From positions 1 through 64,000 of the forward strand of contig NZ_JACJRV010000004.1 in the NCBI RefSeq assembly GCF_014697475.1: a stretch of DNA of 64,000 nt. The letters are read 5' to 3'. Below, one piece after another: positions 1-64,000 of this stretch (within the stretch, counting starts at the first letter, position 1; each line of letters opens with the position of its first letter). Made by a program: the position numbers and the translations under genes. The notes under the pieces are model-generated. The model did no database searches and was not told the origin of the DNA. It saw only the letters and a list, made by a program, of their open reading frames with translations. The DNA comes from Nostoc sp. FACHB-152 (GTDB lineage Bacteria; Cyanobacteriota; Cyanobacteriia; Cyanobacteriales; Nostocaceae).

Positions 1-135
1 TCTTTAATACTCGCGTACAAGTCATTACTACTCGCGCGAGAGTCTTTGATACTCGCGTACAAGTCATTGCTACTCACGCGAGAGTCTTTGATACTGGCGC
101 ACGAGTCTTTGATATTCGTTTACCAGTATTAATAC
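1..135. repeat. 21-bp tandem repeat, degenerate
   Basis: About six copies of a 21-bp unit of the form AGTCTTTGATACTCGCGTACA run from the left edge: a partial copy at 1-19, then 20-40, 41-61, 62-82, 83-103 and 104-124, decaying after 125. Two variants alternate (AGTCTTTGATACTCG and AGTCATTGCTACTCG). Because 21 is a multiple of 3, two plus-strand frames stay open through the array; one reaches a stop at 130-132, just where the array ends. It may therefore be the end of a repeat protein beginning outside the window, or a non-coding repeat. There are no spacers, so it is not a CRISPR. Confidence 0.85.
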
Positions 136-172
136 CATTAACGATAATAGTTTCTCCCCTGCTCCCCTGCCA

Positions 173-1087
173 TCAAATTTTCACCTGTTCTCTATATACT
201 TTTGGCGTTATGCCCATGAATTTACGAAAAACATTGGTAAAATGACTCTGGCTTTGAAAACCAACTTGTTCAGATATTTGCTCGATAGTTTTGTTGCTTT
301 CAGCCAATAGCTTTTTTGCCTTAGCAATACGGCAATTCATTACATACTGATGCGGCGCAAAACCTGTAGATTGTTTAAATAAGCGGGAAAAATGATACAT
401 ACTCATCTCTACAACCGCAGAAATTTCAGCCAGAGTTAAATCTTTTTCTAAGTTGTCTTGAATATATGAGATAGCTTGACGTAACTTTCTGGGAGAAAGA
501 CCTTTATTGTTAGAGAAGTGCGTAACTTTATCGCTGGCTATTGAGTGATGTTTCAGCAGGTGAATGCAGAGTGTAGTTTTCAGAGACTCAATATAAATTT
601 TGCTACCTACACCGTCTGATTCTAATTCTGATTTAAGTGCTAAACCAATTTGCTGAATGAACGGTTCGGGTGCGGCAAAGTGGGGTGTTAACTCAACACC
701 TTGTAAATCTATTGACTCTAATATTATCTGATTGAAAAACGCAGGTTCCAAACTGAGGAGCAAAAAGTCGGTTTCTGATGCCCAACGGGAAATGTGATGG
801 GCGTTAGCGGGTATAATTGCCACATGACCATTGAATATGTTTTCCTCTTGAAACCGTCCATCTAATACTCGCTCTGCTTTAGTTAAATGATGCGCCAAGT
901 TAACAGATATGACGTGTTGTTGTGGCGAATGTTCGGGAGTTTCGTAAGCAGGCTGTTGATGAATATCTAGACGTATACCATCCCACCCTGCATGGTAACT
1001 AGAAATTAAGGGCGATCGCGGCAGAACTTCTGCACAAGCATCTTCTTGAGTAAAATCAATATTTAAGATTTTCTCTTCTAGCATCAT
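173..1087 (-). CDS. AraC family transcriptional regulator
   Basis: DNA-binding regulator with an AraC/XylS-type C-terminal domain. Roughly the last 100 residues hold two helix-turn-helix segments: one around LTLAEISAVVEMSMYHFSRL, and a second with the signature IEQISEQVGFQSQSHFTNVF followed by FRKFMGITPKVYR. The N-terminal 190 residues are the presumed effector-binding or dimerisation part and have no family I can name. A GTG at 1093 is possible, but the ATG pair at 1087/1084 follows a GGTGAG-like ribosome site and is preferred. The gene is divergent from the DCC-family gene at 1161, only about 70 bp away, which makes that gene a possible target. Its ligand is unknown. Confidence 0.9.
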   Translation of the reverse strand: MMLEEKILNIDFTQEDACAEVLPRSPLISSYHAGWDGIRLDIHQQPAYETPEHSPQQHVISVNLAHHLTKAERVLDGRFQEENIFNGHVAIIPANAHHISRWASETDFLLLSLEPAFFNQIILESIDLQGVELTPHFAAPEPFIQQIGLALKSELESDGVGSKIYIESLKTTLCIHLLKHHSIASDKVTHFSNNKGLSPRKLRQAISYIQDNLEKDLTLAEISAVVEMSMYHFSRLFKQSTGFAPHQYVMNCRIAKAKKLLAESNKTIEQISEQVGFQSQSHFTNVFRKFMGITPKVYREQVKI

Positions 1088-1160
1088 TCTCACCGCAGAG
1101 ATAATAGAATTAGGTGTAACGCTATACTTAAACCGTAATCCGGAAAGAGGCGTTATTTCA

Positions 1161-1574
1161 ATGAATTACTATGTAATATACGACGGAAATTGCAATCTCT
1201 GCGTTACTTTCGTGCAATTTTTAGAAAGATTAGACCAAGGGAAGATGTTTCGTTACGCTTCTATGCAAGACGAACAAACACTTACTCGGTGGGGAATTAC
1301 ATCCCAAGATTGCCAAAAAGGAGTGATATTAATTGATGCTAATGCTCCTGAGCGACGCTGGCAAGGTAGCGATGCGGCTGAAGAAATTGGCAAGTTACAC
1401 CCAATGGGAAGTTTGATTGTCGATGCTTATCGCGCTATACCGGGAATGAAGTGGACAGGCGATCGCTTTTACGAACAAATCCGCGATAATCGTTACACTC
1501 TATTTGGCAAACGTGCTTCGACCTATCAATCAGCATACTGTGTGGATGGTGGCTGCAAAATTGGTAATGATTAG
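1161..1574 (+). CDS. DCC family thiol-disulfide oxidoreductase-like protein (DUF393)
   Basis: Small 137-residue protein of the DCC/DUF393 family, named for its N-terminal DxxCxxC motif; here Asp8-Gly-Asn-Cys11-Asn-Leu-Cys14 follows a beta strand, as in thioredoxin-like folds. The rest has the usual family features (ERRWQGSDAAEEI, then a tryptophan/tyrosine-rich middle). Two more cysteines close to the C-terminus (YCVDGGCK) could form a second redox or metal pair. Family members are predicted redox proteins with few characterised functions. It stands alone on the plus strand, divergent from the AraC-type regulator. Confidence 0.88.
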   Translation: MNYYVIYDGNCNLCVTFVQFLERLDQGKMFRYASMQDEQTLTRWGITSQDCQKGVILIDANAPERRWQGSDAAEEIGKLHPMGSLIVDAYRAIPGMKWTGDRFYEQIRDNRYTLFGKRASTYQSAYCVDGGCKIGND

Positions 1575-1614
1575 TATATGAGCAATTTTTGATAGTCTAA
1601 TTTAGGGGGTTGGT

Positions 1615-2406
1615 ATGACAGTAAGTAAGCCAGATTTAGAAACATCCCAGACGACTGATATTGTGGATGATATTGTGGACTGGGAACCCCCAATGCCACC
1701 CACAGATTTAATATTTGATGATGGAGAACCATTGGAATCAAATCGCCACCGTATTGCCATGAATGTCTTAATTCGGTCATTGCAACAAGCTTGGGCTGAC
1801 CGAACTGACTTTTACACAGGTGGCAATATGTTCATCTACTACAGCAGTACCCAAGCGCGTAACAATGATTTTCGCGGCCCCGATTTTTTTGCAGTGCTGA
1901 ATGTTGATGGTACTATCCCTAGACAAGGCTGGGTAGTTTGGGAAGAAAATGGCCGTTACCCTGATGTCATCGTCGAATTGATGTCACCATCTACAGCGCG
2001 GGTTGACAAAGTTACAAAAAAAGATATTTATCAACAAACCTTCCGCACACCAGATTATTTTGTCTATGACCCGTTTGACCCCAACTCGTTGCAAGGCTGG
2101 CATTTAGATGCAAATCAGACTTACCAACTTTTAACCCCGAATGAACGTGGTTGGCTGTGGTGTCAGCGTTTAGGTTTTTGGTTAGGAACTTGGGAAGGCA
2201 CAGTAGATAGAGAATCAGCAATTTGGCTACGGTTTTACGATTCTGAGGGTAATCTTGTGCCTTTACCAGAAGAAGCAGCCCAAGCCCAAGCCGATGCGGC
2301 ACAAGCCCAAGCCCAAGCAGCCCAAGCCCAAGCCGAAATCGCCCAAGCACGGGCTGAACGTTTAGCCGCCCGTTTAAGAGAGTTAGGTGAAGACCCTGAT
2401 ATTTAA
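1615..2406 (+). CDS. Uma2 family (DUF820) PD-(D/E)XK nuclease-like protein
   Basis: Uma2/DUF820 protein, a restriction-endonuclease-fold family greatly expanded in cyanobacteria and of unknown physiological role. Fold signatures are visible: RGPDFF supplies the first acidic residue, YPDVIVELMSPST the Glu strand, and a downstream Lys follows. The C-terminus (about residues 222-250) is an Ala-Gln low-complexity stretch encoded by iterated GCCCAA-type hexamers, probably a coiled coil, ending in RLAARLRELGEDPDI, a typical family tail. The ATG follows an AGGGGG ribosome site. Two further intact homologues (20758, 40699) and one remnant (19484) lie in the window. Confidence 0.9.
   Translation: MTVSKPDLETSQTTDIVDDIVDWEPPMPPTDLIFDDGEPLESNRHRIAMNVLIRSLQQAWADRTDFYTGGNMFIYYSSTQARNNDFRGPDFFAVLNVDGTIPRQGWVVWEENGRYPDVIVELMSPSTARVDKVTKKDIYQQTFRTPDYFVYDPFDPNSLQGWHLDANQTYQLLTPNERGWLWCQRLGFWLGTWEGTVDRESAIWLRFYDSEGNLVPLPEEAAQAQADAAQAQAQAAQAQAEIAQARAERLAARLRELGEDPDI
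2275..2352 (+). repeat. GCCCAA hexamer repeat inside Uma2 gene
   Basis: Iterated GCCCAA/GCACAA/GCAGCC units encode an Ala-Gln run in the tail of the Uma2 protein. Copy number is likely to vary between strains. Confidence 0.8.
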
Positions 2407-2452
2407 TGATGAGTGTGTGGGGTTAATGGTATGAAGGCGAAAGAATGAAATT

Positions 2453-2884
2453 TCAGACTTCAGACTTTTCATTAAACAGTTCTAAAATCTGCCGACAAAA
2501 TTGTTTTAGCTTGTCACCTACTTGTGCAGAAGGTGCCGACTCGCCAACAATGTTCCAGTTCTCTACTGTCGAAAGTCGCCACGCCTCACCGCGATGGTCA
2601 AATCCAGCAACTTCTATACCAATTGCCCGACGTAAGTTTGTTATCGGATCTTGATGAAAGCGGATTTGAATCAAGACACTACGACTACGCCAGGATTTGC
2701 TGATACCAGGAAAGTGAAACCCAATGTCTATAGAATCTGGATCAACTAATTCTCTGGTTTCTGGGTCATTCTTCCAAGGTTTCAAATCCGATTTCGCATC
2801 AGGAAACTGGAATTTGAACAAATTAACTACCGTAGCAATCTTGCTGGCGAGTTCAAGGTTAGTTGCCTGTTCAGCTGCGTTCAC
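2453..2884 (-). CDS. Conserved hypothetical protein
   Basis: 143 residues, soluble, with no signal peptide or membrane segment. I do not recognise a named family. The sequence alternates charged and aromatic residues in an alpha/beta pattern (SVLIQIRF, RRAIGIEVAGFDHRGEAWRL). The start is GTG at 2884, supported by an AGGAG ribosome site about 10 bases upstream. It is convergent with the Uma2 gene at 1615 and transcribed away from psbQ. The absence of internal stops, the good ribosome site and the balanced composition make it a real gene; its function is unknown. Confidence 0.7.
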   Translation of the reverse strand: MNAAEQATNLELASKIATVVNLFKFQFPDAKSDLKPWKNDPETRELVDPDSIDIGFHFPGISKSWRSRSVLIQIRFHQDPITNLRRAIGIEVAGFDHRGEAWRLSTVENWNIVGESAPSAQVGDKLKQFCRQILELFNEKSEV

Positions 2885-3237
2885 GAAAAAACACTCCTAA
2901 ATAGTTAGTCAGCTAAGGGGAATGTGACGACAGAAAACCGCCAGAAGGCTTATTTTATTTGTGTTTCAGCTTATCAAGACGTTTTAAATTTCGCAACTTT
3001 AAAATTATCTTTTCTTAACAATTTATGAAGTATGAAATTTTATTATTAGACCCTTATAATTAAATACTTTAAGTAATTGTACCTAAAAAATTAGGAAAAC
3101 TGACTGAATCCGTATCAGTCTGGAGAAAATTTCAGAATTTTCCGCAAAATCGTCTACTGGCTAGAACGATAAATTACCTTGACGATCTAAAATTACACTG
3201 TTAGCTGGCAAACGTTAAAAAAAATTAAGTTCAGTTT
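2885..3237. other. Intergenic region between divergent genes
   Basis: AT-rich 350-bp spacer that must contain the promoters of the minus-strand hypothetical gene and of psbQ. A weak imperfect inverted repeat (GGAGAAAATT/AATTTTCC) lies near 3122-3142. No coding potential was seen. Confidence 0.6.
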
Positions 3238-3702
3238 ATGGCGCGTCAACGCTCGATTTTCTCATTAATTCTAGTATTATTGGCTACGTTCCTCATTAGT
3301 TGTGGCGGGCCTGGAGTAGCAGTTGCACCTCCAACATATACAACAGAACAAATTGCACAAATTCAGGAATATGTGCCTGAAATTCAGACTGTGCGCGATC
3401 GCGCAGACGAACTAAAAAACCTCATCCAAAAAAATGAGTGGATTAAGGTGGGTAACTTTATTCATGGCCCGATGGCAGAAGCTAGACTGGCGATGACTTA
3501 CATAGCACCCCACCTTCTCCCCAAAGACCAAACCGCAGCCCGTCAAATTACCAAAGATTTACTGAATCACTTGGTTAAAGTTGATCAAGCAGCTAGTAAT
3601 GGTAATAGTCTACTTGCCTTGAGTAACTATCAAGCCGCCTTTACAGATGTTGATAAATTCCTGCAACTGTTACCTGAAGGTAACAAGGAAGCTGAATCCT
3701 AA
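3238..3702 (+). CDS. psbQ: Photosystem II lipoprotein PsbQ (CyanoQ)
   Basis: Cyanobacterial PsbQ homologue, a lumenal lipoprotein that binds the donor side of photosystem II and stabilises the oxygen-evolving complex. It has a basic N-terminus, a hydrophobic stretch and a lipobox L-I-S-C with the lipidated cysteine at residue 22, then a Pro-rich linker. The following 110 residues form the expected four-helix bundle (VPEIQTVRDRADELKNLI, WIKVGNFIHGPM, LLPKDQTAARQITKDLLNHL). The length of 154 fits the family. It appears monocistronic; a hairpin repeat at 3721-3777 follows and could act as a transcript end. Confidence 0.93.
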   Translation: MARQRSIFSLILVLLATFLISCGGPGVAVAPPTYTTEQIAQIQEYVPEIQTVRDRADELKNLIQKNEWIKVGNFIHGPMAEARLAMTYIAPHLLPKDQTAARQITKDLLNHLVKVDQAASNGNSLLALSNYQAAFTDVDKFLQLLPEGNKEAES

Positions 3703-3720
3703 GCAGTGATTCCTTAGTGG

Positions 3721-3777
3721 TAAGTTATGAGTTAGAAGTTAGGAAGTAGCTAGTCTTAACTCCTAGCTTATAACTTC
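3721..3777. repeat. Intergenic inverted repeat (GAGTTAG type)
   Basis: Imperfect arms TAAGTTATGAGTTAGAAGTT and CTTAACTCCTAGCTTATAAC can fold into a hairpin between psbQ and the next gene. Similar GAGTTAG/CTAACTC hairpins recur across the window. Confidence 0.65.
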
Positions 3778-3791
3778 TCAATATCCCAGCA

Positions 3792-4856
3792 ATGAGTCAT
3801 GTAATTATTATCGGTTGTGGTGTAATTGGAGCCGCGATCGCCTATGAACTGAGTCAAGTAACAGGGTTGCAAATTACCGTTATTGACCAACAACCACCCG
3901 CACAAGCTTCTACAGGTGCAGCCCTTGGCGTTTTGATGGGTGTCATCAGTCAAAAAATCAAGGGCAAAGCTTGGCGGCTACGGCAAACCAGCATTGAACG
4001 TTACGAAACTTTAATTCCTGAACTAGAAGCCTTAACAGGACGTAAAATCCCTTTTAACCGTCAGGGAATCCTACATCTGTGTTGGGAAGAAGAAAATTTT
4101 GATAATTGGGCAAACTTAGTCGAAATTCGCGCCTCTCAAGGTTGGCAATTAGAAATTTGGGACACAGCGAAACTCAAGAATATTTGCCCTCAAGTTAATA
4201 ATGACAAAATCACTGGCGCGGTCTATTCACCTCAAGACCGTCAACTTGACCCCACCGCCTTAACCTTAGCCTTAGTTGAAGCCGCCCAACACAAAGGCGT
4301 AACCTTCAAATTTGGTGTGAACGTTGTAAATATCTCAGCCACATCAATCGAAACTACAGCAGGAGAAATTGCTGCTGATTGGATTGTAGTTGCAGCTGGG
4401 CTTGGTTCTACACTACTGACATCAGGGTTAAACCAAAAGATTAATATTCGCCCTGTTTTAGGACAAGCATTACAAATACATTTAGAAAATCCTATCGGCA
4501 ACCCTGCATTTCAGGCGATGATTACTTGTAATGATGTGCATATCGTCCCAGTAGGCTGCGGAGATTATTGGATAGGCGCGACGGTAGAGTTTCCTAGCAA
4601 TGGCGATGAAATCCCACCGAATCATGAACTATTAGAGTCTGTGAGACAACAAGCGATCGCCTTTTGTCCAGAATTAGCCTCAGCGACTATTACCCGTACA
4701 TGGTTAGGGTTACGCCCCCGCCCCGAAGGTCGCCCAGCACCAATAATTGAAAAACTGCCAGGATTTAACAACATCCTCCTCGCCACCGGACATTATCGTA
4801 ACGGTGTGTTACTAGCACCTGCAACGGCCTATGCGATTCGTGAGATGATTGTTTGA
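3792..4856 (+). CDS. FAD-dependent oxidoreductase, glycine oxidase ThiO-like (DAO family)
   Basis: Flavoprotein of the D-amino-acid oxidase fold, 354 residues. The N-terminus has the FAD dinucleotide-binding motif GCGVIGAAIAYEL (GxGxxG) at about residues 8-20 and an acidic residue ending the second strand (ITVIDQQ). The C-terminus carries a family pattern RTWLGLRPRPEGRPAPIIE and GHYRNGVLLAPATA, the second FAD/substrate region of ThiO/DadA-like enzymes. It could supply dehydroglycine for thiazole synthesis as ThiO does, but no thiamine gene is adjacent, so the substrate is an inference. No signal peptide is visible, so it is likely cytosolic. Confidence 0.85.
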   Translation: MSHVIIIGCGVIGAAIAYELSQVTGLQITVIDQQPPAQASTGAALGVLMGVISQKIKGKAWRLRQTSIERYETLIPELEALTGRKIPFNRQGILHLCWEEENFDNWANLVEIRASQGWQLEIWDTAKLKNICPQVNNDKITGAVYSPQDRQLDPTALTLALVEAAQHKGVTFKFGVNVVNISATSIETTAGEIAADWIVVAAGLGSTLLTSGLNQKINIRPVLGQALQIHLENPIGNPAFQAMITCNDVHIVPVGCGDYWIGATVEFPSNGDEIPPNHELLESVRQQAIAFCPELASATITRTWLGLRPRPEGRPAPIIEKLPGFNNILLATGHYRNGVLLAPATAYAIREMIV

Positions 4857-4922
4857 GAATTCAGAAGTCAGGAGCCAGAATTCAGAATTAATCGTCCTTC
4901 TGATTTCTATATTCTGAATTCT
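4857..4922. repeat. Intergenic inverted repeat (AGAATTCAGAA type)
   Basis: The gap between the oxidoreductase and the hydrolase carries AGAATTCAGAA matched by TTCTGAATTCT, with CAGGAG-like inner repeats; it can form a long hairpin. Confidence 0.65.
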
Positions 4923-4944
4923 TAGTTTCTATTAGGAAAGTAGC

Positions 4945-5793
4945 GTGGCTGTAACAGAAAATAAAGTAAAAGTTGATTCATTAGAGTGGTTTTATCGGGA
5001 AGCCGAACCGATTGGACAAAGTGATTTATTACCTGTAATCTTGCTGCACGGAATAGTATCCCAAAGTTATAGCTGGCGTAATATTATGCCAGCTTTAGCC
5101 AGTCAAGGAACACGCGCGATCGCACCTGATTGGATTGGGTATGGCTTTTCTGCTATGCCAGAAAAACGCGATTTTGCTTATACTCCTGACGCATTTATTC
5201 AAGCTTTGGAAGGATTTATCCAAGCACTAAAAATTGAAAAATTTTCTTTAGTTGTTCAAGGCTTCTTAGGTTCTGTTGGTTTACAATATGCATTGCGTCA
5301 TCCTGAAAAAATTGCCAACATTGCTATTTTAAATGCACCCATTTCTACCAACACTAAATTACCTTGGAAACTCAAACAAATGGGTTTACCTTTAGCAGGT
5401 GAAATGATAACTCAAGACCCTTTATTAGTTGACCGCACCCTCGAAGGGGGTAGCCGTTACCGCATCGAAGATAAAGATTTAGATGTGTACCGCAGACCTT
5501 TTTTGAAAACTTCTGCGGCTGGTAGAGGTCTATTATCAACTATTCGCAATTTACAACTCCCTCAAGCAATGTCAGAAATTGAATCTGGCTTTCAAAAATG
5601 GCAACAGCCTATTCTGCTTCAATGGGGCATGATTGACCCTTGGTTATCAGTAGACATAGCACAAAAATTTAGTGATTCTGTATCCAGCGCAGAATTAATA
5701 AAACTTAATAACGTTGGACATTATCCACAAGAACATTATCACAACGCAATTTTAGAAGATTTACTGCCCTTTGTCAGACGTGTAAATAAATAA
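4945..5793 (+). CDS. Alpha/beta-hydrolase fold protein lacking a recognisable nucleophile
   Basis: 282 residues with a typical alpha/beta-hydrolase layout: oxyanion region VILLHGIVSQSYSW, then IAPDWIGYGFS, a cap region, an acid candidate in WGMIDPWLS, and a late histidine in NVGHYPQEHY. At the nucleophile elbow, where GxSxG or an Asp is expected, it reads VVQGFLGSVG, with no Ser, Asp or Cys in the expected place. It may be a non-catalytic member or use another chemistry. The start is GTG at 4945 with an AGGAAAG ribosome site 8-10 bases upstream. It resembles the cyanobacterial/plastid haloalkane-dehalogenase-like branch; substrate unknown. Confidence 0.82.
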   Translation: MAVTENKVKVDSLEWFYREAEPIGQSDLLPVILLHGIVSQSYSWRNIMPALASQGTRAIAPDWIGYGFSAMPEKRDFAYTPDAFIQALEGFIQALKIEKFSLVVQGFLGSVGLQYALRHPEKIANIAILNAPISTNTKLPWKLKQMGLPLAGEMITQDPLLVDRTLEGGSRYRIEDKDLDVYRRPFLKTSAAGRGLLSTIRNLQLPQAMSEIESGFQKWQQPILLQWGMIDPWLSVDIAQKFSDSVSSAELIKLNNVGHYPQEHYHNAILEDLLPFVRRVNK

Positions 5794-5843
5794 TCAGAAA
5801 TAAATTTTGCAAAAATCGATATTATAAAAAATGAAACCATAGA

Positions 5844-5870
5844 TAAACACAGATAATTTATCTGTGTTTA
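5844..5870. terminator. Hairpin, possible terminator
   Basis: Arms TAAACACAGATAA and TTATCTGTGTTTA are perfect over 13 bp with a one-base loop, 50 bp past the hydrolase gene. There is no clear T run, so it may equally be a mobile hairpin repeat; a similar CACAGAT/ATCTGTG repeat lies at about 57222-57245. Confidence 0.5.
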
Positions 5871-5978
5871 ACAAATAGCTAATTAGATGATTTGGCATAG
5901 TATTTAATGCGCTCGTAAGTAGAAAATTGTTGAGTAACTTATGATGTATTAAAGCCACCTTAATGGAGAAGAGAATTC

Positions 5979-6560
5979 ATGGCTTATTCTTGGTTTAAAG
6001 CATTTCATATTATTGGGATTGTAGTTTGGTTTGCTGGGTTATTTTACTTGGTGCGTCTTTTCATTTACCATGTAGAAGCTGAACAAGAACCAGAACCAGC
6101 ACGCACGATACTGAAAAATCAGTATCAAATTATGGAACTACGGCTTTATCGTATTATCACTACTCCGGGAATGTTAGTGACAGTAGCAATGGCGATAGGT
6201 TTGTTGAGTACTGAACCAGAAGTTTTAAAACAGACTTGGCTACACTTCAAACTGCTATTTGTTGCCTTATTACTGGGTTATCATCATTACTGCGGTCGTT
6301 TGATGAAGAAGTTAGCGAAGGATGAATGTCGTTGGACAGGTCAACAGTTACGTGCTTTAAATGAAGCCCCTACAGTTATGTTGGTGGTGATTGTACTATT
6401 GGCAGTGTTTAAAAACAATCTCCCTACAGATATTACCGCTTGGGTAATTTTTGGTCTAATTGTATTTATGGCTGTGACTATTCAGCTATATGCAAAGAAA
6501 CGCAAGCGTGATAAAGAACAAATGATGGCACAGATAGGCCAACCTCAAGAGCAAAGTTAG
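5979..6560 (+). CDS. hemJ: Protoporphyrinogen IX oxidase HemJ
   Basis: 193-residue membrane protein of the HemJ/YfiP family (TIGR00701), the usual cyanobacterial protoporphyrinogen oxidase, acting in the common haem/chlorophyll pathway. N-terminal AYSWFKAFHIIGIVVWFAGL contains the conserved His of the first helix. The second part carries LRLYRIITTPGM with the conserved Arg, and LHFKLLFVALLLGYHHY supplies further histidines. Four to five hydrophobic segments are visible, with a basic C-terminal tail. A GGAGAAGAG ribosome site precedes the ATG. It is followed by a short membrane protein on the same strand after about 70 bp. Confidence 0.93.
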   Translation: MAYSWFKAFHIIGIVVWFAGLFYLVRLFIYHVEAEQEPEPARTILKNQYQIMELRLYRIITTPGMLVTVAMAIGLLSTEPEVLKQTWLHFKLLFVALLLGYHHYCGRLMKKLAKDECRWTGQQLRALNEAPTVMLVVIVLLAVFKNNLPTDITAWVIFGLIVFMAVTIQLYAKKRKRDKEQMMAQIGQPQEQS

Positions 6561-6631
6561 ACGAAAACGCCTGAGATATCTTAGTATTAAGAAATGTTAA
6601 AAAATATATTTGATATCTCAGGCGTAAATCA

Positions 6632-7114
6632 ATGTCAGCAAAAGATTTAGGGAAACCGCGTCCCTTATGGCGTGTAATCTTCTTGTCTGTAATTACAGGT
6701 ATGCTGTATTACGGCTGGTATAAATGGATTATTCAAGAAGAATTACGTCGTTATAAAGGTTTCGGTTGGTCAGGAACGCTGTGTTTAGCACCGTTTGTTT
6801 TCGGAGTAGCAATTCCCCAAGCTTTACGAATATTTGATCCTGATGTACCTGGATGGTTTGGTTGGTTTTCGCTGTTGGGTATTATTTGGATTTATATTGT
6901 TCAGTTTAAGCTATATAAGACTGTGAATGAATTGTACCGCCAAGCAGGTTTAAAAGAACCATTAGTAGTTTGGTGGCTATTTATCCCCGGATTAAATTTA
7001 ATTGTTGGTTTACGACAAATCCATTTTTTAAGCCAGTTTTGGGCAAAACAACAAGGAGTTAGCGTTTCAGATTATATAGCTGAAAATATTCCTTTACTCT
7101 CGGCTAATGCTTAA
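6632..7114 (+). CDS. DUF4234-like membrane protein
   Basis: 160 residues with about four hydrophobic segments: FLSVITGMLYYGWYKWI, TLCLAPFVFGVAI, WFSLLGIIWIYIVQF and VWWLFIPGLNLIVGL. The opening PLWRVIFLSVITGMLYYGWYK and the late IHFLSQFWAKQQG resemble DUF4234-type small membrane proteins, whose function is unknown. It lies downstream of hemJ in the same orientation, which could mean co-transcription, though a 70-bp gap with a short hairpin-like sequence separates them. Confidence 0.7.
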   Translation: MSAKDLGKPRPLWRVIFLSVITGMLYYGWYKWIIQEELRRYKGFGWSGTLCLAPFVFGVAIPQALRIFDPDVPGWFGWFSLLGIIWIYIVQFKLYKTVNELYRQAGLKEPLVVWWLFIPGLNLIVGLRQIHFLSQFWAKQQGVSVSDYIAENIPLLSANA

Positions 7115-7211
7115 TAAGTTTAGGAATTGAAAAACTTAATTTTGTCAGGTGCGTTCAACTTTGTTAGCGCACCTCTGCTTTATTTAAAGTAGCAAAGGAG
7201 ATAATCGCCGA

Positions 7212-8075
7212 ATGCAAATTCAGCAGTTATTTAGCGATCGCGTGGGCGTAATTGCGACAATGCATCAAAAAGAAAAGGTAATTGCGCCATTATTAGAGAA
7301 TGAATTAAATATTAAAACTATAGTACCAGCTAATTTTAATACTGATGCTTTTGGTACATTTACAAGAGAAGTAAAACGTCCTGGTAATCAAATGGAAGCT
7401 GCTAAACTAAAAGCAGAAGCAGCCTTAAAAATAACTGGTGAAACTTTAGCGATCGCTAGTGAAGGTAGTTTTGTACCTCATCCTCTTGTACCATATATTT
7501 ACTCTAATCGAGAAATCGTTATTTTCTTAGATAAAGAAAATAAAATAGAAATTATTGGCGAAGAATTTTCAATAGAAACAAACTTTAATCATCAGATAGT
7601 TGAAAATATTCAAGAAGCCTACGATTTTGCTAAAAAAGTTGGTTTCCCTGAACACGGTCTAGTAATTTACTGGGAAGATGCCGCTAAAAATAGCCTTGAG
7701 ATAATTAAAGGAATTACGACAGAAGCAAAACTGCAAGAAACTATTAACACAGCATTTAAAAATGCTGTAGACGGTAAAGTTAACTTAGAAACAGATATGC
7801 GGGCGCATCATAACCCAACCCGCATGAAGAATATTGAAAAAGCCACATTAGATTTAATCAAAAAAATTAAAAGCTTATGCCCACAATGTTCTGCACCTGG
7901 TTTTGCTATAACTGAGAGAACAGCAGGATTGCCCTGTGAAATGTGTGCTATGCCAACTAATTTGACACTTGCAGTCATTTATCAGTGTCAAAAATGTGGT
8001 TTCAAGCAAGAAAAGTTATTTCCCAATGGCAGAGAATTTGCTGATCCAGCACAATGTATGTACTGTAATCCTTAA
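7212..8075 (+). CDS. DUF6671 family protein with C-terminal zinc-ribbon cysteines
   Basis: 287 residues. The first about 200 match the pattern of DUF6671 proteins (DRVGVIATMHQKEKVIAPLL, GTFTREVKRPGNQMEAAKLK, IASEGSFVPHP, DMRAHHNPTRMKNI), which are widespread but of unknown function. The C-terminal 60 residues contain cysteine pairs CPQC, CEMC, CQKC and CMYC, consistent with two zinc-binding ribbons. There is no signal peptide or membrane segment. A strong AAAGGAG ribosome site lies 10 bases before the ATG. The conserved His, Asn and Arg residues hint at an enzyme, but this is only inference. Confidence 0.82.
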   Translation: MQIQQLFSDRVGVIATMHQKEKVIAPLLENELNIKTIVPANFNTDAFGTFTREVKRPGNQMEAAKLKAEAALKITGETLAIASEGSFVPHPLVPYIYSNREIVIFLDKENKIEIIGEEFSIETNFNHQIVENIQEAYDFAKKVGFPEHGLVIYWEDAAKNSLEIIKGITTEAKLQETINTAFKNAVDGKVNLETDMRAHHNPTRMKNIEKATLDLIKKIKSLCPQCSAPGFAITERTAGLPCEMCAMPTNLTLAVIYQCQKCGFKQEKLFPNGREFADPAQCMYCNP

Positions 8076-8100
8076 GTGAAGAAGAGGCTAGAGGTTAGGC

Positions 8101-8222
8101 AATACGGTTCGGATAACCATTTTGAACTAAGAATTGGTTTGGGGAAAAGGTTAAAGGGTAAGGGTTAAAGGTTTTTTATTCGCCTTTTCCCCTTCGCCTT
8201 TCCCCTTTAACCGAACCGTATT
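8101..8222. mobile_element. MITE-like element with AATACGGTTCGG terminal inverted repeats
   Basis: 122-bp element bounded by AATACGGTTCGG (8101-8112) and its exact reverse complement CCGAACCGTATT (8211-8222). The interior is a purine-rich stretch (GGGGAAAAGGTTAAAGGG) followed by its pyrimidine-rich complement (CCCCTTCGCCTTTCCCC), so the whole can fold back. Flanks contain AGAGGTTA on both sides, a possible target duplication. A second copy with the same ends lies at 43827-44076. No coding capacity; any mobility would need a transposase in trans. Confidence 0.8.
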
Positions 8223-8270
8223 GAGAGGTTAAGGACTAGACTAGTGTTGTGTCTTCCCTTAATCTAGAAG

Positions 8271-8306
8271 AAAAAAGCCCCAGTACTTCTCAAAAGCAAA
8301 AGGGCT
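8271..8306 (-). terminator. Probable Rho-independent terminator of the 29-residue gene
   Basis: Read on the minus strand, AGCCC pairs with GGGCT across a 21-23 base loop and is followed directly by a run of six T. It lies about 110 bp after the stop of the small membrane-protein gene at 8416-8505 and in the matching orientation. Confidence 0.5.
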
Positions 8307-8415
8307 GACGGTATGGTGTAAGGAGCAAACTATTTGTTTACTTAACTATAGGTTAGCTAGGGAATGTGACAGTGCTATCACATTAGTATGAAAATTATGC
8401 GATCGCTAAAAATTA

Positions 8416-8505
8416 TTAGCTACGAGTAAAAAATACCGCAGCCAGCACGATTAACCCTAAAAGTGCCAAGGGAACCCAAAGATTAGGTACATCCGACAAA
8501 CTCAT
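8416..8505 (-). CDS. 29-residue single-span membrane protein
   Basis: Very short gene read from the sequence: the minus strand from 8505 gives M-S-L-S-D-V-P-N-L-W-V-P-L-A, then a hydrophobic helix (LLGLIVLAAVFF) ending T-R-S and stop. One membrane span preceded by a polar/Trp N-terminus and closed by Arg is the layout of the small subunits of cyanobacterial photosystems, cytochrome b6f and NDH-1 complexes, but I cannot match it to PsbM, PsbT, PsaM, PetL, PetN or another named one. A terminator-like hairpin lies downstream. It is divergent from the 840-residue gene at 8580. The function is inferred only from its layout. Confidence 0.6.
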   Translation of the reverse strand: MSLSDVPNLWVPLALLGLIVLAAVFFTRS

Positions 8506-8579
8506 CACTTAGTATTTTCGACATTCTGATCAGGGATAATTCAATTTATACAGCAAGCAGCCTGCATGGGAAACCCACA

Positions 8580-11102
8580 ATGGCATCACCAGAAACAGTC
8601 ATTTGGCTACAAGAACGTACAACTTTAGGAATTCTCTCAGATGCGGCGTTAAATGCGATCGCCCAAGCCCTGGAAGAACGAGTTGTACCACAAGGTCGTA
8701 ACTTAGTCAGCGCAGGTACTCCCCCAGAAGCCGTTTACATCCTCAAAGACGGGCAAATTGAAAGCGAAACCAGCAATAAAAATAACTTTACCCCCGCCTG
8801 TGGTTTTCTTCCAGGGGCAGTAATTAACCTCAAAGAACTGTTATTAGATGAATTAACACTATCTACAATCATTGCCCTTTCGGAATGTCATGTATGGGCT
8901 ATTCCGGCTGCGGAATTTCGCACCATAGCAACCCAATACCCAGAAATTACTCAAGCATTATCTCGCTCTTTAGCCCAAGAATTAGCGCAAGTCACATCAG
9001 CCTTAACCTACGAACAAGAACGTTCTGTCGCCTTGCGTCCCTATTTAGTGACCAAAGCCCAACGAGGTATTGTTGGTAGCAGCCGCTATGCAGTACGTTT
9101 ACGCGAACAAATACGCGAAGCCGCAGCTGACAGCAAATCAGTAGAAATCTTTGGTGAACCAGGCTTGGAAAAGGACAATATTGCAGCTTTGATTCACTAT
9201 GGTTCACCCAAACGGCGAGAACCCATTATTAAAATCAATTGTGGCATTCTGCAAACTAGCGGTATAGACCTATTTGGTCGTGCAGGCGGCAAACCTGGTC
9301 TTTTGGAATGGTTGGGAGAAGGCACTTTAGTACTCAACAACATTCAAGAATTGCCTCCAGAATTATTACCAGCAATGGTACAGTTAATCAAAACAGGTAC
9401 TTACAGCCCGGTAACTCGTGCTGGAGAAGCCACAGCCGCACCCCGCCCCAGCCAAGCCAGGATTTTGATTATTTCCGAAAAAACTGAGTCCAAAATTGAA
9501 CGCTGTGTAGGCCGTTTGATTAAAGTACCACCAGTGCGCGTGCGGAAGACTGATATCAAAGCACAGGTAGAATATTACACCAGTCTTTATGTGCGATCGC
9601 GAGGTTTGCCGAAACCTCATGTTACCCCAGAAGCCTTACGCCGCTTGCAGTCCTATGACTTTCCTGGCAATCTCAAGGAATTAAAAAATTTAGTGGAACG
9701 GGCAATTGTTCAAGCAGGAGAAAGGCAAGAACTAACAGAAGAAATCTTTTGGTCAGCCCAACCCAAGAAAAAAGAATTTCGCGTTAATTTGTTAAATGTC
9801 TATCCTGGGTTGCGGAAGTTCTTACGGAGTGACTGGTGGCCAGACCGCATTAACTATGGCTTTACTGTGGTAGTTTTTCCGATCATCATTGCTGTGTTAT
9901 TTGTGGGGCCGCAAACACGCGATCGCAATTTCGCTTTAAATTTATTTTGGGCTTGGTGGTGGCCGTTCTTCCTATTTCTGTTTCCGTTTTTAGGTCGTGT
10001 GTGGTGTGCCGTTTGTCCGTTCATGATTTACGGCGAAATTACCCAAAAATTATCTTTATGGCTAATTCCGCGCCAACTCAAACGCTGGCCTAGAGAGAAA
10101 GCCGAAAAATGGGGTGGATGGTTTGTGTTTGGCTTATTTACTCTAATTTTTCTTTGGGAAGAACTCTGGCACTTAGAAAATACAGCTTACCTGTCTGCCT
10201 GTTTGCTGTTATTAATTACCGCCGGCGCAATGATTTTCTCCGCCATATTTGAACGGCGGTTTTGGTGTCGCTATCTCTGTCCTATTGGCGGGATGAATGG
10301 TTTATTTGCCAAACTCTCCATGACAGAACTACGCGCACAACAAGGGATTTGTTCGGCTACCTGTACTACTTATCAGTGTTACAAAGGCGGGCCGCAAAAA
10401 GGCGAAGGCATGGAAACCAATGGCTGTCCGTTATATTCTCATCCCGCCCAGCTAGAAGATAACAGAGATTGCGTCTTGTGCATGACTTGTTTAAAAGCCT
10501 GTCCCCATCGTTCCGTTGAGTTTAACTTGCGTCCCCCTGGCATTGAACTATGGACGACTCATCTACCTCGCCAGTATGAAGTAGCATTATTATTTTTACT
10601 TTTAGGTGGTATATATCTGCATCGTTTGCCAGAATTGCAATCATCGTTGGGTTTGCATCTAGATTTAACCCAGTTTTGGCAACATTTAGGCTTATCATTA
10701 GCAGTCTTAATTTTCCCAGTTGCTGTAACTTGGGCAGCATATGGCTTGATACAGCTATTTAATCAACGCAAGCCTAAACCATTCATAGAACTTGCTTATG
10801 GTTACTTACCACTGGTGTTAGGAGGTAACTTAGCCCACTACCTACGTTTAGGTTTAGGAGAAGGCGGGCGAATTTTACCTGTGACTGTGGCAACTTTTGG
10901 GTTGAATAATGAAAATTTACCAATTCTGGTAGCACATCCAGCAGTTATTGCTTTTTTGCAAGGTTCTATTTTAATTTTTTCAGTATTTTTAACAATAGTA
11001 TTAACGCAAAAAATAGCAAGACAACTACTGCGATCGCTCATTTGGCAACACTTAGCAACTATTGCCCTGGCAGCTAGTATGTGGAGACTGATAGTGTCTT
11101 AG
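8580..11102 (+). CDS. Crp-like / degenerate sigma-54 AAA / NapH-like 4Fe-4S membrane fusion protein
   Basis: 840-residue multidomain protein. Residues about 10-150 resemble a cyclic-nucleotide-binding/Crp beta-barrel (VPQGRNLVSAGTPPEAVYIL). Residues about 165-400 are an AAA domain of the sigma-54-activator type, ending with the lid pattern YDFPGNLKELKNLVERAI. Its motifs are decayed: Walker A reads GEPGLEKD (about 191-198), the GAFTGA loop is replaced by AGGKPG, and Walker B Asp-Glu is Asn-Asn (about 252). Residues about 425-600 are membrane helices with two CxxxCP motifs (WCAVCPF near 475; WCRYLCPIGG), as in NapH/NosR. A ferredoxin-type CVLCMTCLKACP cluster lies near 629, followed by more helices. 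A membrane redox sensor or electron-transfer protein is likely; transcription activation through sigma-54 is not. Confidence 0.85.
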   Translation: MASPETVIWLQERTTLGILSDAALNAIAQALEERVVPQGRNLVSAGTPPEAVYILKDGQIESETSNKNNFTPACGFLPGAVINLKELLLDELTLSTIIALSECHVWAIPAAEFRTIATQYPEITQALSRSLAQELAQVTSALTYEQERSVALRPYLVTKAQRGIVGSSRYAVRLREQIREAAADSKSVEIFGEPGLEKDNIAALIHYGSPKRREPIIKINCGILQTSGIDLFGRAGGKPGLLEWLGEGTLVLNNIQELPPELLPAMVQLIKTGTYSPVTRAGEATAAPRPSQARILIISEKTESKIERCVGRLIKVPPVRVRKTDIKAQVEYYTSLYVRSRGLPKPHVTPEALRRLQSYDFPGNLKELKNLVERAIVQAGERQELTEEIFWSAQPKKKEFRVNLLNVYPGLRKFLRSDWWPDRINYGFTVVVFPIIIAVLFVGPQTRDRNFALNLFWAWWWPFFLFLFPFLGRVWCAVCPFMIYGEITQKLSLWLIPRQLKRWPREKAEKWGGWFVFGLFTLIFLWEELWHLENTAYLSACLLLLITAGAMIFSAIFERRFWCRYLCPIGGMNGLFAKLSMTELRAQQGICSATCTTYQCYKGGPQKGEGMETNGCPLYSHPAQLEDNRDCVLCMTCLKACPHRSVEFNLRPPGIELWTTHLPRQYEVALLFLLLGGIYLHRLPELQSSLGLHLDLTQFWQHLGLSLAVLIFPVAVTWAAYGLIQLFNQRKPKPFIELAYGYLPLVLGGNLAHYLRLGLGEGGRILPVTVATFGLNNENLPILVAHPAVIAFLQGSILIFSVFLTIVLTQKIARQLLRSLIWQHLATIALAASMWRLIVS

Positions 11103-11154
11103 TTAAATAACTGCCTTCATGCATTTGATATGCAAATTTTAAAATCTTCTGTTT

Positions 11155-11182
11155 AGTTCAAAGATTGGGTAAACTTTGAACT
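11155..11182. terminator. Hairpin after the fusion gene
   Basis: Perfect 9-bp arms AGTTCAAAG and CTTTGAACT around a 10-base loop, about 50 bp after the stop codon. There is no long T run, so a terminator role is only possible. Confidence 0.4.
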
Positions 11183-11266
11183 ATAGTTTCATTAATACTG
11201 ACTTTTTTGTTTATATTAGCACTCAGTACAGATGCTATTTAATTTACCCTAACCACTAAACTCTTT

Positions 11267-11977
11267 ATGATGTCAATACCTACTGTGAATTCTGAGGCAG
11301 GAGGTTATGTTGTCCATGACTTAGCTCATACAACTCATTGGAACATAGCTAACTCTTTACAACAGCCTTTGCACTGCTCAACCTCAAGTATCACAAAAAG
11401 ATTAATTGACATCATAGGAGCTATTGTTGGTTTAGTTATTACAGCTATATTGCTAATTCCTATAGCCATAGCCACCAAAATTCATAGCCCAGGCCCAGTA
11501 TTCTATTCCCAAATTCGCTGCGGTACAAACGGACAAACTTTCCGCATCTGGAAGTTCCGTTCGATGGTAGTTGATGCGGAAAAACTCAAGCATTTAGTAA
11601 AAAATCAAGCCAATGGTCACATTTTTAAATCTAATGATGACCCTCGCATTACACCTATTGGTAAATTTTTGCGTCGCACCAGCTTAGATGAGTTTCCCCA
11701 GTTTTGGAATGTGCTAATGGGGGACATGAGCTTAGTTGGTACTCGTCCACCCACCCCTGATGAAGTCATGAACTATGCACCCCATCATTGGGAGAGATTA
11801 AGAGTCAAGCCAGGTATGACTGGAGAATGGCAAGTTAATGGTCGTTCCAGTATCAAAGATTTTGAAACCATCGTCAAAATGGATATTGACTATCAACGTA
11901 AATGGTCTGTAGTTTATGACCTAAAGCTCATATTTAAAACAATCTGGGTGGTCTTTAACAAAAGTGGTGCTTGTTAG
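11267..11977 (+). CDS. Polyprenyl-phosphate sugar phosphotransferase (bacterial sugar transferase family)
   Basis: 236-residue member of the WcaJ/RfbP C-terminal family that starts exopolysaccharide repeat units by moving a sugar-1-phosphate to undecaprenyl phosphate at the inner membrane. After about 35 variable residues comes KRLIDIIGAIVGLVITA, a re-entrant/transmembrane helix, then WKFRSMVVDAE and RRTSLDEFPQFWNVLMGDMS with LVGTRPPT, all family signatures, and a C-terminal RVKPGMTGEWQVNGRS. It is a short form without the N-terminal multi-span domain. ATG at 11267 or 11270. It opens the polysaccharide region and has a paralogue at 16283. Confidence 0.92.
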   Translation: MMSIPTVNSEAGGYVVHDLAHTTHWNIANSLQQPLHCSTSSITKRLIDIIGAIVGLVITAILLIPIAIATKIHSPGPVFYSQIRCGTNGQTFRIWKFRSMVVDAEKLKHLVKNQANGHIFKSNDDPRITPIGKFLRRTSLDEFPQFWNVLMGDMSLVGTRPPTPDEVMNYAPHHWERLRVKPGMTGEWQVNGRSSIKDFETIVKMDIDYQRKWSVVYDLKLIFKTIWVVFNKSGAC

Positions 11978-11983
11978 TCGAAA

Positions 11984-12823
11984 TTAACCTTTAACACCAC
12001 TACCAGTGTCAGTTGGGACAATATAGCGTTGTACAAATAGAAATAATATTAGGACTGGAGCGATAGAAATAATCGAACCCGCAGCCACCAACCGCCAGTC
12101 TAGAGAAAACGTACCTGCTAATTTTGCAACTCCCAAAGGTAAGGTATAAAGTTTTTCGTCTTGGATGACAATCAAAGGCCAAAGAAAATCACTCCAAGAA
12201 CCAATAAATACAAAAATTGCCAGCGTAACTAATGCAGGACGGATAGCTGGTAACATAATCAACCACCACAAGCCTATTTCTGAACTACCATCCATCCGGG
12301 CGGCTTCTTCGATTTCTTTTGGCACACCCATAAAAGCTTGCCGCAGCAAAAAAATGCCAAAAGCAGAAGCTAAACTAGGAAACATCATTCCCCAATAAGT
12401 GTTTACTAAGCCTAGCTGCACTGTCAAAATGTATAGAGGAATCATGACAATCTGAAAGGGAATCATGATTGTCGAGACGATCGCAACAAAAATCCAGTCT
12501 CTTCCCGGAAATGAAAGTCTAGCTAACGGGTAAGCAGCTAAAGCACAAAATAGTAGATTCAAGCCAACAGTCAGCACAGAAACCAAGGTGCTGTTATATA
12601 AATACTGGGCAAAAGGCAGAGATTGCCAAACACTAGAAAAATTATTAAGTGTAGGTTGGCTGGGTAGTAGCTGCGGTGGCGACTGCAAAATATTTTCAGT
12701 TGGTGATTTCAACGCTGTACTAATTAACCACAGCAGAGGAAACAGCGTTAATAATGCGATCGCTCCTAGTAAACCATAGGTTATTAAAATTTGCCAGCGT
12801 GAGTTTTTTATCTTTAGTTTCAT
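11984..12823 (-). CDS. Carbohydrate ABC transporter permease (MalG family)
   Basis: 279 residues with six membrane helices, the size of MalG/UgpE-type inner-membrane permeases. The EAA loop that docks the ATPase is clear: EEAARMDGSSEIGLWWLIML. N-terminal pattern LLWLISTALKSPTENI and the C-terminal QRYIVPTDTGSGVKG are typical of the sugar permease subunit transcribed last in such operons. No binding protein, partner permease or ATPase is adjacent, so it would work with subunits encoded elsewhere. It ends 7 bp from the convergent sugar transferase gene. Confidence 0.92.
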   Translation of the reverse strand: MKLKIKNSRWQILITYGLLGAIALLTLFPLLWLISTALKSPTENILQSPPQLLPSQPTLNNFSSVWQSLPFAQYLYNSTLVSVLTVGLNLLFCALAAYPLARLSFPGRDWIFVAIVSTIMIPFQIVMIPLYILTVQLGLVNTYWGMMFPSLASAFGIFLLRQAFMGVPKEIEEAARMDGSSEIGLWWLIMLPAIRPALVTLAIFVFIGSWSDFLWPLIVIQDEKLYTLPLGVAKLAGTFSLDWRLVAAGSIISIAPVLILFLFVQRYIVPTDTGSGVKG

Positions 12824-12907
12824 AAAATTTACCTTATCTCTTGTATTGATAGGCTTTTGAATTATCTAACTCGGTAAAGCCCATCTCTACCTACAACAAA
12901 GTTTATT

Positions 12908-13483
12908 CTAAGGATAAATAACGAATTTAGTTTCTGTAACAATTGCTTGTAAAGGTTTATCCCAATTTTCTACTGGTAATTGAGGTAAGTAAGCAAAATC
13001 AAAAACTATACCTACTGTTGGTTTATTTGCCCATTCTGGAGAACCCAGTAAGCGGTCATAATATCCACCTCCGTAACCTAGGCGATAACCTTGGCGATCG
13101 CAAGCGACACTAGGCACAAGAATTAAATCTACTTCACTAGGATTTATGATTGGGGCATTGGGATACGGTTCGCTAATCCCATACTTGTTAATCTGCACAG
13201 AATCTTCAGGTGTCCAAATATGCCAAGATAGGGAATTACCAATGCAGCGCGGAAATCCCCATTTATATTTAATATCTGCAAATAAAGGACTTAAATCTGG
13301 TTCTTGACGAAAGCTAAAATAAGTGAGTATTGTCTTTGCTTCAGTATAGAGAATAAAACTTTGTAGTGTTGTGCAAATGCGATCGCTTTTTTCTCTCCAC
13401 TCTTCAACGGACATCAATTGCCGTTTTTTTAGTAATGTGCGGCGTAATTTTATTTTATCTAGTTGAATATCAACTGTATTCAT
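12908..13483 (-). CDS. 5-formyltetrahydrofolate cyclo-ligase
   Basis: 191-residue enzyme converting 5-formyl-THF to 5,10-methenyl-THF with ATP, a folate salvage step in the cytosol. N-terminal KIKLRRTLLKKRQLM matches the family start, and the signature RQGYRLGYGGGYYDRLL with the Gly-rich nucleotide/folate loop is complete. IVFDFAYLPQLPVENWD is the usual end region. Length is normal. Transcribed in the same direction as the ABC permease 84 bp downstream, which is probably incidental. Confidence 0.93.
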   Translation of the reverse strand: MNTVDIQLDKIKLRRTLLKKRQLMSVEEWREKSDRICTTLQSFILYTEAKTILTYFSFRQEPDLSPLFADIKYKWGFPRCIGNSLSWHIWTPEDSVQINKYGISEPYPNAPIINPSEVDLILVPSVACDRQGYRLGYGGGYYDRLLGSPEWANKPTVGIVFDFAYLPQLPVENWDKPLQAIVTETKFVIYP

Positions 13484-13506
13484 GCAGAAAATTTACCCAT
13501 AAAAAT

Positions 13507-13537
13507 TGTAGAGACGTTTCATTGAAACGTCTCTACA
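13507..13537. repeat. Perfect palindromic repeat (TGTAGAGACG type)
   Basis: 31-bp hairpin: TGTAGAGACGTTTCA faces TGAAACGTCTCTACA with one central base. It sits between the folate gene and fcl. A diverged copy occurs at 33697-33725. This is a dispersed cyanobacterial repeat rather than a gene-specific site. Confidence 0.85.
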
Positions 13538-13563
13538 GAACGGTAAAGTCTACTCTACAGTAA

Positions 13564-14508
13564 TTAAGCGGCGTTTTGACGATACCAATCAATGGTATTC
13601 TTTAGCCCTTCTTTAAAGCCAACTTGAGCCGTGAAATCAAATGCTTGTTTGGCGCGTTCAGTATCCAAACATCTCCGAGGTTGACCATTGGGTTTGTCTG
13701 TTTCCCAAACTATTTCACCGTCAAATTCCATCAGTTCGGCAATTAAATTTACCAAATCACGAATAGAAATTTCATAGCCAGTGCCTAAGTTAACTGGTTC
13801 AGATTCATTGTAAAATTGAGTACCCATAACAATTCCCCGCGCTGCATCTTCAGAATAGAGAAACTCGCGGGTAGGACTACCATCACCCCAAACTGGTAGT
13901 TGTTTTTCTTTCTTAACTTGGGCTTCGTGGACTTTGCGAATTAATGCCGGAATTACATGGGAACTGCTGGGGTCGAAGTTATCTTCTGGCCCGTATAAAT
14001 TTACTGGCAGTAGATAAATACCATTAAAACCGTATTGTTGGCGGTAAGATTGCAACTGAACTAACAGTGCTTTCTTTGCCACACCATAGGGTGCGTTGGT
14101 TTCTTCTGGGTAGCCATTCCAAAGGTCATCTTCTTTAAATGGCACGGGAGTAAATTTAGGATAGGCACAGATTGTACCCACACAGACAAATTTTTCTACT
14201 CCAGCTTGATGGGCAGCATGAATTAGCTGGGTTCCCATAATTAAGTTGTCGTAGAATAACTCTGCTGGCTTTTCGCGGTTGAGACCAATCCCACCGACGT
14301 GAGCCGCTAGATGAATAATTATGTCTTGTTGGTCAACTGCACGTTGACAGTTTTCCCAAACACGGATGTCGCATTCACGCGATCGCGGTACTGTAATTTT
14401 TGCACTATCAGCCCCAGCTTTACACAGCTGATCTATTACCTGACGACCTAGGAATCCTGCCCCACCTGTGACGAGAATCCTTTTGTTTTTCAGTTCTAAG
14501 GCGGTCAT
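13564..14508 (-). CDS. fcl: GDP-L-fucose synthase
   Basis: Bifunctional 3,5-epimerase/4-reductase that converts GDP-4-keto-6-deoxymannose to GDP-L-fucose. It is an extended [19 protein letters not shown] near the N-terminus binds NADP, and [10 protein letters not shown] gives the catalytic Tyr-x3-Lys. [20 protein letters not shown] and [13 protein letters not shown] are typical of WcaG/Fcl. I place the start at the ATG at 14508 (314 residues) because GAGGA lies 8-10 bases upstream; a longer frame would overlap gmd. It lies 25 bp after gmd and is surely co-transcribed with it. Confidence 0.93.
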
Positions 14509-14533
14509 ATTATTGTTATCCTCAGCGTGTGAA

Positions 14534-15619
14534 TCAGAAATGGAGAGCGCCCAGTTCTTGCCGAATGGTAGCAATATCTACAGCCATTGATGTACCGTTG
14601 CCATTGGGTGAAGTGTGTCCCAAAGCTTGTAAATCTGCTTCCACCATGAGAGCGACTAATCCTTCAAAAGTAACTGAAGGTTCCCAGCCCAGTTTCTGTT
14701 TTGCCTTAGTAGGATCACCAATTAATAAGTCTACTTCTGCCGGACGCAGGTAGCGATCGTCAAACTCTACGTAATCTTGCCAGTTGAGATTGACATAACC
14801 AAATGCCAATTCTAAAAATTCTCTTACTGAATGGGTTTCACCAGTTGCAATTACGTAATCATCTGGCTGGTTTTGTTGTAACATCAGCCACATTGCTCGG
14901 ACGTAATCTTTAGCATAGCCCCAATCTCGTTTAGCATCGAGATTACCCATATATAAATTTTTCTGCTTGCCAGCAACAATTCTCGCTACTGCTCTAGTAA
15001 TTTTACGCGTAACAAAAGTTTCACCGCGTCGTGGTGACTCATGGTTAAACAAAATACCGTTACAAGCAAACAAATTATAAGATTCACGGTAATTTATTGT
15101 TTGCCAGTGAGCGTAAACTTTGGCACAAGCATAAGGGCTGCGAGGATAAAAGGGTGTGGTTTCACTTTGAGGTACTGCTTGTACTAAACCATACATTTCA
15201 GAAGAACCAGCTTGATAGAAACGTACTTCAGTACCTGTGCGATGTTGGTAGTCACGAATCGCTTCCAACAAACGCAGTGTACCCATCCCAACTGCATCGA
15301 CTGTATACTCTGGTGAATCAAAGCTCACCCTGACATGGGATTGTGCGCCTAGGTTGTAAATCTCCGTTGGTTGAACTTCTTCTAAAATTCGTCGCAGCGT
15401 TGTACCATCGGTCAAGTCACCGTAATGAAGGAACAACCGCACTCCCTCTTTGTGGGGGTCTTCATATATGTGATCAATACGGTCTGTATTGAAGGTGGAA
15501 GTCCGACGAATAATTCCATGAACTTCATAACCTTGTTCTAGTAAAAACTCACTCAAATATGAACCGTCTTGACCTGTAATACCAGTAATCAACGCTCGCT
15601 TGATTTGCACCATGCTCAA
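14534..15619 (-). CDS. gmd: GDP-mannose 4,6-dehydratase
   Basis: 361-residue extended SDR that makes GDP-4-keto-6-deoxy-D-mannose, the first committed step to GDP-L-fucose. [18 protein letters not shown] is the NADP motif; SSEMYG and [12 protein letters not shown] hold the catalytic Thr/Ser, Tyr and Lys; [19 protein letters not shown] is a Gmd hallmark. First gene of a gmd-fcl operon for fucosylated surface polysaccharide. The C-terminal 40 residues are a variable extension. Its promoter should lie in the 660-bp AT-rich spacer above 15620. Confidence 0.95.
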
Positions 15620-16282
15620 TTATCCCTATGTGATTTTTGAATCTATACTTTCAGACCAACTGATACAACCTAGCAGCTAATGACTAAATTGCCTAATGGG
15701 AAACTTACGGGTCTTAATTAATCGCAAAGGTTGGCCGTAAATAAATATACTTAATAGGAGGTTTTTTCAAAAGTCAATAATTTAATAGCCTAACGCAATT
15801 AAACGGTAGATTTTTTTGATATTTTTTGAATCTTTGCTAAAAATTCATATATTTTAGTTTTTATTAATTCCAAATTTAATTGGAGTTTTAGTAGTTTTTA
15901 AATTTAAAATGTTTATTAGTTAGTTCAGTTTTTTTGCTTCTAACAAAGAGTTTAATGATATTTTCAAAAATTCTTCACTAGAAAAAACTTTTTGCAATTG
16001 AGTAGTGAATTCTAATTATTAAAAATATTTTTGTGCAATTAATTGAATATAATATTTTAACAAATAAAAATCCAGAATTAGCTTAATACTTATGCTTTAT
16101 CTGCTGTATAACTATATAAAGATTAATTAGTTGATCAACCAATCTAATGATTTTGCTTAATTTCTCTTGGCAGACCCTCATTTTTCAGTAATTACCTAAA
16201 AAATACACTGCTATATTAAGTGTAAATTTTAAAAGTGTTTCTAGGGGTATTTACTACCCCTATCATTAAAATTGATGTTTTC
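15620..16282. other. Long AT-rich intergenic region upstream of gmd
   Basis: 663 bp without a credible gene. It separates gmd from the sugar transferase on the same strand and should hold the gmd-fcl promoter and the end of the upstream transcript. I see only A/T runs, no strong hairpin and no repeated element. Confidence 0.6.
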
Positions 16283-17041
16283 TCAGTAAGCTCCGTTATT
16301 TTTAGGAATAATAACTACATCAATCGTTTTCAGTATTATCCACAAGTCAAGCCAGAGATTCCTAAATTTGACATAGTGCAAGTCTATTTGAACTCTTCTA
16401 GGGTAAGGAATATCATTCCGCCCTGAAACTTGCCATAGTCCAGTAATTCCTGGTCTGATTGTTAATATCTGATCAATATGACTACCGTATTTTGGTAATT
16501 CTTCAGCTACTAGAGGTCGAGGGCCAACAACACTCATATCCCCTTTGAGAACATTCCAAAACTGGGGAAATTCGTCCAAGCTAGTAATTCGTAGAAATCT
16601 ACCAATTTTGGTAATTCGCGGGTCATGTTTGAGCTTAAAACTGCTTTCAAATTCTTGCCGCATCTGAGGTGAGGTTTCCATCATTTGCATGAGGATCTCA
16701 TCTGCATTGCTGACCATTGTGCGGAATTTAATACAATTGAAGCGTTTGTAATTTTTTCCTACCCGTTCTTGGACATAAAAAATCGGGCCTTCTGAGCTTG
16801 AAGCAATCAGTATGGCCAAAATTAAGTAAAGCGGAAAGAACAGGATCAATACTGATAGCGAAAATCCGATGTCGAATAGTCGCTTGGCAAACTCTCCGTT
16901 TAAAGCCTGAAAAGACCAGCCTTTAGGTTTGACTTTAGGTGTCTTTGTTTTTTTACTACGTTTTAACAAACGCGTAGACGAGCTAGCGTCTTGCCGTAGG
17001 CTTCGCTTACCGGAGAGGAGTGAGCTCTGGGCAGTCATCAT
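16283..17041 (-). CDS. Polyprenyl-phosphate sugar phosphotransferase (second copy)
   Basis: Same family as the protein at 11267: AKRLFDIGFSLSVLILFFPLYLILAI membrane segment split by length here, KFRTMVSNADEIL, RITSLDEFPQFWNVLKGD, MSVVGPRPL and RPGITGLWQVSGRNDI. It probably loads the first sugar of an exopolysaccharide unit. An AAGGAG site immediately precedes the tandem ATGs at 17041/17038; the second has the better spacing. The N-terminal region (about residues 8-28) is encoded by a palindromic intergenic-type repeat (GCGTAGACG, GCCGTAGGC), which explains its odd Ser/Arg-rich sequence. It is followed upstream by a GT4 gene, with which it may be co-transcribed. Confidence 0.92.
   Translation of the reverse strand: MMTAQSSLLSGKRSLRQDASSSTRLLKRSKKTKTPKVKPKGWSFQALNGEFAKRLFDIGFSLSVLILFFPLYLILAILIASSSEGPIFYVQERVGKNYKRFNCIKFRTMVSNADEILMQMMETSPQMRQEFESSFKLKHDPRITKIGRFLRITSLDEFPQFWNVLKGDMSVVGPRPLVAEELPKYGSHIDQILTIRPGITGLWQVSGRNDIPYPRRVQIDLHYVKFRNLWLDLWIILKTIDVVIIPKNNGAY
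16969..17022. repeat. Dispersed palindromic repeat inside a coding region
   Basis: The stretch contains ACGCGTAGACG, AGCGTCTTGCCGTAGGC and TTCGCTTACCGG, resembling the GCGTAGACGC...GCCGCAGGC repeats of Nostocales and related to the copies at 58981 and 62060. It lies in frame in the N-terminus of the sugar transferase. Confidence 0.55.
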
Positions 17042-17151
17042 ACTCCTTAATAATCCACACCACACATAGTCCCAATCTTAAAGCCAAAATGAGGTGCTTC
17101 TGGAGGGAAGTTCCAAAAGCATACACAATTTCAGTACACAAATATTTACCA

Positions 17152-18294
17152 TCATTCTAAGTATGGTCTGGTTTTTTGGCACTGAGTCAGAAAGTTTAGA
17201 TAGTTCTGAGCAAAAACTTGCGGTGAAAACTGGGCAGCGTGCGATCGCAAATACTCAGGATTAAAAGCATTTTGATAAGTTTCAAATTTTTCTACCGCTT
17301 CTGTCAAGGCTGCTACGGTTTGCTCTTTAAAGAATATACCTGTTCCCTGCTCATTGTGCGATCGCACATCCAGAACTGTTTCTAAAGCCCCCCCTGCACC
17401 ATAAGCAATCACCGGAGTACCACAAGCTTGTGCCTCTACTAAAGCAATGCCAAAGTCCTCACAAGCTGCGTAGACAAATGCCTTAGCTTTTGCCATATAC
17501 TTTTTGACTACATCATCAGGCTGCCAACCTAAGATTTTAATGTTAGAGTTGGCAATTTTGCGAATTTTTTCCATTTCTGAACCCGTACCAATTATTACCA
17601 GTGGTAGCTGCAATTTATTAAAAGCCTGAACAATTAAAGATACCTGCTTATAACTAACTAACCGAGAAACAGTCAAGTAAAAATCCTCTTTCTGGTGAAA
17701 AAGAGGAAATGCATCGATATTTACTGGTGGATAAATAACTGCGGCTTCGCGTCGATAGCAACGCCAAATTCGTTTAGCCGTGTGCTGCGAATTAGCGATA
17801 AAGTAATCAACACGATTAGCACTTAATACATCCCACTGGCGCAACCTATGCAATAGATACCTTGTGAACCAACCAGGTAAACCTGTGCCTAATTTGCTGT
17901 GGCGGAGATAATCAAAAGTCAAATCCCAAGCATAACGCATCGGGCTATGACAGTAGCAAATATGCAACTGGTCTGGGGTAGTTAGGATTCCTTTAGCCAC
18001 AGCATGAGACGAAGATAAAATTACGTCATATTGGCGCAAATCTAATTGTTCAATCGCCAAGGGCAGCAATGGTAAATATTTTTGCACCCCATTACGGGCA
18101 GAAGGAAAATTTTGCAAAAAGGTTGTACCAATTTGACGTTTGTACAAGTAACTTTCAGGATTGCTGGATTCAAAGTCAATCAGAGCATATAAATCAGCAT
18201 CAACGTGATTCAGAATCTCTTGTACAACTAGTTCTGAACCGCCTGTGGCTTTAGGTGTCAGCCACTCATGAACCAGAGCATATTTCAAGGGCAC
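17152..18294 (-). CDS. Glycosyltransferase family 4
   Basis: 380-residue GT-B retaining glycosyltransferase. The N-terminus YALVHEWLTPKATGGSELVV contains the acceptor-domain Gly-Gly loop. The C-terminal half has FYLTVSRLVSYKQVSLIVQA, a nucleotide-sugar binding region, and the E-x7-E motif EDFGIALVEAQACGTPVIAY. It likely adds a sugar from a nucleotide donor during polysaccharide assembly on the cytosolic face. It is on the same strand as the sugar transferase at 16283, 110 bp apart. The sugar is not predictable from sequence. Confidence 0.92.
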   Translation of the reverse strand: MPLKYALVHEWLTPKATGGSELVVQEILNHVDADLYALIDFESSNPESYLYKRQIGTTFLQNFPSARNGVQKYLPLLPLAIEQLDLRQYDVILSSSHAVAKGILTTPDQLHICYCHSPMRYAWDLTFDYLRHSKLGTGLPGWFTRYLLHRLRQWDVLSANRVDYFIANSQHTAKRIWRCYRREAAVIYPPVNIDAFPLFHQKEDFYLTVSRLVSYKQVSLIVQAFNKLQLPLVIIGTGSEMEKIRKIANSNIKILGWQPDDVVKKYMAKAKAFVYAACEDFGIALVEAQACGTPVIAYGAGGALETVLDVRSHNEQGTGIFFKEQTVAALTEAVEKFETYQNAFNPEYLRSHAAQFSPQVFAQNYLNFLTQCQKTRPYLE

Positions 18295-18417
18295 AGTTAA
18301 CTTGAATAAGTGGAAAAGACATCAGGTAAATTGTGAGGAAGCGCCCCAGATTCAACCCTATGACGCAATTCTACTGCCAGAGGTTCCACAGGGATCAGCA
18401 ACCTGATAACCTCAAGT

Positions 18418-18523
18418 TGGGGAGTGGGGAGTGGGGAATAGGGAGTAGGGATTAGTATCGAAGACAAACAGATAATTTGAGATATCTAACCTCTAGCCTC
18501 TAACCTCTAATCCCTAGCCCCTC
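18418..18523. repeat. G-rich and C-rich intergenic repeat, potential hairpin
   Basis: A direct repeat of GGGGAGT units (18418-18455) is followed at 18486-18523 by CTCTAGCCTCTAACCTCTAA units. The end of the first (AGGGATTAG) complements the second (CTAATCCCT). It lies between divergent genes. Confidence 0.65.
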
Positions 18524-18546
18524 CATTAGATATAAAAGGGGAATTT

Positions 18547-19479
18547 ATGCGAATTTTGATTATGGGTGGCACTAGGTTCATTGGTGTTTACCTAACTCAA
18601 ATATTGTTAGAACAAGGACATGAGGTGGTACTGTTCAATCGTGGTAATCGTCCTGTACCGCCAGGAGTAGGACAAATTATAGGCGATCGCACGGATGCAA
18701 CACAGCTGAAGGAAAAATTATCACAAGAAAATTTTGACATCATTTTTGACAATAATGGTCGAGAATTAAGTGATACTCAGCCTTTAGCAGAAATTTTCTA
18801 CGGTCGAGTGCAACATTTTGTTTACATGAGTTCGGCGGGAGTTTATCTCAAATCTGACCAATTACCCCATGTGGAAGGGGATGCGATAGACCCGAAGAGT
18901 CGCCACAAAGGTAAACATGAAACAGAAGCTTACTTGGCTGAAAAGGGCTTACCTTTTACCTCAATTCGCCCGACTTATATTTACGGGCCGCAAAATTACA
19001 ACGATTTAGAAAGCTGGTTTTTTGATAGAATTGTGCGCGATCGCCCAATTGCGATTCCGGGTAATGGGTTACATATTACCCAGTTCGGTCATGTCAAAGA
19101 TTTGGCAACAGCGATGTCTTTAGTTGTGGGTAATCAAAAAGCGATTGGACAGATTTATAATGTTTCAGGTGATCGCTTTGTTACTTTTGATGGTTTAGCC
19201 CGTGCTTGTGCTGTAGCTGCTGGTAAATCACCTGATGCACTCAAAATAGTTCACTACGACCCGAAAAAATTTGATTTTGGTAAACGCAAAGCATTCCCAA
19301 TGCGAGTACAACATTTCTTCGCATCAGTACATAAAGCACAAACCGAATTAAATTGGCAGCCTGAATATAATTTAATTTCAGGGCTAACAGATGCCTTCAA
19401 AAATGATTATCTCGTCAATGGCCGAGACAACAAAGAAATTGATTTTTCTGTAGATGATGAAATTCTCCAAGCTATGTAG
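18547..19479 (+). CDS. NAD-dependent epimerase/dehydratase family protein, CSP41-like
   Basis: 310-residue atypical SDR. The Rossmann motif reads MGGTRFIGVYLTQIL. The expected Tyr-x3-Lys active site is not intact: after SSAGVY the region reads SRHKGKHETEAYL. This pattern and the RPTYIYGPQNYNDLESWFF and GNGLHITQFGHVKDLA segments match cyanobacterial and chloroplast CSP41-type proteins, which are RNA-binding/ribonuclease-like rather than sugar epimerases. A role in RNA stability is inference from that family. It stands alone on the plus strand, divergent from the GT4 gene. Confidence 0.85.
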   Translation: MRILIMGGTRFIGVYLTQILLEQGHEVVLFNRGNRPVPPGVGQIIGDRTDATQLKEKLSQENFDIIFDNNGRELSDTQPLAEIFYGRVQHFVYMSSAGVYLKSDQLPHVEGDAIDPKSRHKGKHETEAYLAEKGLPFTSIRPTYIYGPQNYNDLESWFFDRIVRDRPIAIPGNGLHITQFGHVKDLATAMSLVVGNQKAIGQIYNVSGDRFVTFDGLARACAVAAGKSPDALKIVHYDPKKFDFGKRKAFPMRVQHFFASVHKAQTELNWQPEYNLISGLTDAFKNDYLVNGRDNKEIDFSVDDEILQAM

Positions 19480-19483
19480 AGTT

Positions 19484-19590
19484 TTAGATCTGATTTGGGT
19501 CGATACCTAATTCCCGTAACTTTGCAGCTAATCTATCAACTTGTTGGTTTTCCTGCTCTACGGGAGTAGGAACCAAATTTCCAAAGTATT
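19484..19590 (-). pseudogene. Remnant of a Uma2 family gene (C-terminal tail)
   Basis: The minus strand encodes GNLVPTPVEQENQQVDRLAA followed by KLRELGIDPNQI and stop, which closely matches the tail of the Uma2 protein at 1615 (GNLVPLPEE... RLAARLRELGEDPDI). An in-frame stop lies directly upstream and nothing of the nuclease domain remains. The family tail survives as a gene fragment. Confidence 0.75.
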
Positions 19591-19621
19591 AAATAGCTTG
19601 TGTTAATTATGCTGAATACAA

Positions 19622-20110
19622 TTAAGCAACTCTAATTTTTTTATATTTTTGCGGAGAGGCTTTGAACAAATTATTAATTAGAACACCTATAGACCACATA
19701 TATGCGGAAGAAGCTACTCTTCCTTGTACACCATCTTCGATGAGTTTTTCTATCTGATAACTCTTCTTAATACCTGTTTTACAGAAAAAAGCAAAGTGTT
19801 CACAATTGTTTTCAAAAAGATGGTATTCTCCTTTTCCTATAAAATTTTCAGCCCTTTGTATAACTAAATCAGGTAGATCATAAGGAATCCCAAGAACATC
19901 ATAATTTAGTGCATATACTTCTTTTTGACTTTTTACGTTTCCTGCTGCAAATGAAACTAAAGAAGTCTTTGTAATAACAAAAGTATTTTTTTTATTCTTA
20001 TTCCCTGCAAAGTGTATGACTGTACCGTTACCGCAATCAATACCATGATGAGTATGGGTAGGAATAATAGAATTACCACACCAAACAAAAATGTGATCAC
20101 CTTTAGCCAT
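19622..20110 (-). CDS. LRAT domain (NlpC/P60-like) protein
   Basis: 162 residues with the lecithin-retinol-acyltransferase-type papain-like fold. The N-terminal histidine lies in THTHHGIDCGNGTVIHFAG and the catalytic cysteine in the family motif NNCEHFAFFC. Members act as acyltransferases or phospholipases using a Cys-His pair; the substrate here is unknown. A weakly hydrophobic C-terminal stretch (SAYMWSIGVLINNLF) could anchor it to a membrane. Lower GC than the neighbours and isolated position suggest an accessory gene. ATG at 20110. Confidence 0.85.
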   Translation of the reverse strand: MAKGDHIFVWCGNSIIPTHTHHGIDCGNGTVIHFAGNKNKKNTFVITKTSLVSFAAGNVKSQKEVYALNYDVLGIPYDLPDLVIQRAENFIGKGEYHLFENNCEHFAFFCKTGIKKSYQIEKLIEDGVQGRVASSAYMWSIGVLINNLFKASPQKYKKIRVA

Positions 20111-20219
20111 AGGAAAACTAACAAATAGCTAGATTTATTACTATTTGTAGTATTCCCAAAAAATAATCACAGATAACCTATCTTAAGTTTAAAAATAAAA
20201 TAGGTATTTATTAGGTAAT

Positions 20220-20738
20220 TTACTCAACAGTCTTAACCTTTGGTGGCAAAAGATAAATTAATCCAGAGATTAAAGTTAAAGCAACAGAAATCCAAAAAGC
20301 AATTAACGATGCAGTTTCCCATTGGGATGATAAAGGTGCAATCAAAAGCGCGATCGCTACTATTTGACTAACAGTTTTGAGTTTACCCCAAATATTCGCC
20401 CCGGAAATCGTCGCTTGATTAACCCGCCAACCAGCGATCGCTAATTCCCGCGCTAAAATCAAAAACACTCCCCAAGCTGGAACCTTCCCTAATTCAATCA
20501 ACACCATCAACGGCGCAAGCACTAAGAACTTATCCACCAAAGGATCTAAAAACTTACCCAAATCACTAATTTGGTTGAGTTTCCGCGCTAAATATCCATC
20601 TAACCAGTCAGTTGATGCAGCAATCAAGAAAATTGTCAAACATATCCACCTAGCTTGCGGCGCAGGGTTATACAAACCGTACAGCAGAAACGGAACACCG
20701 AGAAGGCGAGAAAAAGTAATCCAGTTGGGTAAAGTCAT
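20220..20738 (-). CDS. pgsA: CDP-diacylglycerol--glycerol-3-phosphate 3-phosphatidyltransferase
   Basis: 172-residue membrane enzyme making phosphatidylglycerol-phosphate, needed for the phosphatidylglycerol of thylakoids. The CDP-alcohol phosphotransferase signature D-x2-DG-x2-AR-x8-G-x3-D-x3-D is complete (DWLDGYLARKLNQISDLGKF then LDPLVDK). N-terminal LPNWITFSRLLGVPFLL and about five hydrophobic segments fit PgsA. It is 20 bp from the preceding Uma2 gene on the same strand, so co-transcription is possible, probably by chance. Confidence 0.94.
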   Translation of the reverse strand: MTLPNWITFSRLLGVPFLLYGLYNPAPQARWICLTIFLIAASTDWLDGYLARKLNQISDLGKFLDPLVDKFLVLAPLMVLIELGKVPAWGVFLILARELAIAGWRVNQATISGANIWGKLKTVSQIVAIALLIAPLSSQWETASLIAFWISVALTLISGLIYLLPPKVKTVE

Positions 20739-20757
20739 GATTTGGTTTAGGAATTAT

Positions 20758-21321
20758 TTATAATTTTAACCAATCAAATAATTGCCCTAATGTCAAATGT
20801 AAATCACTGACTAATTCGGGAACTGGCAATATATCTTGTTCGTTTTCTAAAAATATTATTTGCTCGTGAGGCGGATAAATTAAAACACAATATTCCTCTG
20901 GATCAATTAACCACCCTAAGCTAGTACCATGATTTAAACAATGTAAAATATTTTTGGTAAATTTGGTTGTACTTTGTTCAGGTGATAGGATTTCAATTGT
21001 CCAATCTGGGTATGTATTAAACACATTAGCGATATTGCCTGTTTCATCAACAGGAATTCGCTCCCAAGCAAATACCGCAATATCTGGAACAGTGGAACAT
21101 CCGCCAAAGGTACAGCGTAACTCTAGAAAAGCTAAGGCTATTTTTTGAGGTTCTAATACACCATTAATTGTAGTTGCTAATTCACCTTGAAGCCTACTAT
21201 GTTTACCTTGAGGCATAGGTTTTTGAAATATTTCACCATCGATATATTCACTGGCTGGTTTAGTTTCTGGTAATTGTAAAAATTCCTCTAAAGATATACG
21301 GCGAGGTGGTGTTTTAATCAT
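20758..21321 (-). CDS. Uma2 family (DUF820) PD-(D/E)XK nuclease-like protein
   Basis: 187 residues, the standard length of this family. N-terminal RRISLEEFLQLPETKPASEY is typical; TVPDIAVFAW gives the Asp, DWTIEILSPEQS the Glu, and a Lys follows in TKFTKNIL, after which LGWLIDPEEYCVLIY completes the fold. It lacks the Ala-Gln tail of the homologue at 1615. Physiological function of these proteins is unknown. Confidence 0.92.
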   Translation of the reverse strand: MIKTPPRRISLEEFLQLPETKPASEYIDGEIFQKPMPQGKHSRLQGELATTINGVLEPQKIALAFLELRCTFGGCSTVPDIAVFAWERIPVDETGNIANVFNTYPDWTIEILSPEQSTTKFTKNILHCLNHGTSLGWLIDPEEYCVLIYPPHEQIIFLENEQDILPVPELVSDLHLTLGQLFDWLKL

Positions 21322-21405
21322 AATATTTACCTGCTCGTATTTAAACTAATTTGGGGCGGGAAGATTAGACATAGTAAAAGAGGCGTTAGCGTCATTTACA
21401 TGGCA

Positions 21406-21425
21406 TGATCTGTATTTTGAGATCA
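21406..21425. promoter_or_regulatory. Inverted repeat upstream of aspA
   Basis: TGATCT and AGATCA are exact 6-bp inverted arms around eight bases, ending 13 bp before the aspA ATG. Such a dyad could be an operator, but it matches no factor site I can name. Confidence 0.3.
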
Positions 21426-21438
21426 TCCAAACAATACT

Positions 21439-22854
21439 ATGTCTGACAATATAAATTTTCGCATTGAACGCGATTCAATGGGCGATCGCCAAATTCCTAG
21501 TAGTGCTTATTACGGTATTCAAACTCTACGCGCTACCGAAAATTTCCCCATTAGCGGACTCAAACCTTTAAATACTTACGTAGATGCTTGCCTAGTCATC
21601 AAAAAAGCTACAGCAATTGTTAACGGTGAATTAGGTTGTATTTCCCAAGATATTAGTGAAGCAATTGTCAAAGCCACCGATGAAATTCTGGCGGGCGCGT
21701 TGCGCGACCAGTTTGTAGTTGATGTCTATCAAGCAGGTGCTGGAACTTCGCACCACATGAATGTTAACGAAGTTTTGGCAAACCGGGCGTTAGAAATTCT
21801 CGGTGACGAAAAGGGTAATTACAAACGGGTTAATCCTAATGACCATGTTAACTACGGGCAGTCTACTAATGATGTGATTCCCACAGCAATTAGAATTGGC
21901 GGTCTATTAGCACTTTCGCATACATTACACCCAGCTTTAGATAAAGCGATCGCCGCTTTAGAAAGCAAAGCGGTAGAATTTCAAAATGTCGTCAAATCTG
22001 GCAGAACCCATATGCAGGATGCTGTACCTGTGCGGTTGGGTGATACTTTTGGTGCTTGGGCGCACATCCTAACAGAACATCAAAACCGCATTTATACCGC
22101 TTCGGGAGACTTGATGGTGCTGGGTTTAGGCGGTAGCGCAGCTGGTACAGGCTTGAATACTCATCCTTTATATCGCGCCCGTGTGGTTGCGGTACTTTCA
22201 GAATTACTGAATATGCCTTTAGAACCTGCGCCTCACTTAATGGCAGCTATGCAGAGTATGTCCCCATTTGTCAGCGTTTCTGGGGCTTTACGCAACTTAG
22301 CACAGGATTTAGTCAAAATATCTCATGACTTGCGGTTGATGGACTCTGGGCCAAAAACTGGCTTGAAAGAAATTCAACTTCCGCCAGTCCAACCCGGTTC
22401 CTCGATTATGCCAGGGAAGTATAACCCAGTCATGGCAGAGATGACATCAATGGTGTGTTTTCAGGTAATGGGTTATGACAGTGCGATCGCATTTGCTGCC
22501 CAAGCAGGACAATTAGAATTAAACGTGATGATGCCGTTGATTGCCTATAACCTGATTCAGAGTATCGAAATTCTCGGCAATACTATCAGTGTGCTGACAG
22601 AACGCTGTATTCAGGGAATTACGGCTAACGAAGAGCGTTGTTTAGCCTACGCTGAAGGTAGTTTAGCCTTAGTAACCGCACTCAATACCCACATTGGATA
22701 TTTAGCAGCTGCTGATGTCGCCAAAGAATCGTTGAAAACAGGTAAATCCTTACGGCAGATTGTTTTGGAAAAAGGGCTGATGACAGAAGCTGAACTCGCC
22801 AAAGTCTTAGATTTAGAACAAATGAGCAGTATTTTACCCCTCGCAACAGAATGA
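21439..22854 (+). CDS. aspA: Aspartate ammonia-lyase
   Basis: 471-residue homotetrameric enzyme that reversibly deaminates L-aspartate to fumarate. The fumarase/aspartase signature GSSIMPGKYNPVMAEM is present (catalytic Ser loop), as are SGRTHMQDAVPVRLG and the N-terminal RDSMGDRQIPSSAYYGIQT, which separates AspA from fumarase C. NVNEVLANRALE and NDHVNYGQSTNDVIPTAI are further core segments. It appears monocistronic: an inverted repeat lies just before the start, and a hairpin repeat follows the stop. Confidence 0.94.
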   Translation: MSDNINFRIERDSMGDRQIPSSAYYGIQTLRATENFPISGLKPLNTYVDACLVIKKATAIVNGELGCISQDISEAIVKATDEILAGALRDQFVVDVYQAGAGTSHHMNVNEVLANRALEILGDEKGNYKRVNPNDHVNYGQSTNDVIPTAIRIGGLLALSHTLHPALDKAIAALESKAVEFQNVVKSGRTHMQDAVPVRLGDTFGAWAHILTEHQNRIYTASGDLMVLGLGGSAAGTGLNTHPLYRARVVAVLSELLNMPLEPAPHLMAAMQSMSPFVSVSGALRNLAQDLVKISHDLRLMDSGPKTGLKEIQLPPVQPGSSIMPGKYNPVMAEMTSMVCFQVMGYDSAIAFAAQAGQLELNVMMPLIAYNLIQSIEILGNTISVLTERCIQGITANEERCLAYAEGSLALVTALNTHIGYLAAADVAKESLKTGKSLRQIVLEKGLMTEAELAKVLDLEQMSSILPLATE

Positions 22855-22857
22855 AAA

Positions 22858-22919
22858 AGAGGTTAGGGACTAGGATGAACTTTCTACTCTAGCCCTTAGT
22901 CCCTATTCTCTAGCCTCTA
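22858..22919. repeat. Intergenic inverted repeat (AGAGGTTAGGGACTAGG type)
   Basis: AGAGGTTAGGGACTAGG (22858-22874) faces CTAGCCCTTAGTCCCT and CTCTAGCCTCT (22890-22919). It may end the aspA transcript. The same sequence type recurs at 18486-18523. Confidence 0.65.
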
Positions 22920-22971
22920 TTGTCAAGCTAGTTTATAAATCAAATAGGATTGCTATATCTTTTATCTACCC

Positions 22972-23943
22972 ATGCAAACACAAAAATCCTCTGTCAGCTT
23001 AATCAGGGCTACTTCTTACGAGAGAGAAGCTTTACGGGAATCTTTAATTACTTTGCTAGAACCCCTTGGCGGAATGGCAGCTTTTGTCAAACCAGGACAA
23101 AAAGTATTATTAAAGCCTAATCTCTTGACTAGCGCACGTCCGACAAAAGAATGTACTACCCGCGCTGAACTAGTTTATGAAGTTGCCAAGATGGTAATTG
23201 AAGCAGGTGGTAAACCATTTTTGGGAGATAGCCCAGCTTTTGGCAGTGCTAGAGGTGTAGCAATTGCTAATGGTTATCTACCATTAATCGAAGAACTCAA
23301 TCTTTCAATCAGCGAATTTCACGGGAAGCGTTACCAAACAGTCAGCGAAAATTTCAATCATCTGCTACTTTGCAAAGAAGCAATGGAGGCGGATGTGATT
23401 ATTAATTTGCCCAAAGTCAAATCACATATGCAGCTAACTTTAACATTGGGCGTGAAAAATTTGTTTGGTTGCGTTCCCGGTAAAATGAAAGCTTGGTGGC
23501 ACATGGAAGCAGGGAAAGATGCTAACCGCTTTGGCGAAATGTTAGTAGAAACGGCTAAGGCAATTAACCCAGATTTAACTATTTTAGATGGCATTATTGG
23601 ACATGAAGGTAATGGCCCTAGTGGTGGGGAACCGCGTGATTTAGGAGTTTTAGCCGCAGCAGCAGATGTATTTGCCTTAGATAGGGCAATGTTAGAAGTG
23701 TTGAATGTGCCACTGCATCAAGTCCCGACTGTTGCAGCTTCTCAAAGGTTAGGGGTTTGTGCTGAATTAGATGAAATCCAGTTTCCTAACTTGCATCCTG
23801 ACTTATTAAAAATTCAAGATTGGCGTTTACCAGATAAGTTAATGCCAATTGATTTTGCTATGCCGCGCGTTATTAAGTCTACCTTTAGACACCTTTATAT
23901 TCGATTTATCAAAGAACCAATGAGTGCCTATGGTAAAAGTTAG
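22972..23943 (+). CDS. DUF362 domain-containing protein
   Basis: 323 residues of the DUF362 family, often annotated as Fe-S-linked or uncharacterised. Recognisable blocks are VKPGQKVLLKPNLLTSARPT near residue 40, PFLGDSPAFGSARGVA, VIINLPKVKSHMQLTLTLGV, KNLFGCVPGKMKAWWHM and LDGIIGHEGNGPSGGEPRD. This version has no obvious ferredoxin cysteine cluster. There is no signal peptide. It is followed by a clear terminator at 24042-24068. Function unknown. Confidence 0.88.
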   Translation: MQTQKSSVSLIRATSYEREALRESLITLLEPLGGMAAFVKPGQKVLLKPNLLTSARPTKECTTRAELVYEVAKMVIEAGGKPFLGDSPAFGSARGVAIANGYLPLIEELNLSISEFHGKRYQTVSENFNHLLLCKEAMEADVIINLPKVKSHMQLTLTLGVKNLFGCVPGKMKAWWHMEAGKDANRFGEMLVETAKAINPDLTILDGIIGHEGNGPSGGEPRDLGVLAAAADVFALDRAMLEVLNVPLHQVPTVAASQRLGVCAELDEIQFPNLHPDLLKIQDWRLPDKLMPIDFAMPRVIKSTFRHLYIRFIKEPMSAYGKS

Positions 23944-24041
23944 TTTATTTGACAATTTTGGTGAATAATTAAGTGCAAATGCTACAACAACTGCAAAATA
24001 TGCACAGTAATCTATAAATACCCTCCGATTGCTTAACCAGG

Positions 24042-24068
24042 CCGTCCCTATATTAGGGACGGTTTTTT
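24042..24068 (+). terminator. Rho-independent terminator after the DUF362 gene
   Basis: CCGTCCCTA pairs with TAGGGACGG over 9 bp around a three-base loop and is followed by six T, about 100 bp after the stop codon. Confidence 0.8.
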
Positions 24069-24847
24069 ATTGGCTATGATTGATTTTTTTGATATTAAGT
24101 ATAGTGCTTTACAGATTTAGTTAAAGTAATTAGTCATTAGGCATAGAGGTAGAATGTTGAGCGATCGCTAACGATAGCTACCAGCTATTTTTATTCTACC
24201 TAGATATAGATTGACAAAGCCCAAGTAATATTACATAACACTATTATGATAAATTAAAAACTCAATTTTTCAGCCAATTCAGTATGACTAATATCAAAGC
24301 TAGTAGATACCAGTGTATTTATTCGGAATGATTTTATGACCAAAAAATTACTGATTACTTATTTTTAGTAGCTCTTAATCAATTAGTTGGTAATATTAGT
24401 GAGATGAATTCAAGCCTGCATTGATTCAGTACTATTTCAGTATCCAGAGCCTTTGAGCAAAAGCATCTGAATGTCTAAAGCCAGTATTTACAGAATATTT
24501 ACAGATGTTACAATAATAGCAAATTGCTCTCAATCAAGTTAACAATTAATCTAGGTGGGTAAGAAAAAATGTATTTTTCGATGCACTTTATTAACCATTG
24601 CTTAACCCAAAGATGACATATCTTAGCAAGGAAGCGTAACATAATTAACCACTTAATCAGTTCCGAAATGTTCACCAGGAACTTTGTATCAATATTGTCG
24701 GAGATAAGATTACTGTTATGACAGTAGTCCAAGTGGTTCAGATTTTTGCTTGCTACACAGTAGCCAGTAAAAAATCGCTAAAATAGTACTAACGCTCTCC
24801 TCCAGAGAAAAAAACTAATCAAGTGAGTTGAAGAATTTCAAATTTGT
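24069..24847. other. Long intergenic region
   Basis: About 780 bp of AT-rich DNA with scattered stops in all frames. A small hairpin followed by TTTTTATT (ATAGCTACCAGCTAT, about 24174-24192) is the only structure seen. A minus-strand frame at 24508-24732 has no gene-like composition. Confidence 0.5.
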
Positions 24848-25036
24848 ATGAATTCAAATAGCCAGTCTGCCAACCCAACCGATACATATTCCCATCGCTT
24901 GGCAGACATTGTGGGAACCGCGATCGCTCTGTTAACGTTAACCTTACCTGTGTTTGTTATTGCCCATTATTCTTCTAATCAAGTGCCAAGCAATCAGCAA
25001 CCCCTGACATACGAACTGCACAGAAGCGCAGAGTAA
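24848..25036 (+). CDS. Small single-span membrane protein, hypothetical
   Basis: 62 residues: polar Ser/Asn-rich N-terminus, one membrane helix (IVGTAIALLTLTLPVFVIAHY at about 21-41, read as one span), polar tail. It resembles many small conserved cyanobacterial membrane proteins but I cannot name a family. There is no strong ribosome site. HIP1 lies inside the coding region, as in neighbouring genes. Moderately likely to be real. Confidence 0.5.
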   Translation: MNSNSQSANPTDTYSHRLADIVGTAIALLTLTLPVFVIAHYSSNQVPSNQQPLTYELHRSAE

Positions 25037-25115
25037 AGAAGTAATGAGTAGCTAGTTGATGATCGTGAGTCAGCACTTTTATTAAGATTAACCTAGCTAG
25101 ACGGCGGTGTGAGCA

Positions 25116-25150
25116 AAGCGGTAGTGGTGTTAAGAGCATCACTACCGCTT
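25116..25150. repeat. Hairpin repeat
   Basis: AAGCGGTAGTGGTG faces ATCACTACCGCTT with a short spacer, an almost perfect stem of 12-13 bp. No T run follows. Confidence 0.65.
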
Positions 25151-25424
25151 CGCTATTAAAGGCTGTTTCCATAAAACGGTATTAGTTTTAGTAACATAAT
25201 TACATTAAAAGTTTATATGTCTTTACTTTCAATCACATAAATCAGGATAAAGCTTATTAATATGTCAAAAACTAATGACATATTCTTATCTAAATCACTG
25301 TAAAATTTAACCTTGAAATAAAACTCATAAAATAAAAATCAAAAGTCGGCAGTTACCATCACAAAATTTTAAAATAAAAATATTGGAGTGAGCATAATTC
25401 CAACCTAAACATACAAAGAACGAT

Positions 25425-25470
25425 AGGACTGATATTTGAAAAAATCAGTAAACATTTCCTGTCCTTTTTT
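25425..25470 (+). terminator. Terminator-like structure
   Basis: Outer arms AGGAC and GTCCT and inner arms ACTGAT and ATCAGT nest and end in a run of T (GTCCTTTTTTC). It is nearly 400 bp beyond the nearest plus-strand gene, so it may end an unannotated small RNA. Confidence 0.45.
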
Positions 25471-25661
25471 CTTTTCCCTGTTTGCCGTTCTCGCCCTATC
25501 GAGCTTCGCGTACCAAATAAGTATGTTCAGTAATCAAATCAAAATCCTATAGGTACAAACTATAAAAATTATCTGAAAATTCTGTCAATAGTCATTTTTA
25601 TTTTCACAATAATTTTATTAGCCTATTTGCAAATTTAGCTCACTCAATTGACAAAGTAAAC

Positions 25662-28600
25662 ATGAGTATCATAAATGCCGATTACAACCTCATCAAAGTT
25701 ATTTTTGATGGCATAAATACCTGCATTTACCATGCTTTCAATAAACCCGACCAAGCCTTAGTAATTATCAAAGCATTAAAAGCTGAGTATCCCACAATAG
25801 AACACATTGCACGTATCAGGCACGAGTATCAAATACTCCAATCTTTGCAAATAGCCGGAGTCATTCAACCTCTAGCTTTAGAAAACACCCAAAATGGTGT
25901 AGCACTGATTTTGCAGCATTTTGATGGCGAACTACTGCAACATATTATTAGCGCACACAATCTCCAATTAAACAATTTTCTGGACGTTGCGATTCAATTA
26001 GCCGCAACATTACATGAGTTACATCAAAATAATATTATTCATAAAGATATTCAACCTCAGAATATACTTATCAATCCCAACACCAATCAAATAAAAATTA
26101 TCGACTTTAGTATTGCATCACGCCTATCTAGAGAAAATCACATTGTTAATAATCTCAATTTGCTTGAAGGTAGCCTAGCTTATATGTCACCTGAGCAAAC
26201 TGGGAGAATGAACCGTTCAATAGACTATCGCACTGATTTTTACTCTTTAGGGGTCACGCTTTATGAAATGCTAACTAAAAAGCTGCCCTTTGTTGCAGAT
26301 GACCCTTTAGAATTAATTCATGCTCACATTGCTAAAATCCCAATTTCACCTCACGCATTAAATCCCAAAATACCGTCAGCAATTTCTGATATTGTCATGA
26401 AGTTGTTAGCTAAAACTGCTGAAGAAAGGTATCAAAATGCTTTGGGATTAAAAGCTGATTTAGAAGTATGTTTACGACAATTACAAGCAACTGGCAAAGT
26501 TCAAAACTTTGTGATTGGACAACTTGATTTATCGAGCCAATTTCTTATCCCTCAAAAACTTTACGGTCGAGAACAAGAAGTTGCCAAATTGATGAATGCC
26601 TTTGAGAGAGTTAGCTCTGGTGCAACCCAGTTAATGCTAGTTAGTGGGTATTCTGGAATTGGCAAATCTTCATTAGTTCAGGAAGTTCATAAACCTATTA
26701 TCCGCCAGCGTGGTTATTTTATTTCTGGAAAATTTGACCAGTATAAACGCAATATACCTTATGCATCAATAATTCAAGCTTTCCAAGAATTAATCCGGCA
26801 GCTATTAACAGAAAACACTGAAAAAATTACAACCTGGAAAACAAAAATATTAGCAGCGATCGGCGATAAAGGTCAAGTTATTATTGACGTTATTCCTGAC
26901 GTTGAAAAAATCATTGGATCTCAGCCTGAAATACCACAACTAGGAATTAATGAAGCTCAAAACCGCTTTAATCGAATATTTCAACAATTTATTCATGTAT
27001 TTTCTCAAGCCGAACATCCACTGGTAATTTTTTTGGATGACTTACAGTGGGCAGATGCAGCTTCTCTCAAATTAATTCAACTGCTGATTAGCGACCCTGG
27101 AAGTCAACATCTATTAATAATAGGAGCATATCGAGATAATGAGGTAAGTGCCAATCATCCATTAATATTAACTCTGGAAGAATTACAAAAATCTGAGGCA
27201 AATGTTGACAATATTGTTCTGCAAGCTTTAGATATTTGGCATATTAAACAATTAATTAATGATACACTTTATAGTCGCCCAGAACAGTCACAAGAATTAG
27301 CTGAATTATTCTTAAGAAAAACGCGAGGTAATCCATTTTTTGTAACTCAAATTCTTAAATCTTTACACCAGGAAAACTTACTGTCTTTTAATTTCGATAC
27401 AGGGTGTTGGCAGTGGGATATTGAATTAATTAAAGATATTGGAATTACTGATAATGTTGTTGAGTTAATGGTTAATCAAATTCAAAAGCTACTACCAACA
27501 ACACAAAAGGTATTAAAGCTAGCTGCTTGTATCGGTGATAAATTTAATTTAGACATTCTCAGTATTGTTAACCAAAAAACTTGCTCGGAAACAGCAAAAG
27601 AATTATGGGAAGCTTTACAAGTAGGTTTAATTTTACCGATAGACTCATCTTATAAAATACCTCTGGTATTTAATGAGCAGGTAGAAGAACAACAAGTAAT
27701 TACATATAAGTTTCTACACGACCGTGTACAGCAAGCATCTTATCTTCTAATTCCAGCTATTGAAAAAAAAGAAACTCATCTTAAAATCGGACAATTGCTG
27801 CTCCAAAAAGCTTCAATAGAGGAGCAAAAAGAAAATGTATTTTATTTAGCAAATCACTTAAATTATGGCATCGATTTACTAACTTCAGAGCCAGAGAAAT
27901 ATGAACTAGCCCAACTCAACCTCATAGCCGGACAGAAGGCGAAAACAGCCGCAGCCTATGATTCCGCCATGCGTTATTTAAAAGAATGTTTGAGATTATT
28001 AACACCAAATAGCTGGCAAAATCATTACGAATTAACATTAGCAATTTATGAGTCAGCCGTAGAAGTAGCCTACCTCAACGGTGATTTTGAACAAATGGAG
28101 ACATGGGCGGTGCTTGTACTACAGCAAGCAAAAATTCCACTCCACAAAATGAAAGTCTATGAGGTCAAAATTCAAGCTTGTATGGCGCAACTTAGACCCG
28201 TTGAAGCAGTCAAAATTGGTTTACAGGCATTAGAATTGCTAGGTATTAGGTTCCCAGAGTTGCCTAGCTCATCTGACATTCAGCAAGCTCTTAATCAAAC
28301 TGCCACTAATTTAGCTACAAAAGAAATAGAAGACCTGATTAATTTACCGTTAATGGTAGATATAGACAAGCTAGCAGCCGTCAGGATGCTAACTAGTATG
28401 GGTTCCCCGACTTATCAAGCGGCTCCTGCATTGTTTCCACTAGTAGTTTGTGAATTGGTGAATTTATCTATCCATTATGGAAATGCACCTTTTTCAGCTT
28501 ATGGTTATGTTTGTTATGCAGTAATTTTAAACAGCATCATTGAAGACACAGATTCAGCTTATAAATTTGGCAAATTAGCATTAAATTTAGTAGAAAAATT

Positions 28601-31600
28601 AAATATTTTAGAACTGAAGACAAGTATATTTTTTGTGGCTGCATCTTGTACGATGCATGGAAAAGTTCATGCTAGAGAAACTTTATTGCTTCTAGGTAAT
28701 GCTTACTCTAGTGGGATGGAAAATGGACAATTTGAATATGGTTGCTATGCTGCTGCACACAAATGTCAGTATTTATATTTCATTGGTAAAGAATTACCAA
28801 AGTTAGAAAAAGAATTGGCGAATATCAGCGAGGTTATCGCTCAACTTAAACAGGAAAATGCCTTAAGTTGGAATAATATTTTTCATCAGTCAGTTATTAA
28901 TTTAATCCAACCTGACGTAAATCCATTTTGTTTAGTAGGAAAAGCCTACGATGAAAATCAATCATTGCCGTTACTGCAAACCGCGAATGATAGAACTGCA
29001 CTTCATTATTTTTACTTAAACAAACTTATTCTTTGTTATTTATTTGGCAAATACCAACAAGCAGCACAAAATGCAGTGCAAGCCCAACAGTATTTAGATG
29101 GAGTCAAAGCATTTTTAGATGTGCCAGTATTTCATTTCTACGATTCTTTAGCACAACTAGCAATTTATAAATCTACTTCAAATGAACAACAAAAGCATCT
29201 CTTGGAGAAAGTAACTAATAACCAAAAAAAAATGCAAATGTGGGCAAATAATGCTCCCATGAATTTTCTGCATAAATATGAGCTTGTAGAGGCAGAAAAA
29301 GCGCGAGTCTTAGGACATTATTGGCAAGCAATGGAACATTATGATCGAGCCATTGCTGGTGCTAAGGAACAAAATTATATCCAAGAAGAGGCTCTCGCTA
29401 ATGAATTAGCAGCAAAGTTTTATTTTGATTGTGGAAGAGACAAAATAGCTCAGACTTATTTTATTGATGCTTACTATGGATATAGTAACTGGGGAGCAAC
29501 GGCAAAGCTGAGAAACTTAGAAGTAAAATATCCGCAAATTTTTGCCCGGTTGTCAGTACAAAAAACGGAGAGCTTAGAAAGAAATCAACTTATCTCCTGT
29601 TTGAATTCCAGTATTAGTGGAGATTTTGATTTGACAACATTTATCAAAGCTTCTCAAGCACTATCTGGTGAAATTGTTTTTGATAAATTATTAGCTAAAT
29701 TGATGCAAATTGTGCTGGAGAATGCTGGTGCAGAAACTGGGTTTTTGATTTTAGAGAGAGCAGGTAATTTATTTATAGAAGCTTCAGGAAGGTTTGGTAA
29801 GTATGACATCAAAATGCAGCAATCAATACCTGTAGAACTGAGTCAGCAATTACCTATATATATAATTAATTATGTACATCGGATGGGGGAAAATATTGTA
29901 CTTAATGATGCTACCTGTGAGGGAGGATTTACAACTGATAGTTATATTGTTCAGCATCAACCCAAATCTGTTTTATGTAGCCCAATTATTCATCAAGGTA
30001 AGCTGATTGGCATTCTTTATTTAGAAAATAGATTGATTGCTGGAGCTTTTACACCAGAAAGATTAGAGATTTTACAACTTTTATCTTCACAAGCTGCAAT
30101 TTCGTTAGAAAATGCTCGTCTTTATAATGATTTAGAAGAATATAATCGGACGTTAGAAATTAAAGTTAAAGAGCGCACTCTGCAATTAGAAGACAAGAAT
30201 TTACAATTACAGCAAGAAATTGGCGATCGCCAAAAAGCTGAAGAAATAGCTGCATCTGCCAACCGTGCCAAGAGCGAATTTCTTGCTAATATGAGTCATG
30301 AACTCCGAACCCCTCTCAATGGGATTTTAGGTTATACTCAAATTTTCCAGACAGATGCATCTTTAACTGCTCAACAAAAGAATGGGATAAATATTATCCA
30401 TCAGTGTGGTGAACATTTATTAACACTGATTAACGATATTTTAGATATCTCTAAAATAGAAGCTCGAAAAATGGAACTCTATCTACAAGAGTTTAATTTT
30501 CCAGCTTTTTTAGAAGGAGTAGTTGAGATTTGTCGAATTCGATCTGAACATAAAGGAATCAACTTAATTTATCAACCTTCATATCCACTACCTCAGCTAA
30601 TTTATGCTGATGATAAACGCTTACGTCAAGTTTTAATTAATTTACTTAGCAATGCAGTTAAGTTTACAAAAAAAGGTAGTATTACTTTTAAAGTAGGCTA
30701 CGTAAATCAAAATACAGACTGGATAATCAATGCCGGTAAAGCTGTAGATCAACTATCAAGCTCCAAAATTAGATTTCAAGTAGAAGATACAGGAATTGGG
30801 ATTGATTCAGAGCAATTGGAGGAAATATTTTTACCTTTCAAGCAAGTAGGTGAACATAGCCTCAAGACAGAAGGAACTGGATTAGGATTGGCTATTAGCC
30901 GTCAATTGGTTCAAATGATGGGGAGTGAATTATATGTCAAAAGTGAATTAGGTAAAGGCAGTGTTTTTTGGTTAGATTTAGAATTACCTGAAGTTTTTCA
31001 AAACACAAATATTAATGTTAATGAACTTAACATTATTGGCTTTTTAGGCTCTAAACGTAAGATTATGGTGGTAGATGACAGATGGGAAAACCGCTCTGTA
31101 TTAGTTAATATCTTAGAGCCTTTAGGGTTTGAACTTTTGGAAGCAACTGATGGTTTAGATTGTCTGCACAAAATTCCTAAATTTCAACCAGATTTGATTT
31201 TTATGGATTTGGTAATGACAGGAATGGATGGATTTGAAGCCACCCGTCGCCTGAGAGTGCTACAAAAGTTTAAGAAAGTGATAGTGGTTGCTGTCTCAGC
31301 TAGTGTATTTGAGTTTGATAAACAAGAAAGTCGCAAAGTAGGGTGCGATGATTTTTTACCAAAACCAATCCAAAAAGCAGAACTTTTAGAAAAGTTACAG
31401 GTTCACTTGGGATTGGAATGGGTGTACGAAGATAAAGGTAAGGTAAGAAAAATTAAGGACGAAAACAAAAGTCTCACAACTACTTTACACTTGACATCTC
31501 AGACTCCGATTGTGCCTCCTTCAGCAAGCGAACTGGCAATGTTGCTAGATTTGGCTATGCGAGGTGATTTAAAAAGCATTGCTGAACGAGCTGTAAAACT

Positions 31601-31715
31601 AGAAGAAATGGATGAGGATTTGCAACCTTTTGCTAGTCATTTATATCAACTGGCTAAAGGTTTTAAAGGGAAACAAATATTGGAGTTTCTCCAAAAATAT
31701 TCTGAGGTTTTATGA
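25662..31715 (+). CDS. HstK-like hybrid: Ser/Thr kinase, AAA ATPase, GAF, histidine kinase, receiver
   Basis: 2017 residues. Domains in order: Ser/Thr kinase-like (1-270), with catalytic loop HKDIQPQN near 126 and DFS near 147 instead of DFG; AAA_16/NACHT-like ATPase from about 300, with Walker A GYSGIGKSS near 329 and Walker B VIFLDDLQWAD near 455; a long helical repeat region (about 750-1300); GAF (about 1330-1490); coiled coil; HisKA with the phospho-His in MSHELRTPLNG near 1546; HATPase with DTGIGI and GTGLGLAI; and a receiver (about 1800-1920) with Asp near 1849. It matches the HstK family of Nostocales, which links Ser/Thr and His-Asp phosphorylation. Its ATG is preceded by AT-rich DNA. 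The next kinase gene overlaps it by 4 bp. Confidence 0.93.
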   Translation: MSIINADYNLIKVIFDGINTCIYHAFNKPDQALVIIKALKAEYPTIEHIARIRHEYQILQSLQIAGVIQPLALENTQNGVALILQHFDGELLQHIISAHNLQLNNFLDVAIQLAATLHELHQNNIIHKDIQPQNILINPNTNQIKIIDFSIASRLSRENHIVNNLNLLEGSLAYMSPEQTGRMNRSIDYRTDFYSLGVTLYEMLTKKLPFVADDPLELIHAHIAKIPISPHALNPKIPSAISDIVMKLLAKTAEERYQNALGLKADLEVCLRQLQATGKVQNFVIGQLDLSSQFLIPQKLYGREQEVAKLMNAFERVSSGATQLMLVSGYSGIGKSSLVQEVHKPIIRQRGYFISGKFDQYKRNIPYASIIQAFQELIRQLLTENTEKITTWKTKILAAIGDKGQVIIDVIPDVEKIIGSQPEIPQLGINEAQNRFNRIFQQFIHVFSQAEHPLVIFLDDLQWADAASLKLIQLLISDPGSQHLLIIGAYRDNEVSANHPLILTLEELQKSEANVDNIVLQALDIWHIKQLINDTLYSRPEQSQELAELFLRKTRGNPFFVTQILKSLHQENLLSFNFDTGCWQWDIELIKDIGITDNVVELMVNQIQKLLPTTQKVLKLAACIGDKFNLDILSIVNQKTCSETAKELWEALQVGLILPIDSSYKIPLVFNEQVEEQQVITYKFLHDRVQQASYLLIPAIEKKETHLKIGQLLLQKASIEEQKENVFYLANHLNYGIDLLTSEPEKYELAQLNLIAGQKAKTAAAYDSAMRYLKECLRLLTPNSWQNHYELTLAIYESAVEVAYLNGDFEQMETWAVLVLQQAKIPLHKMKVYEVKIQACMAQLRPVEAVKIGLQALELLGIRFPELPSSSDIQQALNQTATNLATKEIEDLINLPLMVDIDKLAAVRMLTSMGSPTYQAAPALFPLVVCELVNLSIHYGNAPFSAYGYVCYAVILNSIIEDTDSAYKFGKLALNLVEKLNILELKTSIFFVAASCTMHGKVHARETLLLLGNAYSSGMENGQFEYGCYAAAHKCQYLYFIGKELPKLEKELANISEVIAQLKQENALSWNNIFHQSVINLIQPDVNPFCLVGKAYDENQSLPLLQTANDRTALHYFYLNKLILCYLFGKYQQAAQNAVQAQQYLDGVKAFLDVPVFHFYDSLAQLAIYKSTSNEQQKHLLEKVTNNQKKMQMWANNAPMNFLHKYELVEAEKARVLGHYWQAMEHYDRAIAGAKEQNYIQEEALANELAAKFYFDCGRDKIAQTYFIDAYYGYSNWGATAKLRNLEVKYPQIFARLSVQKTESLERNQLISCLNSSISGDFDLTTFIKASQALSGEIVFDKLLAKLMQIVLENAGAETGFLILERAGNLFIEASGRFGKYDIKMQQSIPVELSQQLPIYIINYVHRMGENIVLNDATCEGGFTTDSYIVQHQPKSVLCSPIIHQGKLIGILYLENRLIAGAFTPERLEILQLLSSQAAISLENARLYNDLEEYNRTLEIKVKERTLQLEDKNLQLQQEIGDRQKAEEIAASANRAKSEFLANMSHELRTPLNGILGYTQIFQTDASLTAQQKNGINIIHQCGEHLLTLINDILDISKIEARKMELYLQEFNFPAFLEGVVEICRIRSEHKGINLIYQPSYPLPQLIYADDKRLRQVLINLLSNAVKFTKKGSITFKVGYVNQNTDWIINAGKAVDQLSSSKIRFQVEDTGIGIDSEQLEEIFLPFKQVGEHSLKTEGTGLGLAISRQLVQMMGSELYVKSELGKGSVFWLDLELPEVFQNTNINVNELNIIGFLGSKRKIMVVDDRWENRSVLVNILEPLGFELLEATDGLDCLHKIPKFQPDLIFMDLVMTGMDGFEATRRLRVLQKFKKVIVVAVSASVFEFDKQESRKVGCDDFLPKPIQKAELLEKLQVHLGLEWVYEDKGKVRKIKDENKSLTTTLHLTSQTPIVPPSASELAMLLDLAMRGDLKSIAERAVKLEEMDEDLQPFASHLYQLAKGFKGKQILEFLQKYSEVL

Positions 31716-33700
31716 AAAATGATTTTAATAAATCGAGTGTCATTTTAATTGTGGATGACACTCCCATCAATTTAGAAATGCTGTTTGATTTTTTAGGTAA
31801 AGCTGGATTTACAGTTTTAATTGCTGAAGACGGTGAAAGCGCGATCGCTAGAGCCGAATATGCCCCACCTGACTTAATATTATTAGATATCCTTATGCCG
31901 GGAATCGACGGTTTTGAAACCTGCCGTCAACTGAAAAATAGCGAATTAACTAAAGATATTCCAGTCATTTTCATGACTGCACTTTCGGAAATTGTAGATA
32001 AAGTCAAAGGTTTTGAACTGGGTGCAGTTGATTACCTGACTAAACCGCTTCAACACCAAGAAGTCTTAGCCAGAGTTCAACTCCATCTCAAGCTACGAAC
32101 TCTCACCAAAACGCTGCAAGAGCAAAATTTACGCTTAGAAAGCGAAATTGCTGAACGTTTACGCGTTGAAGAGAAAATCCGCGAACAAGCTGCTTTGTTA
32201 GATATTACCAGTGATGCAATTATCGTTAAAGATTTTGACAATCAAATCTGTTTTTGGAACCAAGGGGCTGAGAATTTGTATGGCTGGAAAGCTACAGAAG
32301 TAACTGGTCAAGATATCAATCAGATCTTATATCCACCAGAAACCTTAACTCAAATTCAAAATATTTATGCAAGTATAGCTGAGTCTGGTTATTGGCATGG
32401 TGAACTGCATCAGCTGAATAAACAAGGGCAAGATATTATTGTGGCTAGCCGTTGGACTTTAATGCGCGATCGCAACAGTCAACCGCAATCAATATTAACA
32501 GTCAATACAGATATTACAGAAAAAAAATACTTAGAAAATCAAATTTTGCGGGCGCAACGTCTAGAAAGTATTGGTACTCTAGCTAGTGGCATCGCTCATG
32601 ACCTCAACAATATACTGACTCCCATTTTGACAGCCGCACAACTGTTGCAACTCAAAATGCCTGATACTAATGAGCGCAATCAACAGATGTTGAAAACGAT
32701 AGAAAATAATTCTAAACGTGGGGCGGCTTTGGTCAAGCAAGTCTTGCAGTTTGCGCGCGGAGTTGAGGGTCAGCGTAGCATTGTGCAAGTCAACCATCTG
32801 TTCTCAGAAATTCAGCAAATTGTCCGCGAAACCTTTCCGAAATCGATTGAATTAACAACGCATATTCCGCCAGGACTTTGGGCTGTCATCGGTGATGCAA
32901 CGCACCTACATCAGTTAATGATGAACTTGGTAGTTAATGCGCGTGACGCTATGCCCGCAGGTGGTTATATCAAAATTTCTGCGGAAAATATCTTAATTGA
33001 TGAACAGTATGCACGCATGAATCTGGAGGCGCGTGTGGGTGCTTATATTGTGATTTCTGTTGCCGATACAGGCGTGGGAATGTCCTCAGAGATTATCGAT
33101 AGAATCTTCGAGCCATTTTTTACTACTAAAGAAATTGGCAAAGGTACAGGATTAGGACTGTCTACTGTTAGAGGTATCATCCAAAGTCATGGTGGATTTG
33201 TAACTGTGACTAGTCAAGTTAGCAGAGGTACAGAATTTAAAGTCTTCTTACCAGCAGTAGAGGTTGCAAAAACACCCCTAGGAGAAGAGATGGATTTACT
33301 CAAAGGTAATGGAGAGTTAATTTTAGTAGTCGATGATGAAAGCGGAATTTTAGAAACAACTCAAATTTCCCTAGAAGCTTACAACTACAGGGTAATGACA
33401 GCGAGCAATGGCATTGAAGCGATCGCGCTTTATGCTCAACACGAAGAAGAAATTAGCCTAGTATTAATGGATATGATGATGCCATCAATGGATGGTGCAA
33501 CTGCCATTAAGACGCTGCAAAAAATGAATTCCCAGGTCAAAGTTGTGGCTGTGAGTGGTCTGAACGCTAGCGATAAACTGACTAAAATACCTGGAGTCAA
33601 AAAGTTTGTTCCTAAGCCATACACAACTAAAGAATTATTGCAGACTTTACACAGCATTCTGGTGCAAAAATCTAAAAATCCAAAGGGTGCTGTTAAGTAG
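31712..33700 (+). CDS. Hybrid sensor histidine kinase REC-PAS-HisKA-HATPase-REC
   Basis: 662 residues. An N-terminal receiver (1-125, [17 protein letters not shown] with Asp near 58) is followed by a PAS sensor (about 150-270), HisKA with the phospho-His in [14 protein letters not shown] near 295, an HATPase with DTGVGM and [12 protein letters not shown], and a C-terminal receiver (about 540-655, [13 protein letters not shown], Asp near 586). The soluble architecture suggests cytosolic sensing. Its ATG overlaps the stop of the giant kinase (ATGA), so the two are translationally coupled and probably form a phosphorelay. The stop codon lies within a dispersed repeat. Confidence 0.93.
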
Positions 33701-33725
33701 AGACGTTGCATTGCAAAGTCTCTAC
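33697..33725. repeat. Palindromic repeat (GTAGAGACG type), diverged copy
   Basis: GTAGAGACGTTGCA faces TGCAAAGTCTCTAC with one mismatched pair. The first bases supply the TAG stop of the hybrid kinase. Related to the perfect copy at 13507-13537. Confidence 0.75.
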
Positions 33726-33742
33726 AAGCTAGATGCAGTAAA

Positions 33743-34879
33743 CTAAACAGGCTGGGGTTTGAGTAAATCTGTCTTCGTGACAAACTCATTAAACGGTGTA
33801 GGTAACTGCTGCGGTATAGCGATTTGAGAAGTTTGCAGTGGTAAGCGGGGGAAAAGTAACTCAGCGACGCGATAGGCTTCTTCTAAATGGGGATAGCCGG
33901 AGAATACGAAAGTATCAATCCCCAAATCGGCATATTCCAGCATTCTTGCTGCCACTGCGTCTGGATCTCCGACTAAGGCTGTACCAGCACCACCCCGTAC
34001 TAAGCCCACACCAGACCATAAATTCGGGCTAATTTCTAAATTTTGACGGCTACCGTTGTGTAGCTGCGCCATCCGCCGTTGTCCTTCTGATTCCGACTGG
34101 GCGAAGCGTTTTTGAGCAGCTGCAATGGTTTCGTCATCTACATATTTAATCAGTTCGTTAGCTGCATCCCAAGCTTTTTGAGTAGTTTCCCGAACGATAA
34201 CGTGCATCCGAATGCCGAAACGCACTGTTCTGCCTTGTTGGGCGGCTAATCGACGGACTTTACTAATTTTTTCAGCGACTTGTGCTGGTGGTTCACCCCA
34301 AGTTAAATACACATCAATATGTTTGGCTGCAACTTGCAAAGCCGCATCAGAAGAACCGCCAAAATATAAGGTAGGGTAAGGCTTTTGTACAGGAGGAAAT
34401 TGCAGTTTTGCGCCCTCAACTTGCAGGTGACGACCATTAAAAGTTACCTCGTCACCTTGCATGAGCGATCGCCAAATTGTTAAAAATTCATCAGTCAGTT
34501 CATAACGCTCGTCATGGTCTAAGAAAATTCCATCTTTGGCTAATTCTTTAGAGTCGCCACCAGTCACCACATTCAGAATAATCCTACCGTTAGAAAGTTG
34601 GTCAAAGGTAGCAGCCATCCTCACAGCTAATGAAGGTGACATAATCGCTGGACGAAACGCAACTAAAAACCGCAAGCGTTGTGTAACTGGAATCAAAGAA
34701 GCAGCAACAATCCAAGTATCCTGCTTTTGCCCAGTCCCAATCAACATCCCGCCGTAGCCCAATTTATCTACAGCTTGGGCAATTTGCTGCATATAGGCAT
34801 AATTGGCTTGTCGTCTGCCAATTTTTGTGCCTAAATATCTTTCATCTCCTTGAGTTGGCAAATACCAAAATATTTCCAT
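33743..34879 (-). CDS. ssuD: FMNH2-dependent alkanesulfonate monooxygenase
   Basis: 378-residue luciferase-like enzyme releasing sulfite from alkanesulfonates for sulfur nutrition. Recognisable are the N-terminal [16 protein letters not shown], the flavin-site region [48 protein letters not shown] and ENKFGIRMHV-type blocks. It needs an FMN reductase partner not seen nearby. It lies 4 bp downstream of the sulfonate-binding lipoprotein gene on the same strand, so the two are one transcription unit. Confidence 0.94.
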
Positions 34880-34883
34880 AATT

Positions 34884-35930
34884 TTATCTCTGGCTAATCG
34901 TTTTCGGAGTTATCGCTGCATATTGTTCAGTAGTTAACATTGCTTCTTTTACATCAATGCGTTTAGGAATTACTTTTTCTTGAGCAAATAAATCGGCTAT
35001 TTTTTGTTGACCTTCCATGATTTCTGGCGTGATTGGTCTTAAACCATAAGTTCGCCTTTTAATCATAGTGGACAAAATATCTTGATCCAATTTGAGGTGA
35101 GGAGCAGTCAATTTCACAACTTCGTCTGTGTTTTGTTCAGCCCATTTCCCGACATTATTTATTTCTTCTAGAATTACTCGCACTAGCTCTGGATTTTCTG
35201 TAGCAAATTTACGCGATGCCATGTAATATCCACCTTGAGTAGCAATGCCGCTAGCATCTCTTAAAACTCTGGCATTCGCTACTTTTTGGGCTGATGCTAA
35301 ATAAGGATCCCAAGTTACCCAAGCTTCTATTTTGCCTTGAATAAATGCGGCACGAGCCTCTGTAGGTGGCAAGCTAATCGCTTGAATGTCACTATATTTC
35401 AACCCACCTTCTTCTAAAGCTTTAATTAACAGATAATGTGAGGCAGAACCCTTTTGAAATACTACTTTTTTACCTTTGAGGTCAGCTAAAGTTTTAATTG
35501 GAGAATTATTTTGGACTACAATGCCACTGCCTTGACCAGTGCTGGGTTTGTTGCTTGCAATATATACTAACTCTGTGCCAGCAGCTTGAGCAAATATTGG
35601 TGGAGTTTCCCCAACAGAACCAATATCAACTCTACCCACATTCATCGCTTCCATCAATTGTGGCCCAGCAGCAAACTGCGCCCAATCTACAGTAACCCCT
35701 AAAGGTTGTAATCGCTTTTCTAATACTCCTCTCAGCCTGACTAAATCACCAGAGCTTTGATAGCCCATATGCACAACTTTGGCTGTAAAACCTGTAGTTT
35801 TATTCTCTGCTTTTGGCGTATCAACTGAGCAACTAACTAAGGTAGTAGAAAGAGTAAATAATCCCGGAACTATGAACAGGGAAAAACGACGAAAAATATT
35901 AATTTTTGTTTGGTTGATAAATGCAGTCAT
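34884..35930 (-). CDS. ssuA: Aliphatic sulfonate ABC transporter substrate-binding lipoprotein
   Basis: 348 residues. A basic N-terminus and hydrophobic segment end in the lipobox L-V-S-C with Cys34, so the protein is a lipoprotein facing the periplasm. The mature part is SsuA/TauA-like: [57 protein letters not shown] and [11 protein letters not shown]. It captures aliphatic sulfonates; with ssuD 4 bp downstream it forms a sulfonate-use operon. No ssuB or ssuC lies beside it here, so permease and ATPase must be elsewhere. Confidence 0.9.
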
Positions 35931-36040
35931 TTGATTAAGGCTAGACAGGACAAATTTAAGCCAGTGGCAACTGACTTAAGAGGTTTATACAAAAATGAAT
36001 TTTGGGATAATTAATGTTGCTAATTTTGTTTAAGTAAAGC

Positions 36041-36079
36041 TTGGTAATTAGTAGTTAATTAATAATTACTAATTACCAA
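36041..36079. repeat. Inverted repeat, possible terminator
   Basis: TTGGTAATTAGTA (36041-36053) faces TACTAATTACCAA (36067-36079), a perfect 13-bp stem with an AT-rich loop. It lies between the dienelactone hydrolase stop and the ssuA start on the same strand. Confidence 0.6.
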
Positions 36080-36135
36080 AACAATGATGCAGAGGTTGTT
36101 GAGTTAGGGAGGAGTTAGCAAAACAAAATTGTGAT

Positions 36136-36891
36136 TTAAACTGGCTGTAATTGCAGATTTTTTTGGAATAGTTCTAAAACATGGTTCCACGCATCAGCCG
36201 CCGCTTCGGGATTATAGCTAGCGCGATGGTTACAGAAAAAGCCATGTTCTGCGCCAGAATAACGGAAGATTGTATGGGGAATTCGATGTTTCTTTAATTC
36301 GGCTTCTATTTGTTCGGTTTGTTCTAAAGAAATACCTTTATCTTCCGTACCAAAGAACGCGTAGATGGGGCCTTTGATATCTGGAGTGCGGGTAATTGTA
36401 GGTTCTCCACCGCCAGGAGTTGAGGTAGGAATCCCACCACCGTAGAATGATGCTGTCGCTTTAATATCTGGTAAGGTGGCAGCTAGATAAACAACATGAC
36501 CACCAAAACAGAAGCCGATAGAACCGAACGCATCCCCTTGAACATTTGGTAAAGTTCGCAAATAAGCGATCGCTGCTTGAATATCGCTTAATATCTCTTC
36601 AGCTTTGGTCTGATCTTTGGCAGCGCGACCGCGTTGAATATCGTCGGGAGTATAGCCAGCCTCAAAACCAGGGGCGGTACGTTGAAATAATGCTGGTGCG
36701 ATCGCAACATATCCCTCTTTGGCTAGTCTTTCCGTAACTTCCCGAATGTGGATGTTGACCCCAAAGATTTCTTGAATCACAATTACCGCCGGAAATTTCC
36801 CTTGTTTTGCAGGTTCGGCTAGGTAAGCGTCAATCTGCAAATCTCCATTTGGGACTTTAACTTGATTAGTACGAATTCCTGTGTTTGTCAT
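36136..36891 (-). CDS. Dienelactone hydrolase family protein
   Basis: About 251 residues, cytosolic alpha/beta-hydrolase with a cysteine nucleophile: GSIGFCFGGHVVYLAA holds the Cys, GTEDKGI the Asp and SGAEHGFFCN the His, the triad of the dienelactone hydrolase (DLH) family. PAVIVIQEIFGVNIHIREV is the usual oxyanion-strand region. It hydrolyses lactones or related esters, but the substrate is not predictable. I place the start at 36891 because the longer frame to 36957 is not gene-like. Confidence 0.92.
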   Translation of the reverse strand: MTNTGIRTNQVKVPNGDLQIDAYLAEPAKQGKFPAVIVIQEIFGVNIHIREVTERLAKEGYVAIAPALFQRTAPGFEAGYTPDDIQRGRAAKDQTKAEEILSDIQAAIAYLRTLPNVQGDAFGSIGFCFGGHVVYLAATLPDIKATASFYGGGIPTSTPGGGEPTITRTPDIKGPIYAFFGTEDKGISLEQTEQIEAELKKHRIPHTIFRYSGAEHGFFCNHRASYNPEAAADAWNHVLELFQKNLQLQPV

Positions 36892-37062
36892 CTTAAGGAT
36901 TAGTCCGCAATTCCTTTGAGGACAGGATTTTTTTATGGTGTGCTTTGCTAAATACAACTAAATCTTTACCGATTTACCGTATTTTAAAAGTAGTATTTCA
37001 CAAACATCATGCAATAGCAAGACCCTTGTAAGCTATTAAACATTTAATTTGCAGTTTAGACC

Positions 37063-37215
37063 GCAGGGGGAGCAGAGGAGCATGATTTGTATCTTTAAAT
37101 TAGGAGAAATAGTATTAAATCTCACAGGTATGGGTTTTCTACAAATAGTTACTGAAACAAGAGTCCTCTATACTCATCTACCTTCCCTTGCCCTCCTGCT
37201 CCTCTGCTCCCCTGC
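37063..37215. repeat. Large inverted repeat (GCAGGGGAGCAGAGGAGCA type)
   Basis: GCAGGGGGAGCAGAGGAGCA at 37063-37082 is repeated in inverted orientation at 37197-37215 with one base missing; the 114 bp between are AT-rich. Such fold-back elements are common in Nostocales intergenic DNA. The right arm extends into the 3' end of the YdcF-like gene, which explains the basic Arg/Glu/Gly C-terminal tail of that protein. Confidence 0.7.
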
Positions 37216-37917
37216 CTTCTTCATCCCCACCCCTCCCTGACGTTCACATTTAAAACCTTGACGCTGCCAAGCTTCCATATCCACATCAGTCAGCTTGGTG
37301 ATATGTGAGCATTGCGGTTGGCTAACTTGACTTAAAACTGCCCAAATCAAACTGCGTGCAATATCAAATCCAGTCTTCCATCCAAATTCACGATTACCAG
37401 GCCGGCCTTTTTCTTGCACAACCTCTGGTTCTATCCAAATGCCATGCGCGCCGAAAAGAATCTGCGCCATCCATTTCGCTCGCGGAAAGTGAGATGGAGA
37501 ACTAATCAGCTTGACCTTATGTACTCCCCAACGCCGCAGAATCGGAATTCCATAGTAAAAGTTATCAAAGGTTGAATCCGCGCAATTTTCTAACCAAACA
37601 TTTTGTAATGCGGCTGCTTCTCGTTGAAAAATTAACCATATACAGGGGTCGGGCGAACCGCTAGAAATTAAGATTGGGATTTGTGGATTTTGTTTTGTTT
37701 GTTGGGCAACGTAGATTTCACGGCGAATACTGCCACCCAGTACAAATAAAGCATCGACGGGTCTAGACGATGCAGAAACTAAGGTTATAGTGGTGAAAAT
37801 AAGCCAGCAGCCAAACAGCAAGCATAAAATTCGGGAAACTTTTTGTAACAATTGCCACCATTTGAGCAATCGACGTTCAGAGAAAATTGACGAAATATGA
37901 GTAAATTTATGTGTCAT
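37174..37917 (-). CDS. YdcF family (DUF218/SanA-ElyC) protein
   Basis: About 247 residues from the ATG at 37917; a longer TTG-started form to 37977 would add 20 hydrophobic residues. A membrane segment (ILCLLFGCWLIFTTITLV) is followed by the DUF218 core: VDALFVLGGSIRREIYVA, ILISSGSPDPC, WLENCADSTFDNFYYGIPIL and KLISSPSHFPRAKWM. Members sit in the membrane and relate to cell-envelope permeability, with function unresolved. The last 14 or so residues (KAGEQRSRRAREGR) derive from the inverted repeat at 37197-37215 and are probably not conserved. Confidence 0.85.
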   Translation of the reverse strand: MTHKFTHISSIFSERRLLKWWQLLQKVSRILCLLFGCWLIFTTITLVSASSRPVDALFVLGGSIRREIYVAQQTKQNPQIPILISSGSPDPCIWLIFQREAAALQNVWLENCADSTFDNFYYGIPILRRWGVHKVKLISSPSHFPRAKWMAQILFGAHGIWIEPEVVQEKGRPGNREFGWKTGFDIARSLIWAVLSQVSQPQCSHITKLTDVDMEAWQRQGFKCERQGGVGMKKAGEQRSRRAREGR

Positions 37918-38242
37918 GAGATAGCTAAAAAAAGCTGAATTAAATAACGGCAAAAATACCTGCAACCAAGCCAGCAAAATGCTATCTTATAAAATTAATA
38001 TAGGGTGTAAATAGGACACAGTTAAAAGTGTCACAATAACTATACAGTATTAGATTTTGCTGCTAAACAACTTAACAAGTGTATAAATGCCTTGTTAGTG
38101 TAGCAAGGCAAAATTCTGAGGAGAATTTACAGGAGTAAATAATGAAGAAAGATTAAATGAAAATAGAGTATAAAAACTTAAAAATCTCTGAAAAGTCTGA
38201 TTGCTAAACTGTCAACAACACAAATTATTTCAGCTGATATAC

Positions 38243-39580
38243 ATGAACCACTCTGCGAAACGTTACTCGCCGCTCCAGCTAGCTATGATTGGTGGAGCGA
38301 TCGCCACAACAGCTACTATCTCAGTATTCGGACCTGCTTGGACTCGCTGCGTTCGAGCAGCCCTACAAGATAGCCCTAAAGCCTTAGTTGACCAAGTATG
38401 GCAACTGGTAAATCGTGAGTATGTTGATGGCAGTTTTAATCAACAAAATTGGCAAGCAACTAGGCAGAGCCTATTAAGTAAAGATTATGCTTCTAAAGAA
38501 GAAGCTTATGTAGCTATTCGAGAAGCTTTGCAAAAACTGGGTGATCCATACACAAGATTTATGGATCCCAAACAGTATGAGGCTCTGACTAATCAAACAT
38601 CAGGTGAAGTCTCAGGTATTGGAATTCGGATGGAACTCAACGAAAAAACCAAGCGGCTCACTGTTGTCGAAGCCATAGACAATTCCCCAGCATTGAAAGC
38701 TGGAATTAAAGCTGGCGATGAGATATTAGCAATTGACGGTAAAGCTACCTTAAAAATGAAGGTAGATGATGCTTCTAAGTTAATTCGTGGTAAAGCTGGT
38801 ACTCCCATAACTCTACGTTTGGGAAGAACAGGCCAGAGTGCATTTGACTTGAAACTGACACGCGCAACTATTGAAGTCCCAACAGTCAGTTACGGTCTGA
38901 AGCAAGAAGGTAATCGTCGTGTTGGCTACATCCGCTTAAGAGAATTTAGCGGTCACGCCGCAGACCAAATGCGCCGTGCTATTCGTGATTTGAACGGTAA
39001 GAAAGTTGATGCTTTCGTATTAGATCTGCGGGGAAATCCTGGCGGTTTGTTACAAGCCAGTATTGAAATTGCCCGGATGTGGATGGATAATGGTGCGATC
39101 GTCCGCACCGTTGACCGTCAAGGTAGCAGTGAACAAAGTAAAGCTAATCGTACTGCCTTGACAAAACTCCCCTTGGCAGTGCTGGTAGATGGTAATTCAG
39201 CCAGTGCTAGCGAAATTCTTACAGGCGCGCTTAAAGATAACAAACGGGCAGTAGTCATTGGCGGCCAAACCTTTGGCAAAGCCTTAGTCCAATCAGTTCA
39301 TGAACTTTCTGATGGTTCAGGATTGGCAGTGACCATTGCTCATTACTACACCCCACTAGGAACAGATATTAACCATAAGGGCATTACACCAGATATCAAA
39401 ATAGAATTAACAGAAGCGCAAGAGCGTCAGTTGGCAACAAATCCCAACTTACTAGCTACTCCCAGCGATCCACAATATGCCCGTGCGATCGCAGCTTTAT
39501 CTAGTAACAGTTTTGCCCAGTCTCCCGTTACTCAAAACACCCGGACTATCAGCACCGGTGCTAGCAACTTGCAATTCTAA
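38243..39580 (+). CDS. ctpB: C-terminal processing peptidase (S41 family), CtpB-like
   Basis: 445 residues from ATG 38243 (an upstream TTG is less likely). N-terminal signal/anchor (LQLAMIGGAIATTATISVFG), then SPKALVDQVWQLVNREYVDG, a PDZ domain (ERLTVVEAIDNSPALKAGIK-like segment with GDEILAIDGKA), and the S41 protease core: RGNPGGLLQASIEIARM, the catalytic Ser in GNSASASEILTGAL and the catalytic Lys in GGQTFGKALVQSV. It acts in the lumen/periplasm. Cyanobacterial paralogues CtpA, CtpB and CtpC differ; CtpA matures D1. This copy most resembles CtpB in wording, but the assignment is tentative. Confidence 0.9.
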   Translation: MNHSAKRYSPLQLAMIGGAIATTATISVFGPAWTRCVRAALQDSPKALVDQVWQLVNREYVDGSFNQQNWQATRQSLLSKDYASKEEAYVAIREALQKLGDPYTRFMDPKQYEALTNQTSGEVSGIGIRMELNEKTKRLTVVEAIDNSPALKAGIKAGDEILAIDGKATLKMKVDDASKLIRGKAGTPITLRLGRTGQSAFDLKLTRATIEVPTVSYGLKQEGNRRVGYIRLREFSGHAADQMRRAIRDLNGKKVDAFVLDLRGNPGGLLQASIEIARMWMDNGAIVRTVDRQGSSEQSKANRTALTKLPLAVLVDGNSASASEILTGALKDNKRAVVIGGQTFGKALVQSVHELSDGSGLAVTIAHYYTPLGTDINHKGITPDIKIELTEAQERQLATNPNLLATPSDPQYARAIAALSSNSFAQSPVTQNTRTISTGASNLQF

Positions 39581-39713
39581 AAACACAAGGTTCATGTATT
39601 CAGTATTTCTCAATCCAGATTGCTGGAGTCATAAAAACTGTCTGATCAAACCTTCATAAGATTTTGGATTGGGAATACTAATTAGTAATTCCATCACCCA
39701 AACCCCAAATTTT

Positions 39714-40682
39714 ATGAATCATCAGTCAGTTGATGCAACCACCGTCCACAGCTTTTTGCCAATGGTGTCGGTGGTTGTTCCTATTTATAACGGTGAGGTA
39801 GATTTACCAGCGTTAGTTAATTGTTTATCGTCGCAAACCTACCCCAAAGACCGAGTAGAATACTTGCTCGTAGACAATAATAGTAGCGATCGCACCCTGA
39901 CTTTACTTCAAGAAGCGGCTGCAAATTCTCCAATTACAATTCGGCCTTTAAGCGAAAATAGAATACAAAGTTCCTACGCAGCTCGTAACACCGGAATTCG
40001 TGCTGCCACAGGTGAAATTATTGCCTTTACCGATGCAGATTGTCAGCCACAACCACAATGGCTAGAGTTGCTTGTGCAGCCGTTTGTCAATCCTGATGTC
40101 GTCCTCGTAGCTGGTGAAATTACAGCCTTACCCGGCAACAGTTTGCTAGAACAATACGCAGAACTTCAAGAAACCCTATCACAAAAACACACGCTTGCTC
40201 ATCGCTTTTGTGCTTATGGTCAAACTGCCAATTTAGCGATTCGTCACCTAGCGTTAGAAAAAGCCGGCTTATTCCGTCCTTATTTGACTACTGGTGGTGA
40301 TGCAGACATTTGCTGGCGGATTTTGCAACAAAACATTGGGCGTATAGAATTTGCACCACAGGCAATTGTGCAGCACCATCACCGCGCCACCCTTCAAGAA
40401 TTACACAGTCAATGGCGACGCTATGGACGTTCAAATCGCTATCTGCATGAACTGCATGGTATAGACTTAATGCGAGACATTACACTGAAAGAATGCGGCT
40501 ATCGCTTGGGGCGTTGGATATTAAAAGAATTACCAAACAATAGTGTTAAGGCGATCGCCGGGAAAGCCACTCTGATAGATTTGTTAAATAGTCCTATCAG
40601 TATATTTACTGCCAGGGCAAGAGCGATCGGGCAAAGAGATGCTAAATTACCAGAAAACGCCAAAATCATTGATTGGCTGTAA
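39714..40682 (+). CDS. Family 2 glycosyltransferase
   Basis: About 322 residues from ATG 39714 (an upstream TTG at 39669 gives a longer form). GT-A fold with VSVVVPIYNGEVDLPALV at the N-terminus, LLVDNNSSDRT for the nucleotide site, and the DxD motif in IAFTDADCQPQPQWLE. The later ATGGDADICWRILQ-like region (TTGGDADICWR) gives the acidic catalytic residue. No membrane segment, so a soluble or peripheral enzyme for polysaccharide or glycolipid assembly. It is not near the main polysaccharide cluster. Confidence 0.92.
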   Translation: MNHQSVDATTVHSFLPMVSVVVPIYNGEVDLPALVNCLSSQTYPKDRVEYLLVDNNSSDRTLTLLQEAAANSPITIRPLSENRIQSSYAARNTGIRAATGEIIAFTDADCQPQPQWLELLVQPFVNPDVVLVAGEITALPGNSLLEQYAELQETLSQKHTLAHRFCAYGQTANLAIRHLALEKAGLFRPYLTTGGDADICWRILQQNIGRIEFAPQAIVQHHHRATLQELHSQWRRYGRSNRYLHELHGIDLMRDITLKECGYRLGRWILKELPNNSVKAIAGKATLIDLLNSPISIFTARARAIGQRDAKLPENAKIIDWL

Positions 40683-40698
40683 AAAGACTCAATATTAT

Positions 40699-41274
40699 TT
40701 AGAGAATCTCACTCAAATCCAAGATAAAACCTGGCAGTACATCCTCCCCAAATAGTTGGACAGGAGAAAACAAAACTTCTTTATCTTTACCTGGTCTGTA
40801 TATTTCTACCCGTTTACCTTGAGGATCTATTAGCCAGCCTAAGCGCGTCCCATTGTTCAAGTACTCTTGCATTTTTTCTTGCAGGGACTTAAGCGTATCG
40901 CTTTCAGAACGCAGTTCTACCACAAAGTCCGGACAAATTGGGGGAAAAGTCCTTCGTTCTTCAGGAGACAGTGCTTGCCAACGTTCTAAAGAAATCCAAG
41001 CGGCATCAGGCGAACGAAAAGCACCATTAGGCAATTGAAACATAGTTGAAGAGTCAAACGCTTCGCCAGTCCCATTTTCATCTGTCCAAATTCCCAAGCG
41101 TTGCGTCAGCCTACGGTTACGGCTGCCACTTTCTCCACCAGTCGGTGCCATGACAACTAATTCTCCTGATGCAGTACGTTCTAATTTAGTATCAGGGTTA
41201 ACTTGGCATAGCTGATAAAACTGCTCAGGGTTGAGATGAATTACAGGTTCTAGGGTCAAGGTAATAGCAGTCAT
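40699..41274 (-). CDS. Uma2 family (DUF820) PD-(D/E)XK nuclease-like protein
   Basis: 191 residues. FRSPDAAWISLERW supplies the Asp, PDFVVELRSESDTLKSLQEK the Glu and Lys, and TRLGWLIDPQGKRVEIYRPG the final strands. Close to the standard family sequence, including the start PVIHLNPEQFYQLCQ. Third intact member in the window. It is convergent with the GT2 gene, their ends being 16 bp apart. Confidence 0.93.
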   Translation of the reverse strand: MTAITLTLEPVIHLNPEQFYQLCQVNPDTKLERTASGELVVMAPTGGESGSRNRRLTQRLGIWTDENGTGEAFDSSTMFQLPNGAFRSPDAAWISLERWQALSPEERRTFPPICPDFVVELRSESDTLKSLQEKMQEYLNNGTRLGWLIDPQGKRVEIYRPGKDKEVLFSPVQLFGEDVLPGFILDLSEIL

Positions 41275-41434
41275 CGGCTTTTGATTAGATCGCTAGATCC
41301 TATTGTGATTTATAAACTAATCGTGTAGGCAGAAAACAAATGACTAAGGACAAATGACCATTAACCATCGACAAATGACTATTGTTTGCCAACTTTCGCT
41401 AAATTGGAAAAAGGTAGACTTAAGGGAATGATAA

Positions 41435-42130
41435 ATGTCAGCACAATTGTTACTGGTAGATGATGAACCAGGATTGCGAGAAGCCGTCAAAGATTATTTG
41501 CAAGAAAGCGGTTTTAGTGTTCAAGTTGCCAGTAATGCCCGTGAAGGCTGGGACTTAATGGAGCAGAACACACCTGACTTAGTGATTTCTGATATCATGA
41601 TGCCCCAAGTAGACGGTTATCAGTTTCTTAAGCAAGTACGGGAAGACCCCCGCTTTCAAGCACTACCAGTCATCTTCTTAACTGCCAAAGGCATGACAGG
41701 CGATCGCATTCAAGGTTATCAAGCAGGTGTGGATGCTTATTTACCCAAACCTTTCGATCCAGATGAGTTAGTCGCAATAGTCGAAAATTTACTTTCTCGT
41801 CGTCCGACTAAGGCTAACGTTACAGGTGAAGATGGTGAAACTCCAGATATTGCCGAATTAGCAAATCAAATTGCCCAAATCAAAGCCTTATTAACCCAAC
41901 GAAGTGCGATCGCTCAATCTCCAGCCCCTTTCAAAATAGACTTAACACCCAGAGAACAGAGTGTTTTAACCTTAGTAGCTGAAGGGCTGATGAACAAAGA
42001 AATTGCTCGTCGCTTAGAGACTAGTGTTCGGAATGTAGAAAAATATGTCAGCCGCTTGTTTAGTAAAACTGGTACAAATAGCCGTACAGAGTTAGTGCGT
42101 TTTGCACTAGAACACGGTCTTGCTAAATAA
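41435..42130 (+). CDS. NarL/LuxR-type response regulator (Ycf29-like)
   Basis: 231-residue DNA-binding response regulator. The receiver has LLLVDDEPGLREAV, phospho-acceptor Asp53 in VISDIMMPQVDGY, Thr83 and Lys105 (YLPKPFDP). A 45-residue linker leads to a LuxR helix-turn-helix: LTPREQSVLTLVAEGLMNKE, then IARRLETSVRNVEKYVSRLF. The architecture matches the cyanobacterial/plastid Ycf29 type, and the target genes are unknown. It has no cognate kinase beside it. ATG 41435. Confidence 0.92.
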   Translation: MSAQLLLVDDEPGLREAVKDYLQESGFSVQVASNAREGWDLMEQNTPDLVISDIMMPQVDGYQFLKQVREDPRFQALPVIFLTAKGMTGDRIQGYQAGVDAYLPKPFDPDELVAIVENLLSRRPTKANVTGEDGETPDIAELANQIAQIKALLTQRSAIAQSPAPFKIDLTPREQSVLTLVAEGLMNKEIARRLETSVRNVEKYVSRLFSKTGTNSRTELVRFALEHGLAK

Positions 42131-42200
42131 AAGCTGCACTCCCACTCTAGAAATCATGCGCGGCACAGTCCTTAATGCCGATAAACCTGTCCACCGCAGT

Positions 42201-42273
42201 GGCTCAACTCCTGCCTCCTACCGTTTCACCTTAAGACTGATACAGATGGCAAGCAGGCGAGGCAGGAGGAGCC
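42201..42273. repeat. Inverted repeat (CTCCTGCCTC/GAGGCAGGAG)
   Basis: CTCCTGCCTC at 42208-42217 faces GAGGCAGGAG at 42259-42268; outer GGCTC/GAGCC adds to the stem. It begins about 70 bp after the response regulator. Confidence 0.6.
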
Positions 42274-42492
42274 AAAAAAGTGATTTGGATCAAAAATTTT
42301 GTAAAATCTCTCAAGACCTGCTGCTTTGGGCTTCATACAAAAGAAAACTGTTGTATTTAGAAAAGATTTAGTTTAGGTATTTAAACGGCAATGGTTACTC
42401 GCTAATTTTTTTTCTCAAAGCAAAACCCTGGTTAGAAAAATTATGCTGAAAGATTAATTTTCGTAAACTTTAACCAGCCCTGAAAGCAAGGT

Positions 42493-42573
42493 ATGAACTC
42501 TCGGTTATACCAATTTAAAAAATTATTACGACATTTAGACTTAGGCAAACCAGCCCCAGAAGGCGATTCCTAA
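42493..42573 (+). CDS. Possible 26-residue peptide
   Basis: ATG after a GAAAGCAAGG-like site opens a 26-codon frame with a basic, Leu-rich sequence (MNSRLYQFKKLLRHLDLGKP, ending APEGDS). The amphipathic composition is gene-like but the length is too short to decide. No family recognised. Confidence 0.3.
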   Translation: MNSRLYQFKKLLRHLDLGKPAPEGDS

Positions 42574-42574
42574 T

Positions 42575-42670
42575 CTATAGCAAGGGACAGGTGATAGATG
42601 ACAGGGTTAAAAGTCTTTGAGAGTCTAAGTTTTCTCATCTACTGATGCCCTAACACTACTGGCGATCGCT
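42575..42670. repeat. Dispersed intergenic repeat (TATAGCAAGGGACAGGTGA type), copy 1
   Basis: Begins CTATAGCAAGGGACAGGTG, contains TTAAAAGTCTTT and ends near GATGCCCTAACACTACTGGC. The same order of blocks (TATAGCA..GGACAGGT, TTAAAAGTCTTT, TGTCCTAACA) recurs at 51025-51130, so this is a repeated element. Confidence 0.6.
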
Positions 42671-42682
42671 ATAAAATCTGTC

Positions 42683-42925
42683 TTAAAAAGTTTGCTCAAG
42701 TCGGTAAAGCCGTTTACGTACTGGCTTAAGCTTTCGCAAAATCCAAAATCGTATTAGTTTTATTAGCTTCCAAGTATCTTCGTAGTGCAAAGGGTGATGG
42801 CTACTGTAGATGCTTGATTTAGCTTTTTCGAGAGCAAGGTAAACAGGGGTCTGTGTCTTGAAGGTTAGCTTATACAGGCTACCTGATCGCAAGCTAAGAC
42901 AGGCAAAGGAGCTAAGTTTATCCAA
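42683..42925 (-). CDS. Hypothetical protein, basic
   Basis: 80 residues without a recognised domain. The C-terminal half (HYEDTWKLIKLIRFWILRKL, KPVRKRLYRLEQTF) is strongly basic and amphipathic, whereas the first 40 residues look less gene-like. It lies 19 bp downstream of a better-supported 93-residue gene on the same strand and could be co-transcribed with it. It may be real only in part, with an internal start. Confidence 0.4.
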   Translation of the reverse strand: MDKLSSFACLSLRSGSLYKLTFKTQTPVYLALEKAKSSIYSSHHPLHYEDTWKLIKLIRFWILRKLKPVRKRLYRLEQTF

Positions 42926-42944
42926 TTGACAACTTCAGTTTCAA

Positions 42945-43226
42945 CTATTGACTATTGTCAACCGCATTACGTAAGCGCATCAGTTGGCGGCGCATTTGGG
43001 GCGAGGCTTTGAATTCGGAGACCTCCTGAGCCTTAACAGAGGCTTGCAGTGTCTCTAAAAAGTCATCAGAACCTTCAGTCAAAGCATCTAGCAGCACTTG
43101 TAATAGTTGTTCGCGATCGCCTAATAAACTCTTTTCTTCAATCAATCGAAATTTCAGATGTATTTCGCACTCATAAACACCTACTTCGATATTATTTATC
43201 TGGCGTGGTAATGCTTTCGAGTTCAT
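42945..43226 (-). CDS. Conserved hypothetical protein (93 residues)
   Basis: Acidic soluble protein with a beta-rich first half (IEVGVYECEIHLKFRLIEEK) and a helical second half (DREQLLQVLLDALTEGSDDF, LETLQASVKAQEVSEF, ending in RRQLMRLRNAV). Composition and codon use are gene-like, and the start is ATG 43226. I do not recognise a named family; its look is that of small regulatory proteins restricted to Nostocales, which is an impression only. Confidence 0.65.
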   Translation of the reverse strand: MNSKALPRQINNIEVGVYECEIHLKFRLIEEKSLLGDREQLLQVLLDALTEGSDDFLETLQASVKAQEVSEFKASPQMRRQLMRLRNAVDNSQ

Positions 43227-43826
43227 AGTTTTGAGTATTCCATTAATTTGTGGTTATCAGAGTAAGGAACTACCATCCTCAACAAAAAATCCTTTATATT
43301 TTTTTTAATCCATACTCCTACAATTAAGAATTTATTTCAACCTATAACATATGGATTATATTTCTCTCTCCTGTGCTTTTTCAGATGCCCTTTCGCTGAC
43401 TTAGTTGTCTCTTCCTCTGCTAGAAGCGGTTTAGGTAAACCATAACTATTATTCAGTTTTTAAGACTCTATACAATAAAGTTTCTGTAAGAAGTTGTTCT
43501 ACCTTTTTAAAAGTTTTTACATCAACTTTATCTGAACGTCAATAACAGTTTGAGTTGTTACTTAGATTTTTGGTGTTTATACGTAAGTAAATTTGCTGAT
43601 TTCTTCATATTTATTAATCCTAGAGTCATGTGTAGCAGCATTACGTAAAAACACGGGATGTTAGTTTTTTTCATCAACAATTTCAGGAGATTTTGATAAA
43701 TAAATTGCTCAAGAGTAAAATCTAATTTTCAACTAGCAATATATATTCCGCCTCTAGCAACAGGAGATAAGACTTGCAAATCAAAATATTCCCTAGTTAT
43801 GAATTCAGAGGGATGGTGGAGCAGGC
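43227..43826. other. AT-rich intergenic region
   Basis: 600 bp with no convincing gene, between the 93-residue gene and the MITE-like element. It should include the promoter of the minus-strand pair. No strong dyad seen. Confidence 0.5.
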
Positions 43827-44076
43827 AATACGGTTCGGTTATCTCTTCGTTAAAACAGCAGAAGGGAATAGACAGTAGACTTCTTGCAGAAGTCGGGGAA
43901 AGGGTAAAGGGATAAGAAAAAACCCTTTCCCTTTTACCTTTACCCTTCCCCCCTCTTGCAAAACTCATTTTGCAAGAGGTCTAGTAACCTTTCCTCTGCC
44001 CCCTCACACTCCTGCTTGCCTTCTTCTAAAGGAGACGCTACGCGAACACGAGTAAATTTCTTATCCGAACCTTATT
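43827..44076. mobile_element. MITE-like element, second and longer copy
   Basis: Bounded by AATACGGTTCGG (43827-43838) and CCGAACCTTATT (44065-44076), the same termini as at 8101-8222 with one mismatch. The 250-bp interior holds purine-rich GGGGAAAGGGTAAAGGG facing its complement, an inserted hairpin CCTCTTGCAAAA/TTTTGCAAGAGG (43952-43979), a smaller GACTTCTTGCAGAAGTC hairpin, and a GGAGACGCTACGCGAAC repeat. It looks like one element that has collected others. It lies about 240 bp upstream of ndhM. Confidence 0.75.
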
Positions 44077-44312
44077 GGGGGAGCAGGGAAGAAGGAAAGT
44101 CCTGTTGAGTCCAGTTGGTTACCCACCAGAAATGTTCCACTTCCAATTTTGAGGCAACTGCGACAACGTAGTGGCTGTCCAAGTAGCTTGTCGGTTTCTC
44201 TTGAGTTTAGTCTATTGCCTAATTAATTAAAGCTGATAAGTAAAGCAGATTAAAGGCTGGGCAAGCGTCTACAATGATTTCAGTGTAATCAACCCAAACC
44301 TTACAGCCTTCT

Positions 44313-44669
44313 ATGGACAATCCAATGCTGCTCAAGTCCACAACCCGACATATCCGCATTTTTGCGGCAGAAATTGACCGGGATGGCGAACTAGTTCCCA
44401 GTAATCAGGTTTTAACTTTGGATGTTGACCCAGACAACGAATTCAACTGGAATGAAGATGCTCTACAAAAGATTTATCGTAAGTTTGATGAATTAGTAGA
44501 AGCATCTAGCGGTGTAGATCTCACCGACTACAACTTACGCCGCATTGGTTCAGACTTAGAGCATTATCTGCGATCGCTCCTCCAAAAAGGCGAAATCAGC
44601 TACAATCTCTCTGCTCGTGTCACCAACTACAGCATGGGGCTACCCCAACTTGCTGTAGACCAAAAATAG
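44313..44669 (+). CDS. ndhM: NAD(P)H-quinone oxidoreductase subunit M
   Basis: 118-residue subunit of the cyanobacterial/plastid NDH-1 complex, which carries out respiration and cyclic electron flow around photosystem I. The sequence [20 protein letters not shown], then [20 protein letters not shown] and [20 protein letters not shown], is characteristic of NdhM. No membrane segment, as expected for a peripheral-arm subunit. An ATG at 44325 is also possible. It is monocistronic, with a palindrome at 44822-44861 downstream. Confidence 0.95.
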
Positions 44670-44821
44670 TAAACTCCACAAAATGCCGAAAAGAACAGAT
44701 CTAGAATGCTGATGCTTTCCATAACTCAGTAATTATGGAGAATTTCTACAATTAGTATTTACTTCTGTTTAGTTGTTACAGGTCAAAAGTCACAAGTTAC
44801 AAGTAGTTTGTCTTGTCACTA

Positions 44822-44861
44822 TTAATACCTTAGGGGCAATATTATGCCCCTAAGGTATTAA
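44822..44861. repeat. Long perfect palindrome
   Basis: TTAATACCTTAGGGGCA faces TGCCCCTAAGGTATTAA across six bases, a 17-bp perfect stem about 150 bp past ndhM. It could end the ndhM transcript or be a dispersed palindrome. Confidence 0.7.
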
Positions 44862-45650
44862 GAACATAATTTGCCTCTATAGGACTCATATTTGATTTGT
44901 GAAAAAAATCCGTACCCCAAAAATTACTCTTTTCTACTCCCTACTCACCACTCCCTACTCCCAGCCTGTACCGATAATTTCAAAATTCAAACCGGATTCC
45001 TATAGATTCATAATATAAATCAAAATCTGCTGAATCTAATTTATGTAGTCAAAGCCTTTTGTGTTTAGCAGCATACTTATAAATCCAATAAAATTTTAAT
45101 TTCATATTATCAGTAGCTATACGTAAATACGCTAATAATTGAACATAGCGTACTGACAATTCAACAAAGTTATTAATAACCTTAAAACGCTTTTCCTTGG
45201 AAAGTATGAATCATACGTCCATTAATAAAAAATTATATTTTTCTCTGTTCTGATACCAGCCAAATTATACCGTTTGATAGATAATAATAACTTTTGATAA
45301 ATTGATTTAACTTAATTGACTAACATCAAGTTATAAATTTCAATTTATATAAATTTAATCTTTATTCTCTAAAATTTAAGCTATTAATTAGCTACTTTAT
45401 AAAATTTCTTAGTTCTTAATTAAAATTAACTGAGTACAAGAAATTTATCGCTCAGGACACTTTAGTAAAGTATAACTGCGTTATTAAGATTGACGGATTA
45501 AATTGTAGCCTCGTGTGTAAAGTTTGCAGTTTTTAGCTTTAATTGAACCATTTTGGCTGATAAATTCCAGATAAAGATAGTATTATATGCCCATTTTTGA
45601 TAGTGTAATTTACTAAAAGTAAACAGTGTCAGATAAATTGAGGTTAAGCT

Positions 45651-45752
45651 TTGTTGACAGGGTGGGAGTTAGTTTCTCAGGCGACGGAAAATCACATGGC
45701 AATAGAAGCTATGATTGAGGCTGTAGAATTGGCTAAGGAGTATGGTGTTTAG
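45651..45752 (+). pseudogene. Short orphan reading frame, possible gene remnant
   Basis: A TTG-started, 33-codon frame reads LLTGWELVSQATENHMAIEA then MIEAVELAKEYGV and stop. Its composition is protein-like, in contrast to the surrounding AT-rich DNA, and it could be the end of a decayed gene or a tiny protein starting at the internal ATG 45696. No family recognised. Confidence 0.3.
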
Positions 45753-45912
45753 AGAAAATAACTAGTTCAAGTATTAGTATTTGCTGGTACTTACCAGCTA
45801 ACTAGAATCATGATCCCGGTAGGATGCGTCTATATTGTAGAAACAAAAGCGGTCTAGATTACCGCTCCCATGCTTGTAAAGAAATTGCCAATCGCTGATC
45901 AGTGCGAACACT

Positions 45913-48141
45913 ATGGAAAATGATGCGGCAACCCTCAACTGCCCAAATGAACTTTGTCAGGCTGCCAACCCCCTGACTCATAAGTTTTGCCAACGATGTT
46001 CTACGCCTATACCCAAAAGATATCTTTGGGCTATAGGTGATGGTCTAAATGTGGGTAGTCCTGGAGAAATATTAGCCGATCGCTATTTAGTCATAAGTAA
46101 ATCTGTGGTTTTAGATACTAAACCTGGGTTACTTCCCCAAGGGCTAGAAATAGAAAATTTACAGACCATTAAAGCTTATTTAAGACTAATTCCCTATCGC
46201 TTACATATACCCCAGGTATATGGAGTGTTACCACTTAAAGATGGACGTTCGCGTAGAGAAATTTTACTTTTAGAAAAACCACCTTTACAGGTAGATGCGA
46301 CAGGCTCACAAGTAAGATTATATCCCCAGTTGATCAATGCTTGGCGCGGTGCTACATCTATGCGTCAACTAAATTGGCTGTGGCAGTTAGCCCATCTCTG
46401 GCAACCACTGGTCACGGAAGGTGTTGCTTCTAGTTTAATTGACCCCCATTTGTTAAGAGTAGAAGGGCCTTTAGTACGCTTATTAGAATTACGATGTGAT
46501 ACATCAGCAGAAATCAATTTATCGACACTAGGCAAGTTTTGGCAACAATTAGTGCCAGATGCTCAACCAGTCATAGCTGAATTTATTAACCAAGTTAGCA
46601 ACTTTCTGAATCAGAAAGAAATCACCTCACCGGAAATGCTAATTGCGGTTTTAGATCAAGGATTAGCCGAATTAGGCAAATCTCAATCTCCAAAAATTCA
46701 AATTATTACCAAAACTGACACTGGCCCCAGACGACAACGTAACGAAGATGCCTGTTATCCACCTAGTGGAACGTTACTGCGTAAACCTCCCCAAACTACA
46801 GCCTTGGCTATTGTCTGTGATGGAATTGGTGGACACGAAGGCGGCAATGTGGCATCCAATTTAGCCATTGAAATAATTCAACAACAAGTACAGCAACTTA
46901 CCAAGGTTCCTTATGATCATATAGACCCCGCAATGCTGTTGACTGATTTAGAGCAAGCTGCGGCAACTGCCAATGATAAAATCAGCCAGCGCAACGACAG
47001 TGAACATCGTCAAGGCAGAAAACGCATGGGTACAACCTTGGTGATGGCATTGCCTGTGGCTCACGAAATGTATATTACTCACGTTGGTGATAGTCGAGCT
47101 TATTGGATTACGCGGGATGGTTGTTATCAAGTCACACTCGACGATGATGTGGCTTCTCGTGAAGTCCGCCTGGGCTATGCTATTTATCGAGAAGCATTAC
47201 AGCAGAGTGGCTCTGGCTCCCTGGTTCAGGCATTAGGAATGAGTGCCAGCCCAACGTTACATCCCACAGCACAGAGGTTTATTCTGGACGAAGATACTGT
47301 TTTTCTATTGACATCAGACGGTTTGAGTGACTTTGACCGGGTGGAAGAATACTGGGAAACAGAGATTTTACCAATTTTGACAGAAGAAATAGACTTAGCA
47401 ACAGTTTCTGACAAATTGCTCGAAATTGCTAACACTAAAAATGGACATGATAATGTCACGATCGCCTTAGTCCATTATCAAGTTAAATATGTTGAACCAG
47501 AAGTTCCACTCAAAGTTGTGATTCCTGAGCGTCCGAGGATCAAAACAGCGAATATTGTCCCTAAACCGCCACAGCCAACTTTACTAGAAGATATTTCTGA
47601 GCAGAAAACCTTAGTTCCTGAAATTCAAAAGCCTGCCTCAAATCCTCAACTGCCACTACACTTAATCGTCCCCTTGATTTTGGTCATCGTCGCAGGTTCT
47701 CTAGGATATTTAGCGATGCAGTTGCGAGCGAATTCCAAAATTCCCTTCTTTTCTAATCCACCTACTACTATAAAACCAACTGCTATCCAAACGCCGGAGC
47801 GTTCTCTAGCTAACTTGGCTTCTGGGTGGGTCATTACTAACGGCAAAGAAATTACTTTAGGTAATCAAAATTTTCCGTCTGGTAGTTTTTTGCAAGTGAT
47901 TGAGATAAAATCCAGCAATTCACAGGTTCCTCAAGAGTCTGTGGTGGAATTACAGCTTTGTGCCTCAGACACCACGCCTACTGCCCAAAGCGAAAAAAGA
48001 TTCACCGTAAAATTATCTCAACTGCAAAGCTTTAGCGTTTTACCATCAGACGAAGAAAATCCCTGTAAAGCAGGCTTACAGCCAGCAAACAGGCGAAATC
48101 CCGTGTCTAATGACCTAAGTGGGAACGATGAAAATAACTGA
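45913..48141 (+). CDS. PP2C-type protein phosphatase with zinc ribbon and pseudokinase-like N-terminus
   Basis: 742 residues. A CxxxxC...CxxC zinc ribbon (CPNELCQAANPLTHKFCQRC) opens the protein, as in the four-cysteine Ser/Thr kinases of cyanobacteria. Residues about 40-250 then resemble a kinase N- and C-lobe that has lost HRD and DFG motifs (GEILADRYLVI... SLIDPHLLRVEGPLVRLLEL). PP2C follows at about 270-540: RRQRNEDACYPP, VCDGIGGHEGGNVASNLA, GTTLVMALPVAHEMYITHVG with DSRAYW, LLTSDGLSDF and HDNVTIALV hold the metal-binding acids. A membrane helix (LPLHLIVPLILVIVAGSLGY) starts near 578, leaving a C-terminal domain outside. It starts a plus-strand run with the CHAT-FHA and 214-residue genes. 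Confidence 0.9.
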   Translation: MENDAATLNCPNELCQAANPLTHKFCQRCSTPIPKRYLWAIGDGLNVGSPGEILADRYLVISKSVVLDTKPGLLPQGLEIENLQTIKAYLRLIPYRLHIPQVYGVLPLKDGRSRREILLLEKPPLQVDATGSQVRLYPQLINAWRGATSMRQLNWLWQLAHLWQPLVTEGVASSLIDPHLLRVEGPLVRLLELRCDTSAEINLSTLGKFWQQLVPDAQPVIAEFINQVSNFLNQKEITSPEMLIAVLDQGLAELGKSQSPKIQIITKTDTGPRRQRNEDACYPPSGTLLRKPPQTTALAIVCDGIGGHEGGNVASNLAIEIIQQQVQQLTKVPYDHIDPAMLLTDLEQAAATANDKISQRNDSEHRQGRKRMGTTLVMALPVAHEMYITHVGDSRAYWITRDGCYQVTLDDDVASREVRLGYAIYREALQQSGSGSLVQALGMSASPTLHPTAQRFILDEDTVFLLTSDGLSDFDRVEEYWETEILPILTEEIDLATVSDKLLEIANTKNGHDNVTIALVHYQVKYVEPEVPLKVVIPERPRIKTANIVPKPPQPTLLEDISEQKTLVPEIQKPASNPQLPLHLIVPLILVIVAGSLGYLAMQLRANSKIPFFSNPPTTIKPTAIQTPERSLANLASGWVITNGKEITLGNQNFPSGSFLQVIEIKSSNSQVPQESVVELQLCASDTTPTAQSEKRFTVKLSQLQSFSVLPSDEENPCKAGLQPANRRNPVSNDLSGNDENN

Positions 48142-48274
48142 AATACTCGATAAACTTAAAGAAACCTGGAATAATACATCTAATGACTAGATAAAAAACT
48201 CACAATTAAAAGTTTTCCGCAGGGAAAATCGTGATTGCCAATATTTGAATTTTGCTTTTTAGTTTGAAGAAACC

Positions 48275-49852
48275 ATGCCATCCCTGAACCTGGCACTCGC
48301 CCGTTTAACGAACACTGGCACAGATAATTTTGCTATTTGGGTGGTCAATGCTCCCTATCCTAGTGGCTATGTTCTGCGTGACTGCGTATGGCCTTCGGAA
48401 CTGACTGAAATTTGGCGAGAGTGGCAGCAAATGTTTGCTGGCCATAGCGGCTTGAATATAACAGCCAGTACAACACCTCAAACAGCCAATCCTTTATCTG
48501 TCAACTTGGGTTCAACGACTTTCGACCAGATGCCTAGTTACGGTGGCCGCCTGATGCAATACCTAGGGATATATCTGTGGCGCTGGGTATTTGACGGGCC
48601 AATTCTCGGTAGCCTGGAGCGTAGTCTTGGTATTGCTATGGGGCAGCATCAACGTTTGCGCTTGCAGTTAGAAATTCGCGATCCAGATTTGATTGCCCTG
48701 CCTTGGGAAATTATGCAGCGCGAGCCTGGTCAATCAGCAATTTCTTTATCACAAAATGTGCTATTCAGCCGCACTACAAGTGAAGTTGAACCTCTGCCGT
48801 ATTTACGTACAGATCAGGCACTAAACATTTTGCTGGTTTTAGGTAAGGATGAAAAGCTGGAACTGAAACAAGAAGCTACTATCCTCGAAGAAATTCTAGG
48901 CAATCGTCCCCAGGGAAGTCGCAACTCTTCAGGATATGCACCTAGTATGGTGAAAACACTCATCCAACCTACACCGGAGGAGTTGATTCAAGAATTAGAA
49001 ACCAAAGCCTATAATGTATTTTTTTACGCGGGTCATGGCTTGCCAGGCCCAGACGGAGGTCTGTTATTTTTGAGTCATGGTATGACTCTCAATGGCATCG
49101 AATTAGCACAAGTATTAACTCGCAGTGGTTTAAAATTAGCTGTTTTTAATGCCTGCTGGGGCGCACAACCAGCAGCTATGAATCGTCAAGCGATCGCAGC
49201 CAGCAGTTTAGCAGAAGTTTTGATTCGTCATGGTGTACCAGCTGTATTGGGGATGCGAGATGAAATTGCTGACCACGAAAGCCGGAGTTTTATCAAAGCT
49301 TTTACGGAAGCATTGCGATCGCGTAAACCAATTGATGAAGCTGTAGCAGAAGCTCGACAAGAACTGTTAACCCTGTATCAGTTCAACAAACCTGCTTGGA
49401 CTTTACCAGTTCTCTATCTACATCCTGATTTTAATGGCGATCTGATTAAAAGCTTTGATGAAGGCATTACCGAACTGCCAGATAGTGTAATTACCAATCT
49501 AAATTCTCAAGTTTCTACTGCTTGTTTGCGATCGCTTGCGCCAGGTGGTAAAACTTGGTTTTTGCGTTCTGGTGTCACTCGCATTGGTCGCACTAGAGAC
49601 AATGATATTGTCATCCCTGAACCATCGGTTTCTAGGCGACACGCCGAAATATTATGCCGAAATAATTATAGTGGGCCGAATCCAGTACAAAATTATTACT
49701 TACAGGATCGGTCTACTTTCGGCACAACTTGGTGCTTCACCTCTAATGAATGGCAACAAATCTCCCGTGAGGAAGTACCGTTAACATCGGGAATGCAACT
49801 AAAGTTTGGTAGTTATCGCGGTGAAATTTGGGAGTTTGTGATTGAAGACTAA
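48275..49852 (+). CDS. CHAT-domain caspase-like protein with C-terminal FHA domain
   Basis: 525 residues. The CHAT part (about 95-390) has LIALPWEIMQR and the caspase-fold dyad: His near 254 in FFYAGHGLPGPDGG and Cys near 294 in LAVFNACWGAQP, followed by VPAVLGMRDEI. A C-terminal FHA domain (about 430-525) has TRIGRTRDNDIVIPEPSVSR and the RRH core that binds phosphothreonine. This unites a protease fold with a phospho-peptide reader. The PP2C gene lies 130 bp upstream on the same strand. Family members act as separase-like or gasdermin-type effectors elsewhere; its substrate here is unknown. Confidence 0.92.
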   Translation: MPSLNLALARLTNTGTDNFAIWVVNAPYPSGYVLRDCVWPSELTEIWREWQQMFAGHSGLNITASTTPQTANPLSVNLGSTTFDQMPSYGGRLMQYLGIYLWRWVFDGPILGSLERSLGIAMGQHQRLRLQLEIRDPDLIALPWEIMQREPGQSAISLSQNVLFSRTTSEVEPLPYLRTDQALNILLVLGKDEKLELKQEATILEEILGNRPQGSRNSSGYAPSMVKTLIQPTPEELIQELETKAYNVFFYAGHGLPGPDGGLLFLSHGMTLNGIELAQVLTRSGLKLAVFNACWGAQPAAMNRQAIAASSLAEVLIRHGVPAVLGMRDEIADHESRSFIKAFTEALRSRKPIDEAVAEARQELLTLYQFNKPAWTLPVLYLHPDFNGDLIKSFDEGITELPDSVITNLNSQVSTACLRSLAPGGKTWFLRSGVTRIGRTRDNDIVIPEPSVSRRHAEILCRNNYSGPNPVQNYYLQDRSTFGTTWCFTSNEWQQISREEVPLTSGMQLKFGSYRGEIWEFVIED

Positions 49853-50026
49853 AAGCTAGGGAACGAAGACTGTAAAAAAGCGTAGCCTTTGCTAATTTTT
49901 AATACGTATTAGCTTATAGATCATACTTAATCGTCAACATTAACAAAATCAGATTAATTTTGCGGAAATTCTATTTTAGAACTTGTAGCAATCAATATTG
50001 ATAAAGAATTAATCAGGAGCCAAAAA

Positions 50027-50671
50027 ATGATTAACCAACCTCACATATCCGAAAACTTCGCTCATCCTACATCACAAGTGGAATTAGAGTTACTAGAAGT
50101 ACTTCTAGAATCTGAAGATGCTGCCTATCCTTGGAATCCCGCTGATGAAGAAGCCGAAGCGTATTTTACAGAAGTAGAACGGCAGTTTTGTCTGCAAGAT
50201 TTGCTGGAAGAAGAACTACATACCAGAGCGCAGTCTTTTTATGGCAAGTTAGATACTTTGTGGTCGGAAGTTACCAATTTAAACTACGAACATAATACAA
50301 AAAATAATTCAATTTTAAATAGCCTGCAAGCAAGTTTACACAATTCTTTTGCATCTAAGATACCTTATGGTTGGCTAGATGCGATCGCTCAAAAAGCTGC
50401 CGAAATATTTAAGTCGCAACAATCAGTGGGTGAGCAACTGGTAGAGTGTGTTCAAGCTGTGTTACCTAGCTGGGGTGCAGATGATTTATCTGTTTTTGCT
50501 CGTCCCTATGCTTATGCTATGCGTAGCAGTGAATCAAAAAACCTGGACGCGATTATTAGTAACGTTGAAAGTAAAGATTGGACAAGTTTATCAGAAATTG
50601 AGCAAGCAAAACTCAGTGTAGCGATCGCTTACTACGCGCTTAAACAACTTGAATTGCAAACAGAAGCCTAA
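50027..50671 (+). CDS. Hypothetical protein following CHAT-FHA
   Basis: 214 residues, acidic, mostly helical, with no membrane span. The N-terminus is Glu-rich (EDAAYPWNPADEEAEAYFTE) and a compact C-terminal half follows (IPYGWLDAIAQKAAEIFKSQ, VGEQLVECVQAVLPSWGADD, LSVFARPYAYAMRS). I recognise no family. A GGAGCC site lies 8 bases before the ATG. It is 174 bp after the CHAT-FHA gene on the same strand and may be its partner or substrate, which is a guess from position. Confidence 0.6.
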   Translation: MINQPHISENFAHPTSQVELELLEVLLESEDAAYPWNPADEEAEAYFTEVERQFCLQDLLEEELHTRAQSFYGKLDTLWSEVTNLNYEHNTKNNSILNSLQASLHNSFASKIPYGWLDAIAQKAAEIFKSQQSVGEQLVECVQAVLPSWGADDLSVFARPYAYAMRSSESKNLDAIISNVESKDWTSLSEIEQAKLSVAIAYYALKQLELQTEA

Positions 50672-51024
50672 TACCATTATTTAACTCTAGATTTGGGATG
50701 GAGAATTGGTTTCTGCATCTAGGTTGTCAGAATCCAGATGTCGCCATTATTATTTGATATCAATATTGGTACAACTGCTATGCAGATCCTGTCATATTTC
50801 TGGGCTTGGTTGGAATTGTAGTGCTTACTGGTTTTACTTTATGTAGTATTTGTATTAAAATTTCAAATATTTTAAATTACCTTTTTTAGGTAAAAGCACC
50901 CTAAAATAATTCCACCTTAAGTTAATTTTCAAATCAGTGCAATCTATCTTAAGATAGACAAAAACTTAATAATTCACCCAACCCAGTTTAAGAAGGTGGC
51001 AGGAGAAGCCCGGCAGATTAAGTG
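50672..51024. other. Intergenic region
   Basis: 350 bp between the convergent 214-residue gene and the repeat at 51025. AT-rich. No terminator-like structure is strong enough to call. Confidence 0.4.
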
Positions 51025-51130
51025 ATATAGCAGTGGACAGGTAACAGGTGACAGGTGACAGATTTAAAAGTCTTTTGCTGTCCAGATTGTATCCATGTAC
51101 CAGTGTCCTAACAAAAGTGGCTATTGCTAC
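51025..51130. repeat. Dispersed intergenic repeat (TATAGCAGTGGACAGGT type), copy 2
   Basis: Begins ATATAGCAGTGGACAGG, includes tandem ACAGGTGACAGGTGACAG, TTTAAAAGTCTTTT and CAGTGTCCTAACAAAAGTGG, ending near CTATTGCTAC. Same block order as 42575-42670. It sits just past the 3' end of the FHA-PrsW gene. Confidence 0.6.
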
Positions 51131-51266
51131 AGCTTATTTATTTAAAGACTGCTCATTAAGACCGCAGGCGTGTAGAGGAGCAGGGAATTGGTTCTGCCGT
51201 TGCGGCATAGACACACCCAATAGTAACAATAGTAACTGCTCAACCAAACATCGGATTAAACCAGGT

Positions 51267-52646
51267 TTATTTGGGGCCGAGAAAGCGAGTCGCAAAATTT
51301 TGTGATCGGTTTGGTGATAATGCCCGTGCCTTCAAAATTGCCGCCATCAACACAGCGTAAGATAAAACTCCCACGATTACTAAGAGCAACGCATTGATAG
51401 AACCTGTAGCGTTCCATAAAGCGTGGAGTGCGGACGCACTAAGATAACCAATAGAGAGAATTTGCCAACTCTTGCTAGGTTTGAGGACAGCTAAACCAAT
51501 AAAATATCCTAAATAACCACTGTAAGCCATGTGGCCCGCTACCGAGCCTAAAATCCGTGGAATTAACAGTTGTAGACCAGCTAGTTGACCAGCCGCACCA
51601 ATACCAACTTGTTGACTAACATTTTGAGTAATATCAGGTACATACTGCCCCAGGGTTTCCAAAAGTGTGAAGCCCAAAGCGGAAGCTGTTCCTAGGAGGA
51701 TACCATCAAGAGGTTCCCAGACACCGATGCGATCGCGCCAAGGCGAAGGTAAATTAATCCCAACAAAATAGGCTCCTAATACGGGTAATGCCTTAAGTAA
51801 TTCTTCCATCAACCCAGCACCAAAAAACATACGTATAAGCAGTTCTGTGAAGGTCGTAGAATCTTGAGGTGAAGGTAAATTACCTGGCAAGACAACACGA
51901 AAAACGAAGATAAATAAATCTAAAATCGGACTGAGCAAAATTAATGCTGTAGTCAGTGCTGTACAAATTAATACCCACCAAGGCTTTTGCTTACCACAAA
52001 GTTGGTAAACAAAGTAGTAAACCACAAAGGCGATATAAGTAGCAACAATGACTTGGTTAGCTTGTGGGCGACCAACAGTAGCAAACATTAACACTACAAA
52101 AACTACTGTTAATACTCCTGGTACAAGATAAGCCTTACTGGTTAAATCTTTACCAGTAGAAATAATGGGAAAAAGTTGTGTAAAACTAACCGAATCTGGC
52201 TGCTTAATTTGGGTGTGATTTTGGTAGTTAGCGGCTGAAGGTAATGGTGTGACTTGTTTGGTCATCATTGTTGGTTGAGATATCAAGTCATACTCAAAAA
52301 TGAATTGTGGCCCATCACTACCTAAAGAAATGCGATCGCCTGGTTGTAATTCTTGACACCCATAAAAACGTTGACCATTAAGATAAGTACCATTAGCACT
52401 ATTTAAATCACAAATTACCCAAGTAAATTGGTTATCAGGCGACGCAGAAAGGGGACGAACCGCAGCATGACGACGAGATACCATCCGATAAATCATGGCA
52501 TCCAAGACAACTTGACAGCTGGGGTCACGTCCAATTACCACCTCTTTATTAGCGTGTAGCGCGTAACGAGATTCTGAACCAAAAGCTGCTGCATTACCAG
52601 ACACCAGCCGCAGAAATGCATTATGTCTTGCGTTTTTGCCTGTCAT
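51267..52646 (-). CDS. FHA domain-PrsW intramembrane metalloprotease fusion
   Basis: About 459 residues from ATG 52646 (a TTG at 52667 gives 466). Residues about 20-115 are an FHA domain: EVVIGRDPSCQVVLDAMIYR, MVSRRHAAVRPL, DLNSANGTYLNGQRF. Then seven or so membrane helices hold the PrsW family signature: MEELLKALPVLGAYF (Glu-Glu pair), GSVAGHMAYSGYLGYFIGLA and SALHALWNATGSIN (histidines), suggesting a metalloprotease active site in the membrane. The phospho-reader suggests recruitment of Ser/Thr-phosphorylated substrates. It is convergent with the PP2C/CHAT-FHA run and shares its FHA theme. Confidence 0.9.
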   Translation of the reverse strand: MTGKNARHNAFLRLVSGNAAAFGSESRYALHANKEVVIGRDPSCQVVLDAMIYRMVSRRHAAVRPLSASPDNQFTWVICDLNSANGTYLNGQRFYGCQELQPGDRISLGSDGPQFIFEYDLISQPTMMTKQVTPLPSAANYQNHTQIKQPDSVSFTQLFPIISTGKDLTSKAYLVPGVLTVVFVVLMFATVGRPQANQVIVATYIAFVVYYFVYQLCGKQKPWWVLICTALTTALILLSPILDLFIFVFRVVLPGNLPSPQDSTTFTELLIRMFFGAGLMEELLKALPVLGAYFVGINLPSPWRDRIGVWEPLDGILLGTASALGFTLLETLGQYVPDITQNVSQQVGIGAAGQLAGLQLLIPRILGSVAGHMAYSGYLGYFIGLAVLKPSKSWQILSIGYLSASALHALWNATGSINALLLVIVGVLSYAVLMAAILKARALSPNRSQNFATRFLGPK

Positions 52647-52667
52647 CGAGTTAGAGTTTCTTCCCAA

Positions 52668-53044
52668 ACTAATTCATCAGCAATTCTGGCAGTAGGGCTT
52701 AACCTGAGCCACACCCACAGCAGAATTGCTAAATCCACTATAGCTTTAGTCTCTACTAACGAATTCAAAATTTGCTGATGCAAAATTTAAAATTATTTAT
52801 TTCAATATTGACAAGCATTTTAGCTACTTGGTGTATCTGATGTGCCTATTTGCTTGAGCATTTTCATCATAATACATAGCTGTTGTATATGCTTTAACAG
52901 AGATAGTATTATTTGCCACTTTTGATAGCATTCAAAAAATATAAAATAGCAAGCTAAATTAAACTCTCCTAGAAGGCGGTTTTTCAAACTAGCCTTACCC
53001 TTTAGGGTAAAGCTACAAAACTAAGTCCTCCTGCAATATCTCGG
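52668..53044. other. Intergenic region upstream of FHA-PrsW
   Basis: 377 bp that must contain the FHA-PrsW promoter; it also follows the end of the DJ-1 gene. A short CCTTACCCTTTAGGGTAAGG-like stem (about 52994-53010) is the only dyad seen. Confidence 0.45.
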
Positions 53045-53644
53045 TCACACTGTGGCAACTTCAGGATGTTCAACCTTTGTACCCAGGACTTTGAGAAATT
53101 CCGCTAACCAACGGGAATGTGCTGGCCAAGCTGGTGCTGTTACTAAGTTGCCATCAACAATAGCCTCATCTACTGGAACCTGTACATATACACCACCAGC
53201 CGCCCGCACCTCCGGGCTACAGGCGGGATAACCGGTGCAGCTTTTACCTTGGAGGACATCAGCTGCGGCTAATAGCTGCAACCCATGACAGATTGCAGCA
53301 ATAGGTTTATTTGTTTGAGCAAAGTGACGGGTAATTTCTAGTACCCTTTGATTCAGGCGGATATATTCTGGCGCGCGTCCTCCGGGTATTACTAACGCAT
53401 TGTAGCTGTTGACATCTATATCGGCAAAAGTGGCATTTAAAGTGAAATTGTGTCCGGGTTTTTCACTATAAGTTTGGTCGCCTTCAAAATCATGAACTGC
53501 GGTTCTTATTTTGTCGCCAGCTTTTTTATCTGGACAAACTGCATGAATTGTATGCCCTATCATTTGCAAAGCCTGGAAGGGAACCATCACCTCATAGTCT
53601 TCTACATAGTCGCCCACAAGCATCAAAATTTTTTTAGCAGCCAT
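53045..53644 (-). CDS. DJ-1/PfpI family protein
   Basis: 199 residues, class I glutamine-amidotransferase-like fold. The nucleophile elbow is [19 protein letters not shown] (Cys-His), with a conserved Glu in the [12 protein letters not shown] region and [13 protein letters not shown]. Members act as glyoxalase, deglycase or protease-like stress proteins. It is the last minus-strand gene of the nitrate region, 90 bp after narM, and could be part of that unit by read-through, though its function does not require it. ATG 53644. Confidence 0.9.
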
Positions 53645-53736
53645 GTATTACAATCCTCTATTTTAGCTATATGTCAATGGTCAAGAATTAAGTGTAAATG
53701 CACTATTGACTATTGACTATTGACTCTTGACTAAAA

Positions 53737-54186
53737 TTAAAGCAGATGAAATTCTGCCATAGCTCTGGGAAAATTTTTATTTTCATGGCTAAGACGGCTG
53801 AGTTTAATTAAGGCAAATCGCTGTAAAGGCGTTAAAGCCGTCCACACTTCTAAAGTTAAATTGACATCTATCTCTTTGGCTTTTTCTTGTAGGTTAGCTG
53901 GTACAACACGAGAATCCATCCAGGCTGGATATGGTTCTATAGGTAATGATGATGCAGGTGTACCTGTCCGTTCTAAAACTAGCTGTTGGAGATATTCTTG
54001 ATAAGCTTCAATTTCTGTTTGTGTAGTGCAAGGCAATTCTACTAAAGCTTGACGTTCAGCTTGAGTCATTTCGTGCCAATCGGATAGCTTCAGCTTTACA
54101 CCACAAGTGTCTAACTTATAGCGTACCTGCATCGGGATACAACGCAGAGAATCCACAAAATCTGCTTCAAATTCAAAGAAGGTCAT
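53737..54186 (-). CDS. narM: Nitrate reductase-associated protein NarM
   Basis: 149-residue protein of the nitrate-reductase-associated family (Nitr_red_assoc). In Synechococcus, NarM is needed for an active ferredoxin-nitrate reductase NarB, probably at assembly. Recognisable are FFEFEADFVDSLRCIPMQVR, KLKLSDWHEMTQAERQALVE and LEVWTALTPLQRFALIKLSR. It is soluble and has no cofactor motif. It lies beyond psiE in the same strand as narB, which fits co-expression with NarB. Confidence 0.9.
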   Translation of the reverse strand: MTFFEFEADFVDSLRCIPMQVRYKLDTCGVKLKLSDWHEMTQAERQALVELPCTTQTEIEAYQEYLQQLVLERTGTPASSLPIEPYPAWMDSRVVPANLQEKAKEIDVNLTLEVWTALTPLQRFALIKLSRLSHENKNFPRAMAEFHLL

Positions 54187-54282
54187 AATAGCAAATAAAT
54201 ATCCTTTGTATAGATATGGAAATCTTTAAATTATTTAATATACATAAATTAAATCTTGATTATTAAGTTTAATTTTTTACAT

Positions 54283-54750
54283 TTAGTGCGAATTTTTAGA
54301 ATTACTGGAACGAATTATTAAATAACTAATTGACAAAGCTAAAATGGCAATACCTAACCCAATTATATCAATACCAGAAACCTTTTCTAAGTCAAGAATA
54401 ATAATTTTACGAGCTACGGCTATTAAAGAAGTGACAATAACTAATTCCACCTGAAAAACGTGTTTTCGCAAATAAGCTGTGATGTTTTCTAAAATTTCTA
54501 AGGCAATTAAGATATTCAAAAACAAGCCAAATATTTTAAATAATGTTGTATTGAATTTTCCATAAGGAGTATCGAATAGTTCTCTAACTAAAAAAACGCC
54601 TAAATCTCCGATCGCAGCCAAAATTACTAGCACCATTAAAACAGATAAAACCTTAGAAACTATTACCTCGATGTTTTCGATGAAATGCATAAAGGCTTCA
54701 TCGCTGGTCATGCCTAAGATACTTTTGAATAACCTTTTCATCTGCTGCAT
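54283..54750 (-). CDS. PsiE family membrane protein
   Basis: 155 residues of the phosphate-starvation-inducible PsiE/DUF family. Four hydrophobic segments: VIVSKVLSVLMVLVILAAIG, FKIFGLFLNILIALEI, ELVIVTSLIAVARKI and IIGLGIAILALSISYLII. The helix-helix region LIALEILENITAYLRKHVFQ is typical. Function unresolved. It separates narB from narM on the same strand, with 208 bp to narB and 96 bp to narM, an arrangement that ties it to the nitrate locus by position only. Confidence 0.88.
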   Translation of the reverse strand: MQQMKRLFKSILGMTSDEAFMHFIENIEVIVSKVLSVLMVLVILAAIGDLGVFLVRELFDTPYGKFNTTLFKIFGLFLNILIALEILENITAYLRKHVFQVELVIVTSLIAVARKIIILDLEKVSGIDIIGLGIAILALSISYLIIRSSNSKNSH

Positions 54751-54958
54751 CCTGGTTTTAGTTAAACAATAAATTGGTAATGAAGTAGAGATAATAATTA
54801 CACATCAAGCCTGAAGACATAAAAAATTATGTCTCATTTTTAATCAATAGTAGATGATGAAGATTCTAAATCATCACCATTGACTATGGTCTATTGATTG
54901 AATTACTAAATACTAATTCTTAATTACCAATTTCTTGTTTAAGGATATACCAAGCAGA

Positions 54959-57190
54959 TCACCATTGCGAGGACTGGAGTTGATAATTTTTGCTTGTAAC
55001 TTCTAGAGAGATTGGTGCTAGTTGTACTGCACAAGCTTTTAATTCTGGTTGCAGAGAATCTGGACAAGATTCAGGATGAGTGAGGGCATTAGCTTCGGCA
55101 TTATTCGCCCAAAGTGCGCCCCAGTGCATAGGGACAAATACAGTTCCAGGTGCGATCGCTTTTGTTACTTTTGCGGGAAAATGAGCTTGACCACGACGCG
55201 ATCGCACTTCTATCACCTGATTATCAGTAATTCCTAACTTAGCCGCATCACGGGGATGAATTTCTATAAATGGTTCGGGGTGCATCGAGCGAATTTTTTC
55301 GATGCGGCCTGTACGGGTTTGCGTGTGCCAATGTCCATAAAGCCGACCAGTAGTTAACACAAAAGGATAATTGGGATCAGGTGGTTCAGCTAAACCTTTA
55401 GAGTAATACGCCCCGAACCGCGCCCGACCGTCGGGGGTGTGGAAGCGTAAATCTGTGTAGAGTCTTTTTGAGTTAGAGGGTGTAGGGGAAGAAGATGTTT
55501 TATCCCCATTTCCCATTCCCGACTCCCCATTCCCTTGTGCTGTGTGTGGCCATTGCGTTGGCCCTTGTTGCTGTAATTTTTCATGACCCAGACCCGACAT
55601 ATCGCAAGGGCGATTTTTAGTTAGTTGAACAAACTCGGCATAAACTTCGGCAGAATTAGCAAAGTTAAACTTATCGGCAAAACCTAACCGTCGTCCGACT
55701 TCCGCGAAAATTTCCCAGTCGGCTTTGGCTTCTCTTGGTGGTTGACGGAATGCTTGACACAGAGTGACTCGGCGTTCAGAATTGGTCATTATGCCAGTTT
55801 TTTCGCCCCACTGGGCAGCAGGTAACAACACATGAGCGTAAGCGGCGGTTTCTGTGGGGTAATATGCGTCTTGGTAAATAGTGAAAGGCGATCGCAATAA
55901 TGCTTTTTTAGTCCGTTCCAAATCTGGCATACTTACAGCTGGGTTAGTAGCTGCAATCCACAGTACACCCACATCACTAGTCTCCAAGCCTGTAATCATG
56001 TCCCAAGCAGTCAAACCAGGGGTAGGAGAAATTTGACCCTGCTTTACTCCCCAAAAATCTTCTACTTCGGCGCGATGCTGGTCATTTTTCACCAAGCGAT
56101 AACCAGGTAATAAATGCGATAAACCTCCGGCTTCTCTACCCCCCATCGCATTCGGTTGACCTGTTAATGAAAACGGCCCCGCCCCTGGCTTACCGATTTG
56201 TCCAGTCATCAAGTGCAGGTTAATAATAGTTCTAACCTTGGCTGTACCTTCACTTGATTGGTTGACACCCATCGACCACAAAGACAGCACCCGTTGTGAC
56301 TGACCCCAATAACGGGCGGCTGTTTCTAAATCTTCAATACTGATTCCGCATTGACGCGCTGCTACTTCCGGTGGATAGTGGCGAATGACTTCCGCATAGG
56401 CTGAAAAATTGCTGGTACAGTCGTCGATAAATCCAACATCGATGTAGTTCCAACGCATTAATAAATGGGCGATCCCATTTAACAAGTCGATGTCTGTACC
56501 GGGACGAATTGCTAAATGTAGATCTGCGGCTTCGGCGGTAGGTGTGCGACGAGGATCAACTACCACCATTTTGACTTTGCGGTTTTTTCTGTGGTATTTT
56601 TCCAGTCGATTAAAAACAATGGGATGACATTCTGCTGTATTAGTCCCGATTAAAAATGCACAATCAGTTAACTCTAAATCTTCGTAGCAGCAAGGCGGGC
56701 CATCAGCACCAAAACTTTGAATATATCCAGATACCGCACTGGACATACATAAGCGTGAGTTCGCATCAAAGTTGTTAGTTCCTAGACAACCTTTTAAAAG
56801 TTTTTGGGCAATGTAATAGTCTTCAGTTTGAAACTGACCGGAACCATACATACATATAGCTTCTGGCCCTTGAGTGAAGCGTACAGTTTGAATTTGGTTA
56901 GTGATGAGTTCAAAAGCTTCATCCCAGCTAACTCGCCGGAACTCTTGGTCTAAAGAGTCCCGCACCATTGGGTAATGTAATCTATTTTTATCTAAAGATT
57001 CAGCGATCGTTGCGCCTTTTACACAAACCATACCCTGGCTAGAAGGGTGAGATTTGTCGCCTCTTACCCGCCAAGTCGGATTTCCCTGACTATCTCGATT
57101 AGTTGCTTTATTATGTTGTGCTGGCGGCGAAACTTCTAAACCGCAGCCAACACCGCAATAAGGACAAAGAGTTTTAGTAAATTCGCTCAT
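54959..57190 (-). CDS. narB: Ferredoxin-dependent assimilatory nitrate reductase
   Basis: 743-residue molybdopterin enzyme reducing nitrate to nitrite with ferredoxin electrons. The 4Fe-4S ligands are Cys9, Cys12 and Cys16 ([12 protein letters not shown]) plus a fourth in [15 protein letters not shown]. Mo-cofactor segments include [40 protein letters not shown] and [13 protein letters not shown]. The C-terminal part ([20 protein letters not shown]) is the MGD-binding domain. Around residues 548-572 lies a low-complexity Gly/Asn/Ser/Pro stretch ([20 protein letters not shown]) of intergenic-repeat origin. Cytosolic. It follows nrtP in the operon. Confidence 0.96.
55470..55550 (-). repeat. Repeat-derived in-frame insertion in narB
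   Basis: Iterated GGGAATGGGGAGTCGGGAAT units on the minus strand match the GGGGAGTGGGGA intergenic repeats seen at 18418-18455. The stretch stays in frame and encodes a flexible linker in NarB. Confidence 0.6.
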
Positions 57191-57409
57191 GTAGCTACAC
57201 CACTATTTATTTTGGAGGTTAGACACAGATAATTCATCTGTGTGCATCTGTGGTTTTTTATGAAAACAATTTAGGTAATTAGTAATAGAAAATAATTATT
57301 AAACGCTGATGTAAACAGACTTAGACGTGGAAGCAGTTTGCCGCAGGCTAAGTAGATAAGAGAATAAGGATGAAATTATTTAGCTAATTTCATCCTTAAT
57401 TTGTCGAGT

Positions 57410-58909
57410 TTATTCTTCAGCTAAAATTACAGAGTTTTGAGTTGAAGATTCTGGTGATTCTTCAGCCGCACCCGCAAAGGAACCTTGAGGTTCTTTGAGG
57501 AAGAAAGCACACATAAAAGCACAAATCATTGCGGCTATACCCATTGTGGAAAATAGCGTTGGTGCATCGGTTAAGCTAAAAATTGTCAGGTAAACTACAC
57601 CGCCAAAATTACCGTAAGCTCCAACGTTGCCAGCAATTTGTCCGGTGGCTTCTTTTTTGATCAGGGGGACAATACCGTAAGTTGCACCGCAGCCAGCTTG
57701 GGCAAAGTAGGCACAAAACATAGTTACTGCGATCGCCAGCCCAATCGGCCAGCTACTATTAATAAAATGTGCCATTAAATAGCCAACACCAATGCCAGCA
57801 GAAATAATGGTCATTGTCCATTTGCGAGAACCAAATTTATCAGAAATTACGCCACCGCTAGGACGAGAAAACAAGTTTAGAAATGGATAGGTTGCCGCAA
57901 TCATACCTGCAACTACGTGTTCTAAACCAAAGGTTTTTTCAAAGAAGGCTGGCAGCATAGAAACAGCTGCTAATTCTGAACCGAAGTTAGTTACGTAAGT
58001 CAATTCAAGTATTGCAACTTGGCTGAAGTTATATCGCTGGGCTGGAGTGTAAGTTTTCTTGCCAATTAATAGTTCTTTGTTAACTTCGTAAGCTCTGTAA
58101 GTTTGGTAAGCAAACAACCCTGCTAATACTGACCAAACTAAATACATTTGCGTCAGATTCAAAAAGTGAATATTCTTTTGTTCTAACCGCCAAGCTAATA
58201 AACCGAGGGCAAATATCAAACCAAAATTGGAAACAATCATCGCCCAAAAACTTTTGACGCTGGTAACTTCTAACGCACCATTTTTCTTAGGACGCTTGTA
58301 GACTTTGCCCGCAGGCGTATCTTGAACCGTGTTGAAATAAATTACGCCATAGATAGCGGCAATGATACCAGTAAGAGCGATCGCCAACCGCCAGTTAGAA
58401 GCACCACCAGCCATAAAGCTAGTAGCCACAGCAAGCATCGGTAAGGCAAATTCTGCACCAAAAGCCCCAAAGTTACCCCAACCGCCGTAAATACCCTGTG
58501 CGCTTCCCATTTCCTTCGGCGGGAACCATTCAGCTACCATACGGATACCGACGACAAACCCAGAACCGACAATTCCCATTAACAAGCGGCTGATGACTAG
58601 TTGGTTAAAGTCCTGTGATAGGGCGGTAGCTAGACAAGGAACAGCCGCAAACATCAACAATATCGAATAGGTAATCCTGGGGCCGAAACGGTCTAATAGC
58701 ATCCCAATAATTAGGCGTGCTGGAATCGTTAAAGCTAAGTTGCAGATTCCTAAAGTTTTAATTTGCTCAGGTGCTAAATGTAGCTGTTTACCAATCGTAG
58801 TAGCAAACGGAGCAAAATTAAACCAACAGACAAAGGTGAGAAAAAAGGCAAACCAAGTCTGATGTAAGATGCGATAACGATCCCTAAATGAAAATAAATT
58901 TTTGAGCAT
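57410..58909 (-). CDS. nrtP: Nitrate/nitrite MFS permease NrtP
   Basis: About 499 residues from ATG 58909; the 40-residue longer reading frame is repeat-derived. Twelve membrane helices of the NNP family. Nitrate-porter signatures are RMVAEWFPPKEMGSAQGIYG, GWGNFGAFGAEF and a second Gly-rich one, QIAGNVGAYGNFGGVVYLT. RMLLDRFGPR-like and GGVISDKFGSRKW mark MFS loops. NrtP is the bispecific nitrate/nitrite permease of many marine cyanobacteria and of Nostoc punctiforme. Here it stands between nrtD and narB, in an operon that also has the ABC transporter. The C-terminal tail (GAAEESPESSTQNS) is polar. Confidence 0.9.
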   Translation of the reverse strand: MLKNLFSFRDRYRILHQTWFAFFLTFVCWFNFAPFATTIGKQLHLAPEQIKTLGICNLALTIPARLIIGMLLDRFGPRITYSILLMFAAVPCLATALSQDFNQLVISRLLMGIVGSGFVVGIRMVAEWFPPKEMGSAQGIYGGWGNFGAFGAEFALPMLAVATSFMAGGASNWRLAIALTGIIAAIYGVIYFNTVQDTPAGKVYKRPKKNGALEVTSVKSFWAMIVSNFGLIFALGLLAWRLEQKNIHFLNLTQMYLVWSVLAGLFAYQTYRAYEVNKELLIGKKTYTPAQRYNFSQVAILELTYVTNFGSELAAVSMLPAFFEKTFGLEHVVAGMIAATYPFLNLFSRPSGGVISDKFGSRKWTMTIISAGIGVGYLMAHFINSSWPIGLAIAVTMFCAYFAQAGCGATYGIVPLIKKEATGQIAGNVGAYGNFGGVVYLTIFSLTDAPTLFSTMGIAAMICAFMCAFFLKEPQGSFAGAAEESPESSTQNSVILAEE

Positions 58910-58980
58910 TCTAGTTGCAGGGGTATAGGGGTTTGAGGGTGTAAGGGTGTAGGGGTGAGAGTTACAAATGACAAAAAGAA

Positions 58981-59023
58981 AAACGAACCGCATAGACGCG
59001 TCAGCGGCTTCCCGCAGGGTAGG
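58981..59023. repeat. 43-bp repeat, left copy of an inverted pair around nrtC-nrtD
   Basis: AAACGAACCGCATAGACGCG begins a 43-bp block ending CCCGCAGGGTAGG. The reverse complement at 62060-62102 matches 42 of 43 positions. It lies upstream of nrtP and just past the nrtD stop. Confidence 0.9.
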
Positions 59024-59083
59024 ACACAAAGAAATCGGAGTTTGAGAGGATTTATACGTAAGTCATAGACTCTTGACTATTGA

Positions 59084-59914
59084 CTACTCTTCATCATGAG
59101 CAAACCGACGATAGAGGAAATCTAAAGCGTAGTTCCGCAGGTTGTAATATTCGGGGTCTTCCATAATGCGGCGACGGTTGCGGGGACGCGCGAAGGGAAT
59201 CTCTAAAACTTCACCGATTTGAGCGGCTGGGCCATTGGTCATCATCACCACTCTGTCGGCTAGGAAAAGTGCCTCATCAATGTCGTGGGTAATCATCAGG
59301 ACGGTAACTTGATGGTCACTCCAGATTTGCAGTAGTTCTTCTTGTAATTCTTCTTTGGTGATTGCGTCTAACGCACCGAAGGGTTCATCCAGAATCAAGA
59401 CTTTGGGACGAATGGAAAGGGCGCGTGCGATCGCAACTCGCTGTTTCATCCCCCCAGAAATTTGACTTGGTTTTTTATCTGCGGCTTCTGTCAGTCCCAC
59501 CATTGCTAAGTGTTCTCTAACAATGGCGCGTTTTTCTGCTTGAGGCTTTTTGGGAAATACGGAATCGACAGCTAAATAAACGTTCTCAAAAACACTTAGC
59601 CAAGGGAGTAAGCAGTAGTTTTGAAATACCATCATCCGGTCTGGGCCTGGTTCGGTGATGGGTTGGTCTTGCAGCATGACAACGCCATCGGTGGGTGTGT
59701 TGAACCCGGAAATCATGTTGAGGAGAGTTGATTTACCGCAGCCAGAGTGACCAATTAAGCAGACAAATTCGCCTTCACGAACTTTGAGGTCGATGCCATC
59801 GAGGACGGTGTAAGGGCCTTCGGGGGTGGGGTAAATTTTGCTTACGCCTTCGATGACGAGGAAGTTATCTGCTTTGGTTTGTGGTTGTTGGAGAGTTTTA
59901 TTTACTAATTGCAT
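59084..59914 (-). CDS. nrtD: Nitrate/nitrite ABC transporter ATP-binding protein NrtD
   Basis: 276-residue ATPase. Walker A GHSGCGKST (near residue 55), ABC signature ISGGMKQRVAIARAL, Walker B VLILDEPFGALD and the H-loop in MITHDIDEALFLADRV. C-terminal PFARPRNRRRIMEDPEYYNL is the Nrt/Ssu-type tail. It works with NrtB permease and NrtC in the high-affinity nitrate/nitrite importer at the inner membrane. It lies 86 bp downstream of nrtC. Confidence 0.96.
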   Translation of the reverse strand: MQLVNKTLQQPQTKADNFLVIEGVSKIYPTPEGPYTVLDGIDLKVREGEFVCLIGHSGCGKSTLLNMISGFNTPTDGVVMLQDQPITEPGPDRMMVFQNYCLLPWLSVFENVYLAVDSVFPKKPQAEKRAIVREHLAMVGLTEAADKKPSQISGGMKQRVAIARALSIRPKVLILDEPFGALDAITKEELQEELLQIWSDHQVTVLMITHDIDEALFLADRVVMMTNGPAAQIGEVLEIPFARPRNRRRIMEDPEYYNLRNYALDFLYRRFAHDEE

Positions 59915-59999
59915 GATATGTTTCCGAATTTATTATTTTTTCACGCAGAGGCGCAGAGGTGCGGAGAGTTACAAAGGACGAATGACAAATGACTAATGA

Positions 60000-61985
60000 C
60001 TAAATAAATACTTCTTCTATACGGATATATCTCTTGATTTCTAAGCTTTTGAGGTATTCTAGGGGTTCTGAGGGGTTAAAAACTTTACCGTCGAATAGGT
60101 GAATTGGGTCGTCATAGCCAGTATCGAGTAAGCCGAGGTCACGGGCGGCTGCACCAAATATGTCTGCACGACAAACTCTTTCGATAACTTCTACCCAGTT
60201 TTTCGGGAAGGGTGTTAAGCCCCAACGTGATAGTTGAGTTACCATCCATAAGATTTCGGTGCGGTTGGGATAGTTGGTTTTGTTGAGGTAAAACTGGTTG
60301 TAGGCTGTGAGTGATTGGGGTTCTGTACCATCGCCGCGATCATAGGGATCGGTGAAACCGGGGCGGACGTATGCAGGATTGATATTGAGGTATTCAGGGC
60401 GGCAAATTAAGTCGAGGATTTCTTCGCGGTTGCGGAGGTCATCACAGTATTTGCAAGCTTCTAACAGGGCTTTGACGAGAGCTAGATAGGTTTCTGGATA
60501 CTGTTGCGCCCAGTCTTCGCGCACGCCTAAGACTTTTTTGGGCTGTCCTGACCAAATTTCTAGGGCGGTGGCTGCGATGAATCCTACGTCATCATGAACG
60601 GCCATGTGGCTCCAAGGTTCGCCTGCACAGTAACCGTCAATGGTTCCGGCTTTGAGTTGAGCGACCATTTCTGTGGGTGCGATCGCAGTTAAACTTACAT
60701 CTCTATCAGGGTCGATACCGCCAGCTGCTAACCAATAACGCAGAATTAAGTTCTGCATGGATGTAGGATGAACAACTCCCAATGTCAAAATCTGGTCGGG
60801 AGCGGCGTTAATCGAGGCTTTCAGGTCGCTTAGGTTTCTGACACCTTCGCTATACAGTCTTTTGCTTAAGGTGATAGCATTAGCATTCCGGGAAAGATTC
60901 AGCGCGTTAACAACTGGAATTGGTGTTTTACCACCAGCACCTAAAGTTAGTGCTAAAGGCATCCCTGCAACCATCTGGGCTGCGTCTAATCTACCTGTAG
61001 CTACGCCTTTGGCGATTTCATTCCAATTGGCTGCACGGCTAAGAGTGACTTCTAAACCATATTCAGCAAAGAAGCCTTTTTCTTGAGCCACGATTAAAGG
61101 TGCAGAATCAGTTAAAGGTAGAAAGCCCATTTCGAGGTTGACTTTTTCTAAACCTCTTGGAGATACAGCCACAGGTGCGACTGTTTGCTGCGCTTTGCGT
61201 TTCTTGGCTTGCTTTTGCTGGTTGAGGAAGTAGATCATCTCATTCCGCAGATTGTAGTAACTGGGATGATTAACGACTTCCAAACGTTGACGGGGGCGAG
61301 GAATTGGTACTTCGAGAATTTGACCAATGTGCGCTTCTGGTCCATTGGTGAGCATGACGATGCGATCGCTCAACAATAATGCTTCATCTACATCATGAGT
61401 TACCATCACACAGGTAACGTTATGCTCATTGCAGATTTTCATCAATTGTTCTTGTAAACTACCCCGTGTGAGCGCGTCTAAAGCTCCAAAAGGTTCATCT
61501 AACAATAACAACTTCGGACGAATAGCCAAAGCACGAGCGATCGCCACTCGTTGTTTCATCCCCCCAGATAACTCACTGGGACGTTTCTTCGCTGCTAGAC
61601 GCAAGCCTACCATATCGATATGCTCTTCGATGATAGACAGGCGATCGCTTTTCGACTTATTTTGATAAACTTCATCCACAGCCAAAGCGATATTTTCCCG
61701 CACAGTTAACCAGGGAAGCAACGAGTAATTTTGAAACACCACCATCCGGTCTGGACTAGGTTCTCTAATTTCCTTACCTTCCAGAGTCACACCGCCAATA
61801 CTGGCTCTATCTAAACCCGCAATGATGTTAAGTAAAGTAGATTTACCGCAGCCAGAATGTCCAATTAACGAAACAAATTCACCTTGGCGGATTTTTAACT
61901 CAATATTCTTTAGAGCAATATATTTACCACCATTAGGTAAGTCAAATATTCTATCAACGTGGTCAACTTCAACGAAAGTAGTCAT
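60000..61985 (-). CDS. nrtC: Nitrate/nitrite ABC transporter NrtC (ATPase with C-terminal NrtA-like domain)
   Basis: 661 residues in two parts. Residues 1-255 are an ABC ATPase (GHSGCGKST, LSGGMKQRVAIARALAIRPK, LLLDEPFGALDALTR, MVTHDVDEALLLSDRI). A basic linker (QQKQAKKRKAQQTVAP) leads to a 380-residue domain resembling NrtA: LEMGFLPLTDSAPLIVAQEK, GVATGRLDAAQMVAG, KAGTIDGYCAGEPWSHMAV. In cyanobacteria this domain mediates ammonium-promoted inhibition of nitrate uptake. Typical full length. It lies in nrtABCD order, 139 bp after nrtB. Confidence 0.97.
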   Translation of the reverse strand: MTTFVEVDHVDRIFDLPNGGKYIALKNIELKIRQGEFVSLIGHSGCGKSTLLNIIAGLDRASIGGVTLEGKEIREPSPDRMVVFQNYSLLPWLTVRENIALAVDEVYQNKSKSDRLSIIEEHIDMVGLRLAAKKRPSELSGGMKQRVAIARALAIRPKLLLLDEPFGALDALTRGSLQEQLMKICNEHNVTCVMVTHDVDEALLLSDRIVMLTNGPEAHIGQILEVPIPRPRQRLEVVNHPSYYNLRNEMIYFLNQQKQAKKRKAQQTVAPVAVSPRGLEKVNLEMGFLPLTDSAPLIVAQEKGFFAEYGLEVTLSRAANWNEIAKGVATGRLDAAQMVAGMPLALTLGAGGKTPIPVVNALNLSRNANAITLSKRLYSEGVRNLSDLKASINAAPDQILTLGVVHPTSMQNLILRYWLAAGGIDPDRDVSLTAIAPTEMVAQLKAGTIDGYCAGEPWSHMAVHDDVGFIAATALEIWSGQPKKVLGVREDWAQQYPETYLALVKALLEACKYCDDLRNREEILDLICRPEYLNINPAYVRPGFTDPYDRGDGTEPQSLTAYNQFYLNKTNYPNRTEILWMVTQLSRWGLTPFPKNWVEVIERVCRADIFGAAARDLGLLDTGYDDPIHLFDGKVFNPSEPLEYLKSLEIKRYIRIEEVFI

Positions 61986-62059
61986 TGGTCATTTGTCCTT
62001 TGTCATTTGTTTCTAATACTCGTTCTCTATAAACTTCTCTCTCTTCGCGCTCTTCGCGC

Positions 62060-62102
62060 CCTACCCTGCGGGAAGCCGTTGACGCGTCTATGCGGTTCGT
62101 TT
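62060..62102. repeat. 43-bp repeat, right copy of the inverted pair
   Basis: CCTACCCTGCGGGAAGCC begins the block, which is the reverse complement of 58981-59023 apart from one base. It lies in the nrtB-nrtC spacer. Confidence 0.9.
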
Positions 62103-62124
62103 AATAGAGCATACTAACTCTTGA

Positions 62125-62964
62125 CTACTTCTGTTCTGCTACCACCTGACTAGCAATAAAACCGACCAACCTATCCAACAGTAATCCAACCAACCCAACA
62201 TAAATGAGTGCCAAAATAATCTCACTCAAATTAGTTTCCGTAGTCGTGTTGTAAGCATCCCAAATAAACGAACCAATACCCACACCACCAACTAACATCT
62301 CCGCCGCCACAATTGCCAACCAAGACAACCCAATTCCAATACGTAACCCTGTAAAAATATAAGGTACAGTCGCCGGAAAAACTATCTTAAAGAAATACTT
62401 TGGCCCTTTCAGTTTTAAAACTCTAGCCACATTCACATAGTCTTGCGGAATTTGCTGCACACCCACGGTTGTATTAATAATAATCGGCCAAATTGACGTG
62501 ATAAAAATCACGAAAATCGCTGAAGGATTAGCTTGTTGAAATGCTGCTAAAGAAATTGGTAGCCATGCTAGGGGCGGTACAGTTCGCAATACTTGAAATA
62601 TCGGATCTACCGCGTTGTAAATAAATTGATTTGCACCAATTAAAATCCCTAATGTAATGCCGACAATTGTTGCTAATGAAAAACCTAAACCAACCCTTCC
62701 TAAACTGCTGAGTATTTGCCAACCCAAACCCTTATCACTTTCGCCATTATCAAAAAATGGGTGAATAATAAAAGGGTCAAATGTTTCAGAAAATGTTTCT
62801 ATTGGCCCAGGTAACTTAAAACCAGGGTTCAAACAAAGTAATTGCCAAATAATTAGAAAAATAGCTAGTGCAACCAAAGGTGGCACAACTTTTTGAGTAA
62901 TAAATTTATTAATAGCCTTTTGTGGCTTTTTTCTGAATGTACGATTTCCTAGAACAGCTGCCAT
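62125..62964 (-). CDS. nrtB: Nitrate/nitrite ABC transporter permease NrtB
   Basis: 279-residue inner-membrane permease with about six helices. The EAA-type loop that touches NrtC/NrtD is YVNVARVLKLKGPKYFFKIV followed by FPATVPYIFTGL. Other blocks are VLRTVPPLAWLPISLAAFQQ and IPQDYVNVARV, with the late AAEMLVGGVGIGSFIWDAYN, all family features. It forms the channel of the NrtABCD importer. It lies 69 bp after nrtA. Confidence 0.96.
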   Translation of the reverse strand: MAAVLGNRTFRKKPQKAINKFITQKVVPPLVALAIFLIIWQLLCLNPGFKLPGPIETFSETFDPFIIHPFFDNGESDKGLGWQILSSLGRVGLGFSLATIVGITLGILIGANQFIYNAVDPIFQVLRTVPPLAWLPISLAAFQQANPSAIFVIFITSIWPIIINTTVGVQQIPQDYVNVARVLKLKGPKYFFKIVFPATVPYIFTGLRIGIGLSWLAIVAAEMLVGGVGIGSFIWDAYNTTTETNLSEIILALIYVGLVGLLLDRLVGFIASQVVAEQK

Positions 62965-63033
62965 TGTTTTATTATTCCGTGGTAATAAAGTGGTACTAAA
63001 TTTGGTTATGATAGTTGGGAAAGGCGGACAAAA

Positions 63034-64000
63034 TTAGACTTTCTTAATTTTCAAAGATTGCAAATATTCTTCTGGCTTTTCTGGATCGAATTTGACACCA
63101 TCAAAGAAAGTTTCCACGCCACGAGAACTGCTGGTAGGTATTTGAGCATCAGGTACACCAATAGCCTTAGCAGCTTTCTTCCATAGGTCTTCTTTATTCA
63201 CTTGGTCAACAATTTCTTTAACTTTGGTATCTTTTGGCAGATAGCCCCAGCGAATATCTTCAGTTAAGAACCAAATGTCATGGCTCTTGTAGGGATAAGA
63301 AGCATTATCAGCCCAGAATTTCATCCTATATGGGTATTCTTTTTCAGTACGGCCATCGCCATAGTCAATATTGCCTTTCGCCCTCTCAATAATATCTGCG
63401 GCGGCAACGTTAAAATATTTGCGGTCAGCACAGATTTTGCACATTTCTTCTTTGTTTTCTGCCTTGTCGCACCATTGTTGCGCTTCTAGAATTGCCATCA
63501 ATATTGCTTGTGCAGCGTTGGGATTTTTATCAACCCAATCTTGTCGCATCGCAAAGGCTTTTTCAGGATGGTCTTTCCATAACTCACCTGTAACTAGGGC
63601 TGAATAACCGATTTTTTGGCTGACCAATTGAGCATTCCAAGGTTCACCCACACAGAAAGCATCGATTGTATTCACTTTCATGTTGGCAACCATTTGTGGT
63701 GGTGGTACAGGTTCCAAAACCATATCTTGATCTGGGTTGATACCGCCAGCCGCTAACCAATAGCGCATCCATAAATCGTGAGTACCGCCTGGAAAGGTGA
63801 TCCCGGCTTTCAAGGATTTTTTATCAGCTTTGGCTTGATTTGCAGCATCTTTAAGTGCTTTGCTTTGCAAATTGACTTTGAGTTCTTTGAACTTATTCGC
63901 AACAGAGATAGCCTGACCATTGGTATTTAATCGCGCCAAGAGATACATCGGCACTTTATCTTTGATGGTCATCAGATAAGGCATAGGGCTGAGGATGTGT
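63034..64000 (-). CDS. nrtA: Nitrate/nitrite-binding protein NrtA (5' end missing)
   Basis: Partial gene: its N-terminus, including the lipoprotein signal, lies beyond the right edge, and the frame is open to 64000 (HILSPMPYLMTIKDKVPMYL). About 322 residues remain of a periplasmic lipoprotein that binds nitrate and nitrite. Recognisable segments are LKAGITFPGGTHDLWMRYWL, AAGGINPDQDMVLEPVPPPQ, MVANMKVNTIDAFCVGEPWN and DIRWGYLPKDTKVKEIVDQV. It is the first gene of the operon seen here; nirA, usually upstream in Nostocales, would be outside the window. Confidence 0.96.
   Translation of the reverse strand, partial: HILSPMPYLMTIKDKVPMYLLARLNTNGQAISVANKFKELKVNLQSKALKDAANQAKADKKSLKAGITFPGGTHDLWMRYWLAAGGINPDQDMVLEPVPPPQMVANMKVNTIDAFCVGEPWNAQLVSQKIGYSALVTGELWKDHPEKAFAMRQDWVDKNPNAAQAILMAILEAQQWCDKAENKEEMCKICADRKYFNVAAADIIERAKGNIDYGDGRTEKEYPYRMKFWADNASYPYKSHDIWFLTEDIRWGYLPKDTKVKEIVDQVNKEDLWKKAAKAIGVPDAQIPTSSSRGVETFFDGVKFDPEKPEEYLQSLKIKKV

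Follow-up and report, generated by a model that had tools for sequence, protein, structure and literature searches.

An 840-residue cyanobacterial protein joins a sigma-54-activator-type AAA domain to a predicted NapH/NosR-like Fe-S membrane module

The window analyzed here is the whole stretch of 64,000 nucleotides of Nostoc sp. FACHB-152 DNA. The open reading frame at positions 8580 to 11102 of its plus strand translates into 840 residues with zero internal stops. The features of this gene and its upstream region are listed below, with the source of each assignment in parentheses.

8416..8505, minus strand: divergent micro-ORF of 29 aa with one hydrophobic helix, a recurrent neighbor (upstream alignment and profile search)
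8526..8579, plus strand: proximal upstream stretch, GGGATAATTC...TTATAC, conserved among 11 aligned sequences (alignment)
8580..11102, plus strand: whole gene, 840 aa, window type "g1" (ORF and homologue search)
8679..8936, plus strand: Crp-like (cNMP_binding) barrel, residues 34-119, accessory, phosphate-cassette Arg unconserved (Pfam and alignment)
9069..9743, plus strand: sigma-54-activator-type AAA core and lid, residues 164-388 (Pfam, PDB profile match and fold match)
9153..9176, plus strand: Walker A GEPGLEKD, residues 192-199, with Lys198 retained in 83/83 (alignment)
9276..9302, plus strand: site of the GAFTGA loop deletion, residues 233-241 (alignment)
9336..9341, plus strand: Walker B position, Asn253-Asn254 (alignment)
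9834..10247, plus strand: predicted membrane helices 1-4 (NapH/NosR-like module), residues 419-556 (NCBIfam similarity and predicted model)
10005..10019, plus strand: CX2CP motif, residues 476-480, C476-A-V-C479-P (alignment)
10266..10283, plus strand: CX3CP motif, residues 563-568, C563...C567-P (alignment)
10350..10427, plus strand: first Fe-S motif, C591/C595/C600/C616, CX3CX4CX15CP (alignment)
10470..10502, plus strand: second Fe-S motif, CX2CX2CX3C, residues 631-641 (alignment)
10572..11093, plus strand: predicted membrane helices 5-9, residues 665-838 (predicted model)

Pfam matches above their cut-offs were obtained for cNMP_binding (residues 34-119), Sigma54_activat (164-281), AAA_lid_14 (320-388) and Fer4_5, and NapH-like similarity extends over residues 467-649, at 49.2 bits well below the NCBIfam cut-off of 213.05 for NapH/MauN (TIGR02163). 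These matches bear out the original prediction that an N-terminal Crp-like barrel, a sigma-54-type AAA domain and a NapH-like Fe-S membrane module lie in one protein, and CVLCMTCLKACP, which had been placed in the membrane part, is indeed found there. Plus-strand genes near the 840-aa gene include those for a HemJ protein and a DUF6671 protein. To the eye, the conserved stretch at 8526..8579 appears promoter-like. With a pattern that we take to describe NtcA-type sites, none was found at 6713-13809, and hence none upstream of the gene (17 in the window versus 11.6 expected). A tRNA scan of the window returned none.

The host genome gave one match when searched with the 840-aa protein, and the family to which this protein belongs is spread through the window's class of cyanobacteria. 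Matches at an E value of ≤0.001 were found in 187 of 386 genomes of the phylum; 106 of these 187 have strong matches (E ≤ 1e-80, table counted by hand), every one in the window's own class, and the remainder are weak and partial. From a second collection, the best 80 of 464 confirmed relatives were used, the closest among these 80 being a Nostoc protein with 90% identity. The alignment of 83 sequences, counted after two fragments of L086 and two of L087 had been removed, comprises 64 sequences of the window type (g1), 8 of a paralogue clade (g2) and 11 small-genome relatives (g3). In a quick tree, 24 of whose 80 inner branches are weak, g2 and g3 each form one side of a branch with an SH-aLRT value of 100. 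The gene tree mostly follows taxon groups, which is consistent with long retention. Many genomes of the class lack the family (all sampled genomes of genus groups g5 and g34, for example), broken copies occur in two genomes (G251 and G336), and one genome (G060) carries two g1 copies. Because the same architecture is present in many genomes and genus groups of the class, the fusion is explained neither by chance nor by an error of assembly, and the latter origin is excluded. Our search of the open-licence PMC literature found no description of the architecture.

The AAA head was compared with six AAA modules taken from three further genomes of the phylum; each of the six has a full-length loop, although its letters are not always exactly GAFTGA. 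Walker A had been regarded as lost, but the P-loop Lys198 is retained in 83/83 sequences (64/64 g1, 8/8 g2 and 11/11 g3), and in a larger g2 set the GxGK[TS] pattern is present in 28/28; what has changed is the third P-loop Gly, which is Glu in 49/64 g1 sequences and Gly in 10/64 g1 and 8/8 g2 sequences. As originally read, the window protein has Asn in place of both Walker B acids. The Asp is replaced by Asn in 62/64 g1 sequences and retained in 6/8 g2 and 7/11 g3 sequences (10 of the 20 pattern-readable sequences among the 28 of the larger g2 set), and the Glu is found in 0/83. The GAFTGA loop is not replaced by AGGKPG, as had been proposed, but deleted: the segment measures 7-8 residues in 64/64 g1, 7-9 in g2 and 2-10 in g3 sequences versus 15-16 in the six full-length-loop modules. 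It is shortened in 82/83, the exception being a g2 sequence (L062) with 15 residues of unrelated letters, and GAFT occurs in 0/28 of the larger g2 set. Also deleted is the FREDLYYRL-type stretch, which presumably carries the role of the arginine fingers. Motif loss is therefore uniform for the Walker B Glu and nearly so for GAFTGA, but does not extend to Lys198, and in none of the 83 homologues are Walker A, Walker B and GAFTGA all intact. Since Lys198 has been kept and the Walker B Glu, GAFTGA and arginine-finger stretch have been lost, the AAA head looks like a domain that may bind nucleotide but cannot hydrolyze it. The term "decayed" used for it earlier does not fit the median omega of 0.110 (56 codon-aligned sequences), by which the domain is under purifying selection and conserved rather than decaying.

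A partner sigma factor is likewise missing. In line with the original prediction, the sigma-54 DNA-binding domain (PF04552) had no match in the host genome, and across 373 genomes of the phylum 10 match at an E value of ≤0.001, 2 of them over the cut-off. A survey reports that sigma-54 and its activators are absent from all 29 cyanobacteria covered (PMC3162934). The best match in the host genome to the sigma-54 activator model is the 840-aa protein itself. No C-terminal HTH or other DNA-binding domain was found in it by Pfam scan, and predicted membrane helices occupy the usual place of the HTH. The AAA part does match the structures of NtrC1, NtrX and VpsR, and all 50 listed Foldseek matches of the full model are AAA. 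The 840-aa protein is nevertheless probably not a sigma-54 activator, as most of the features that define membership in that group are missing from it.

In the membrane part, 12 Cys residues (476, 479, 563, 567, 591, 595, 600, 616, 631, 634, 637 and 641) are invariant in 83/83 sequences and in 56/56 of those codon-aligned. The two CxxxCP motifs described earlier prove to be one CX2CP (C476/C479) and one CX3CP (C563/C567), each invariant in 83/83. Two four-Cys motifs, also invariant in 83/83, are predicted to form two [4Fe-4S] sites; the first, C591/C595/C600/C616, has an unusual spacing and was absent from the original prediction. The full-length predicted model has a pLDDT of 71.6, and nine membrane helices were read from it; when the membrane part was modeled alone, the pLDDT was 69, with values below 50 in the Fe-S part, and Foldseek returned no PDB fold match for this model at an E value of ≤0.001. 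Cytosolic loops contain 15 Lys and Arg per 76 residues and outer loops 5 per 64, with helix boundaries drawn manually on the model and the Fe-S loop counted at 15 residues per end only. This charge bias would make the N terminus, the two Cys-Pro motifs and the Fe-S part cytosolic. Codons were compared across 56 sequences, with 259 to 510 of 1,540 pairs usable per domain, and the median omega values were 0.236 for the Crp-like part, 0.110 for the AAA domain, 0.067 for the linker and helices 1-4, 0.022 for the Fe-S part and 0.126 for helices 5-9.

The Crp-like barrel is an accessory, optional part, because it is missing in 16/83 sequences, as judged by filled alignment columns, and lacks a conserved cassette Arg. 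tblastn detected no remnant of it in 16 loci (including L063 and excluding L065), and L063 may be a seventeenth sequence without the barrel. Across 21 homologues inspected, no Arg is conserved at the ligand (phosphate) cassette, with the CRP motif as reference.

A search for a conserved gene neighbor had been proposed as a check on the protein. No specific g1 neighbor of at least 60 aa is common to several orders; the most frequent neighbors, confined to Nostocales, occur at 26/94 and 25/94 loci, and one broad PAS/response-regulator-like cluster is found in all groups except the outgroup. Alignment of upstream DNA identified the divergent 29-aa micro-ORF at 8416-8505 on the minus strand, whose start lies 74 bp before the 840-aa gene. 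By profile, its relatives occur near 70/144 g1 loci (a set that includes the window's own locus, L001, and at least 7 genomes counted twice, e.g., L009/L097, L010/L119 and L006/L115), in 70/70 cases on the opposite strand and in 47 within 600 bp, versus 0/28 g2, 0/12 g3 and 0/5 outgroup loci. Variability at the three codon positions (0.148/0.044/0.408 in 62 distinct sequences) and a pooled pN/pS of 0.23 (607 pairs) are as expected for a coding gene. Three members were compared with Pfam, which gave no match, and with NCBIfam, where no family exceeded its cut-off. The presence of a gene for a 29-residue, one-helix microprotein near window-type loci is a new observation.

Among 80 whole genomes, the micro-ORF was found in 15/30 with g1, 1/8 with g3 (G258, with an E value of 0.009, at chance level), 0/4 with only g2 and 0/38 with none, giving 15/30 with g1 versus 0/42 with neither g1 nor g3; since related genomes are not independent, p-values from Fisher tests on such loci and genomes are too small. 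The two Synechocystis genomes G070 and G087 are among the 15 g1 genomes without it. Each of the two g1 copies in G060 has its own micro-ORF, and in five genomes (G011, G027, G054, G179 and G014) it lies away from the g1 gene, in the first four next to ORFs that by eye resemble lapA and scpA (the match in G179 is weak, with an E value of 3.5e-5). Within the host's family, 8/10 genomes with g1 and 0/11 without g1 harbor the micro-ORF, a pattern that could reflect loss of both in one linked deletion.

The paralogue clade has a different neighborhood. A cysteine synthase gene follows g2 on the same strand at 18/28 loci (20 of 30 found loci and 8 earlier ones); the gap is ≤39 bp in 10 of these 18, and in the remaining 8 the two genes are farther apart or separated by small ORFs. 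Cysteine synthase matches within 6 kb occur at 18/28 g2 versus 4/144 g1 loci, and, as the g2 flanks are longer (mean of 11.5 versus 9.1 kb), the comparison with the 86 longer g1 loci is 18/28 versus 4/86. For all 30 g2 loci with short flanks, some ending at contig ends, the count is 19/30. Neighbor families, cysteine synthase included, were identified from one representative each checked against Pfam and NCBIfam. Also commoner near g2 than near g1 are rhodanese (5/28 versus 0/144), PsbA (5/28 versus 1/144), cytochrome bd (4/28 versus 0/144), Rieske PetC (3/28 versus 0/144), heme oxygenase (3/28 versus 0/144) and oxygen-independent HemN (3/28 versus 1/144), with p-values that overstate the case because several related g2 loci share these neighbors. 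Such neighbors suggest that the setting of g2 is low in oxygen or sulfidic. Together with the frequent position of g2 ahead of a cysteine synthase gene, they would point to cysteine/sulfide or low-oxygen physiology, at least for that branch. Tracking of cytochrome bd (19/42 genomes with versus 15/38 without) or NiFe hydrogenase (24/42 versus 23/38) by presence of the gene was rejected by Fisher test; the lists of genomes were hand-built, the counts were read from tables, and a few genus and family groups (g5, g34, g43 and f25) supply most of the genomes without the window type.

A named orthologue probably exists in Synechocystis. DNA of plasmid pSYSM of Synechocystis PCC 6803 matches G070 and G087 with 94% identity over about 730 bases and G386 weakly; with matches in 3/5 of its genomes, we took this genus group to be Synechocystis. 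The gene order in G070 is leuD, pyrG, the family gene, desaturase-like, pdxH, scpA-like and ffh (desaturase and scpA being tentative names), and in G087 an ffh motif lies within the same 20 kb as the family gene. The locus between leuD/pyrG and pdxH/ffh in Synechocystis is, we presume, slr1529, annotated ntrX, which is therefore probably the orthologue of the 840-aa protein.

We consider, with a probability of about 0.5, that the protein is a NapH/NosR-like quinone/Fe-S membrane redox protein with a non-hydrolyzing AAA head and not a sigma-54 activator. This reading is based on the 12 invariant Cys, the lowest omega in the Fe-S region (0.022), the positive-inside charges and the NapH-like similarity; on the absence of a DNA-binding domain and of a host sigma-54 match, with no Walker B Glu in the family and a shortened GAFTGA; on the microprotein near 70/144 g1 loci and the succession of g2 and cysteine synthase at 18/28; and on NosR and PceC, which share the module and were likewise taken for transcriptional regulators at first (PMC5928378). 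The same results (Walker B Glu in 0/83, GAFTGA shortened in 82/83, no host sigma-54, invariant Fe-S Cys) uphold the original idea that an AAA scaffold without ATPase activity is joined to a module for electron transfer. In keeping with proposals for NapH/NosR, electrons would pass through the membrane module between the plastoquinone pool and a pair of [4Fe-4S] clusters. The AAA head would bind nucleotide or a partner without hydrolysis and pass on the redox state by docking or by a change of conformation, or act in the opposite direction, and the microprotein might be a small membrane subunit or an inhibitor. Several observations weigh against this reading: the NapH score is far under its cut-off, the membrane model is weak and has no fold match, no specific g1 neighbor of at least 60 aa spans the orders, neither cytochrome bd nor NiFe hydrogenase tracks the family, the cysteine synthase link belongs to the paralogue g2 and not to the window type, and the microprotein is missing in 15/30 g1 genomes and unlinked in five.

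A possible, though doubtful, alternative is that the protein is a redox enzyme first, its membrane module serving as an electron carrier (ferredoxin-plastoquinone, or a metal reductase like CcoG) and its AAA and Crp-like parts only for assembly or docking. The constraint is strongest on the Fe-S and membrane parts (omega of 0.022 and 0.067), and the Crp-like part is absent from 16/83 sequences; however, an AAA omega of 0.11 reflects more constraint than a passive spacer needs, and no conserved enzyme gene lies beside the window type. The response of the probable orthologue slr1529 to metals fits this alternative: the five values tabulated for it under iron deprivation in PMC3516471 are all negative, from -0.07 to -1.17, and its ratio at 3 µM copper (high copper) is given as 0.29 in PMC4182526.

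A VpsR-like role, in which the protein would regulate transcription from the membrane together with sigma-70 and without ATPase activity, seems unlikely to us. In the PDB, VpsR gives the best match to the family profile (3.9e-32), and it comes 8th by fold among the matches listed, but the 840-aa protein has no HTH or other DNA-binding domain, membrane helices lie at the usual place of the HTH, and the arginine-finger stretch is deleted. Also in its favor, PMC5318462 reports that a knockout of slr1529, if rightly assigned as the orthologue, had almost unchanged growth on BG11; at 72 h, principal-component analysis put its metabolome with the six most shifted, although it is not in the top list by Euclidean distance. 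We give equally little credence to the protein as a nucleotide (ATP/ADP) gauge, in which the AAA head would bind and not hydrolyze ATP and the energy charge would gate the redox module. The retention of Lys198 in 83/83, the P-loop pattern in 28/28 g2 and the Walker B Asp in 6/8 g2 and 7/11 g3 sequences speak for it. In g1, however, Glu replaces the third P-loop Gly in 49/64 and Asn replaces the Asp in 62/64, so that binding there may be abolished, and of the 28 sequences in the larger g2 set, 20 were readable and just 10 of these retain the Asp. An evolutionary relic losing function would agree with the absences from the class (all sampled genomes of g5 and g34) and the broken copies in G251 and G336, but is highly improbable, being disfavored for the family by the apparent selection on the AAA and Fe-S parts (omega of 0.11 and 0.022 over 56 sequences) and by a gene tree that fits long retention.

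The family is present in many cyanobacteria, probably including Synechocystis PCC 6803, where it is labeled a nitrogen regulator. If the protein is indeed a quinone/Fe-S redox device, it would open an unexamined branch of membrane electron transfer and represent reuse of an ATPase fold where the partner sigma factor is missing. Its function can be tested through the adjoining microprotein and through the cysteine synthase gene that follows the paralogue. A further possibility, put forward tentatively, is that a stray sigma-54-activator AAA domain, kept by cyanobacteria without sigma-54, was rebuilt as a non-hydrolyzing switch on a plastoquinone-reading Fe-S membrane protein with a microprotein subunit of about 30 residues, forming an undescribed redox sensor, and that the paralogue couples the synthesis of cysteine to the redox state of the membrane where oxygen is low or conditions are sulfidic.

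Compared with known systems, the protein shares a part with each. With Crp/Fnr proteins it shares a cNMP-binding domain (PF00027 above the cut-off), whereas the family lacks the conserved cassette Arg and the HTH, and the barrel itself is absent in 16/83. With the sigma-54 activators (bEBPs) PspF, NtrC1 and NtrX it shares an AAA core and lid by sequence and fold, whereas it lacks the GAFTGA loop, the Walker B Glu, the arginine-finger stretch and the HTH, and its host genome has no sigma-54 match. VpsR, the closest PDB sequence match to the AAA part, and other atypical bEBPs presumably also have a degenerate activator AAA domain; VpsR is soluble, binds DNA and works with sigma-70 without ATPase activity, whereas the 840-aa protein is predicted to be membrane bound and has no recognizable DNA-binding domain. 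The published label of slr1529 (ntrX), "nitrogen assimilation regulatory protein," most likely derives from the disabled AAA domain, and none of our results favors a role as a nitrogen regulator. According to PMC5928378, NapH and NosR have four helices in common, along with a pair of CX3CP motifs and a pair of 4Fe-4S motifs; NapH has been suggested to oxidize quinol, and NosR, like its relative PceC, was initially described as a transcriptional regulator. In contrast to NapH and NosR, the first Cys-Pro motif of the 840-aa protein is CX2CP and not CX3CP, its first Fe-S motif is CX3CX4CX15CP, and it has five additional predicted C-terminal helices and N-terminal AAA and Crp-like parts; a Pfam scan found no FMN domain in it. 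The four helices with paired Cys-Pro motifs are common to the 840-aa protein, NapH, NosR and PceC, and the 840-aa protein shares with NapH and NosR, unlike PceC, the Fe-S motifs that follow these helices.

A microprotein gene repeatedly adjoins the window-type gene, which encodes the fusion of a Crp-like barrel, a sigma-54-activator-type AAA domain and an Fe-S membrane part, and this arrangement is found across several cyanobacterial families. In the window, the microprotein gene lies as follows.

8416-8505, (-) strand: microprotein gene, 29 aa, single helix

No family match was obtained for the microprotein when three members were compared with Pfam, and none was over a cut-off in NCBIfam. 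Microprotein genes distant from the AAA gene were also seen in four genomes from the same class as the window and from other orders (L238, L239, L241, and L242), flanked by a lapA-like ORF and an scpA-like ORF (names assigned by eye). Among the AAA genes, the copies at L086 (genome G251) and L087 (genome G336) look broken, each being split over two frames, as does that on G110:C175, with a stop within the match.

Elsewhere in the phylum, three genomes of one family, f37, harbor a protein with two sigma-54-activator AAA modules in tandem (L069, L070, and L071); yet none of the three is among the genomes that matched the sigma-54 DNA-binding domain when 373 genomes of the phylum were searched. 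A clear match to this domain (62 bits) is present in G119, a genome from the window's own family (G119:C1:411956-412339), and represents either contamination or a rare gain.

In the paralogue, the P-loop is intact (L208-L227, L056-L062, and L067), and at these loci a cysteine synthase gene often follows. Genes for rhodanese, PsbA, cytochrome bd, HemN, and heme oxygenase lie near some of them.
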